This document shows positions 1 through 42,738 of a DNA stretch of 42,738 bases, piece after piece; within the stretch, counting starts at the first letter, position 1, and the number at the start of each line of letters is the position of its first letter. Both the position numbers and the translations under genes were made by a program. The notes under the pieces were generated by a model, which was not told where the DNA came from, did not search any database, and was given only the letters and a program-made list of their open reading frames with translations. The stretch is from positions 1-42,738 of the forward strand of contig DTXZ01000004.1 in NCBI GenBank assembly GCA_012962155.1, given 5' to 3'. Source of the DNA: Aquificales bacterium. GTDB lineage: Bacteria; Aquificota; Aquificia; Aquificales; QOAS01.

Positions 1-1119
1 GCGGAGCTGGATAGGCTCAAAGAGGAAAAAATCAAGCAGGGTGTGGATGTTATAGACTTGGGAGTTGGAGACCCCGACCTTCCCACTCCTAAGGAAATTA
101 TAGAAGCGGGACAAAAAGCCTGCGAAGACCCCGCCAATCACAGATACCCGTCCTACAAAGGTCTCCCCGCCTTTAGAAAAGCGGTAGCCCAGTGGTATAA
201 GGAACGTTTTAATGTAGAGCTTGACCCCGATAAAGAAGTTGTTACCCTTATAGGTTCAAAAGAGGGTATAGCCCACTTTCCCTTGGCGTTTGTAGACGCC
301 TGCGATATAGTGATAGTTCCCGAACCCGCCTATCCCGTTTACAAAATAGGAACAATTTTTGCCGGAGGGATACCCTATACCGTCCCTCTAAAGGAGGAAA
401 ATAAATTTCTAATAAACCTTGACACTATTCCCGAGCAGATTGCCAAAAGGGCAAAAATAATTTGGGTAAATTACCCCAACAACCCCACTTCCGCCACCGC
501 TACCCGTGAATTCTACGAAAAGCTTATAGATTGGGCTAAAACTTATAACGTAATAGTGGCTTCCGACTTGGCATACTCCGAGATTTACTACGATGAAAAC
601 GATAAACCTCTCTCCATTTTGCAGATACCCGGTGCTAAAGATGTGGCAATAGAATTTCATTCCCTCTCTAAAACCTACAACATGACTGGTTGGCGTATAG
701 GAATGGCGGTCGGTAACGAAGAGTTGGTCCAAGGTCTCGGGAAGGTAAAAACCAACGTAGATAGCGGACAGTTCAATGCGGTTCAAATAGCGGGAATAGA
801 AGCCCTCAAAAACAGCGAAAAATACAGAAAACAAATAATTCCGATTTATGAAGAAAGAAGAAGGGTTATGACCGAAGCGTTGGAAAAAATCGGGTTAAAA
901 CCGTTTAAGTCCAATGCAACCTTTTACCTTTGGGTAAAAGTTCCCGAAGGGTACACCTCCGCGGAATTTACAAAACTACTTCTGGACAAAGCGGGTATAG
1001 TAGTTACCCCTGGAAACGGTTTCGGAGAAGCGGGTGAGGGATACTTCAGGATTTCATTAACCGTTCCCACCGAAAGACTACTGGAAGCGGCGGAAAGAAT
1101 TAAAAACCTAGTTCTGTAA
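1..1119 (+). CDS. dapL: PLP-dependent class I aminotransferase, LL-diaminopimelate aminotransferase-like; 5' end lies outside the window
   Basis: Frame is open from base 1 (AELDRLKEEKIKQGVDVIDLGVGDPDLPTP...), with no stop before the GTG at 43. PLP-lysine region SLSKTYNMTGWRIG and motif NYPNNPTSA are present. Confidence 0.8.
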   Translation, partial: AELDRLKEEKIKQGVDVIDLGVGDPDLPTPKEIIEAGQKACEDPANHRYPSYKGLPAFRKAVAQWYKERFNVELDPDKEVVTLIGSKEGIAHFPLAFVDACDIVIVPEPAYPVYKIGTIFAGGIPYTVPLKEENKFLINLDTIPEQIAKRAKIIWVNYPNNPTSATATREFYEKLIDWAKTYNVIVASDLAYSEIYYDENDKPLSILQIPGAKDVAIEFHSLSKTYNMTGWRIGMAVGNEELVQGLGKVKTNVDSGQFNAVQIAGIEALKNSEKYRKQIIPIYEERRRVMTEALEKIGLKPFKSNATFYLWVKVPEGYTSAEFTKLLLDKAGIVVTPGNGFGEAGEGYFRISLTVPTERLLEAAERIKNLVL

Positions 1120-1170
1120 TTTTTCCCTTTCACCTTTTTGGTGTACTCTTGGGGAAAATAATTCCCTTTA

Positions 1171-2613
1171 ATGGTTAACGAAATTATCAAACTTCCCGCC
1201 GTTCGGCTCAGGGAAGAAATAGCAAAAGGAAATATCTCCCCCACCGAAGTTGTTGAAACCTTTGCCAAAAGGATCCGGCAGGTTGAGGAAAAAATAAACG
1301 CCTTTGTAACCTTAATGGTGGAACAAGCTTACGATAAGGCCAAAAGGGTTAAGGGTGGAAAGCTCTTTGGAGTACCCATAGCGGTTAAAGATAACATACT
1401 CACCTACGGGGTTAAAACGACTTGTAGTTCCAAAATGCTTGAAAACTTCGTAGCCCCTTACGATGCAACGGTAAGCGAAAGGATAAAAAAAGAAGGGGCA
1501 ATAATTATCGGAAAAACCAATATGGACGAATTCGCAATGGGTTCTTCCACCGAGTATTCCGCTTTTGGACCGACCAAAAATCCCTGGGATTTGGAAAGGG
1601 TTCCCGGGGGCTCTTCGGGGGGGAGCGCCGCCGCGGTAGCATCCTTAATGGCACCCCTTTCCTTGGGTTCGGACACGGGAGGGTCTATCCGACAACCTGC
1701 TTCCTTTTGTGGAGTTATAGGATTAAAACCTACCTACGGTAGGGTTTCAAGGTATGGACTTGTAGCCTTTGCCAGTTCTTTAGACCAAATTGGACCCTTC
1801 GGAAGGTATACGGAAGATGTAGCCCTCCTTTTGGAAGTTATAAGCGGTAAAGACCCCAAAGACAGCACCTGTGCCGATAAACCGGTTCCCAACTTTGTAG
1901 AGGAGATAAAAAAACCTATAAAGGGATTAAAGGCGGGAATCCCCAAAGAAATATTTGACCTGGGACTCGGCGGTGAAGTTAGGGAAATATTTGAAAATTG
2001 GCTTGAAAAATTAAAAACCCAAGGTGTGGAATTAAAAACCGTAGAACTTCCTATGCTCAAGTATGCGATCCCCACTTATTATGTAATAGCAACTTCCGAA
2101 GCTTCTTCAAACCTCGCCAGGTATGACGGGGTCCGTTACGGCTACAGAACTCCCAAATATAAAGACTTGACCGAAATGTATACCAAAACCAGGGATGAGG
2201 GTTTTGGATCCGAAGTCAAAAGGAGAATAATGCTGGGAACTTTTGCGCTATCAACGGGATATTACGATGCTTACTACCTTAAGGCGAAAAAAATCCAAAG
2301 ACTCCTTTACAAGGACTTTGCGAGGGTATTTAAAGAGGTGGACGTAATCCTAACCCCTACAACCCCTACACCCGCTTTCAAATTCGGAGAAAAACTGAAC
2401 AACCCGATAGATATGTATCTGTCCGATATATTCACCGTTTCCGTAAACCTGGCAGGCCTTCCCGCGGTAAGCGTTCCCATAGGTCTTACCGCCAATAACT
2501 TACCCGTAGGAGGGCAGGTAATAGGAAAACCTTGGGAGGAAACCACCATATTAACCGTAGCCTACAACTGGGAAGAGATTTCTCAATTTCCCAGTTGGTT
2601 TCCCAATATCTAA
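1171..2613 (+). CDS. gatA: Aspartyl/glutamyl-tRNA(Asn/Gln) amidotransferase subunit A
   Basis: 480 aa. Amidase signature GGSSGGSAAAVA...LGSDTGGSIRQPASFCGVIGLKPTYGRVSRYGL. Confidence 0.95.
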   Translation: MVNEIIKLPAVRLREEIAKGNISPTEVVETFAKRIRQVEEKINAFVTLMVEQAYDKAKRVKGGKLFGVPIAVKDNILTYGVKTTCSSKMLENFVAPYDATVSERIKKEGAIIIGKTNMDEFAMGSSTEYSAFGPTKNPWDLERVPGGSSGGSAAAVASLMAPLSLGSDTGGSIRQPASFCGVIGLKPTYGRVSRYGLVAFASSLDQIGPFGRYTEDVALLLEVISGKDPKDSTCADKPVPNFVEEIKKPIKGLKAGIPKEIFDLGLGGEVREIFENWLEKLKTQGVELKTVELPMLKYAIPTYYVIATSEASSNLARYDGVRYGYRTPKYKDLTEMYTKTRDEGFGSEVKRRIMLGTFALSTGYYDAYYLKAKKIQRLLYKDFARVFKEVDVILTPTTPTPAFKFGEKLNNPIDMYLSDIFTVSVNLAGLPAVSVPIGLTANNLPVGGQVIGKPWEETTILTVAYNWEEISQFPSWFPNI

Positions 2614-2730
2614 TCTTTTTTTCAATTTTACAATAAAACTCATAGATAAATACGAGCCTCTTAAGTTTAATGCTTGGAAAACTCTCTTTAGTTAACATTG
2701 AATAAAAACTTTTATTTTTGGAGGTTTAAA

Positions 2731-5052
2731 ATGACAAAACCCGTAATTACCTGGACTAAGACCGACGAGGCTCCTCAGCTGGCAAGTTATTCTTTGCTGC
2801 CCATCGTTAAGGCTTTTACCAAAGATGCGGGCGTTGAAATTGATGTAAAAGATATTTCCTTGGCGGGAAGGGTTTTGGCCCAATTCGGTTACGAACCCGA
2901 CGACTTGGCCTACTTAGGAGAGCTCGTTTGGAAACCGGAATGCAATTTAATAAAACTCCCCAATATTTCCGCATCGGTTCCCCAGCTCATAGACACCGTT
3001 AGAGAACTCAAGAAGAGGGGATTTGACCTACCCGATTATCCCGAAGAACCCAAAACTCCCGAAGAGGAAGAAATTAAAAAGAAATACGACGCTTGCGTAG
3101 GTTCTGTAGTTAACCCCGTCATTAGGGCGGGTAACTCCATAAGAAAAATAGCCCAACCCGTTAAGGAATATGCAAAAAAACACCCCCACAAACTTAAACC
3201 TACCGACCCCCACCAGAAGTCCTACGTCGCCTATATGAAATCGGGTGACTTTTACGCACACGAAAAATCGGTGGTCCTTGAAAAAGATACCAAGCTCAAA
3301 TACGTTTTCGTGAACCCCAAAACCGGTGAGGAAATAGTTCTCAAAGAGATCCAAGGCGAAAAAGGAGACGTTATAGACGGAACTTGGATGAATAGAAAAG
3401 TCCTAAGGGAATTCTTTGAAGAGGTAATCCAAGACGCCAAAGAAAACGATATACTCTTCTCGCTTCACGTGAAGGCTACCATGATGAGAGTTTCCGACCC
3501 CGTAATATTCGGGGATGCCATAAGGGTTTACTACAAAAAATTGTGGGAAAAACACGGAGACCTTCTGGAGAAGATAGGGTTCAAACCCGAGAGGGGATTG
3601 GTAGACCTGGAAGAGAAAATGCAAAAACTCTCCCCCGAGGAGCAAGAGGCTATTAAGAAAACTATAGAGGAAATTTACAAAGAGAGACCCAGAATGTATA
3701 TGGTGGACTCCGACAGGGGTATAACCAACCTGCACAGACCCAACGATGTAATCATTGACGCATCCGTTCCCGCGGTAATCAAAAACGGTCTCCAAGGATG
3801 GGGTCCCCAAGGCGAAGAGGACGATGTAGTTATTACCGTTCCCGACAGAAGCTACTCTACTATGTACGACGAAATCGTTGAAGACATTAAAGTTAGGGGT
3901 CAGTTTGACCCTGCCGGTGTCGGTTCCGTTGAAAACATAGGTTTAATGGCTATAAAGGCGGAAGAATACGGTTCTCACGATAAGACCTTCTTTCCTCCCG
4001 AGGACGGAATTATTGAAATCCGCGACGAGGACGGCAACGTCCTTATGAAACACAGGGTCAACAAAGGCGATATTTACAGAAGCTGCCAAACAAAAGATGT
4101 TGCAATCAAAAACTGGATTGAGATAGCGGTTAAAAGGGCCAAGGAGGCCTCCCAAGAGTATAACGACAACGTTCCCATTGTTTTCTGGTTGGACAGAAGA
4201 AGGGCCCACGATAGAGAACTTATAAGAATTGTTAAACGCGAACTGCAAAGGTTGGAAAAGGAAGGAAAACTTGAGGGTGTTGACTGGTATATTATGCCCC
4301 CCAAAGATGCTATGAAATTCACCCTCAAACGCTTCAGGGAGGGTAAATACACAATCGCAGTTACCGGAAACGTTCTTAGGGACTATCTAACCGACCTGTT
4401 CCCCATAATAGAGGTTGGAACCTCGGCAAGGGCCCAATCTATAGTTCCCCTACTAAAGGGCGGAATACTCTTGGAAACCGGAGCGGGTGGTTCCGCACCC
4501 CGACATGTATCCCAGTTTCTAAAAGAAAGCCACCTAAGGTGGGACTCCTTGGGTGAATTCTTGGCGGTATACGAAGCTCTAATGCACGTATACAGAAACA
4601 ACCCCGAAAACAAAAAGGCTAAAGTTATCGCCGATGCGCTTTACAAAGCAATTTACAAATACCTAATGGAAGATAAAACTCCCAAAAGAAAAGTGGGTCA
4701 GCTAGACACCCGAGGTTCCCACTACTATCTGGCTAGATTTTGGGCGGAAGCCCTCGCCGAGCAAGGAGAGGATAAAGAACTGAAAGAAAAATTTGCTCCC
4801 GTTGCAAAAGAATTGGCCGAAAAAGAGGAGCAAATCCTTGAAGAGATAAGGGCTACCGAAGGAAAACCCGCGGGTATAGACGCTTGGTACTTCTTCGGGC
4901 TAAATCCCAACGACCCCGTTGAAAAACAAATTCTTGAAAAACTACCTCCCGAAAAACAGAAAGAAGTTATTGAACTCTACGAAAAAGTTGTATCCCTCAT
5001 GAGACCTTCTAAAACCTTCAACGCAATAATTGACAAGCTTTTAAATAACTAA
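2731..5052 (+). CDS. icd: Monomeric-type NADP-dependent isocitrate dehydrogenase
   Basis: GGAGG Shine-Dalgarno before ATG 2731 (the ORF track start at 2698 is upstream of it). Motifs MVDSDRGITNLHRPNDVIIDASVPA and IEVGTSARAQSIVPLLKGGILLETGAGGSAPRHVSQF...HLRWDSLGEF are typical of monomeric IDH. Confidence 0.93.
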   Translation: MTKPVITWTKTDEAPQLASYSLLPIVKAFTKDAGVEIDVKDISLAGRVLAQFGYEPDDLAYLGELVWKPECNLIKLPNISASVPQLIDTVRELKKRGFDLPDYPEEPKTPEEEEIKKKYDACVGSVVNPVIRAGNSIRKIAQPVKEYAKKHPHKLKPTDPHQKSYVAYMKSGDFYAHEKSVVLEKDTKLKYVFVNPKTGEEIVLKEIQGEKGDVIDGTWMNRKVLREFFEEVIQDAKENDILFSLHVKATMMRVSDPVIFGDAIRVYYKKLWEKHGDLLEKIGFKPERGLVDLEEKMQKLSPEEQEAIKKTIEEIYKERPRMYMVDSDRGITNLHRPNDVIIDASVPAVIKNGLQGWGPQGEEDDVVITVPDRSYSTMYDEIVEDIKVRGQFDPAGVGSVENIGLMAIKAEEYGSHDKTFFPPEDGIIEIRDEDGNVLMKHRVNKGDIYRSCQTKDVAIKNWIEIAVKRAKEASQEYNDNVPIVFWLDRRRAHDRELIRIVKRELQRLEKEGKLEGVDWYIMPPKDAMKFTLKRFREGKYTIAVTGNVLRDYLTDLFPIIEVGTSARAQSIVPLLKGGILLETGAGGSAPRHVSQFLKESHLRWDSLGEFLAVYEALMHVYRNNPENKKAKVIADALYKAIYKYLMEDKTPKRKVGQLDTRGSHYYLARFWAEALAEQGEDKELKEKFAPVAKELAEKEEQILEEIRATEGKPAGIDAWYFFGLNPNDPVEKQILEKLPPEKQKEVIELYEKVVSLMRPSKTFNAIIDKLLNN

Positions 5053-5140
5053 ATCCCCCTACATGTTTAATCTCTTTCTTTCTTCTCCCCTTTTTGGTAT
5101 AACTGCTTTTTTTTAATAAAAACCTACGGAGGTCTACATT

Positions 5141-7141
5141 ATGGCAAAGGGAACCGTTGCTTGGAAAATTATCAAAGAGCACCTCGTTCACGGTGAAATG
5201 GAACCGGGTAAAGAGATAGCCATTAGAATAGACCAAACCCTCACCCAAGACGCTACCGGAACTATGGCTTACCTTGAATTTGAGGCAATGGGAGTAGATG
5301 AGGTAAAAACTCCCGACCTATCGGTTTCTTATATAGACCACAACACCTTACAGCTTGACTTCCGAAACCCCGACGACCATGAGTATTTGAGAACCGTAGG
5401 AATGAAATATGGAATTTGGGTATCCAAACCCGGCAACGGTATCTGCCATCAAGTTCACCTAGAAAGGTTTGCCAAACCGGGAAAAACTTTGTTAGGTTCG
5501 GACTCCCACACTCCCACCGCCGGTGGGGCGGGAATGATAGCAATAGGTGCGGGAGGATTGGACGTAGCTGCCGCAATGGCGGGAGAGCCCTTCTACACCA
5601 AAATGCCCAAAATCGTTAAAGTTGAACTCAGGGGCAAACAACTTCCCCCATGGGTTTCCGCAAAGGACATAATCCTTGAAATGCTCCGCAGGCTTACCGT
5701 TAAAGGCGGGCTTATGAAAATTTTTGAATACGTCGGAGAGGGAATAAAGGCTCTATCCGTTCCCGAAAGGGCAACGATTACCAATATGGGTGCTGAATTG
5801 GGAGCTACCACATCAATATTCCCCTCCGATGAACTAACGTTGGACTTCTTCCGCAGGCAGGGAAGGGAACAAGATTGGATTGAACTCTTGCCCGACCCCG
5901 ATGCGGAGTATGACGAGGAAGTCATTATAAATCTTGATGAATTGGAACCTTTAATAGCTCAACCCCACTCGCCCGATAATGTTGTCCCCGTTAGGGAACT
6001 CCAAGGTAAGAGAATTAAAGTTAACCAAGTTGTTATAGGTTCCTGCACAAACTCCTCCTACAGAGACCTTAAGACTGTTGCAGAAATTCTCAAAGGCAAA
6101 AAAGTACACAGGGATGTATCCCTTATAATAGCCCCCGGTTCCAGACAGGTTTTGGAGCAAATCGCTAGGGACGGAACTTTGGCGGACCTAATTAATGCGG
6201 GAGCGAGGATTATTGAAACAGCATGCGGTCCTTGTATCGGTATGGGATGGGCACCTCCCTCCAAAGGTATATCGGTAAGGTCCTTTAATCGAAACTTCAA
6301 AGGCCGTTCCGGAACTCTGGACGCGGGGGTATACTTGGCATCTCCCGAAACTTGCGCGGCCGCGGCCCTGACCGGTTACATAACCGACCCCAGAACCCTT
6401 GGCGAACCCATTAGGGTAACCTTGCCCGAAAAATTCTTGCCTTACAATGATGCACTACTTATACCCCCTCTACCCAAAGGGGAAAGGGAAAAAGTAGAGA
6501 TAAGAAGGGGTCCCAACATAAAACCTCTACCCGAATTTGACGAAATGCCTGAGACTATTAAAGGAAAGGTAGAAATAAAAGTTGGAGATAACATAACAAC
6601 CGACCACATTATGCCCGCGGGAGCCAAAATCCTACCCCTAAGGTCCAACATTTACGAAATCTCCAAATACGTATACCACTACGTAGACGAAGGCTTTGCC
6701 CAAAGGGCTCTAAACAATAAAGAGCAAGGAATAGCCACCGTAATTGTAGGTGGAGAAAACTACGGACAAGGTTCTTCCAGGGAACACGCCGCATTGGCAC
6801 CTAGATACTTGGGGGTAAGGGCTGTAATTGCCAAATCCTTTGCCAGAATTCACCACCAAAACCTCTGCAACTTCGGAATACTGCCCCTGGAATTCGTAAA
6901 CCCCGCCGATTACGAGAAAATTGACCAAAACGATGAGATTGAAATCCCCAACGTAAGGGAACAACTCACCGCTTGTGTTAAAGAGGGCAAACCTATAAAG
7001 GTAACCGTTAAAAAACCTTCCGGAGATACCTTTGAAATAGAAACCACCGTTAATATAACCCCCAGACAATACGAACTCCTTATGGCAGGTGGACTGCTCA
7101 ATTACATAAAAAATAAGCAGAAGCAAGAAAAGACCAACTAA
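5141..7141 (+). CDS. Aconitate hydratase
   Basis: 666 aa. Fe-S cysteine motifs GSCTNSSYRDL and ACGPCIGMG, swivel-domain GGENYGQGSSREHAALAPRYLGVRAVIAKSFARIH. GGAGG SD upstream. Confidence 0.95.
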   Translation: MAKGTVAWKIIKEHLVHGEMEPGKEIAIRIDQTLTQDATGTMAYLEFEAMGVDEVKTPDLSVSYIDHNTLQLDFRNPDDHEYLRTVGMKYGIWVSKPGNGICHQVHLERFAKPGKTLLGSDSHTPTAGGAGMIAIGAGGLDVAAAMAGEPFYTKMPKIVKVELRGKQLPPWVSAKDIILEMLRRLTVKGGLMKIFEYVGEGIKALSVPERATITNMGAELGATTSIFPSDELTLDFFRRQGREQDWIELLPDPDAEYDEEVIINLDELEPLIAQPHSPDNVVPVRELQGKRIKVNQVVIGSCTNSSYRDLKTVAEILKGKKVHRDVSLIIAPGSRQVLEQIARDGTLADLINAGARIIETACGPCIGMGWAPPSKGISVRSFNRNFKGRSGTLDAGVYLASPETCAAAALTGYITDPRTLGEPIRVTLPEKFLPYNDALLIPPLPKGEREKVEIRRGPNIKPLPEFDEMPETIKGKVEIKVGDNITTDHIMPAGAKILPLRSNIYEISKYVYHYVDEGFAQRALNNKEQGIATVIVGGENYGQGSSREHAALAPRYLGVRAVIAKSFARIHHQNLCNFGILPLEFVNPADYEKIDQNDEIEIPNVREQLTACVKEGKPIKVTVKKPSGDTFEIETTVNITPRQYELLMAGGLLNYIKNKQKQEKTN

Positions 7142-7176
7142 TAAGTTTTCTTTCCTTTATCATTTAATCCCTTTTT

Positions 7177-7842
7177 ATGGGTTTTCCCATTTTTGTAACC
7201 GCAACCAATACCGGTATAGGTAAAACTTTTTTCTCTTACCTCTTATGTAGTTCCCTAAAGGATTTGGGTTACAAGGTTGGATATTGGAAACCGGTTGAAA
7301 CCGGTGCCAATCCTTACCCCCAGGATGCAAAACTTTTATCCGAGCTTCTAAACCAACCGCTGGAGGAGACGGTAACGTATACCTTTCAATTACCCCTTGC
7401 CCCCGCGGTGGCGGAAAAATACGAGGGAGAGAAAATAGAAATAGAAAGGTTAAAGGGGATTTACTATCAAAAGCTAAAAGCTTTTGACCTTCTTGTTATT
7501 GAAGGTGCGGGAGGATTGGCGGTTCCTATAAAAGGGAATTACACCTACGGAAACTTCGCCAAGGAACTTAACCTTTCCGTTTTAATAGTCAGTGATGCGA
7601 AACTGGGAACTATAAACTGCAGTTTTCTAACCGCCTTCTACGGTAAGTCTTTAAAATTGAACCTCATAGGATTTGTCTTTAACCGATTCACCGGTGAAGA
7701 CTTTTCCGAAAGAGATAACCCTTCGGTTGTAGAGAAATTAACCGGACTAAAGGTGTGGTTTAAAATTCCTAAAACCGACTTAAGGAATTACAAATTGGAA
7801 GAGGAAACTCTAAAAGAGTTTTTAAAGAAGATAAAAGGCTAA
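7177..7842 (+). CDS. bioD: ATP-dependent dethiobiotin synthetase
   Basis: 221 aa. VTATNTGIGKTFFSYLL P-loop, KPVETG, VIEGAGGLAVPI. Confidence 0.92.
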   Translation: MGFPIFVTATNTGIGKTFFSYLLCSSLKDLGYKVGYWKPVETGANPYPQDAKLLSELLNQPLEETVTYTFQLPLAPAVAEKYEGEKIEIERLKGIYYQKLKAFDLLVIEGAGGLAVPIKGNYTYGNFAKELNLSVLIVSDAKLGTINCSFLTAFYGKSLKLNLIGFVFNRFTGEDFSERDNPSVVEKLTGLKVWFKIPKTDLRNYKLEEETLKEFLKKIKG

Positions 7843-7843
7843 A

Positions 7844-10800
7844 TCAGGAAGCTTTTTGTTCCCCTTCTTCGGTAAAAAGCCGGTTTCCCACTTCTTGAGA
7901 TAGGGGTTCCACCTGCACTTTGCTGTATATCTCTTCTCCTGTTCCTACGGGAACTAGGTTACCGATTATAACATTTTCTTTTAGTCCTCTAAGTTCGTCA
8001 ATCTTACCTTCGCAAGCCGCATCGGTTAAAACTTTGGTGGTTTCTTGGAAAGATGCGGCGGATATCCAGGATTTGGTGTGGAGTGCCGCTTTGGTGATAC
8101 CGACCAGAACTGGTTCCGCTTTAGGGAGTTTTCCACCTACCTCTTTTATTCTCTTAATTTCTTCCTCAAAGTCCTCCTTATCCACAATTTCCCTAACGAT
8201 AAAGCGGGAATCTCCGGGGTCGGTAATCCTAACCTTTCTAAGCATTTGTCTAATAATGATCTCAAAGTGTTTATCGTGGATATCAACCCCTTGGAGTTTG
8301 TAAACCATTTGAATTTCCTTAATAAGGAACTTCTGTAGCTCTTCAACTCCCTTAATTCGCAAGATTTCGTGGGGATTGGGTGTCCCGTCGGTGAGGGGAT
8401 CTCCCGCCTGAACCCTATCTCCATCTTTGACTAGGAGCATTTTTCCTTTGGGAACAAAGTATTCCTTTTCCAAACCGGTTTCCCTGTTATAAACGACAAT
8501 CTTATAACCTTTAGAGGTCATTTGAACCCTTCCGTCAATTTCCGCTTTGGTTCTATCGGTAATAGGTGTTCCCTTTCTGACCATTTGTCCCGCTTTGACG
8601 AGGATAAGTTCGTCTTTTGCAACTTTGTGGCTCCAAGTTTGTTTAGTGAAGGGGTTGAAGATTATAATCTCGTCCGCATCCTCGTATATTTTAACTTCCC
8701 CGTCAATTTCGCTGAGAATTGCGGGGTTTTTGGGAGGTCTTGCCTCAAATAGCTCCTCAACCTTGGGCAGACCACCGACGATGTCTTTAACCTTAGCCGT
8801 TTCCTTGGGAAGTCTTGCCAAAATATCTCCGGGATAAACCTCTATATCCTCGGCAGGTTCAAGGTATTGGTGTTGAATTTCCGCACCTTCCGCTTCACTA
8901 CAAGTGGGGCAAGGTTTCCAAACCAACTTTAATTTATCCCTGGAAACCATAAGGGTTGCGTTAACGGGCAGGTCGTAAACGTATTCCTTACCATCTTCAC
9001 TGACGATAGTTAGCCTGGGGGTATGAAGCATCGCATCTTTGGGTTTCATAAAGCTGATAACGAGGGAGATCTTTCCGGTGATGGGGTCCCTCTCTTCTTT
9101 AATAGTTACGTCCTTAATAATATCGGTTAGTTGCAGTTTACCTTTAACCTCGGCAATAATAAATTCCGCAAAGGGGTTCCATTCCGCAATTTTAGTTCCT
9201 TTTGTAATTTCTCTATCCTCTTCCGCCAGGAGGATTGCCCCATGGGGAATGGGGTGTCTTTCCAAGATTCGGCCATTTCCCTTATCCACTATGTAAACCT
9301 GTGCCTGCTTGGAGGTAACAATTTTTCTTCCCGCCCGGTCTACAACATATTTGACATTGTGATATTTTAGGATTCCGTCGTTTTCCGCAATTAGTTCGCT
9401 CTTTATTTTTTCCGCTGTCGCCGCACCACCGATGTGGAATGTTCTCATGGTGAGCTGGGTTCCGGGCTCACCGATAGATTGAGCGGCGATAATACCTACC
9501 GCTTCACCGACCGCAACGGGTTTACGGTTGGAAAGGTCCATTCCGTAACATTTGGCACAAACACCGCCTTTAGCTTCGCAGGTGAGGACGCTCCTTACTT
9601 TCACCTTCTCAATACCAGCCTTTTGAATTTGTTCCGCCTTTTCGTCATCTATAAGTTCGCCCGCTTTTACTATTACTTCGCCCGTAATGGGGTCTTTCAC
9701 ATCCGCCGCGGCAACCCTTCCGAAAACCCTTTCCTTTATGGATACTTTTTCTTCTCCACCTTCAATAATGGGTTCGACTGTAATACCCTTAATGGTTCCA
9801 CAGTCTTCCGTAACGATTCTAACCTCTTGGGCTACGTCTACCAATCTACGGGTTAGGTAACCGGCTTGGGCGGTCTTTAGGGCGGTATCCGCCAATCCTT
9901 TACGGGCACCGTAGGTGGAGATGAAGTATTCCAAAACGGAAAGACCCTCTTTGAAGGAGGATATAATGGGAGTTTCAATAAATTCTCCCGAGTGCTTAGC
10001 CATAAGTCCACGGGTTCCCGCCAGCTGACGAACCTGGTCTTTGTTACCCCTCGCCCCCGAAATTGCCATCATGTATATGGAGTTGAAGGTTCCGGGGAAG
10101 GTTTTTCCGTTGTAAACAATTTCGGTCTGCTCGATTTCCTTAAACATTTCTTGGGTAATCTCTTCCGTGGCACGGGACCATATATCTATAATCCTGTTAT
10201 AACGCTCCTTGTTGGTAATAATTCCTTTTCTGTATTGTTCCCATATCTTTTCGGTTTCCAAAACAGCCCTTTCTACGATTTCCTTTTTCTTCTTGGGAAC
10301 CCTAATGTCGTCCATACCAATGGAAACCGCCGCTTTGGTGGAAAGCTCAAATCCTAGATTCTTTAGTCGGTCAAGAAAGTTAACCGTTTCCTCATTACCC
10401 ACAACTTTGTAAACGTCATATATGAGTTTCCCGAGGTTTTTCTTATTTAAAACTTGGTTTACAAAGCCCCTTTCTTTTCTATACTTTTCGGGGAGTATTT
10501 CATTAAACAGTATTCTCCCAACGGTCGTTTCTATAGTTTTTCCGTCAAACCTAACTTTGATTTTTGCATGAATGTCTACCTTACCGAGTTCCCATGCTTT
10601 AATCGCCTCTTCGGGAGAGGCAAAGAGTTTTCCTTCCCCGGGCCTACCCTCTATAACCTGGGTGATGTAATTGATACCAAGAATCATATCTTGGGAAGGC
10701 ATAGTTAGGGGTTTTCCGTGGGCGGGGGATAGCACCTGTTGGGTTGAAAGCATAAGGATATATGACTCCAATTGGGGTTCTATACCGAGGGGAACATGAA

Positions 10801-12565
10801 CCGCCATTTGGTCACCGTCAAAGTCGGCGTTAAACGGTGGACAAACGAGGGGATGAAGTTTTATAGCTTTGCCTTCAACCAATACAGGTTCAAAGGCTTG
10901 AATAGAAGGTCGGTGAAGTGTTGGTGCCCTGTTTAGCAATACGGGGTGCTGTTTCACAACTTCTTCCAAACATTCCCACACTTCGGGAGCCTGCTCTCTA
11001 ACCAGACGCTTAGCCTGTTTTATGGAAGTTGCGTAGCCCTTTTCCTCCAGTCTTCTGTATAGGAAAGGTTTAAACAGCTCTAAAGCCATTATTTTGGGCA
11101 GACCGCACTGGTGCATTTTGAGTTCGGGCCCCACAACGATAACCGAACGTCCCGAATAATCTACCCTTTTACCCAGTAGGTTTTGCCTAAAGCGTCCTTG
11201 TTTCCCTTTGAGGTAATCGGCAAGGGACTTAAGGGGTCTCCTTTTGGAGGTTACAACTTTCCCCCTCTTACCGTTATCTATGAGGGCGTCCACCGCCTCT
11301 TGGAGCATTCTCTTTTCGTTTCGGATGATTATTTCGGGGGCGTCCAGTTCTATAAGCCTTTTTAGACGGTTATTTCTATTGATAACCCTTCTGTAAAGGT
11401 CGTTTAGGTCGGAAGTTGCGAATCTTCCACCCTCCAAGGGAACCAAAGGTCTCAGCTCGGGGGGAATTACGGGTAAAACGTCCAGAATCATCCACTCGGG
11501 GCGGTTACCCGAGTTGATGAAGCCTTCTATAAGTTGGAGTTTCCTTACGTAGTCTTTGATTTTGCTTTCGGGAAAGGCCTTTATTACCGCATGACGGACT
11601 TCCTCTTTAAGTTTTTCTATAATGGGTATCTCACTATTTTTTGTTCGGTAAAGTTCGTAAAGCTTTTCAAGGGCTTCTAAGCCCGTAACAAAATCCTCCG
11701 AAAGTTGTTCTTCCGCTATTTCACCGGTTTTGGGATTGAGCCACTTCTGACCGACAATAAGCCCGTCAAGGGTTTTGGGGTCGGAAGGTTCTATACCGTA
11801 ACGTTGGAAGTATGCGGCTATGGTTCGGACCATACGCTCGTAGAATTTGGGAAATTTCTCCCTGGTTTCGGAATTTAGGTCTTCCCAACTAAGGGAGTAG
11901 GGTTCTATAAGCTGCTTCAGTTTTTCCGCGAAGGCTTCAAGGTCTAATTTGGAGAGAACTTCCTTAATAATTTCAGCACCAATTCCCGCTACGTATTTAT
12001 CTTCCAATGAAAAGGCGTATTCGTTTTGGTAGGTATCCTCGTTTACTATGTGGAGTTTGACCCATTTGGTTTCCCCAAAATCGTTAAGCGGTATGGTTTT
12101 TTCATCCTTGGAAAACTCTTCGTTTTCTTCATCGTCTTGGGGATACTCTATTACAAGGTAGTTTTCAAAATATATAACCTTTTCCGCTTCTCTGGTAGAC
12201 ATATTTAGTAAGGAGGCTATCTTGGAGGGGGAGGATTTTAGAAACCATATATGGGATACGGGAGCGGCTAAATCTATGTGACCGAAACGCTCCCTTCTAA
12301 CGTAGCTTCTCGTAACTTCCACACCGCAACGGTCACAAACGGTTCCTTCAAATTTTTTTCCTTTATATTTACCGCAAAGACATTCGTAATCTTTAATGGG
12401 ACCGAAAATTTTTGCGCAAAATAGACCGTCCTTTTCCGGTTTTAAAGTTCTATAATTTAAGGTTTCGGGTTTTTTTACTTCTCCGTGAGACCAAGAGAGT
12501 ATCTCTTCGGGAGAAGCTATCATTAATTTAATCGCATCAAAGGGTAAAATTCCCTTTTTACCCAT
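7844..12565 (-). CDS. rpoC: DNA-directed RNA polymerase subunit beta'
   Basis: 1573 aa. [15 protein letters not shown] catalytic motif, N-terminal Cys4 zinc binder [59 protein letters not shown]. Confidence 0.98.
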
Positions 12566-12628
12566 TATGTTAAACCTCCAAAACTATCTAAATTTAGGTT
12601 GGAAAAAAGAGAAAAACAAAAGCATCGG

Positions 12629-15600
12629 TTAGAAAAGTTTCTTCTTATCCTCTTCCTCTTCGCGGATTTTAATCTGGTCGCAACCGACCGATTTTGCTTC
12701 GTCAAAGTTTATGCATCTAACGTCAAGGGCTAAACCTTTAAGTTCCCTAACCAATACCTTAAAGGATTCGGGCAATCCGGGTGTATATACATATTTACCG
12801 TTTACGATAGCCTCGTAAACCTTGGTTCTACCTTCAATGTCGTCGGATTTGACGGTGAGCATCTCTTGAAGCGTGTATGCAGCACCGTGGGCTTCCAGTG
12901 CCCAAACTTCCATTTCTCCGAGACGCTGACCACCGAATTGCGCCTTACCGCCAAGGGGCTGCTGGGTAACTAGCGAATACGGTCCCGTTGCCCTGGCGTG
13001 AATCTTGTCGTCTACCATGTGTATCAATTTGTTCATATACATATATCCGACGGTAACTTCCATATCAAAAGGTTCGCCCGTTCTACCATCATAGAGGGTT
13101 ACCTTACCGCTTTCGGACAATCCCGCCATTTTGAGGAGGGTTTTAATGTCCCTTTCGGTAGCCCCCTCAAATACGGGAGTGGCAATAGGTATTCCTTTTT
13201 TTGCATATTCTTTAACAACTTCCCTAAAGCTTTCGTCGTCTAGACTATCCAGCCATTCCTTTATCTCCTTTTGCATTTTGCCGTCCCTGTCGCCAACGGC
13301 GTATATTTCAACTATCCGTTTGGTTATCTCCTCTTGGCTAAAGCCATTTTGGAGCATTTCGCCCAGTTGTTCTCCCAACTTCTTGGCGGCGAAGCCAAGG
13401 TGGGTTTCCAAGATCTGTCCGATATTCATACGGGAGGGAACACCCAGGGGGTTGAGAACTATATCAACCGGTGTTCCGTCTTCAAGGAAAGGCATATCTT
13501 CAACGGGCAATACCACCGAGATGACACCCTTGTTTCCGTGGCGACCGGCCATTTTGTCTCCGACTTTAATCTTCCTCTTTTGGGCTATGTAGATTTTCAC
13601 CAAGGTGTTCACACCGGGTTTTAAACCGCCCTTTTCAAGCTGTTTCCTTTTCTCCTCGTATATCCTATCGAGGACGCGGGTTTGGAGTTTAAACCTCTCG
13701 GTAATCTCCTCTACCTTCTTAAGGACTTCCTCCTCTTTTATAAACTTCTTTGGATTAAGGCTGATAACGGGTAACACCCTATTTATGTTTTCTTCGGTTA
13801 TCTTCTCACCCTTTTTGAGCAGGACTGCATTTCCAACCTTAAGGTCTTCCTCTATAGTTAGGCCTACCAGCAGTTCCTTTAGGACTATGTTTCTACCTTC
13901 CAAAAGAAGTTTCTTTTTTTCTTCGTATTCCTTTTCTAGTTTTTCCCTTTCCTCCCTTATAACATCCTGGGCGAGTTTATTCTTTGAGGCCTGGTCTTTC
14001 CTTGTAAATACCTTAACGTCTATAACTATACCTTCCAATCCGGGAGGACATCTAAGCGATACGTCTTTAACATCTTTTGTTTTTTCCCCAAATACCGCCT
14101 GCAAAAGTTTCTCCTCGGGGGTTAGTTGTCCTTCCTCTTTGGGTGCTACTTTACCTACCAAAATGTCTCCCGGTTTTACATAAGTTCCCACCTTTACTAT
14201 TCCGTATTCGTCTAAGTGGGCTACAGCCTTTTCGCCCACACCGGGAATGTTACGGGTTATTATTTCATCCCCCAATTTGGTTTCCCTGGCTTCTACTTCC
14301 AATTCCTCTATATGGATGGAGGTATATACATCTTCCTTAACAAGTCGCTCGGAAATAACTATCGCGTCCTCAAAGTTGTAACCCCTCCAAGGCATAAAGG
14401 CCACGAGGACGTCCTTTCCTAGAGCCAATTCCCCCCTTTCGGTAGAGTAACCATCCGCTATAACTTCTCCTTTTTCAACCTTCTGTCCGGGACGTACGAG
14501 GGGTTTTTGGTTTAAACATGTATCTTGGTTCGTTCTTTGGAACTTTTTAAGTTCGTAAATATCGATACCGAGGTCGTTGGGGTCGTCAAAGTTAATCTCT
14601 TCACGGTTTACCCTGATTATTATCCTTCTGGAGTTAGCCTCTTCGACTACCCCTCCCCTCTTGGCAACCACTACAGCGTGGGAATCCCTGGCAACAACCT
14701 TTTCCATTCCCGTTCCCACTAAGGGAGAGCTAGTCTTTATGAGGGGGACCGCCTGACGTTGCATATTGGACCCCATCAAAGCCCTATTTGCGTCGTCGTG
14801 TTCCAAGAACGGAATCAGCGACGATGAAGGAGATACAACCTGTTTGGGAGATACGTCCATATAGTCTATCTGTTTGGGGTTGTTTATTATATGGATATCG
14901 CTCTTCCACCTTACGAGGATTCGGTCAGAAATTATATTACCCTCTTCGTCGGTGGGAGAGTATTGGGCTATAAATTTATCTTCCTCTTCGTAAGCGGCGA
15001 GCCATTCTACCTCGTTGGTAACTTTACCGTCTTTAACTTTCCTATAGGGGGTTATTAGAAAACCGTATTCGTTCAGTTGGGCAAATACGGTGGGAGAGGT
15101 TACCAAACCGATATTTTGACCTTCGGGAGTTTCTATTGGACAAATCCTACCGTAGTGGGAGGGGTGAACGTCCCTTATTTCAAACTTCGCACTTTCCCTG
15201 GTCAGTCCGCCGGGCCCCAAAGCGGACAGACGCCTTTTATGGGTTAGACCCGTCAAGGGGTTGGTGTGGTCCAAGTATTGGGAAAGTTGTCCCGTTTTCA
15301 AAAAGTCCATTATGGTGGAGGTAATGTGACGGGGGTTTATAAGGTCCTGGGGTCTTAGGTCGGGGTTTCCTATATTGACGATATTGGCCTTGTCCCTGAA
15401 TCCCCTTTCCATACGGGCAACGCCCATACGGGCTTGGGCTTCTAAGAGTTCGCCAACGGGTCTAACCCTACGGTTTCCAAGGTGGGCTACGCTATCGGTT
15501 TTATCCCTTTCAAATCTTAGGTCTATAAGTTTTTTAACAATGGCTACCAAATCGTACCATTGCAGGAAGCGGGCTTCCTCTTCCGTATAGTCCTTTACGG

Positions 15601-17167
15601 GTATGGAATTAACACCCACATTAAAGAGTTTTTCAGCCAACTCTCTGGTAACCCTTGTTCCCTCTTTGTAAACCTCTCCGTTTACCTCTATATCTTGGGC
15701 CAACGCCAAGGGAGGGATTTTGTCCAATAGTTCTAGGTCCTGGGGTTTTAGCTCTTTGGGTAACTTGTGAACCCTTGCGTTGAGTTTAACCCTACCTACA
15801 TGGGAGAGGTCGTATCTGTGAAGGTCGGCAAAGTAAGCCCTCCAGTAGTTTCTAGCCCTCTCCGCAAGGTTTTCAAAGGTTAAGGTGATAGGCTCCAAGG
15901 GGCGGAGTTTCTTGTAGATCTCAATTTTTGCGTAATCGGAAAATCCAAACCTTGCGGGAACCCTAACGGGAGAAGCGTTTTCGGGAGATCTTACCGAGGT
16001 TTCCTTTATTACCGTTTCCAAAGGTATTTTTGCCCAAGGGGATTTGGTTGCTTCCTGATTGGAAACCGCCGTTATGTAAACGATTTCATACCTATCGTCG
16101 GAAAGAAGTCTTTTGAGCTTCCCAGTATTTTCAATAAAGCGCTCCTCAATAAACTCCTCCTCCGTTTGGGTATCCTGAACAAAGGCTTTATAGCGGATTA
16201 ATGCAAAGAGGTTGTAGCCTTCCAGCTCCTCAAGGGTAAATTCCTCGCCGGTCTCCGCATCAACAAAGGCACCGTCTTGGAAATAAAGTTTTTTAGTTCC
16301 GGGATAGAACTGTTTTAGAATATCGTAGGCGGTTTCCAATCCCCAGGCTCTAAAAACCAGCGACCCGCTGAGTTTTTTCTTATTTAGCCTTGCGTAAAAC
16401 TCGTCCGAAGTGGAGGTTAATTCAAACTCAACCCTTATACCCTTATCGCTAACTACCGAACCCCTGTAAATTTTTCTCGAAATGGGACCTTCTTTAGCCC
16501 TATCTTCCTTAATTTCGTAAAACAGTCCGGGAGACCTTATCAGTTGGTTAATAATTATTCTTTCTGTTCCGTTGGTTATAAAGGTCCCCTCTTCAGTCAT
16601 GAGGGGAACTTCCCCGAAGTAAACCTTCTTGGGGGGTCTAACCCACCATTTAACACCCTCTTCGTCAACTTCTATTTGACCCTTTCCTTTTGGAGGGATA
16701 AAGTTTTCGTCATCTACCCTGGTTGCAACCTGAAGTAAAACCCTCAGCGGAGCGGAATAGGTAAGACCTTTTTCTTTACATTCTTTGGGTGTATAAGGTT
16801 TTTTCCAAACGAGGTATATCCTTTTGTTTTCTTTCTCCAAACAACGGGGGCATATTTCACCGGGACCACCCAATTCGGTTTCCCCGGGTTTATATCCGCA
16901 AACGGGACATTCCCAATCCCCTATTTCGTAACCCAAATATCTAAGTTCAACCCTTTCGTTGGGGTCCCTAAGGGGGAAGGTTACCCTAAAGAGGTTTTCC
17001 AAACCGGTACGTTTTCTCTGGTTGGAATTTACGTGGTCTTGCAAGAACCTTTTATAGGAATCCTTAGGTATCTTCAGCAGGTATGGTATGGGAACCAAAG
17101 TTTCCTTGGATCCGAAAAATTTCCTGGGAAGGGCTTCATTGGGTTTGAATTTCCTTTTTTCGGTCAT
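12629..17167 (-). CDS. rpoB: DNA-directed RNA polymerase subunit beta
   Basis: About 1512 aa from ATG 17167, which is preceded by GAGGGG SD; the ORF track extends to 17185. [65 protein letters not shown]. Confidence 0.98.
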
Positions 17168-17206
17168 ATTATTATTACCCCTCATGGTTAAAAGTGCAAC
17201 CTATTA

Positions 17207-17236
17207 ATTATAAACCGCGAAAGGGGGAGATTTCAA
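17207..17236 (-). promoter_or_regulatory. Sigma-70-type promoter for rpoBC
   Basis: On the minus strand TTGAAA (17236-17231), 18-nt spacer, TATAAT (17212-17207). It lies between the fliP stop and the rpoB start. Confidence 0.6.
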
Positions 17237-17240
17237 GAGA

Positions 17241-17927
17241 CTACGGCAAATTGGGTATATGGTAACTCTTTACCAAAGTTTTTGCCAATAGTTCCCAACC
17301 GTTGATTAGCACAAAGAGGATAATCTTCAACGGTAGCGATATAACCGTAGGCGGAAGCATAAATATACCCAACCCTATGAGGATTGTTGCGACCACTATA
17401 TCTATTACCAAAAAGGGTAAATAAAGGAGAAAAACTATCTCAAATGCTGTTTTTATTTCGCTAACCATATAGGCGGGAATAAGAACCCTCCAGGGTATCT
17501 TTTCCGGAACCCTATCCTCTTTTGGCAAGTTTGCCAGATCCATAAACACTTTTAAGGAACTTTTTTGGGTATTGTAGAGCATAAAAGTCCTTATCGGAGC
17601 GCCCGTCCTCTTTATAAACTCCTCATCGGTAATTTCATTTTTTATGTAGGGAACGAAGGCGTTGTTATATATCTTTTGAAAAATCGGATACATAATGAAG
17701 AAGGTTAAAAATAGGGCTAAGGAAATTATTACCTGATTGGGAGGAATGGTGGGCGTTCCTATCGCCTGTCTTATCAGGGCCAAAACTATAACTATACGGA
17801 CAAAGGATGTAAACATTATCAATAGGGAAGGGGCTAGGGATAAAAGGGTTAGAAGGAGAAGCAATTTTATAGGGGTAGCTAATTTAACCCCTTCGGTTGT
17901 CAGTTGAACAGTTACATCTCCCGCCAT
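17241..17927 (-). CDS. fliP: Flagellar type III secretion export-gate protein FliP
   Basis: 228 aa. LLTLLSLAPSLLIMFTSFVRIVIVLALIRQAIGTPTIPPNQVIISLALFLTFFIMYP is a classic FliP signature. Confidence 0.96.
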   Translation of the reverse strand: MAGDVTVQLTTEGVKLATPIKLLLLLTLLSLAPSLLIMFTSFVRIVIVLALIRQAIGTPTIPPNQVIISLALFLTFFIMYPIFQKIYNNAFVPYIKNEITDEEFIKRTGAPIRTFMLYNTQKSSLKVFMDLANLPKEDRVPEKIPWRVLIPAYMVSEIKTAFEIVFLLYLPFLVIDIVVATILIGLGIFMLPPTVISLPLKIILFVLINGWELLAKTLVKSYHIPNLP

Positions 17928-17932
17928 AGGTT

Positions 17933-18232
17933 TTAATCTCCGATTTTAGAAATTTTTACAAAACCTCCGCCTTTCGAATATCCCCAAACCTCAAAGTGGG
18001 TTCCCTTCGGAGTTTTGACCTCAACGAAGATTAAATAACCTTCCCCCATAAAGGGGAGAACCTTTAAAATCCTTACCGATTGGTTGGGAGAAAGCTGAAT
18101 TTCTCCCTTTGTTAGGAATATCACGTTTCCATACTTTTTACGGAAAAGCCAAAAGATACCGCCTAAGGTAAGGAGGAATACTATCAGCCCCGCGTAGATG
18201 TATAAAAAAAGAGAACTGTCAAAGGGCATAGG
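17933..18232 (-). CDS. fliO: FliO-like flagellar biosynthetic membrane protein
   Basis: Small single-TM protein directly upstream of fliP. Start chosen at MPFDSSLFLYIYAG; the ORF track extends to 18253. Called mainly by position and topology. Confidence 0.65.
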   Translation of the reverse strand, partial: PMPFDSSLFLYIYAGLIVFLLTLGGIFWLFRKKYGNVIFLTKGEIQLSPNQSVRILKVLPFMGEGYLIFVEVKTPKGTHFEVWGYSKGGGFVKISKIGD

Positions 18233-18233
18233 C

Positions 18234-18758
18234 CTACATAGTTTGTACCACAAATTGGGTGAAGTATACCGCTTTAATACCGCCTTCGGGAAGTAGAGCG
18301 TTTAACCTTTTGAGGAGTTCTATTTTTAACCTCTCCCTTCCTTCGGGAGTTCTTACATCTCTGTAATACTTGCTGCTTATGAGGTCGTTTATCGCATCTT
18401 TTATGGCGGGCATCATTTGGTTTACATCGTTTTGAACCTTTTCGTTCATAACCTCTAGGGTTACAGAAACTTTTACAAATCTTTGAACGTCGGTATCGGC
18501 CAGATTAACCACGAATTCGCCAACGTCGATAAATATCCCAGGCTTGGAAAGTTCCTCCAATTCCGGTGGGGGCTTGGGTTTTTCCTCCGTTGCGTTTTCA
18601 GTAGCGTTGACATTCTCTTGGGGAGGAGTCTTTTTTAGCAAAAAGAAATAGGCCGCGGCACCACCACCCCCCAAAATAAGGAGTAGGGGAAAGCCGAGAA
18701 GTAAAAGTTTTTTCTTTCCTCCTCCTTGTGCAGCTTCTTTCTTTTGTTCTTCCGCCAT
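18234..18758 (-). CDS. fliL: Flagellar basal-body-associated protein FliL
   Basis: 174 aa. N-terminal TM, FIDVGEFVVNLADTDVQRFVKVSVTLEV, IKDAINDLISSKYYRDVRTPEGRERLKIELLKRLNALLP. Confidence 0.93.
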   Translation of the reverse strand: MAEEQKKEAAQGGGKKKLLLLGFPLLLILGGGGAAAYFFLLKKTPPQENVNATENATEEKPKPPPELEELSKPGIFIDVGEFVVNLADTDVQRFVKVSVTLEVMNEKVQNDVNQMMPAIKDAINDLISSKYYRDVRTPEGRERLKIELLKRLNALLPEGGIKAVYFTQFVVQTM

Positions 18759-18771
18759 ACCTTAACCTCTA

Positions 18772-20427
18772 TTAACGTTTTAGATTTATAGTTGTATCCA
18801 TAATAGTCTGTCCCGTCTGGATAACCTTTGCATTAGCCTGATAGGCTTTTTCCGCGGTAATCATGTTAATCATCTCTTCCGTTATATCTACATTGGATAA
18901 TTCCAAAGCTCCAGCCCTAATTTTTGCACTAGCACCCGCATATTCAATTAACGGTTGAACTGTTGAAAGGGTTGTAAATATATTGGAACCCTTGGGCATA
19001 AGGGCCTGTTTATCTCTAAAGTAAGCCAATTGAAGCCTATATATGGTTTTGGAAACCCCATTACTGTAAAGGGCCGTAATTGTTCCATCTTCTCCGATGG
19101 AGAGACCGGTAAACCTTCCCGCGCCGTAACCATCTTGGTTGTAGCCCAACGAAAATTCTACGGGATATTGTGTTAGACCATTTAGGTCTACCTCTTTTAA
19201 AAGAAGTTTGTCCCGAAGTGTTTGGGGAAGTTGGGTTAAATCTATACCGATTCTGCTATAATCGGGTTGGATTTTCCCATCTTTAAAGTGTAAAATAGCG
19301 TAAACTTCATCGTTTTCTTTATCTACATCGTTCGTTAGAGGGTTTTTTATTACCTTGTTTGTTGTGTTTAAAACGTTATAAACTTCATGGTCGTTAACTT
19401 TTAAAAGAACAAAGGTTTCCCAGTAATCTTCAACGGTAGCGGCTTGTATAGTTTTATAATTGGTTAATTTGTTATTGGTATCCAAAGTTACTTCATAAAT
19501 GTCTCCCGTATTTTGGTTTTTTGCTACAATATGCGGTTTATTATTTTTGTCAAGATACCAATAAACCTCATATTTATCGCTACCATAAACGACATCTCGG
19601 GCTATTAGAACCGCATTATCCGGTAAAGAAGTTAATGTTGTAGATGTGGCTACCTTAGTTTTGTAATAGGAATTATCATTTGGATTGAAATATACAAAAT
19701 GGTTATTACCTATATCGTCCTTGGCTACAAAGGTATAGTAGTGATTTCCGTTATTATCGTAAAGTTTGGGATTCAGTTTTTTCATATAGATGGAAACGTC
19801 TTTAGTTTGCCCATCGGTTGTATAAATTTTAACGGTATAAACGATATTAAAACTTTGGGCGTTATTGGGGTCAAAGTCTACAGTCGGAGTAGTTCCCCTG
19901 GGGTCTAAATTGGAGCCATCCTGGGTATAAATTTTCTCCGTAGCCTTTGGCTCTAAAATTGAGTCTACGGTTACAGGTTCCAACTTATTAGTTGTATAAC
20001 TAAGTCCCAAAACCTTTAATCCACTGCTGTGAACCAGATACATAACCTCTTTTCCGTGTTTTTCTCCGCCGGCAAAGGTTAGTTGTCCGTCACGGGAATA
20101 GTATTTAACCCCGTTGTTGTCTTCTAGTATTAAAAATCCGTCACCCTCTATTGCTATATCCGTATTGACTCCGGTTGTCTTAAAGGATCCCAAGGAGAAA
20201 TCCCTTAGGGTGTGGCCGAGGGTTACACCTCCACCAAAGGTTATATTGGAAACCGTCCCCGTTGTGGGTTGATACTGCATAATGTTTTGCAATACAATAT
20301 CCTGAAAGATAGGTTTGGATTTCTTAAAACCGATAGTATTGGCGTTCGCTATATTATCGGCGGTGATGTCTAACCACCCGCGGGAACTTTTTATACCCGT
20401 TATCGCTGTAAAGAAAGACCTTAACAT
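18772..20427 (-). CDS. flgE: Flagellar hook protein FlgE
   Basis: 551 aa. N-terminus MLRSFFTAITGIKSSRGWLDITADNIANANTIGFKKS; C-terminus LELSNVDITEEMINMITAEKAYQANAKVIQTGQTIMDTTINLKR. Confidence 0.9.
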   Translation of the reverse strand: MLRSFFTAITGIKSSRGWLDITADNIANANTIGFKKSKPIFQDIVLQNIMQYQPTTGTVSNITFGGGVTLGHTLRDFSLGSFKTTGVNTDIAIEGDGFLILEDNNGVKYYSRDGQLTFAGGEKHGKEVMYLVHSSGLKVLGLSYTTNKLEPVTVDSILEPKATEKIYTQDGSNLDPRGTTPTVDFDPNNAQSFNIVYTVKIYTTDGQTKDVSIYMKKLNPKLYDNNGNHYYTFVAKDDIGNNHFVYFNPNDNSYYKTKVATSTTLTSLPDNAVLIARDVVYGSDKYEVYWYLDKNNKPHIVAKNQNTGDIYEVTLDTNNKLTNYKTIQAATVEDYWETFVLLKVNDHEVYNVLNTTNKVIKNPLTNDVDKENDEVYAILHFKDGKIQPDYSRIGIDLTQLPQTLRDKLLLKEVDLNGLTQYPVEFSLGYNQDGYGAGRFTGLSIGEDGTITALYSNGVSKTIYRLQLAYFRDKQALMPKGSNIFTTLSTVQPLIEYAGASAKIRAGALELSNVDITEEMINMITAEKAYQANAKVIQTGQTIMDTTINLKR

Positions 20428-20438
20428 ACCAAGCCCCC

Positions 20439-20467
20439 TTTATATTGAAGATTATAATCTTTGTCAA
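20439..20467 (-). promoter_or_regulatory. Sigma-70-type promoter for the flgE-fliL-fliO-fliP operon
   Basis: On the minus strand TTGACA (20467-20462), 17-nt spacer, TATAAA (20444-20439). A perfect 14-bp palindrome AAGATTATAATCTT (20448-20461) occupies most of the spacer. Confidence 0.6.
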
Positions 20468-20506
20468 AGAACCTCCCGAAAATATTTAACCGTTTAACGG
20501 TTTTCT

Positions 20507-21148
20507 ATGGAAACGTTAATTTCCGTTTGCGAAATATATCCAACCATTCAAGGTGAAGGTTTTTTGGTAGGTTCACCGATAACCCTCTTAAGGTTTCAAG
20601 GTTGCAATATATACTGCCAGTGGTGTGATACTAAATATGCCATCCCCTTTAGGGAGGAGGTGAAAGTTCCCCTAAAAGAGGTTTTAAAAAAAATTGCCCA
20701 AATAGGCAGAAAACACATATTAATTACCGGTGGAGAGCCCTTTGCCCATCCCGTTTTGGGGGATTTTTGTCAAATCCTCATGAAGGAGGGGTATTTCGTG
20801 CAGATAGAAACCAACGGGACCATTTGGCAATCGGTTTTTGAAAAACTTCCCAGGGAGGGTTTTTATATAAGCCTTTCTCCAAAATATTCGGTAAATTACA
20901 AAATAGACCCCAAGTTTTCCCAGTTTGCGGACGAACTAAAAATGGTAGTTGACGAACATCTAACCTTGGACGTTATATTAAAAGAGGAATTTCTCCCCCT
21001 TGTCAAGGGGAAAAAACTCATTCTCCAACCGGAGGGAAACAAAGAGGAAAACCTGAAAAGGGCTTTAAACCTTTTAGACCAACTCCTAAAGATGGGTTTT
21101 TACGCCCGAATAATCCCCCAAATGCACAAACTTATTAATCTCCCTTGA
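20507..21148 (+). CDS. queE: 7-carboxy-7-deazaguanine synthase (radical SAM)
   Basis: 213 aa. SVCEIYPTIQGEGFLVGSPITLLRFQGCNIYCQWCDTKYA with cluster-binding Cys residues; ITGGEPF. Confidence 0.93.
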   Translation: METLISVCEIYPTIQGEGFLVGSPITLLRFQGCNIYCQWCDTKYAIPFREEVKVPLKEVLKKIAQIGRKHILITGGEPFAHPVLGDFCQILMKEGYFVQIETNGTIWQSVFEKLPREGFYISLSPKYSVNYKIDPKFSQFADELKMVVDEHLTLDVILKEEFLPLVKGKKLILQPEGNKEENLKRALNLLDQLLKMGFYARIIPQMHKLINLP

Positions 21149-22040
21149 GGGTTATCTCCGTTCCCACCCCTTCGTCGGTAAAGATTTCTAGGAGAATTGA
21201 GTGGGAAAGTCTCCCGTCTATTATGTGGACCTTCCCAACGCCCCCCTTGAGGGCGGAAACTGCGGAACGCACTTTCGGTATCATTCCTCCCCCTATAGTC
21301 CCGTCCTTTATAAGTTCCTCCACTTGGGTGTCTTTTAATTTCTTTATAAGGTTTCCATTTTTGTCTTTAACCCCTTCGGTGTCGGTCAGATAAATTAGTT
21401 TTTCCGCCCTAAGGGCCTTGGCAACTTCCGCAGCGGCTATGTCCGCATTTATGTTATAGGCTTCCCCTCTCTCCCCTACACCTATAGGGGCTATAACGGG
21501 GATGTAATTTTTCTCCAAAAGGGTTTTTATCGGTTCGGTATTAACCCGTTCAACTTCTCCCACCAATCCTATATCTCCCGAAGGGGGTTTTATCCCCAAT
21601 TTTTCGCTAAAGTAGGAGCTATCTATTTTTTTAGCCTTTAAAAGTCTCCCATCCCTTCCCGAAAGGCCCACCGCGTAGATTTTTTCTCCCGAGTGTTTAT
21701 TTATAAGGGCTACTATGTCCTTGTTAATATCTCCGCTTAAAACCATTTCAACTATATGCATAACCTCTTCGGTGGTTTTTCTCAGTCCTCCAACGAATTC
21801 CACAGAAATTCCCAACTTTTTTAGCATTTCATTTATATGCTTTCCCCCTCCGTGGACTATAACGGGATTGATACCTACCAATTTTAGGAGGACCACATCC
21901 CTTGCAAAGGTTTCCCTAAGTTCCTCATTTACCATTGCGGAACCGCCGTATTTGATAACGAAGGTTTGTCCCCGAAATTTCCTAATATAGGGAAGGGCTT
22001 CCAAGAGAACTTCCGCTTTTTTTATGAGTTTTTCAACCAT
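21135..22040 (-). CDS. argB: Acetylglutamate kinase
   Basis: 301 aa. FVIKYGGSAM, PVIVHGGGKHINEML, YNINADIAAAEVAKALRAEKLIYLTDTEGV, GGMIPKVRSA. Confidence 0.97.
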   Translation of the reverse strand: MVEKLIKKAEVLLEALPYIRKFRGQTFVIKYGGSAMVNEELRETFARDVVLLKLVGINPVIVHGGGKHINEMLKKLGISVEFVGGLRKTTEEVMHIVEMVLSGDINKDIVALINKHSGEKIYAVGLSGRDGRLLKAKKIDSSYFSEKLGIKPPSGDIGLVGEVERVNTEPIKTLLEKNYIPVIAPIGVGERGEAYNINADIAAAEVAKALRAEKLIYLTDTEGVKDKNGNLIKKLKDTQVEELIKDGTIGGGMIPKVRSAVSALKGGVGKVHIIDGRLSHSILLEIFTDEGVGTEITLKGD

Positions 22041-22077
22041 TAAGGGTATATTTTGGGGAAAAGGGAAACAAAAGAGG

Positions 22078-23835
22078 TTACATCCTTTCGGGAGCGGAGA
22101 TACCTATGAACTTAAAAATTAACCTTAAGGCGGTCCTAATTGCTTTTAAAAGTGCCAACCTCGCCTTCATCAGTTCAAAATCATCGGTCATTACCCTGTA
22201 GTGGTTGTAGTAGTAGTGAAACTTTTTAACAAGTTCCACCGCCAGTTGGGGAAGCAGATGAATTTCCCTACTTTGGGCTATGGAGATAAGCTCATCCTTT
22301 AAGGTTGCCAAATCTTTTATAAGCTCCAATTCGGTTTCGCCGTTTAAAAGAAGCGGGTTAAATTCAAACTCTTCCTCCGCGTTGAAACCTTTTCTATTTT
22401 TAACCTCTCGAAAAATTCCGCTTATGCGGGCGTGGGCATACTGTACGTAAAAGACGGGGTTTTCCGAACTTTCCTCTTTAGCCTTTTCAATGTCAAACTC
22501 CAAGGGTGTATCGCTTCTTTTTGTTATAAACCAGAAGCGTATTACGTCCTCTCCTACCTCATCCATAAGTTCCCGCAGGGTAACAAAGTTCCCCGCCCTT
22601 TTAGACATTTTTACCTCTTTACCGTTTCGGTAAAGCTTTACCAGTTGAACCAGTTCCACCTCCAGCCAATCTTCCTTTACGCCAAAGGCCTTTATAGCAG
22701 CTTTTATTCGCGGCACATAACCGTGGTGGTCGGCACCCCAAACGTTTATAACCTTGTTAAAACCCCTCAGATATTTGTTGTAGTGATAAGCTATATCGCT
22801 GGCAAAGTAAGTGTAACTTCCGTCACTTTTTATTACCACCCTATCCTTATCGTCGCCAAACTCGGTGGTTTTGAACCAAATCGCCCCTTCCTTTTCATAA
22901 AGCAAACCCTTTTCTCTTAAAAACTTAAGGGTTTTTTCCACATAACCCGTTTGGTATAGACTTTTTTCGGAAAACCAAACGTCAAATTTTATACCGAACC
23001 TATTTAGGTCTTCCTTTATCTCCTCAAGCATTTCTTTTAAACCGAACTCCGAGAGGAAGGATATAGCCCTCTCTTTGGGAAGTTCTAAAATTTGTTCCCT
23101 ATAGAGGTTATACACCTTTTGGGCCAATTCCTGTATGTATTCCCCTCGGTATCCGTTCCTTTCAAAATCTTCACCTATCTCCCTAAATAGTTCCGATATG
23201 CGGGCATAAAGTCTATCCTTCTTAGTAGTTCCATCACCCAAGGGGGTTATATAAACCGGGGAAGAATACGCCCCATCGTAAACAAGCGATAGCATTAGCT
23301 CCAAATAGCGGTAAAGAATGGAAACCCCGAGCACTCTTATTTGATTACCCGCATCGTTTATGTAGTATTCGCGGGTAACATCCCAACCGTAAAACTCTAG
23401 TAAATTGGCCATTACATCTCCTACCACCGCACCCCTGCCGTGTCCCAAGTGGAGGGGACCCGTGGGGTTGGCGCTGACATATTCAAGTTGGACTTTTCTA
23501 TCCAAGCCGATATTTTCCCTAAAGTAGTCAAACCCCTTGGAGAGAATATCCTTTAAAACACCGTAGTAGTAATCTTTGGAAAACCTAAGGTTTATAAAGG
23601 CCGGTTTTGCAACTTCAACACTTTCAAAGGCGGAATTTTTCCTTAACTCTTCCGCTATTTCGTTGGCTATCTCAAAAGGGTTTCCCTTAAGGTGTTTAGC
23701 CAATATAAAGGCAACATTGGTAGCCAAATCTCCGAATTCTTTCCTTTTAGGTCTTTCAACCTTGAACTCTATCCCCGAAAGGTTGTATCTTTGCTTTATT
23801 AAATTTTGTATCTCTTTTTTCAAAAAACCCTGCAT
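22078..23835 (-). CDS. argS: Arginyl-tRNA synthetase
   Basis: 585 aa. EYVSANPTGPLHLGHGRGAVVGD (HIGH motif), KEVKMSKRAGNFVTL (KMSK). Confidence 0.97.
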   Translation of the reverse strand: MQGFLKKEIQNLIKQRYNLSGIEFKVERPKRKEFGDLATNVAFILAKHLKGNPFEIANEIAEELRKNSAFESVEVAKPAFINLRFSKDYYYGVLKDILSKGFDYFRENIGLDRKVQLEYVSANPTGPLHLGHGRGAVVGDVMANLLEFYGWDVTREYYINDAGNQIRVLGVSILYRYLELMLSLVYDGAYSSPVYITPLGDGTTKKDRLYARISELFREIGEDFERNGYRGEYIQELAQKVYNLYREQILELPKERAISFLSEFGLKEMLEEIKEDLNRFGIKFDVWFSEKSLYQTGYVEKTLKFLREKGLLYEKEGAIWFKTTEFGDDKDRVVIKSDGSYTYFASDIAYHYNKYLRGFNKVINVWGADHHGYVPRIKAAIKAFGVKEDWLEVELVQLVKLYRNGKEVKMSKRAGNFVTLRELMDEVGEDVIRFWFITKRSDTPLEFDIEKAKEESSENPVFYVQYAHARISGIFREVKNRKGFNAEEEFEFNPLLLNGETELELIKDLATLKDELISIAQSREIHLLPQLAVELVKKFHYYYNHYRVMTDDFELMKARLALLKAIRTALRLIFKFIGISAPERM

Positions 23836-23839
23836 GGGA

Positions 23840-24472
23840 TTAAGAATTATCTACCCGGACTCCCTTAGCCCTTAAAATAAATTCCTTTAGTTTTTTCAAA
23901 TCCTTTTTCCCCTTCGTCAGTTCCACCCCACTGGATACGTCCACAGCGTAGGGTCTTACCGAGGAGATAGCCTCCTCAACATTTTCGGGATTTAACCCCC
24001 CCGAAAGGAATATTTTGTAACCCTTTTGGGGTAGACCTTTAGCCACTTCCCAGTTAAAGGTTTCCCCAGTCCCTCCGTAAACCCCTCTTTTGTAGGTGTC
24101 AAGTAAAAAGGCGAAAACTCCTTCCCAAGGTTTTAAAAGTTCCTCACTCAAACTGTCCTTTACCCTAAAGGCCTTTATAACCTGCGATGGGGGGAGGTAA
24201 TTTAGGATTTCGGGGCCTTCGTCGCCGTGGAGCTGTATGTAGTCAAAACCGAGGTCAAAAAGTTCTATAAGCTTTTCGGGGGACCCGTTTACGACCACCG
24301 CAACGGTGGGGACCTTTTTAGGCAAGTTTCCCACTATTTCGCCAACCTTTTCCGGCTTTATGTAACGGGGGGACTTGGGGTAGAGAACAAAGCCTAAATA
24401 GTCCGCCCCCGCCTTGACCGCTTCTATTGCATCTTTGAGATTGGTTATTCCACAGACTTTTACCTTCACCAT
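23840..24472 (-). CDS. trpF: Phosphoribosylanthranilate isomerase
   Basis: 210 aa. VKVCGITNLKDAIEAVKAGADYLGFVLYPKSPRYI, LSGGLNPENV, AVDVSSGVE. Confidence 0.95.
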   Translation of the reverse strand: MVKVKVCGITNLKDAIEAVKAGADYLGFVLYPKSPRYIKPEKVGEIVGNLPKKVPTVAVVVNGSPEKLIELFDLGFDYIQLHGDEGPEILNYLPPSQVIKAFRVKDSLSEELLKPWEGVFAFLLDTYKRGVYGGTGETFNWEVAKGLPQKGYKIFLSGGLNPENVEEAISSVRPYAVDVSSGVELTKGKKDLKKLKEFILRAKGVRVDNS

Positions 24473-24485
24473 TTCTAAAGGCTTC

Positions 24486-25205
24486 CTATTTTCTTAGCTC
24501 CGCCCATCCGACGGTAACATTTTCTTTGGGAAGGTAGAGCACGTATCGGGGTCTAATGTCTATTCCCAGTTCCTTAATGAGGAATTTCCTTACCTCCTTA
24601 ATTTTCCAGAAAAAGAGTAGATCTCCCTTAAAGTGGACTTCGGTCCACAAACCCAACCTTAGAGGAATTTCCCAATGTTTAATATCGTTTAGTAGTTCTT
24701 CGTAAAACCTTTCCCCGAGGGGGTGTTCCCGCAAAAAGTTTCTCTCTATGTGGGCAAGGGCTTCCGCAAAAGAGTGGCAGGCGCTTTTTAACCTTTCCCA
24801 GGACGGAAAAGCAATTTCAATCTCCAAGCTTCCTCTAAAAACTTCCGTTTCAAAATGCCCAACATCTTCCTTCCTCTTTAGGTCTAGGATTTTTATCCTT
24901 TCCCTTGTAAGCTTTTCCGCCGGTAAGTAAACCTTTTTGGGAATTTGAAGGTTATTCAATAAAGGGTATTTTTCACACACAAATCTTTTAACGTCCTCGG
25001 CTATTTCCGTTAACTTTAACCCTTTTGAAGTGAGGTAATTTCTTACCTTACTTTCCAATTGTTTGTCCTTTTTAATACTGTGAAAAATCACCGCCGAGGT
25101 TAGAGCCTCTTTAAGGGTTTCACCGGGTAGGTAGGGTTTACCCTCCCCATCCCTGGGAAAACCTTTTCTTGAAAAAACCAAAGGGGTTTGCGTAATAAGC
25201 TCCAT
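24486..25205 (-). CDS. RAMP-superfamily-like protein resembling a shortened Csm5; no CRISPR locus in the window
   Basis: 239 aa. GKPYLPGETLKEALTSAVIF resembles the Csm5 GxPYIPGSSLKGAIRTAL motif. C-terminal RLGLWTEVHFKGDLLFFWKI resembles a degenerate RAMP Gly-rich loop, and VGWAEL the Csm5 C-terminal strand. Confidence 0.6.
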   Translation of the reverse strand: MELITQTPLVFSRKGFPRDGEGKPYLPGETLKEALTSAVIFHSIKKDKQLESKVRNYLTSKGLKLTEIAEDVKRFVCEKYPLLNNLQIPKKVYLPAEKLTRERIKILDLKRKEDVGHFETEVFRGSLEIEIAFPSWERLKSACHSFAEALAHIERNFLREHPLGERFYEELLNDIKHWEIPLRLGLWTEVHFKGDLLFFWKIKEVRKFLIKELGIDIRPRYVLYLPKENVTVGWAELRK

Positions 25206-25300
25206 AACTTGATAATATTACACTAAGAATTTTTTAGTATAATCATCTTAATTAAAATATTGAAATTCCGTATCAATAAATCCATATTCTTATAGATGAT

Positions 25301-25537
25301 ATGGGAGTGAAAAGGCTAAGCCAAATTGAAGAAGGGAAGCTGGTCAAAATAGTGGGGTGCGAAACGGGTAAGGGTTTGAAAAGGAGACTGGAAGGCTTGG
25401 GGCTTACCAGCGGGAGAACCGTTAAGGTTTTAAAAAACGGTTGGGGCCCCCTGTTGATTGAAGTTTTGGGGAGAAAAATAGGAATTGGTAGGGGACAGGC
25501 TGAAAAAATACTGGTAGAAGAGGTTAAGGAGTCTTAA
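25301..25537 (+). CDS. FeoA-domain protein (SH3-like)
   Basis: 78 aa. RRLEGLGLTSGRTVKVLKNGWGPLLIEVLGRKIGIGRGQAEKILV matches the FeoA fold pattern. No feoB adjacent. Confidence 0.8.
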   Translation: MGVKRLSQIEEGKLVKIVGCETGKGLKRRLEGLGLTSGRTVKVLKNGWGPLLIEVLGRKIGIGRGQAEKILVEEVKES

Positions 25538-25546
25538 AAAGAAGCT

Positions 25547-25579
25547 AATACCCGCCGAAGGTGGGTATTTTTCTTATTT
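25547..25579 (+). terminator. Rho-independent terminator after feoA-like gene
   Basis: Hairpin AATACCCGCC-GAA-GGTGGGTATT (one G-U pair) followed by a T-rich run, directly after the stop. Confidence 0.8.
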
Positions 25580-25589
25580 TCTAAACTTA

Positions 25590-26414
25590 ATGTCTTCCAC
25601 GGTAGTTCTCGTAGGTCTCGGCAATATGGGCCGAAAATATCTAAACAAACTTTTGGAGCTCAACGTAAAACCCACCCTTTGCGACCTAAATTTTGAACTT
25701 AAAAGGGAGTTCCAAAATTTTCCCTTTTACCACTCCTATAGGGATATCGAAGGAAATCCTTCCACCGTTTTTGTGGCTATAAATCCCCAATTCCACCCCG
25801 AGGTGGCCCAATACTTTCTCTCCAAAGGGGCTTTTGTATTACTTGAGAAACCCCCCGCGTTGAATTATATAGACCTTGCCCGTTTGGCGGAAAACTTTGG
25901 CGGATACCCCTTTGGCGTTTCGGAAATAGAGAGGTATTCCCTTGCGGTTAAGAATTTTAAACCCGATCCCCATAAGGTTAAGGCGGTTCTTATAAACCGC
26001 CTCAACGGTGGAAGGGGTTACATAAACCCCATATGGGACTTGGCGTGGCACGACCTGTATTTAATTTTGTACCTATTTGGTGAATTTGAAATAAAAACCG
26101 TTGAGAGAAAAGGAGATTTCTATTACAGGGTAAGGGGAGAAATTTTGAAATCCATACCCTTTGAGTTAAACGTGGCTTGGAATTACCCAAATGTGGATAG
26201 GAGTTGGACAATTTTAACCTCCGATGGAGAGATTGTGTTGGATTTTTTAAACGAACGGAGGTTGGAAAACGGTAAGACGGTATCCCTTCGGAAGGGAAAG
26301 GACAAACTGTACGAACTGGTAAAGGATTGCTTGAGTGGAAAATACGACACCCTATCGGTCCAAAGGGCGTTATTTATCCTAAAGGAGTTGGAGAAAAGAG
26401 GAAAAAACCTTTAA
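25590..26414 (+). CDS. Gfo/Idh/MocA-family oxidoreductase
   Basis: 274 aa. N-terminal Rossmann VVLVGLGNMGRKYLNKLL; VFVAINPQFHPEVAQYFLSKGAFVLLEKPPAL (EKP motif); WDLAWHDLYLILYLFG. Confidence 0.8.
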   Translation: MSSTVVLVGLGNMGRKYLNKLLELNVKPTLCDLNFELKREFQNFPFYHSYRDIEGNPSTVFVAINPQFHPEVAQYFLSKGAFVLLEKPPALNYIDLARLAENFGGYPFGVSEIERYSLAVKNFKPDPHKVKAVLINRLNGGRGYINPIWDLAWHDLYLILYLFGEFEIKTVERKGDFYYRVRGEILKSIPFELNVAWNYPNVDRSWTILTSDGEIVLDFLNERRLENGKTVSLRKGKDKLYELVKDCLSGKYDTLSVQRALFILKELEKRGKNL

Positions 26415-26416
26415 GG

Positions 26417-26803
<387 letters not shown>

Positions 26804-27889
26804 TTAAAAAACAAAGGCAATTTCCGCACCCAATCTCAGTTCATTGTCGCTCAAATCGTTGGGTTTGTCACCCTTTTTTTGATAATGCTTGTGGCCGAGG
26901 GTTACATAGGAAATTTCTCCCTTCACGTATAAATACCTGTTGAGTTGATATTTTGGGGTTACGGTGAAAGTCCAAGCGTTGTTACCTTCTCCGATTCCGT
27001 AGTTATCCCCGTCCCCATCATTGTTTACGTATTCAATTCTTCCCCCTATGGAGAGTTGGTTATTAACTTTGAATTCTCCGAGGAGGGCCACTCCTACCGA
27101 GTCCGCATTATCCCCCGTTTGGGGGGTATTTAGGTAGTCTACGTAGAGGGTTAGCGGCAGATAGTCCAAATAGTTTATATTGACGGTTAGATTGTATACC
27201 TTTGTATTGGTCTCATCCTTTTTATCGGGAATTAAAACGTTAAACCCTACATCTACATTAGCAAAGGAAGTTCCTACTCCCGCCTCAAGGGCCATTTTTC
27301 CGTCGTCGGTATCCCTATCGTTTACCCCTATGTAACCCTGAAACTTTCCGTACTGGACCGAAACCCTTATACCGTCAAACCAAACCGGTTCTCCCCCCCA
27401 AACCAAACCTCTTTGAATGTTTACATTTTGCCAAGTAAAGGGTGCTTCTCCACCTATGTTGGTCGCAAATCTACCCGCGGTCAAGGTTACAAATCCCAGT
27501 TTTCCTTCCACGTAAGCTTCAAAAACTCCAAAATTGGTATCGCTTTTGGAAAAAGCCCCGTTGCCATCGTCGGGGTTGGGTATAGGCTCTAGACCCACTA
27601 CGGGAAACCAAGCCTGACCTACACTAAAGCCGAAACCGAAAGGATTTTTTTCGCTTGCGGTTTTATAAATTCCCAAAAAGGCGGTATAGGTGAATTTGTC
27701 TCCATATCCGCTTTGTCCGTTTATGTTGTCGCTTCTATTGGCGGTATAAATGTAGTCTCCGGTAACAGCGATATTAAGCTCTATATCCTTTTGATTAAAA
27801 AGTTGCTTTAATTCTTCCATGGAACCGGCATTGGTTACCAATGAAAACCCAAGGAGACCGGCCGCGGGTAAAAATCTAAACTTCTTCAT
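26804..27889 (-). CDS. Outer-membrane porin / beta-barrel protein
   Basis: Start chosen at MKKFRFLPAAGLLGFSLVTNAGS, a signal peptide. Alternating strand pattern, C-terminal LRLGAEIAFVF ending in Phe. Confidence 0.75.
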   Translation of the reverse strand: MKKFRFLPAAGLLGFSLVTNAGSMEELKQLFNQKDIELNIAVTGDYIYTANRSDNINGQSGYGDKFTYTAFLGIYKTASEKNPFGFGFSVGQAWFPVVGLEPIPNPDDGNGAFSKSDTNFGVFEAYVEGKLGFVTLTAGRFATNIGGEAPFTWQNVNIQRGLVWGGEPVWFDGIRVSVQYGKFQGYIGVNDRDTDDGKMALEAGVGTSFANVDVGFNVLIPDKKDETNTKVYNLTVNINYLDYLPLTLYVDYLNTPQTGDNADSVGVALLGEFKVNNQLSIGGRIEYVNNDGDGDNYGIGEGNNAWTFTVTPKYQLNRYLYVKGEISYVTLGHKHYQKKGDKPNDLSDNELRLGAEIAFVF

Positions 27890-27972
27890 AAGTTTCTTTA
27901 CTAATAAAGGGAGCCGCAAAGGGGAAAAAATTTAAGACACCCGAAAATGTTTACAAAACATGAATAATTTTG

Positions 27973-29106
27973 TTAAGTTGTATATTCTGCATTGAGTTTT
28001 ACGTAATCGTAGGTCAAATCGGAGGTGTAATAAGTCCAGCTTTGGTGTCCCTCCTTTAGGTCTACCATTATCGGAATCTCTTTGTTTTTCCTCATGTATT
28101 GAGCCACTTCTTCCAAATTGGTATTGGTCGGAGTTCCGTCCACCAGTAGCGGGTAATTCCCTATGTAAATGTCCAAACGGTCGGGATCTACGGGGTATTG
28201 GGGCAGGCTTCCCACCGCTTGGGCAATTCTTCCCCAATTGGGATCACAGCCAAAGAGGGCGGTTTTGACCAGTAGAGATGTGGCAACCCTTTCCGCCAAA
28301 GCTTTTGCCTTTTCCTCACTTACCGCGTTTACGATTTTTATAACACCTATTTTGGTGGCACCCTCTCCGTCCGCCACAATAAGTTTGGAAATCGCTTCGG
28401 CAACTTCAAAGGTATCTTTTTCCACTTTTTCTACGGGAATTTCTTCCTCTCCGAGGGAGATAAGTAGGAAACTATCGTTGGTGGAGGTGCAACCGTCCAC
28501 CGTTATGGAGTTAAAGGTTTTCTCCGTAACCCTTGAGTGGATTTCCCTAAGGGCGTTAAAGTTAAGCTTTGCGGGTGTAAAAATGTAGGCGAGCATCGTT
28601 CCCATATTGGGGTGTATCATTCCCGCACCTTTGCCGAAACCGAAAGCGTACTCCTTTTGGGAGTATTTCGGAAAACGGTCGGTTGTTGATATAGTCTCCG
28701 CCGCCTCCCTTAGATTCAAAAGCTTAAGCTCGGAACAAGCTCGGTCTATACCTACCAAAACCTTTCCAATAGGGAGTAAAGCCCCTATCAGTCCCGTAGA
28801 GAAAACCAAAACCTCTTCCGGTTTTATATCCAAGTTTTGCGCCACCCTTTGGGCCATCATTTGGGCATGTTTTAGTCCCTCTTTTCCCGTTCCGCAGTTG
28901 GCGTTACCGCTATTTACGACAAAAGCCCTAAATAGTTTTCTTTTATCGGTTAAACCTTTAGAGTAAATTACCGGGGCCGCCTTAAAGTGGTTTTTGGTAT
29001 ATACCGCGGAAACCAAAACGGGTTTTTCAAAAAATACGACCAATAAATCCTTTTTTCCCGAAGGTTTTATCCCCGCCCGGGCTGTCCCCATTAGAACTTG
29101 CACCAC
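27973..29106 (-). CDS. argJ: Bifunctional glutamate N-acetyltransferase/amino-acid acetyltransferase
   Basis: 377 aa. AFVVNSGNANCGTG, GKGAGMIHPNMGTMLAYIFT, ITVDGCTSTNDS (autocleavage Thr context), LFGCDPNWGRIAQAVG. Confidence 0.97.
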   Translation of the reverse strand: MVQVLMGTARAGIKPSGKKDLLVVFFEKPVLVSAVYTKNHFKAAPVIYSKGLTDKRKLFRAFVVNSGNANCGTGKEGLKHAQMMAQRVAQNLDIKPEEVLVFSTGLIGALLPIGKVLVGIDRACSELKLLNLREAAETISTTDRFPKYSQKEYAFGFGKGAGMIHPNMGTMLAYIFTPAKLNFNALREIHSRVTEKTFNSITVDGCTSTNDSFLLISLGEEEIPVEKVEKDTFEVAEAISKLIVADGEGATKIGVIKIVNAVSEEKAKALAERVATSLLVKTALFGCDPNWGRIAQAVGSLPQYPVDPDRLDIYIGNYPLLVDGTPTNTNLEEVAQYMRKNKEIPIMVDLKEGHQSWTYYTSDLTYDYVKLNAEYTT

Positions 29107-29107
29107 T

Positions 29108-29500
29108 TTACCCCCTTAAAACTTTTTTCAAAATAAGATTTACGTTGGTAATACCTATTGCCTGCAGTGTAGACAAAAGCCTTGCGACATACTTGTAAGG
29201 TGTTCTCTCGTCGGCGGTAACATTAACCACAAAAGGTTTTCTTTCTCTCAAAATCTCCTTAAGTTTGGATAGGGTTACCACCTTTCCTTTAAAGAGGAGT
29301 TTTCCATCTTTATCTACCGAAATATTTATTATTTTTAAGTTCGCCTTCTTTCCTTCCCCTTTAGGTAGTTGAACGAATACGGAAACAAAAGGGGTTTTAA
29401 AGGCTATTATCGCCAAAAAGAGGAAAACCGCTAAAAGCACATCCACAATAGGTATAACCACCAGTTTCGGTTCTTCAAAATACTCCTTCGGAAATTTCAT
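29108..29500 (-). CDS. ExbD/TolR-like biopolymer transport protein
   Basis: 130 aa. LVVIPIVDVLLAVFLFLAI TM segment with conserved Asp, periplasmic INISVDKDGKLLFKGKVVTLSKL. Confidence 0.8.
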   Translation of the reverse strand: MKFPKEYFEEPKLVVIPIVDVLLAVFLFLAIIAFKTPFVSVFVQLPKGEGKKANLKIINISVDKDGKLLFKGKVVTLSKLKEILRERKPFVVNVTADERTPYKYVARLLSTLQAIGITNVNLILKKVLRG

Positions 29501-29580
29501 CTAAATAATATATAGGGCGAGTTTAAGGAATTTGGAAAAGTTAACCGAAAAAATTCTTTAAATAGGGTACTAAACTGAGT

Positions 29581-31827
29581 TCAGCCCAATATCTCCTCCA
29601 ACCTTCTATCATAAACCCTCCTAACCTCCTCGGTGTTAATTTCCAAAACATTTTCACCGTTGTTGGTTACCCTCAAAATAGGTTCTTCCAAAGTCGTTCC
29701 AATTTTTAACCACTTAACACCTTTGGAGTTCAAAAATTCTTCAAATTCCGCCTCTTTTTCGGGGTCTACCGATACCACAACCCTAGTGGGGTTTTCCGAA
29801 AAGAGGAAGAAGTCTATCCTTTCGTCGGTGTATAGTTCCAAGTTGGCCCCCAGGGTGGTTTCCCCGTTGAAAAGTCCCTCCAAAACGGTGACTATCAACC
29901 CACCCAAACTAATGTCGTGCGCTCCCGTAATAAGTCTCTTGTTATTGAGCTCCACAAGGGTCTCTATTAATCTTTTCTCCTCCTTGAGGTCGAGGTCGGG
30001 AATATCACCCTTTACGAGTCCGTGAACCTCTTTTAAATATTCGCTCCCCGCAACGAAGGAGGATTTTTCTATATCCCCTATAAGGTAGAGGATATTGTTG
30101 GATTTAAACACCGAGGGGGTATAGTTGGTATAATCCTCCAAAACTCCAACCGCCACTACAACGGGCGTGGGATAGATATTCCTTATTTCACCCCCGCTAA
30201 CCGTTTCGTTGTACAGGGATACGTTCCCGCTTATTACGGGAACATTTAATTCTTCACAGGCTTGAGCCATACCCTCTATAGCCTTTACCAGTTGATACAT
30301 AATTTCGGGACGTTCGGGGTTTCCAAAATTCAGATTATCGGTAATAGCCAAGGGTTTTGCACCCACACACGCCACATTTCTACACGCTTCCGCTACCACC
30401 CACTTTCCACCCTTATAGGGGTCTAAGTAAACTATCCTTCCGTTGCCGTCGTTGGATATTGCGATACCCTTTTCGGTGTAAATTTCGGGACGGAGTTTCC
30501 ACTTTAGGCGGACTACCGCCGCGTCCCCTCCGGGGGTATAAACGGTATTCGTTCCAACTTGGTAATCGTATTGTTCATATATCCACCTCTTGTTTGCCAC
30601 ATTGGGGGAGGAAATTACCTTTAGGAGGGCCTCTTTTAAATTCACCTCGGGTAGGGTGTTTTGGTCAAAATTTTTAACCTCTTTTAGGTATTCGGGTTCC
30701 TTATAAGGACGGTCGTAGACGGGGGCTTGGTCAACTATTGCACTAACGGGTAAATCGGCCACCAGCCTACCCTTATAGTAGGCTTTAAACCTATCTCCTT
30801 CGGTGGTTTTGCCTATAACCGCGCACGCCAAGTGCCACTTTTGGGCCACCTTTTTGAGGTAAGGAACCAATTCCTCCTCCGTTACAATTAGCATTCTCTC
30901 TTGACTTTCCGAGAGTAATATCTCGTAAGGTGTCATTCCCTCCTCGCGGAGGGGAACATTTTCCAGATAGAGTTCAACCCCCAAACCGCTTTTGGAAGCC
31001 AACTCGGATGCGCTACCGGCCAAACCTCCCGCCCCGAGGTCTTGCATACCTACTATGGCCTCGGGTTTTTCGGTTAAAACTTCCCAGATGGCCTCTATAA
31101 GTTTCTTTCCAAAGAAGGGGTCTCCTATTTGAACATTGGGTCTTTTCTCTTCCGTATCCTCCCCAAATTGGGCGGAAGCCATTACCGCCCCCTTTATACC
31201 GTCCCTTCCCGTTTGCGAACCTATCAAAAATAGCACCTGTCCGGGACGGGTGGCCCGGGCCCTCTTCATTTTCCCCGCGGGGATTACCCCCAAACAAAAG
31301 GCATTCACCAAGGGGTTTGTTACGTAGCTGTCTTCATAAAAGGTATCTCCTCCCACGGTGGGAATACCAACGGGATTTCCATATCCACCTATCCCTTTGA
31401 CGACCCCCTTATTTAGCCCTCTACTTTTGGCCTCCTTTCTTATATCTCCAAACCTCAAGGAGTCGGTTAACGCTATGGGACGGGCACCCATAGATAGGAT
31501 GTCTCTAATAATTCCACCTACACCGGTTGCCGCTCCGTGAAAAGGTTCTATAAAAGAGGGATGGTTGTGACTTTCTATCTTAAAGGCTACCCATACATTT
31601 TCGTCTACCTCAACCACCCCCGCATTTTCGCCGGGACCTTGAACCACCCAAGGGGCTTTGGTAGGGAATTTCCTCAAGTGTTTACGGGAGGATTTATAGG
31701 AGCAATGTTCACTCCAAAGAGCTCCGAAAATTCCCAATTCAACCTCGTTGGGCTCCTTTTTTATAAGTTCTTTAATGAGTCTATACTCCTCTTCGGTAAG
31801 CCCCTGCTGTTGCCAAGGTTTCTCCAT
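29581..31827 (-). CDS. purL: Phosphoribosylformylglycinamidine synthase subunit PurL (small type)
   Basis: 748 aa. ELGIFGALWSEHCSYKSS, FKIESHNHPSFIEPFHGAATGVGGIIRDI, MQDLGAGGLA. Confidence 0.97.
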   Translation of the reverse strand: MEKPWQQQGLTEEEYRLIKELIKKEPNEVELGIFGALWSEHCSYKSSRKHLRKFPTKAPWVVQGPGENAGVVEVDENVWVAFKIESHNHPSFIEPFHGAATGVGGIIRDILSMGARPIALTDSLRFGDIRKEAKSRGLNKGVVKGIGGYGNPVGIPTVGGDTFYEDSYVTNPLVNAFCLGVIPAGKMKRARATRPGQVLFLIGSQTGRDGIKGAVMASAQFGEDTEEKRPNVQIGDPFFGKKLIEAIWEVLTEKPEAIVGMQDLGAGGLAGSASELASKSGLGVELYLENVPLREEGMTPYEILLSESQERMLIVTEEELVPYLKKVAQKWHLACAVIGKTTEGDRFKAYYKGRLVADLPVSAIVDQAPVYDRPYKEPEYLKEVKNFDQNTLPEVNLKEALLKVISSPNVANKRWIYEQYDYQVGTNTVYTPGGDAAVVRLKWKLRPEIYTEKGIAISNDGNGRIVYLDPYKGGKWVVAEACRNVACVGAKPLAITDNLNFGNPERPEIMYQLVKAIEGMAQACEELNVPVISGNVSLYNETVSGGEIRNIYPTPVVVAVGVLEDYTNYTPSVFKSNNILYLIGDIEKSSFVAGSEYLKEVHGLVKGDIPDLDLKEEKRLIETLVELNNKRLITGAHDISLGGLIVTVLEGLFNGETTLGANLELYTDERIDFFLFSENPTRVVVSVDPEKEAEFEEFLNSKGVKWLKIGTTLEEPILRVTNNGENVLEINTEEVRRVYDRRLEEILG

Positions 31828-31889
31828 TAGGGGTAAATTCTAAAGAAACAATTCAGGCCTCCGTATATCTAATATTTAGAGATACCGCC

Positions 31890-34800
31890 ATGGGGGAAAA
31901 GATAAAAGCTATATTTGAAAAGGCTTGTCCCAACTGCGGAGGAGCGATAAGCGATTACAGACTCAAAAAAGGGTTACCCTGTTACAAATGTCTACCTAAA
32001 ATAGAGAAAGAGGATAGTTACCTTGCCTGTTTGGAACTTTCCGCAACCCAGAGATTGCAAGGGGATTTTAAAGAAATTTGCCAACTTTCGGAGGCGACCG
32101 GGGACTTTTCCAACTTTTTTAAGAGTATTCATAAATCCCCCCCTTGGTCTTTGCAGATAGCTTGGTTTAAAAGATTTTTCCTCGGGAGGAGCTTTGCCCT
32201 TCTCGCCCCGACCGGTATAGGTAAAACCACCTTCGGGCTCACCTTGAGTTTTTATTTGGCGAGGGAAAAACGGCAAAAAAGTTACCTGATATTTCCAACC
32301 CGCCTTTTGGTGGAACAAGCTCTAAATAAACTCCGCAAAATGGGTGTTCCCGAAGATTACCTACTTTTCTTCGGAGAAAAACCTTCGGTAACCAAAAAAC
32401 AGAAGGAGGAGAGGTTAAAACGTCTCCGAAAAGGGGATTTTAGGATTTTGATAACTACTTCCATGTTTTTATATAGAAATATAGAAGAGATACCCAAAGG
32501 GGTTTTCTCTCTGGTTTTTGTGGATGACGTGGACAGTTTCCTAAAAACCGCCAAAAATATAGATAAGGTTCTGTATCTGCTCGGCTTTAGCCAAGAGGAC
32601 ATAGATTGGGCTTTTAGAATTATCCGCCTAAGGCGGGACCTCTCCCAAAGACCGGACGCCAAACCCGAAGATTGGGAAAAGCTAAGGGAGGAAGAGGAAA
32701 ATCTTAAAAAACATGCCCAAAGGGTTAGAAAAGGGGTTTTAATAGTTTCTTCCGCCACTTCCAACCCCAGAAGCGAGAGGATTAAACTATTTAGGGAACT
32801 TTTGGGATTTGAGGTAGGGCGTCCCCTCTTCTATTTGAGGAATGTGGTGGACGCCTACGAAGATAAATTTTTGGGCGACCAAAAGGTTATCTTAAACCAC
32901 AAACCGCTGTGGGATTTCGTCTACCAGTTTGTAAAAAAACACCCCAAGGGGGGACTTATCTATATTTCCCAAGATAGGGGTAAGGAAGAGGTAGACCGTT
33001 TGGTGGAATACCTCAACTCAAAGGGACTGAAGGTGGTCTCCTACGAAAAAATGGACAAACACCTACAGGATTATGAGGAGGGAAGGGTAAACGCCCTGGT
33101 GGGAATAGCTTCTTACAGAAACCCCTTGGCCCGCGGTTTTGATATGCCCCACGTGGTTCGGTATGCCCTCTTTGTGGGTGTTCCCAAACTAAAATTCACC
33201 CTGAAGGTGGAAGAGCATATATCCCACATACTTTGGGTGTTGCTCGCTTTGCGCCCCTTACTCGCCAAGGACGGGGAGCTAAAAGCAAAATACCTCCAAA
33301 AGTTGGACCGTTGGATAGAAAGGCTTAGGAGATACTCCTATCTATCGGAGGAATTTATTGAGCGGAATGAGCGCCTAAAGGAAATTATAGAGAAGATAAG
33401 AAACGAGGTAAGGGAGTTTATAGAAAACCCCCAAATCCTTGAGAGGATAAAAGAGAGTGAAGAGATCACCCTAAGGTGGGACGAGAAAGAGGGCTACACC
33501 CTAATAGTTGCGGATGTAACGGGATATCTTCAGGCGTCGGGTAGAACCTCCCGCCTCTATGCGGGTGGACTTACCAGAGGTTTTTCTCTAGTTTTGGTGG
33601 ACGACAAAAAAGCCTTTAACAACCTCAGGAAGAAAGTTAAATGGTTTAGCGACGAGATAGAGTTTACCCCTTTGGACAAGGTGGAACTGGAAAAACTCTT
33701 TGAGGAGATTGAAAAGGATAGACAAAAGGTGGTTAAGTTCCTAAAGGGTGAAATCCCCAAAGGTGCAAAAGAGCTTATTAAACCGGTATTGGTTGTAGTG
33801 GAATCTCCCAACAAGGCGAGAACCATAGCCAACTTCTTCGGAAAACCCCTAAGGAGGAGAATCGGAGATATAGACGTTATGGAGGTTTCCCTCGGAGATA
33901 AATTCCTAGCCGTAACCGCCTCAGCGGGACACATCTACGACCTAATAAAAAAGAATGAAGGAAATCTCTTCCACGGCGTAATAGTGGAAGGTTCCAAAAC
34001 AAACCCCAGCCACTTTATACCTGTATACGAACCGATAGAGCAGGAAACCCCTTCGGGAGGGGTCAGGGACAAAGAGGAAATTATCAACTCTTTACGTCAA
34101 GCTGGACTTGAGGTTGCGGAGGTTTACATAGGAACCGACCCCGACAGTATTACGGGTGACAGTAAAGTTCTCGTCAAGGTTGGGGATGAAATAAAACAGA
34201 TTACGGTAGAAAAACTATTCGAAGAACTAAAGGAGCGGCATGAAGTAGAGCTCCGGAACGGGCATGAGTATTTAAAACCGTCAGACCTTTACATTCCCGT
34301 TGTAGATAGGGATTTTAGCGTTAGGTTCGGAAGGGCTAAATACCTAATCCGCCACAAGGTTAGAAAACCTATATACAAAATAACAACCCAAAGTGGAAGA
34401 GAAATAAAGATTACGGGGGACCACTCCATCTTTAGGTTGGATGAAAACTTTACCCTCCAAGAAGAGAAACCCAGCCAACTCCGAGAAGGTGATTTTATAG
34501 TTGTAAACTCCCGCCTTCCGGAGATAAAAACGGGAAACCTTCAACCTAAAGGGGATTACGGAAGACAGATAGGTGATATCTTTGAGGATAGAATAAAAAA
34601 AATAGAACTTTTACCTATAGAGGAACAATACGTTTACGATTTTGAAACCGAAACCCAAAACTTTATAGCCAACAATATCCTTTGCCACAACACCGAAGGG
34701 GAAAAAATCGCCTGGGACCTTTACGAGATTTTAAAACCTTACAACTTCAACATTAGAAGAATGGAATTTCACGAGGTCACCAAAAGGGCTATTATTGAAG

Positions 34801-36113
34801 CCCTAAACAACCCCCGCCGGTTGGACGAAAACTTGGTTTCGGCCCAAATGGTTAGGAGAATTGCGGACCGCTGGGTGGGTTTCGAGCTGTCCCAACTTCT
34901 TCAGGAACACTTCAAGAAACCCTGGCTTAGCGCCGGAAGGGTTCAAACCCCCGTTCTAGGTTGGGTGATAGAGAGGGACAAACAATACCGAACCAAGAGA
35001 GGAGCGGTATTGGTATATCTACCCAATACGGAAAAGGAGAAAAGAAGGGTCTCCGTAAGTTGGGAATTTGAAGATAAAAAACTGGCAAGGGAATTTTACA
35101 AAAACCTAAAAGAGGTTGAGGTTAGGGTCGTTTCCAAACGCAAAGAGGAAAGGAAACCGGCCCCTCCCTTTACCACCGATACAATGCTCAAGGAAGCCAG
35201 CGAAAAACTACGCTTTAGCGCAAGTAAAACGATGAAATTGGCACAAGAGCTATTTGAAAGTGGCTTTATCACTTATATGAGAACCGACAGCACCCGCGTT
35301 TCCGACGTAGGAATAGCCATAGCCAAGGAATACATCGGCGAAAACTTTGGGAAAGAGTATTTCTATCCCAGACATTGGGGGGAAGGTGGAGCCCACGAAT
35401 GCATCAGACCGACCCACCCGTGGGATACCGAGGAAATCCGGTCAATGATGCTTAGCGGACAGATTCAGAGACTTACCGGCGACCACCTAAGGCTGTACGA
35501 ACTCATATTTAAACGCTTTATGGCCTCTCAAATGAGGCCTGCAACCGCCGAAGTTTCAAAGATAGAGGTAACCCCCCTTTTGGAGAGCGGAAATCTGCCA
35601 ACTCCAAAGGTTGAAAAGGAAGAGGTTACCGCGATTGTGGAGGACGGTTTTAACCTCCTTTTACCCTTGGACCTTTATTTTGTAAAGGAGGGAACTTTTA
35701 AAGTGGAAGAAGAACCGGACCAAAACCGGGAAAATGCCATAAAAGTCTACAAACTTGTACCTCTAGCCTACCCCTTTACCCAAGGAAGTTTAATAGAGGA
35801 GATGAAAAAACGGGGAATAGGACGCCCTTCGACCTATGCCCAAATAGTACAAAAACTGTTAGATAGAGGTTACGTCATAGAGAGGAAAAATTACCTTTTT
35901 CCCACCAAGCTGGGAAAGGAAGTTTATAGCTACCTTATACGGTTAAAGGCGGCGGAAAAATTCGTTAAGGAAGAATTTACGAGAATTTTGGAAGAACTAA
36001 TGGACAAGATAGAGAGGGGAGAGGTTCATTACATAGATGTTCTTAGAGATTTGTTTGAGGAAGTTTTGAAGGTTGAAATGGTCAGGAATAATAGGGAAGG
36101 AGATGAAAATTAG
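31890..36113 (+). CDS. rgy: Reverse gyrase (SF2 helicase-like + topoisomerase IA), interrupted by an in-frame intein
   Basis: 1407 aa. N-terminal zinc finger CPNCGGAISDYRLKKGLPCYKC, Walker A APTGIGKTT, VFVDDVDSFLK, topo IA VVESPNKARTIANFFGKP, active-site FITYMRTDSTRVS. The reading frame is continuous through the intein. Confidence 0.97.
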   Translation: MGEKIKAIFEKACPNCGGAISDYRLKKGLPCYKCLPKIEKEDSYLACLELSATQRLQGDFKEICQLSEATGDFSNFFKSIHKSPPWSLQIAWFKRFFLGRSFALLAPTGIGKTTFGLTLSFYLAREKRQKSYLIFPTRLLVEQALNKLRKMGVPEDYLLFFGEKPSVTKKQKEERLKRLRKGDFRILITTSMFLYRNIEEIPKGVFSLVFVDDVDSFLKTAKNIDKVLYLLGFSQEDIDWAFRIIRLRRDLSQRPDAKPEDWEKLREEEENLKKHAQRVRKGVLIVSSATSNPRSERIKLFRELLGFEVGRPLFYLRNVVDAYEDKFLGDQKVILNHKPLWDFVYQFVKKHPKGGLIYISQDRGKEEVDRLVEYLNSKGLKVVSYEKMDKHLQDYEEGRVNALVGIASYRNPLARGFDMPHVVRYALFVGVPKLKFTLKVEEHISHILWVLLALRPLLAKDGELKAKYLQKLDRWIERLRRYSYLSEEFIERNERLKEIIEKIRNEVREFIENPQILERIKESEEITLRWDEKEGYTLIVADVTGYLQASGRTSRLYAGGLTRGFSLVLVDDKKAFNNLRKKVKWFSDEIEFTPLDKVELEKLFEEIEKDRQKVVKFLKGEIPKGAKELIKPVLVVVESPNKARTIANFFGKPLRRRIGDIDVMEVSLGDKFLAVTASAGHIYDLIKKNEGNLFHGVIVEGSKTNPSHFIPVYEPIEQETPSGGVRDKEEIINSLRQAGLEVAEVYIGTDPDSITGDSKVLVKVGDEIKQITVEKLFEELKERHEVELRNGHEYLKPSDLYIPVVDRDFSVRFGRAKYLIRHKVRKPIYKITTQSGREIKITGDHSIFRLDENFTLQEEKPSQLREGDFIVVNSRLPEIKTGNLQPKGDYGRQIGDIFEDRIKKIELLPIEEQYVYDFETETQNFIANNILCHNTEGEKIAWDLYEILKPYNFNIRRMEFHEVTKRAIIEALNNPRRLDENLVSAQMVRRIADRWVGFELSQLLQEHFKKPWLSAGRVQTPVLGWVIERDKQYRTKRGAVLVYLPNTEKEKRRVSVSWEFEDKKLAREFYKNLKEVEVRVVSKRKEERKPAPPFTTDTMLKEASEKLRFSASKTMKLAQELFESGFITYMRTDSTRVSDVGIAIAKEYIGENFGKEYFYPRHWGEGGAHECIRPTHPWDTEEIRSMMLSGQIQRLTGDHLRLYELIFKRFMASQMRPATAEVSKIEVTPLLESGNLPTPKVEKEEVTAIVEDGFNLLLPLDLYFVKEGTFKVEEEPDQNRENAIKVYKLVPLAYPFTQGSLIEEMKKRGIGRPSTYAQIVQKLLDRGYVIERKNYLFPTKLGKEVYSYLIRLKAAEKFVKEEFTRILEELMDKIERGEVHYIDVLRDLFEEVLKVEMVRNNREGDEN
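34146..34691 (+). other. Mini-intein (182 aa) inside reverse gyrase, no homing endonuclease domain
   Basis: Splits TDPD|TEGEKIAWDL. Starts Ser1 (SITGDSKVLVK, block A); GREIKITGDHSIF (block B with TxxH); QYVYDFETETQNFIANNILCHN (blocks F/G ending His-Asn); +1 residue Thr. No LAGLIDADG between B and F. Confidence 0.93.
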
Positions 36114-36194
36114 ACCTTTTCCTACCTCCTTGTCTAAATTTATTTCCCCTTTCTTTCCTTTAGCCGTCCCGTTAAGTTTAAATTAATCTTTCCT

Positions 36195-37319
36195 ATGAAG
36201 AAAGAGAGATTATTTACACCGGGACCGGTTCAAATTCCCGAAAGAGTTTTAAAGGTTTTGGGTGAGCCTATAATCCACCACCGCACTCCGGAGTTTAAGG
36301 AAATTTTTGCCTACACAAGAGAGTTGTTTAAAAGGCTGGTGGATAGCCCAAGCGATAACTTTGTCTACTTTGCCTCCAGCGGAACGGGTGCTATGGAGGC
36401 GGCGGTTGCCAACTTTTTTAAACCCGGGGAAAAAGTAATAGTAATAAACGCGGGTAAATTCGGCGAAAGGTGGGTTCAAATAGCCAACACCTATGGGTTA
36501 GAAATTGTAGAACTGAAATACGAATGGGGGAAATCGGTAGATATAGACCAACTTAAGGATTCTTTAGATAGAAACCCTGACGCTAAGGGTGTTTTGTTTC
36601 AAATTTCGGAAACCTCCACGGGTGCCTACCACGATTACAAAGCCATAGGAGAACTCTGTAAAAATAGGGATACTTTGGTTGTTGCGGATGCGATAACCAC
36701 CTTGGGAGTTTACAACATAAAACCCCAACAGGAGGGGATAGACATTCTTATAGGTGGTTCCCAAAAGGCATTAATGCTTCCGCCGGGACTTTCCATACTT
36801 TGGTTCTCCGAAAGAGCGGAAAAGAGGTTAAACCCGAAGGGCTATTACTTTGATGTTAAAAAAGAGGTTAAGAAACAAAAAGATGCGACAACAGCCTATA
36901 CCCCCGCGGTAAGTCTAATTATCGGCCTCAGGGAAAGTTTGGAAATATTGCTTGAGGAAGGAATGGAGAATGTGGAGAAAAGACACCGTATTATGAGTGA
37001 AGCAACCCGCAAAGCGGTAGAGGAATTGGGATTCAAAGTGCTCCCCGAAAAACCCGCAATTTCCGTTACCGCGATATTATCCGAATTTGCGGAAAAGCTT
37101 AGAAAAGAGATGCTAACATTGGGGGTTAGAACCGCGGGAGGACAAGACCACCTAAAGGGTAAACTTTTTAGAATTTCCCACATGGGTTATTTGGATATGT
37201 TAGACCACTTCAGTGCGATAGGAGCTTTGGAACTGGCAATGGTCAAGGTGCTTGGTAAAACCGACCACCTCGGAAAGGGAATAAGGGCATTCCAAAAAGC
37301 TATCGTTATAAATGGGTAA
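36195..37319 (+). CDS. Class V aminotransferase (serine/alanine-glyoxylate or serine-pyruvate type)
   Basis: 374 aa. LFTPGPVQIPERVLKVLGEPIIHHRTPEFKEIF, FASSGTGAMEAAVANF, PLP-Lys IGGSQKALMLPPGLSILWFSERA. Confidence 0.87.
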   Translation: MKKERLFTPGPVQIPERVLKVLGEPIIHHRTPEFKEIFAYTRELFKRLVDSPSDNFVYFASSGTGAMEAAVANFFKPGEKVIVINAGKFGERWVQIANTYGLEIVELKYEWGKSVDIDQLKDSLDRNPDAKGVLFQISETSTGAYHDYKAIGELCKNRDTLVVADAITTLGVYNIKPQQEGIDILIGGSQKALMLPPGLSILWFSERAEKRLNPKGYYFDVKKEVKKQKDATTAYTPAVSLIIGLRESLEILLEEGMENVEKRHRIMSEATRKAVEELGFKVLPEKPAISVTAILSEFAEKLRKEMLTLGVRTAGGQDHLKGKLFRISHMGYLDMLDHFSAIGALELAMVKVLGKTDHLGKGIRAFQKAIVING

Positions 37320-37330
37320 AGTTTGTAAAA

Positions 37331-37377
37331 CCCTTTTTCTAGTCTTTTTTCAAAAATTTAAATATTAAGAAAAAGGG
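37331..37377. terminator. Possible bidirectional terminator between convergent aminotransferase gene and aclA
   Basis: 10-bp perfect inverted repeat CCCTTTTTCT (37331-37340) / AGAAAAAGGG (37368-37377), 27-nt AT-rich loop. Confidence 0.4.
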
Positions 37378-37389
37378 AAAAATTTCGGA

Positions 37390-39240
37390 TTATTCCCCTT
37401 CGGGTCTTTCCACAATGTAGAGGATGTCATCCCAAGGATGCCTGTAGAGAGGCATACCGAGGCGTTTTTCATCCAAGATATGACCAATAAATCCTATAGA
37501 CCTTCCGAGAACGAAGAAGGCGTTAAAGGCTCCCGCCTCTATGAGTTCCTCAATTTCCTTATCGCTGTAACCGAGAGCTTTAAACATATCTACGAGCAAC
37601 ACTCCGATGGTTCCGTCCACGTTGAGAATGAGGTTTTCTTTCTTTGCGGTTGTAACCTTTTCAACTTCTAGAGCGTAGTCTAAGTATTCCGTGCTGGGGA
37701 AATGTTTTTTAGCGTAGTTTTTGAGAAGTTCAACCCTTTTATCGGGGTTTTTAACAGACTTAATCCTGTGTCCGATACCGGGAATGTTTTTCTTCTCCAC
37801 GTTCTTCATATAGTCAACAAACTCATAGGGGTCCATGCCTTTGTCTTTTGCCATTTTAAAGTATTTGGCGGCACCGTCAATCGCTCCACCGAACCTGGGA
37901 CCTATGGTTAGAATTGCGGTAGCCAGTGCCGACATTAGGTCTTTACCCGCCCTGGCGGTAACCCTCGCATTGTGGGCTCCCGATACCGCGGGCCCGTGGT
38001 CTGCAACAATCTTAATAACCATATCTATAAAGTCGGAAGCCCATTTGGGGAACTTGCGCCTAAACCACAGGAGTCCTATAACATCCGCGATGGAGTAACC
38101 CTTTTCAACAACTTCGGAAATGGGTATTCCGCAGTAGGTAGCCTCTTCGCCCCTATCGTCGGAAATTGTGCATACAAAGTGGCTGGGCCTTCTAACCTTT
38201 CCTTGGGCGCGCAATTTGTTGTAATCTTCGGGAATGGGAGGAACTTCGGGTTCTTCAATTTCGGTTATTTCGCCTTTTGCCTTAAGTTCTTCGTAAACAC
38301 CCCTAATTAACTCGGGCAGGTCGTTGAAAGATTTGGGAACCAATGCCCCCGCTTCCCTAAGGGCTTGGTTTTTAGCGTCCGCCGTTTCCCTTTCCGCACC
38401 AGCTTTAGCACCGGCGTGCCCGAATTGAACTTCACCACCGAAATGTTTGGCAATGGTTCCGATACACCAGGCGATAACTGGTTTGGTTATTTTCCCGCTG
38501 GCTATAGCATCCGCAACTTTGTATTCCAGTTCTCCACCAACCTCTCCGAGCATTATCATAAATTTGATTTGGGGGTTTTCCTGGAACCTAAGCAGATGGT
38601 CTAAGAAATCGCTTCCGGGGAATCGGTCACCACCTATCGCAATACCTTCAACAATACCGTTTGCGTTTCTTGCGATAACATTGGCAAGCTCGTTAAACAG
38701 TCCCCCCGAGCGGGTAACAAGTCCAACGCTTCCGGGACGGTGGAGTTTCGCCTTTACGATGTTTTGAAGGGTTCCCCCCGCGTTACCTATTCTGAAAGCT
38801 CCCGCCGCTATTCCACCGACGGTAGCGGGGCCTATAATCCATTTACCCAGAGACTTAGCCTTTTCCCTCATTTCGAGGGCGAATCTTTCGGGGATTCCCT
38901 CCGCCGTTATAGCTACAGTCCTTATAGTGGGAATGTCAAGCGCTTCCATAGTAACCTTGTAAGCGGTTCTAAAGGATGCGAAGTTTACTAGAACATCGGC
39001 TTCGGGATGAGCCTCTGCCGCCTCTTGGCTAGACCTGTAGATAGGTATCAAAATTTCACCGGTTCCGTAAAAGAATTTTTCAAATTTTCTATTTTGGGTG
39101 GGGGCGACTATTGCCACGATAGAGGGGCTTCTACCCACGAGGTAGTCGTAATCAAGCATCCTCTGAATTGCATTAGGGTTGAGGTTCCAAAAGATTGCCT
39201 TTGTATTCCTGTCAAACAAAAGATATTCGGGTTTTGCCAT
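37390..39240 (-). CDS. aclA: ATP citrate lyase, citrate-synthase-domain/alpha subunit
   Basis: 616 aa. Succinyl-CoA synthetase-like half with phospho-His motif VQFGHAGAKAGAE; citrate-synthase-like C-terminus GPAVSGAHNARVTARAGKDLMSALATAILTIGPRFGGAIDGAAKYF...IPGIGHRIKSV. Confidence 0.94.
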   Translation of the reverse strand: MAKPEYLLFDRNTKAIFWNLNPNAIQRMLDYDYLVGRSPSIVAIVAPTQNRKFEKFFYGTGEILIPIYRSSQEAAEAHPEADVLVNFASFRTAYKVTMEALDIPTIRTVAITAEGIPERFALEMREKAKSLGKWIIGPATVGGIAAGAFRIGNAGGTLQNIVKAKLHRPGSVGLVTRSGGLFNELANVIARNANGIVEGIAIGGDRFPGSDFLDHLLRFQENPQIKFMIMLGEVGGELEYKVADAIASGKITKPVIAWCIGTIAKHFGGEVQFGHAGAKAGAERETADAKNQALREAGALVPKSFNDLPELIRGVYEELKAKGEITEIEEPEVPPIPEDYNKLRAQGKVRRPSHFVCTISDDRGEEATYCGIPISEVVEKGYSIADVIGLLWFRRKFPKWASDFIDMVIKIVADHGPAVSGAHNARVTARAGKDLMSALATAILTIGPRFGGAIDGAAKYFKMAKDKGMDPYEFVDYMKNVEKKNIPGIGHRIKSVKNPDKRVELLKNYAKKHFPSTEYLDYALEVEKVTTAKKENLILNVDGTIGVLLVDMFKALGYSDKEIEELIEAGAFNAFFVLGRSIGFIGHILDEKRLGMPLYRHPWDDILYIVERPEGE

Positions 39241-39294
39241 ATTTTAGACCTCCGCAATTTTTAGCTAAGTATATAAAAGAAAAAAGTGAACGAA

Positions 39295-40614
39295 TTAAGA
39301 AGAGCTTTCCGCCTTTTCATCGTCTACGAGAGCTTTTTTAACTATAGCGGTCATGTGGGTTTCGGGACCGTAAACCTCTATTGGAAGGCCCAATTCTTCC
39401 GCCGCCTTTTTAATTCTTGCGAGACCTATTTCGTAGTTGGGCCCCCCCCTTCTTACGTAGATTTTTACACCAACCTCTTTTAGTTTGTCCGCGTATTCCT
39501 TCATTGCGTCTATAATTCCGTCAAAGGTTTTGGCTACGTCGGTAAAGTTTGCTATAGCCCCACCGATGATTAGTATTTTTGGTTTGCCGGATTTGTGTTT
39601 TTGTCGGGTCATAAGGTCAAAGAGGGTTTTAACGTATTCTCTAGTTTCCGTTCGGGAAGGGTTTCCGGAATATTCCCCGTAGTTTGCCAATTCTTTAACA
39701 AATCCCAGGTCAGCTACGGTATCGGAGTAAACAACCGATGCACCTCCACCCGCAATTAGGAGCCATACCCTACCTTCGGGATTGAGAACGGTAAGCTTCA
39801 GGGAAGCACCGGATTTTTCGTCTAGTTCTTTAATGTATTTCTCTTCGGGGGTCAGTTCCCTACCGAACCCCGCGGGGAAGGTTACATCCCCCCATTTTCT
39901 TCCTGCAACGAATTGGGCGGTGTCGTCCAATCTTGCAACCATATCAAGGGGGAATACCTTGTTGTCCTTTAACACTAAGGGGTTAATCTCCAAGTATGCA
40001 AAGTGGAGGTCTTTAAAGTATTTATAGAGCCTTTTAACAAATTCTGTGTAATTTTTTTTATCCTCTATTTCTTCGGGAATATTTTCCTCTATTAGTTTGA
40101 AAGCTTCCTCTTCACTTGCCAGAATGGGAATAGTTACTTCTTTAACCTTATCCCAGTTTTCCTCTACCTCTATACCACCGAATGCGGACATAAAAATCTT
40201 ATCACCTTGTTCGGAGAGTGTCATTGCCACGTAATACTCCTCCTTTTGCTCGTGGGGAATGAAAGGTTCAACTATAAAGTGGGTAAGTTTCCCCTTTACA
40301 CCCTTTATTTCTATCTCTTCCCCCATTTTTTCTTTAATCCATTTTTTGACGTCCTCCCAAGTAACGTCTCCGGGGGTGTTTATCTTGTAAAGAACCAAAC
40401 CGAGTTTCCCCCTTTTTCCAAAGAGCATGTCGGGTTTTGCAACCAAAGGGGTTTCCTTAACCCAAGGGTGTTCCTCGGGAATTTTATCCAAATCGGTTTC
40501 GGGGGTTATTAATATGCTTTTAAAGTCGTACTCAAATTCGCCGCCGAAGTAGTCTTTCCAGTTTTTAGCTAAGATTCTTTTGGCGTCAAACTCTCTGATA
40601 GCTCTCTGAGCCAT
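39295..40614 (-). CDS. aclB: ATP citrate lyase, ATP-grasp/beta subunit
   Basis: 439 aa. MAQRAIREFDAKRIL, LVAKPDMLFGKRGKLGLV, FVEPFIPH, RRGGPNYEIGLARIKKAAEELGLPIEVYGPETHMTAIVKKAL. AGGAGG SD. Confidence 0.94.
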   Translation of the reverse strand: MAQRAIREFDAKRILAKNWKDYFGGEFEYDFKSILITPETDLDKIPEEHPWVKETPLVAKPDMLFGKRGKLGLVLYKINTPGDVTWEDVKKWIKEKMGEEIEIKGVKGKLTHFIVEPFIPHEQKEEYYVAMTLSEQGDKIFMSAFGGIEVEENWDKVKEVTIPILASEEEAFKLIEENIPEEIEDKKNYTEFVKRLYKYFKDLHFAYLEINPLVLKDNKVFPLDMVARLDDTAQFVAGRKWGDVTFPAGFGRELTPEEKYIKELDEKSGASLKLTVLNPEGRVWLLIAGGGASVVYSDTVADLGFVKELANYGEYSGNPSRTETREYVKTLFDLMTRQKHKSGKPKILIIGGAIANFTDVAKTFDGIIDAMKEYADKLKEVGVKIYVRRGGPNYEIGLARIKKAAEELGLPIEVYGPETHMTAIVKKALVDDEKAESSS

Positions 40615-40664
40615 GCTTTCCTCCTGGCAAAAAAGGTTTTTTGTTAAAACTCTCTATTTTAATA

Positions 40665-41456
40665 ATGGAAAGTAAGCCTTTCCATACTTTAAAAGTTGGA
40701 GTTTTTGATTCGGGATTGGGCGGTCTTACCGTTCTTTCCGAACTGACTAAGGTTTCTTCGGGAGTAAAGTTTTTTTACTTGGGAGATACCGCCCGCGTTC
40801 CTTACGGAATTCGTTCCGACGAAACTATCGTGGAGTATTCTTTGGAATGCGCCCGCTTTCTTTTGAAATTTGGAATAGATGTTTTGGTAATAGCTTGCAA
40901 CACCGCCAGTGCAAAAGCCACCGAATCTTTAAAAAAAGAATTTCCCTTTTTGAAAATATTTGAGGTTATAACTCCGGCGGTGGATGTTGTTTCCGTTACA
41001 GCCAAAAGTAGCGTTGGAATAATTGGAACCCCGGCAACGGTAGAAAGCAACGTTTACCTAGAAAGGTTGGAATTTTTAAATCCCTCTTTGGAAATTTTTC
41101 AAAAACCAACCCCCCTTTTGGTTCCTCTCGTTGAAGAAGGTCTCACCGACGGAAAGGTGGTCTTTGAAGTTTTGAAACACTACCTTTGGGAGTGGAAAGA
41201 AAAAATAGATACCCTACTACTCGGTTGTACCCATTATCCACTTTTGGAGTATTCAATAAAAAAGCTATTCCCCCACTGGGGGATAGTAAATAGTGCCAAA
41301 CCTTTGGCCCAAAAACTAAAACCTATTTTAAACTTTGGAGGTAAAAACGAAATAAGACTTTACTTTACCGATAAAACCGCCTTTTTAGAGGAAATGGTAT
41401 ATAGGATTCCCTTAAAAGGGAAGATAAAGAGATTGGAAATAGGAAATTTACTTTAG
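40665..41456 (+). CDS. murI: Glutamate racemase
   Basis: Start at MESKPFHTLK; the ORF track starts at 40641. VGVFDSGLGGLTVLSEL, YLGDTARVPYG, VIACNTASA, LLLGCTHYPLL. Confidence 0.96.
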   Translation: MESKPFHTLKVGVFDSGLGGLTVLSELTKVSSGVKFFYLGDTARVPYGIRSDETIVEYSLECARFLLKFGIDVLVIACNTASAKATESLKKEFPFLKIFEVITPAVDVVSVTAKSSVGIIGTPATVESNVYLERLEFLNPSLEIFQKPTPLLVPLVEEGLTDGKVVFEVLKHYLWEWKEKIDTLLLGCTHYPLLEYSIKKLFPHWGIVNSAKPLAQKLKPILNFGGKNEIRLYFTDKTAFLEEMVYRIPLKGKIKRLEIGNLL

Positions 41457-42554
41457 ATTTTTGACTTCACAAATCTCGTAATTTTTAGCTAAATTATTTA
41501 AGCCCATAGCTTGAAGGGTTTCAATGGAGATGTTTCCGGCGGGCAAGTTGTGGTCAACTTGGAATTTAACAACCGCCGCCATGGTGTCCTCGTCAAGTTT
41601 TCCATTAATAGTTCCCTTGTAATAACCCAACTCTTTAAGCTTCCTTTGAATAATCTTGATTTCTTCCGGTTTGAGGTTAACGTCACAGAGAATAGCATCC
41701 CATATAACTTCGGGCCCTTTGACCATAAAGGTTTTGCTCTTTACATCGTATTTGGGAGGCATAGGCTCTTTCGTACAGGTTGCATCCCTAACCAACTCTT
41801 TAATTTTTATAATCTTATACTCCGCGGGAACCAGTATTTTCTTACACTTGGGAGGTTCAACTAAAACTTTTCTCGTTACGGTTATATATTCTGCGGGAAC
41901 TTCTACTTTACAGTACACTCCATTTTCGTAAGTCCATATAGGTCTGGAGGGAGCAAGAAGAATTTTTTCCGTTTTTACTTCATACTTAGGAGGAATTACC
42001 TCTATTTTATGATAGGGGGGTCTTACAAGGATTTTTTTCTCAATTTCTTTAAACTGGGCTTCCTTTATTTTTACTTTTAAACCGCCATCCTCTTTAATAT
42101 ATTTTACTGTAATTTTCTTATATGTAGGAGGTTTAACCAATTTACCGTAACAGCATCCTACAGGAGCATTTTGAGGGTAACTTACTACGGGAGATTTTTC
42201 TTTAATCAAAGATTTAATAATCTGGAGTAGCTCTTGGGGAGATTTTTCCTTATAAGGTCCCCAATCGGTGTAAGTGGTTTCTGTTCTTTTAACAACCGTT
42301 TTGTCCTGTTTAATCCCTTTAGTTGAAAGATTTTCAGCCTTTGGAGCCTCTTTAGAAAACTCATCTACCGGTAGCCGATTTTCTTTTGAAGTTTTTTGTT
42401 CTTTTTGGATTTCAGATTTGAAGCAAGCTTCTTCATCCTGGAAGAGGAGATATCCACCGTCATCGCAAGAAGGTAAAACCTGAACCGCATTTGTTATTCC
42501 ACCACTTACAAATATACCGCAGCAAAAAATAGCAACTAAATTTGGCCTTTCCAT
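41448..42554 (-). CDS. Exported Cys-rich repeat protein with C-terminal peptidoglycan-binding domain
   Basis: 368 aa. Hydrophobic N-terminus; degenerate repeats of the type PPxYKxxxxxxLVxP (KPPTYKKITV, IPPKYEVKTEKILLAP, VPAEYITVTRKVLVEPP, VPAEYKIIKIKELV, MPPKYDVKSKTFMVKGP); PG_binding_1-like IKIIQRKLKELGYYKGTINGKLDEDTMAAVVKFQVDHNLPAGNISIETLQAMGL. Confidence 0.75.
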   Translation of the reverse strand: MERPNLVAIFCCGIFVSGGITNAVQVLPSCDDGGYLLFQDEEACFKSEIQKEQKTSKENRLPVDEFSKEAPKAENLSTKGIKQDKTVVKRTETTYTDWGPYKEKSPQELLQIIKSLIKEKSPVVSYPQNAPVGCCYGKLVKPPTYKKITVKYIKEDGGLKVKIKEAQFKEIEKKILVRPPYHKIEVIPPKYEVKTEKILLAPSRPIWTYENGVYCKVEVPAEYITVTRKVLVEPPKCKKILVPAEYKIIKIKELVRDATCTKEPMPPKYDVKSKTFMVKGPEVIWDAILCDVNLKPEEIKIIQRKLKELGYYKGTINGKLDEDTMAAVVKFQVDHNLPAGNISIETLQAMGLNNLAKNYEICEVKNLK

Positions 42555-42600
42555 AACTTTTATATTATAGAGTAAGTGTCCTAGGTTCTTTTGTCAGAGT

Positions 42601-42687
42601 TGGTGCGGGCGCCGGGAGTCGAACCCGGACGGCCTTACGGCCAGCGGATTTTAAATCCGCCGCGTCTGCCAGTTCCGCCACGCCCGC
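42601..42687 (-). tRNA. tRNA-Leu (anticodon UAA), CCA encoded
   Basis: Minus strand: GCGGGCGTGGCGGAACTGGCAGACGCGGCGGATTTAAAATCCGCTGGCCGTAAGGCCGTCCGGGTTCGACTCCCGGCGCCCGCACCA. 7-bp acceptor stem, long variable arm, GGTTCGACTCC T-arm. Confidence 0.97.
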
Positions 42688-42738
42688 TTATAGAAAGTAT
42701 AAGTTTAAAGGAATTGGAAAGAATTTCAATGGAATGAC

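Follow-up and report, generated by a model that had tools for sequence, protein, structure and literature searches.

The reverse gyrase gene in the window (the whole 42,738-nucleotide stretch of Aquificales DNA analyzed here) is interrupted within its TOPRIM motif by an insert that is, to judge by its sequence, a class 1-type intein with Ser1 and a +1 Thr and without a homing endonuclease (HEN) domain. This mini-intein is almost certainly descended from a 448-aa LAGLIDADG homing intein whose endonuclease has been lost.

A mini-intein in the TOPRIM motif of a bacterial reverse gyrase

The 1407-aa product of ORF 31890-36113 is a bacterial reverse gyrase, as the initial annotation had it: it scores 1342 bits with the equivalog model TIGR01054 (cutoff 471.7), combines the Pfam domains zf_Rg, DEAD, Toprim and Topoisom_bac, and has reverse gyrases as its top solved structures (PDB 4ddt, 1gku; 1.8e-182). 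The genome (G000) is a 1.12 Mb assembly of 93 contigs with a completeness of 95.49%. Elsewhere in the window, ORFs 37390-39240 and 39295-40614 resemble the two subunits of ATP-citrate lyase, as judged on the translation of the first only, and would fit a reductive TCA cycle. The features of the reverse gyrase gene are as follows:

31890-36113, + strand: reverse gyrase gene (helicase-like and topoisomerase IA halves), encoding a 1407-aa precursor, intein included
31890-34145, + strand: N-extein, ending in EVYIGTDPD
33786-34145, + strand: N-terminal part of TOPRIM (PF01751, residues 633-752), with the intein after its DxD motif
34146-34691, + strand: mini-intein of 182 aa without a HEN domain, residues 753-934 of the ORF (PF14890, TIGR01445, TIGR01443, presence/absence)
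34146-34181, + strand: block A, SITGDSKVLVKV, with the Ser1 nucleophile; invariant in the four aligned genus inteins
34395-34436, + strand: block B, GREIKITGDHSIFR, with T90 and H93 of the intein; invariant in the four aligned genus inteins
34509-34586, + strand: linker of 26 residues, SRLPEIKTGNLQPKGDYGRQIGDIFE, replacing the 292-residue HEN region of the congeners
34611-34673, + strand: block F, LPIEEQYVYDFETETQNFIAN, from sequence and alignment
34674-34694, + strand: block G plus the +1 codon, NILCHN/T (TIGR01443)
34692-36113, + strand: C-extein, starting with TEGEKIAWDL and containing the topoisomerase IA catalytic Tyr region ITYMRTDST (PF01131, 1.2e-93)

The insert translates without a stop into 182 residues (SITGDSKVLVK...FIANNILCHN) inside the single 1407-aa ORF. 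Its Hint splicing domain is recognized by the Pfam Intein_splicing model PF14890 (1.5e-24; 87 bits, cutoff 35.8), and the NCBIfam models intein_Nterm (TIGR01445, 46.6 bits) and intein_Cterm (TIGR01443, 18.3 bits) likewise score above their cutoffs. The class 1 residues, namely Ser1, the TGDH of block B (T90/H93), H181, N182 and Thr+1, are invariant in four copies, and the pairing of Ser1 with a +1 Thr noted earlier can be read directly in the sequence. The nearest PDB sequence relatives are inteins, in keeping with the original call, and all relatives down to an E-value of 0.01 are inteins or intein-carrying entries. In a fold search all 24 matches to an E-value of 0.001 were inteins, a result that counts as support only, the query being a low-confidence AlphaFold2 model built from four sequences (mean pLDDT 51). 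No LAGLIDADG family was found in the insert by a Pfam search, as befits a mini-intein.

Distribution of empty and occupied sites in Aquificota

We surveyed 136 Aquificota genomes with a degenerate pattern for the uninterrupted DPD-xEGEK site and a second pattern for the occupied left junction. The uninterrupted site was recovered in 113 of the 136 genomes, none of them from the two intein-carrying genera. The occupied junction was seen in seven, of which five (G000-G004) belong to the window's genus and two (G112 and G113) to another family; no genome among the 136 had both states. In relatives from other families of the order, those matches to the host protein that reach the site break at residue 752/753 and restart at 934/935, the exception being G039 (contig C8), whose C-terminal match is drawn from query residue 895. 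Therefore, the extein reads GTDPD-TEGEK after the removal of exactly 182 residues, the extent that had been assigned to the insert from the window alone. The insert is in frame and its removal gives a host sequence seen uninterrupted in homologs, in line with a class 1 intein. The flanking TDPD and TEGEK are intact in all genus copies whose ends are covered by the assembly, and the empty-site relatives have this part of the TOPRIM motif uninterrupted, which upholds the proposed point of insertion.

The segment also matches the Hint module family weakly, short of that family's cutoff, which could be taken as a sign that the segment is some other Hint-type domain or a conserved topoisomerase insertion rather than an intein. 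Such a reading is extremely improbable in light of the presence/absence pattern at the exact site, the HN/T C-terminal junction and the intein profiles above cutoff. The conserved insertion in particular, which the initial annotation had named as the alternative to be checked, is rejected by the 113 genomes with an empty site and the seven with the insert, and the intein reading stands. An assembly artefact can also be rejected because the site is occupied across several separately assembled genomes.

By manual count, the +1 position is Ala in 27 of the 127 uninterrupted sites listed and Thr in the remainder. Since Ala is unable to act as a +1 nucleophile, the sites with Ala should be non-permissive.

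Full-length, decaying and endonuclease-less alleles

The congeners G001 and G004 have a 448-aa intein at the same site, with the LAGLIDADG motifs GLWVGDGSYH and LKGLFSADGTVS and matches to PF14528 at 2.5e-18 and 6.6e-17, respectively, as against the LAGLIDADG-free insert of the window. A further congener, G003, has a 190-aa mini version. In the other family, the 446-aa intein of G113 has intact-looking motifs (PF14528, 2.9e-23), and that of G112, whose contig stops within the intein, has the decayed motifs GLWIKKGFYY and LEGIFESDILKK and matches PF14528 at 6.9e-4, below cutoff. The contig of G002 stops at intein residue 96 and that of G005 about 25 residues before the site. G006 contributes neither an empty nor an occupied state, as its matches leave out the junction: one, lying where contig C15 ends (G006:C15:6-200), covers 66 residues of the reverse gyrase N-terminal part (query 3-68), and the other is a C-terminal topoisomerase match of 29% identity in a 479-aa frame (G006:C71:24784-25776, query 1064-1403), which is probably topA.

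The two full-length congeners and the one decaying homolog show the intein degeneration that had been suspected from the window. Their presence at the same site indicates that the mini-intein arose by endonuclease loss inside bacteria. One full-length record, QOAS01000045.1, is titled Gammaproteobacteria; its reverse gyrase places it in the window's Aquificota genus and the assembly is probably mislabelled. No vector was identified among plasmids and phages, the matches of which to the full-length intein are distant (all <60% identity, and <=28.3% among the matches listed), and a scan of viral contigs returned no relative.

Several other inteins were seen in these genomes. The window's own genome has a second one in RtcB (G000:C46, ORF 540-3305, - strand), with TGGGHLSES as its first LAGLIDADG motif versus TGDGHLSED in the congener G001; hence, its endonuclease looks inactivated too. 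The congener G005 has a different intein in reverse gyrase, ending HN/CTYHRTDST beside the catalytic Tyr, on two near-identical contigs (G005:C8 and G005:C148). A DnaE-like ORF of the congener G002 (contig C94) has three inteins, and G006 has inteins in a UDP-glucose dehydrogenase-like protein and a UvrB-like protein. In the other family, an SMC-like protein of G112 (contig C130) has a mini-intein-like insert.

Selection and descent of the intein

The window and G001 have nucleotide identities of 0.902 in the N-extein and 0.896 in the C-extein, and for the splicing halves the values are 0.895 and 0.924. The corresponding NG86 dN/dS values are 0.083, 0.103, and 0.085 and 0.058; they are given for this pair only, dS being near or beyond saturation in most pairs except G000-G001 and G002-G003. 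Hence, the intein has evolved along with its host gene, and purifying selection acts on its splicing parts as it does on that gene. In their HEN regions, G001 and G004 have a nucleotide identity of 0.757, the same divergence as in their N-exteins (0.760), which suggests that the HEN was probably already present in the genus ancestor. The N-extein tree pairs the window with G001 as its sister (100/99) and joins G003 to G002 (97/99), so that mini and full copies are interspersed; the branch of G112 is very long and its placement unsure.

The splicing N-half of the window is 92% identical to that of G001 and 60% to that of G113. The inteins of the genus share 56-59% identity with the G113 intein; the figure is 50-54% for the first 150 residues of the C-extein and 55-56% for the longer C-extein of G000 and G003. 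For G112, identity to the genus is 56-60% in the splicing N-half and 44-46% in the N-extein. Transfer between lineages appears likely because nearer families have empty sites, with multiple loss as the alternative.

Origin of the two mini alleles

The 292-residue HEN region of the full copies corresponds to a linker of 26 residues in the window and 34 in G003. Both linkers share the elements LPE, IK, L.P and GR[QK]IGDI.E, of which the full copies match only the LP and GDI parts, and their similarity is significant in shuffle tests (p <=0.006 for protein, 0.001 for codon-shuffled DNA). The two mini linkers are closer to each other than either is to its full-length relatives. The window linker matches a simple deletion product of G001 at 28 of 78 nucleotides (p 0.235), leaving an origin by simple single deletion from this sister unsupported, and in the flanks the window and G001 remain highly identical as far as either edge of the linker. 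The G003 linker partially resembles a simple deletion product of the G004 HEN (48/102 nt, p 0.001).

We consider it somewhat probable that HEN+ and HEN- alleles were both present before the species diverged and were then sorted, or recombined in the splicing-domain flanks, so that both minis would go back to a shared mini ancestor. The two linkers are alike and yet the window's splicing-domain flanks follow G001 (0.895 nucleotide identity, against 0.749 to G003), and each half of the genus tree has mini as well as full alleles; on the other hand, the comparison is limited to a pair of mini copies and a single short linker, and the assemblies of G002, G005 and G006 cover the site incompletely. 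That the minis are instead two independent endonuclease deletions from a full-length ancestor is possible if rather doubtful. It would agree with the sister relationship of the window to the full-length G001, apart from G003 and G002, with a HEN that was probably present in the genus ancestor, and with the partial fit of the G003 linker to the G004 deletion product. However, it does not account for the LPE..IK..L.P..GR.IGDI.E elements, much of which are missing in the full copies, nor for the unlikeness of the window linker to the deletion product of its sister, and the shortness of the linkers also counts against it.

Moderate evidence, therefore, points to one mini allele that would predate the split, with modules exchanged by recombination. 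Going further, we tentatively raise the idea, which we hold to be plausible but short of probable, that HEN+ and HEN- versions of one intein persisted side by side through speciation within a bacterial genus, the internal module recombining while the flanks followed the host. The long-term coexistence of homing-cycle alleles is still argued in theory (PMC3229294). If true, the HEN+/HEN- coexistence at this site would be a natural case of the allele coexistence debated by homing models.

Predicted splicing and function

In class 1 splicing, Ser1, the block B Thr and His, the His-Asn pair and Thr+1 suffice for the reaction. The intein is translated inside the reverse gyrase precursor and should then remove itself via standard protein splicing, for which the purifying selection on the splicing halves is indirect evidence: an N-to-O acyl shift at Ser1, aided by Thr90 and His93 of block B, would be followed by transesterification to Thr+1 and by cyclization of Asn182, aided by His181, whereupon TDPD would be ligated to TEGEK and the TOPRIM metal site restored. 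As the break splits the TOPRIM DxD from the following EGE motif, the unspliced enzyme is probably inactive. The full-length ancestor, represented by the 448-aa inteins that congeners still have at this site and by its counterpart in another Aquificota family, would in the past have spread by homing. With its endonuclease lost, the mini-intein can no longer home, and it is probably kept because only splicing yields the enzyme. Two points weigh against this account: the low confidence of the structure model (mean pLDDT 51), and the window linker, which a simple deletion from the closest full-length intein does not explain.

It is unlikely that the retained linker switches splicing in response to temperature or substrate, so that the intein would regulate reverse gyrase and be more than a leftover. 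The analogy is with archaeal RadA inteins, in which a vestigial endonuclease loop governs temperature- and ssDNA-dependent splicing (PMC5790916), and reverse gyrase is indeed a heat-related DNA enzyme interrupted at a catalytic site; but within the intein conservation is lowest in the linker, and splicing alone would predict purifying selection on the splicing halves.

Comparison with known inteins

According to the initial annotation, archaeal reverse gyrases carry inteins; these would share their host enzyme with the window intein. The archaeal TFIIB mini-inteins (PDB 5o9i, 5o9j), which are also HEN-less and of similar length, are the best sequence (6.3e-12) and fold matches; they differ in host protein and site and have ~17-20% identity in the fold alignment. 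The full-length LAGLIDADG intein (QOAS01000045.1, JAADES010000004.1; G113 of family f4) occupies the identical site and is the same allele as that of the window, the congener full-length copies differing in having the 292-residue endonuclease region in place of the 26 residues. No reverse gyrase intein was described in the literature searched, coverage of which was partial, and none from bacteria in the available portions of PMC3655853, PMC12713403 and PMC9348778, which makes for a weak absence. Halobacterial intein alleles have large, mini and empty states with the same homing-cycle reading; they are archaeal and in other host genes, with topA listed and reverse gyrase not found in the available part of that source (PMC4071816). 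Inteins as a kind of allele are known; what is new, as far as the literature shows, is the bacterial allele and its series. At a single gene site in one bacterial phylum, this unusually complete local series comprises empty, homing-competent-looking, decaying and endonuclease-less states and covers most stages of the intein life cycle. It makes it possible to test within one genus a homing cycle that has often been assessed between species. For studies of splicing, it offers matched full and mini versions of a Ser1/Thr+1 intein whose host has a reverse gyrase and is presumably a thermophile.
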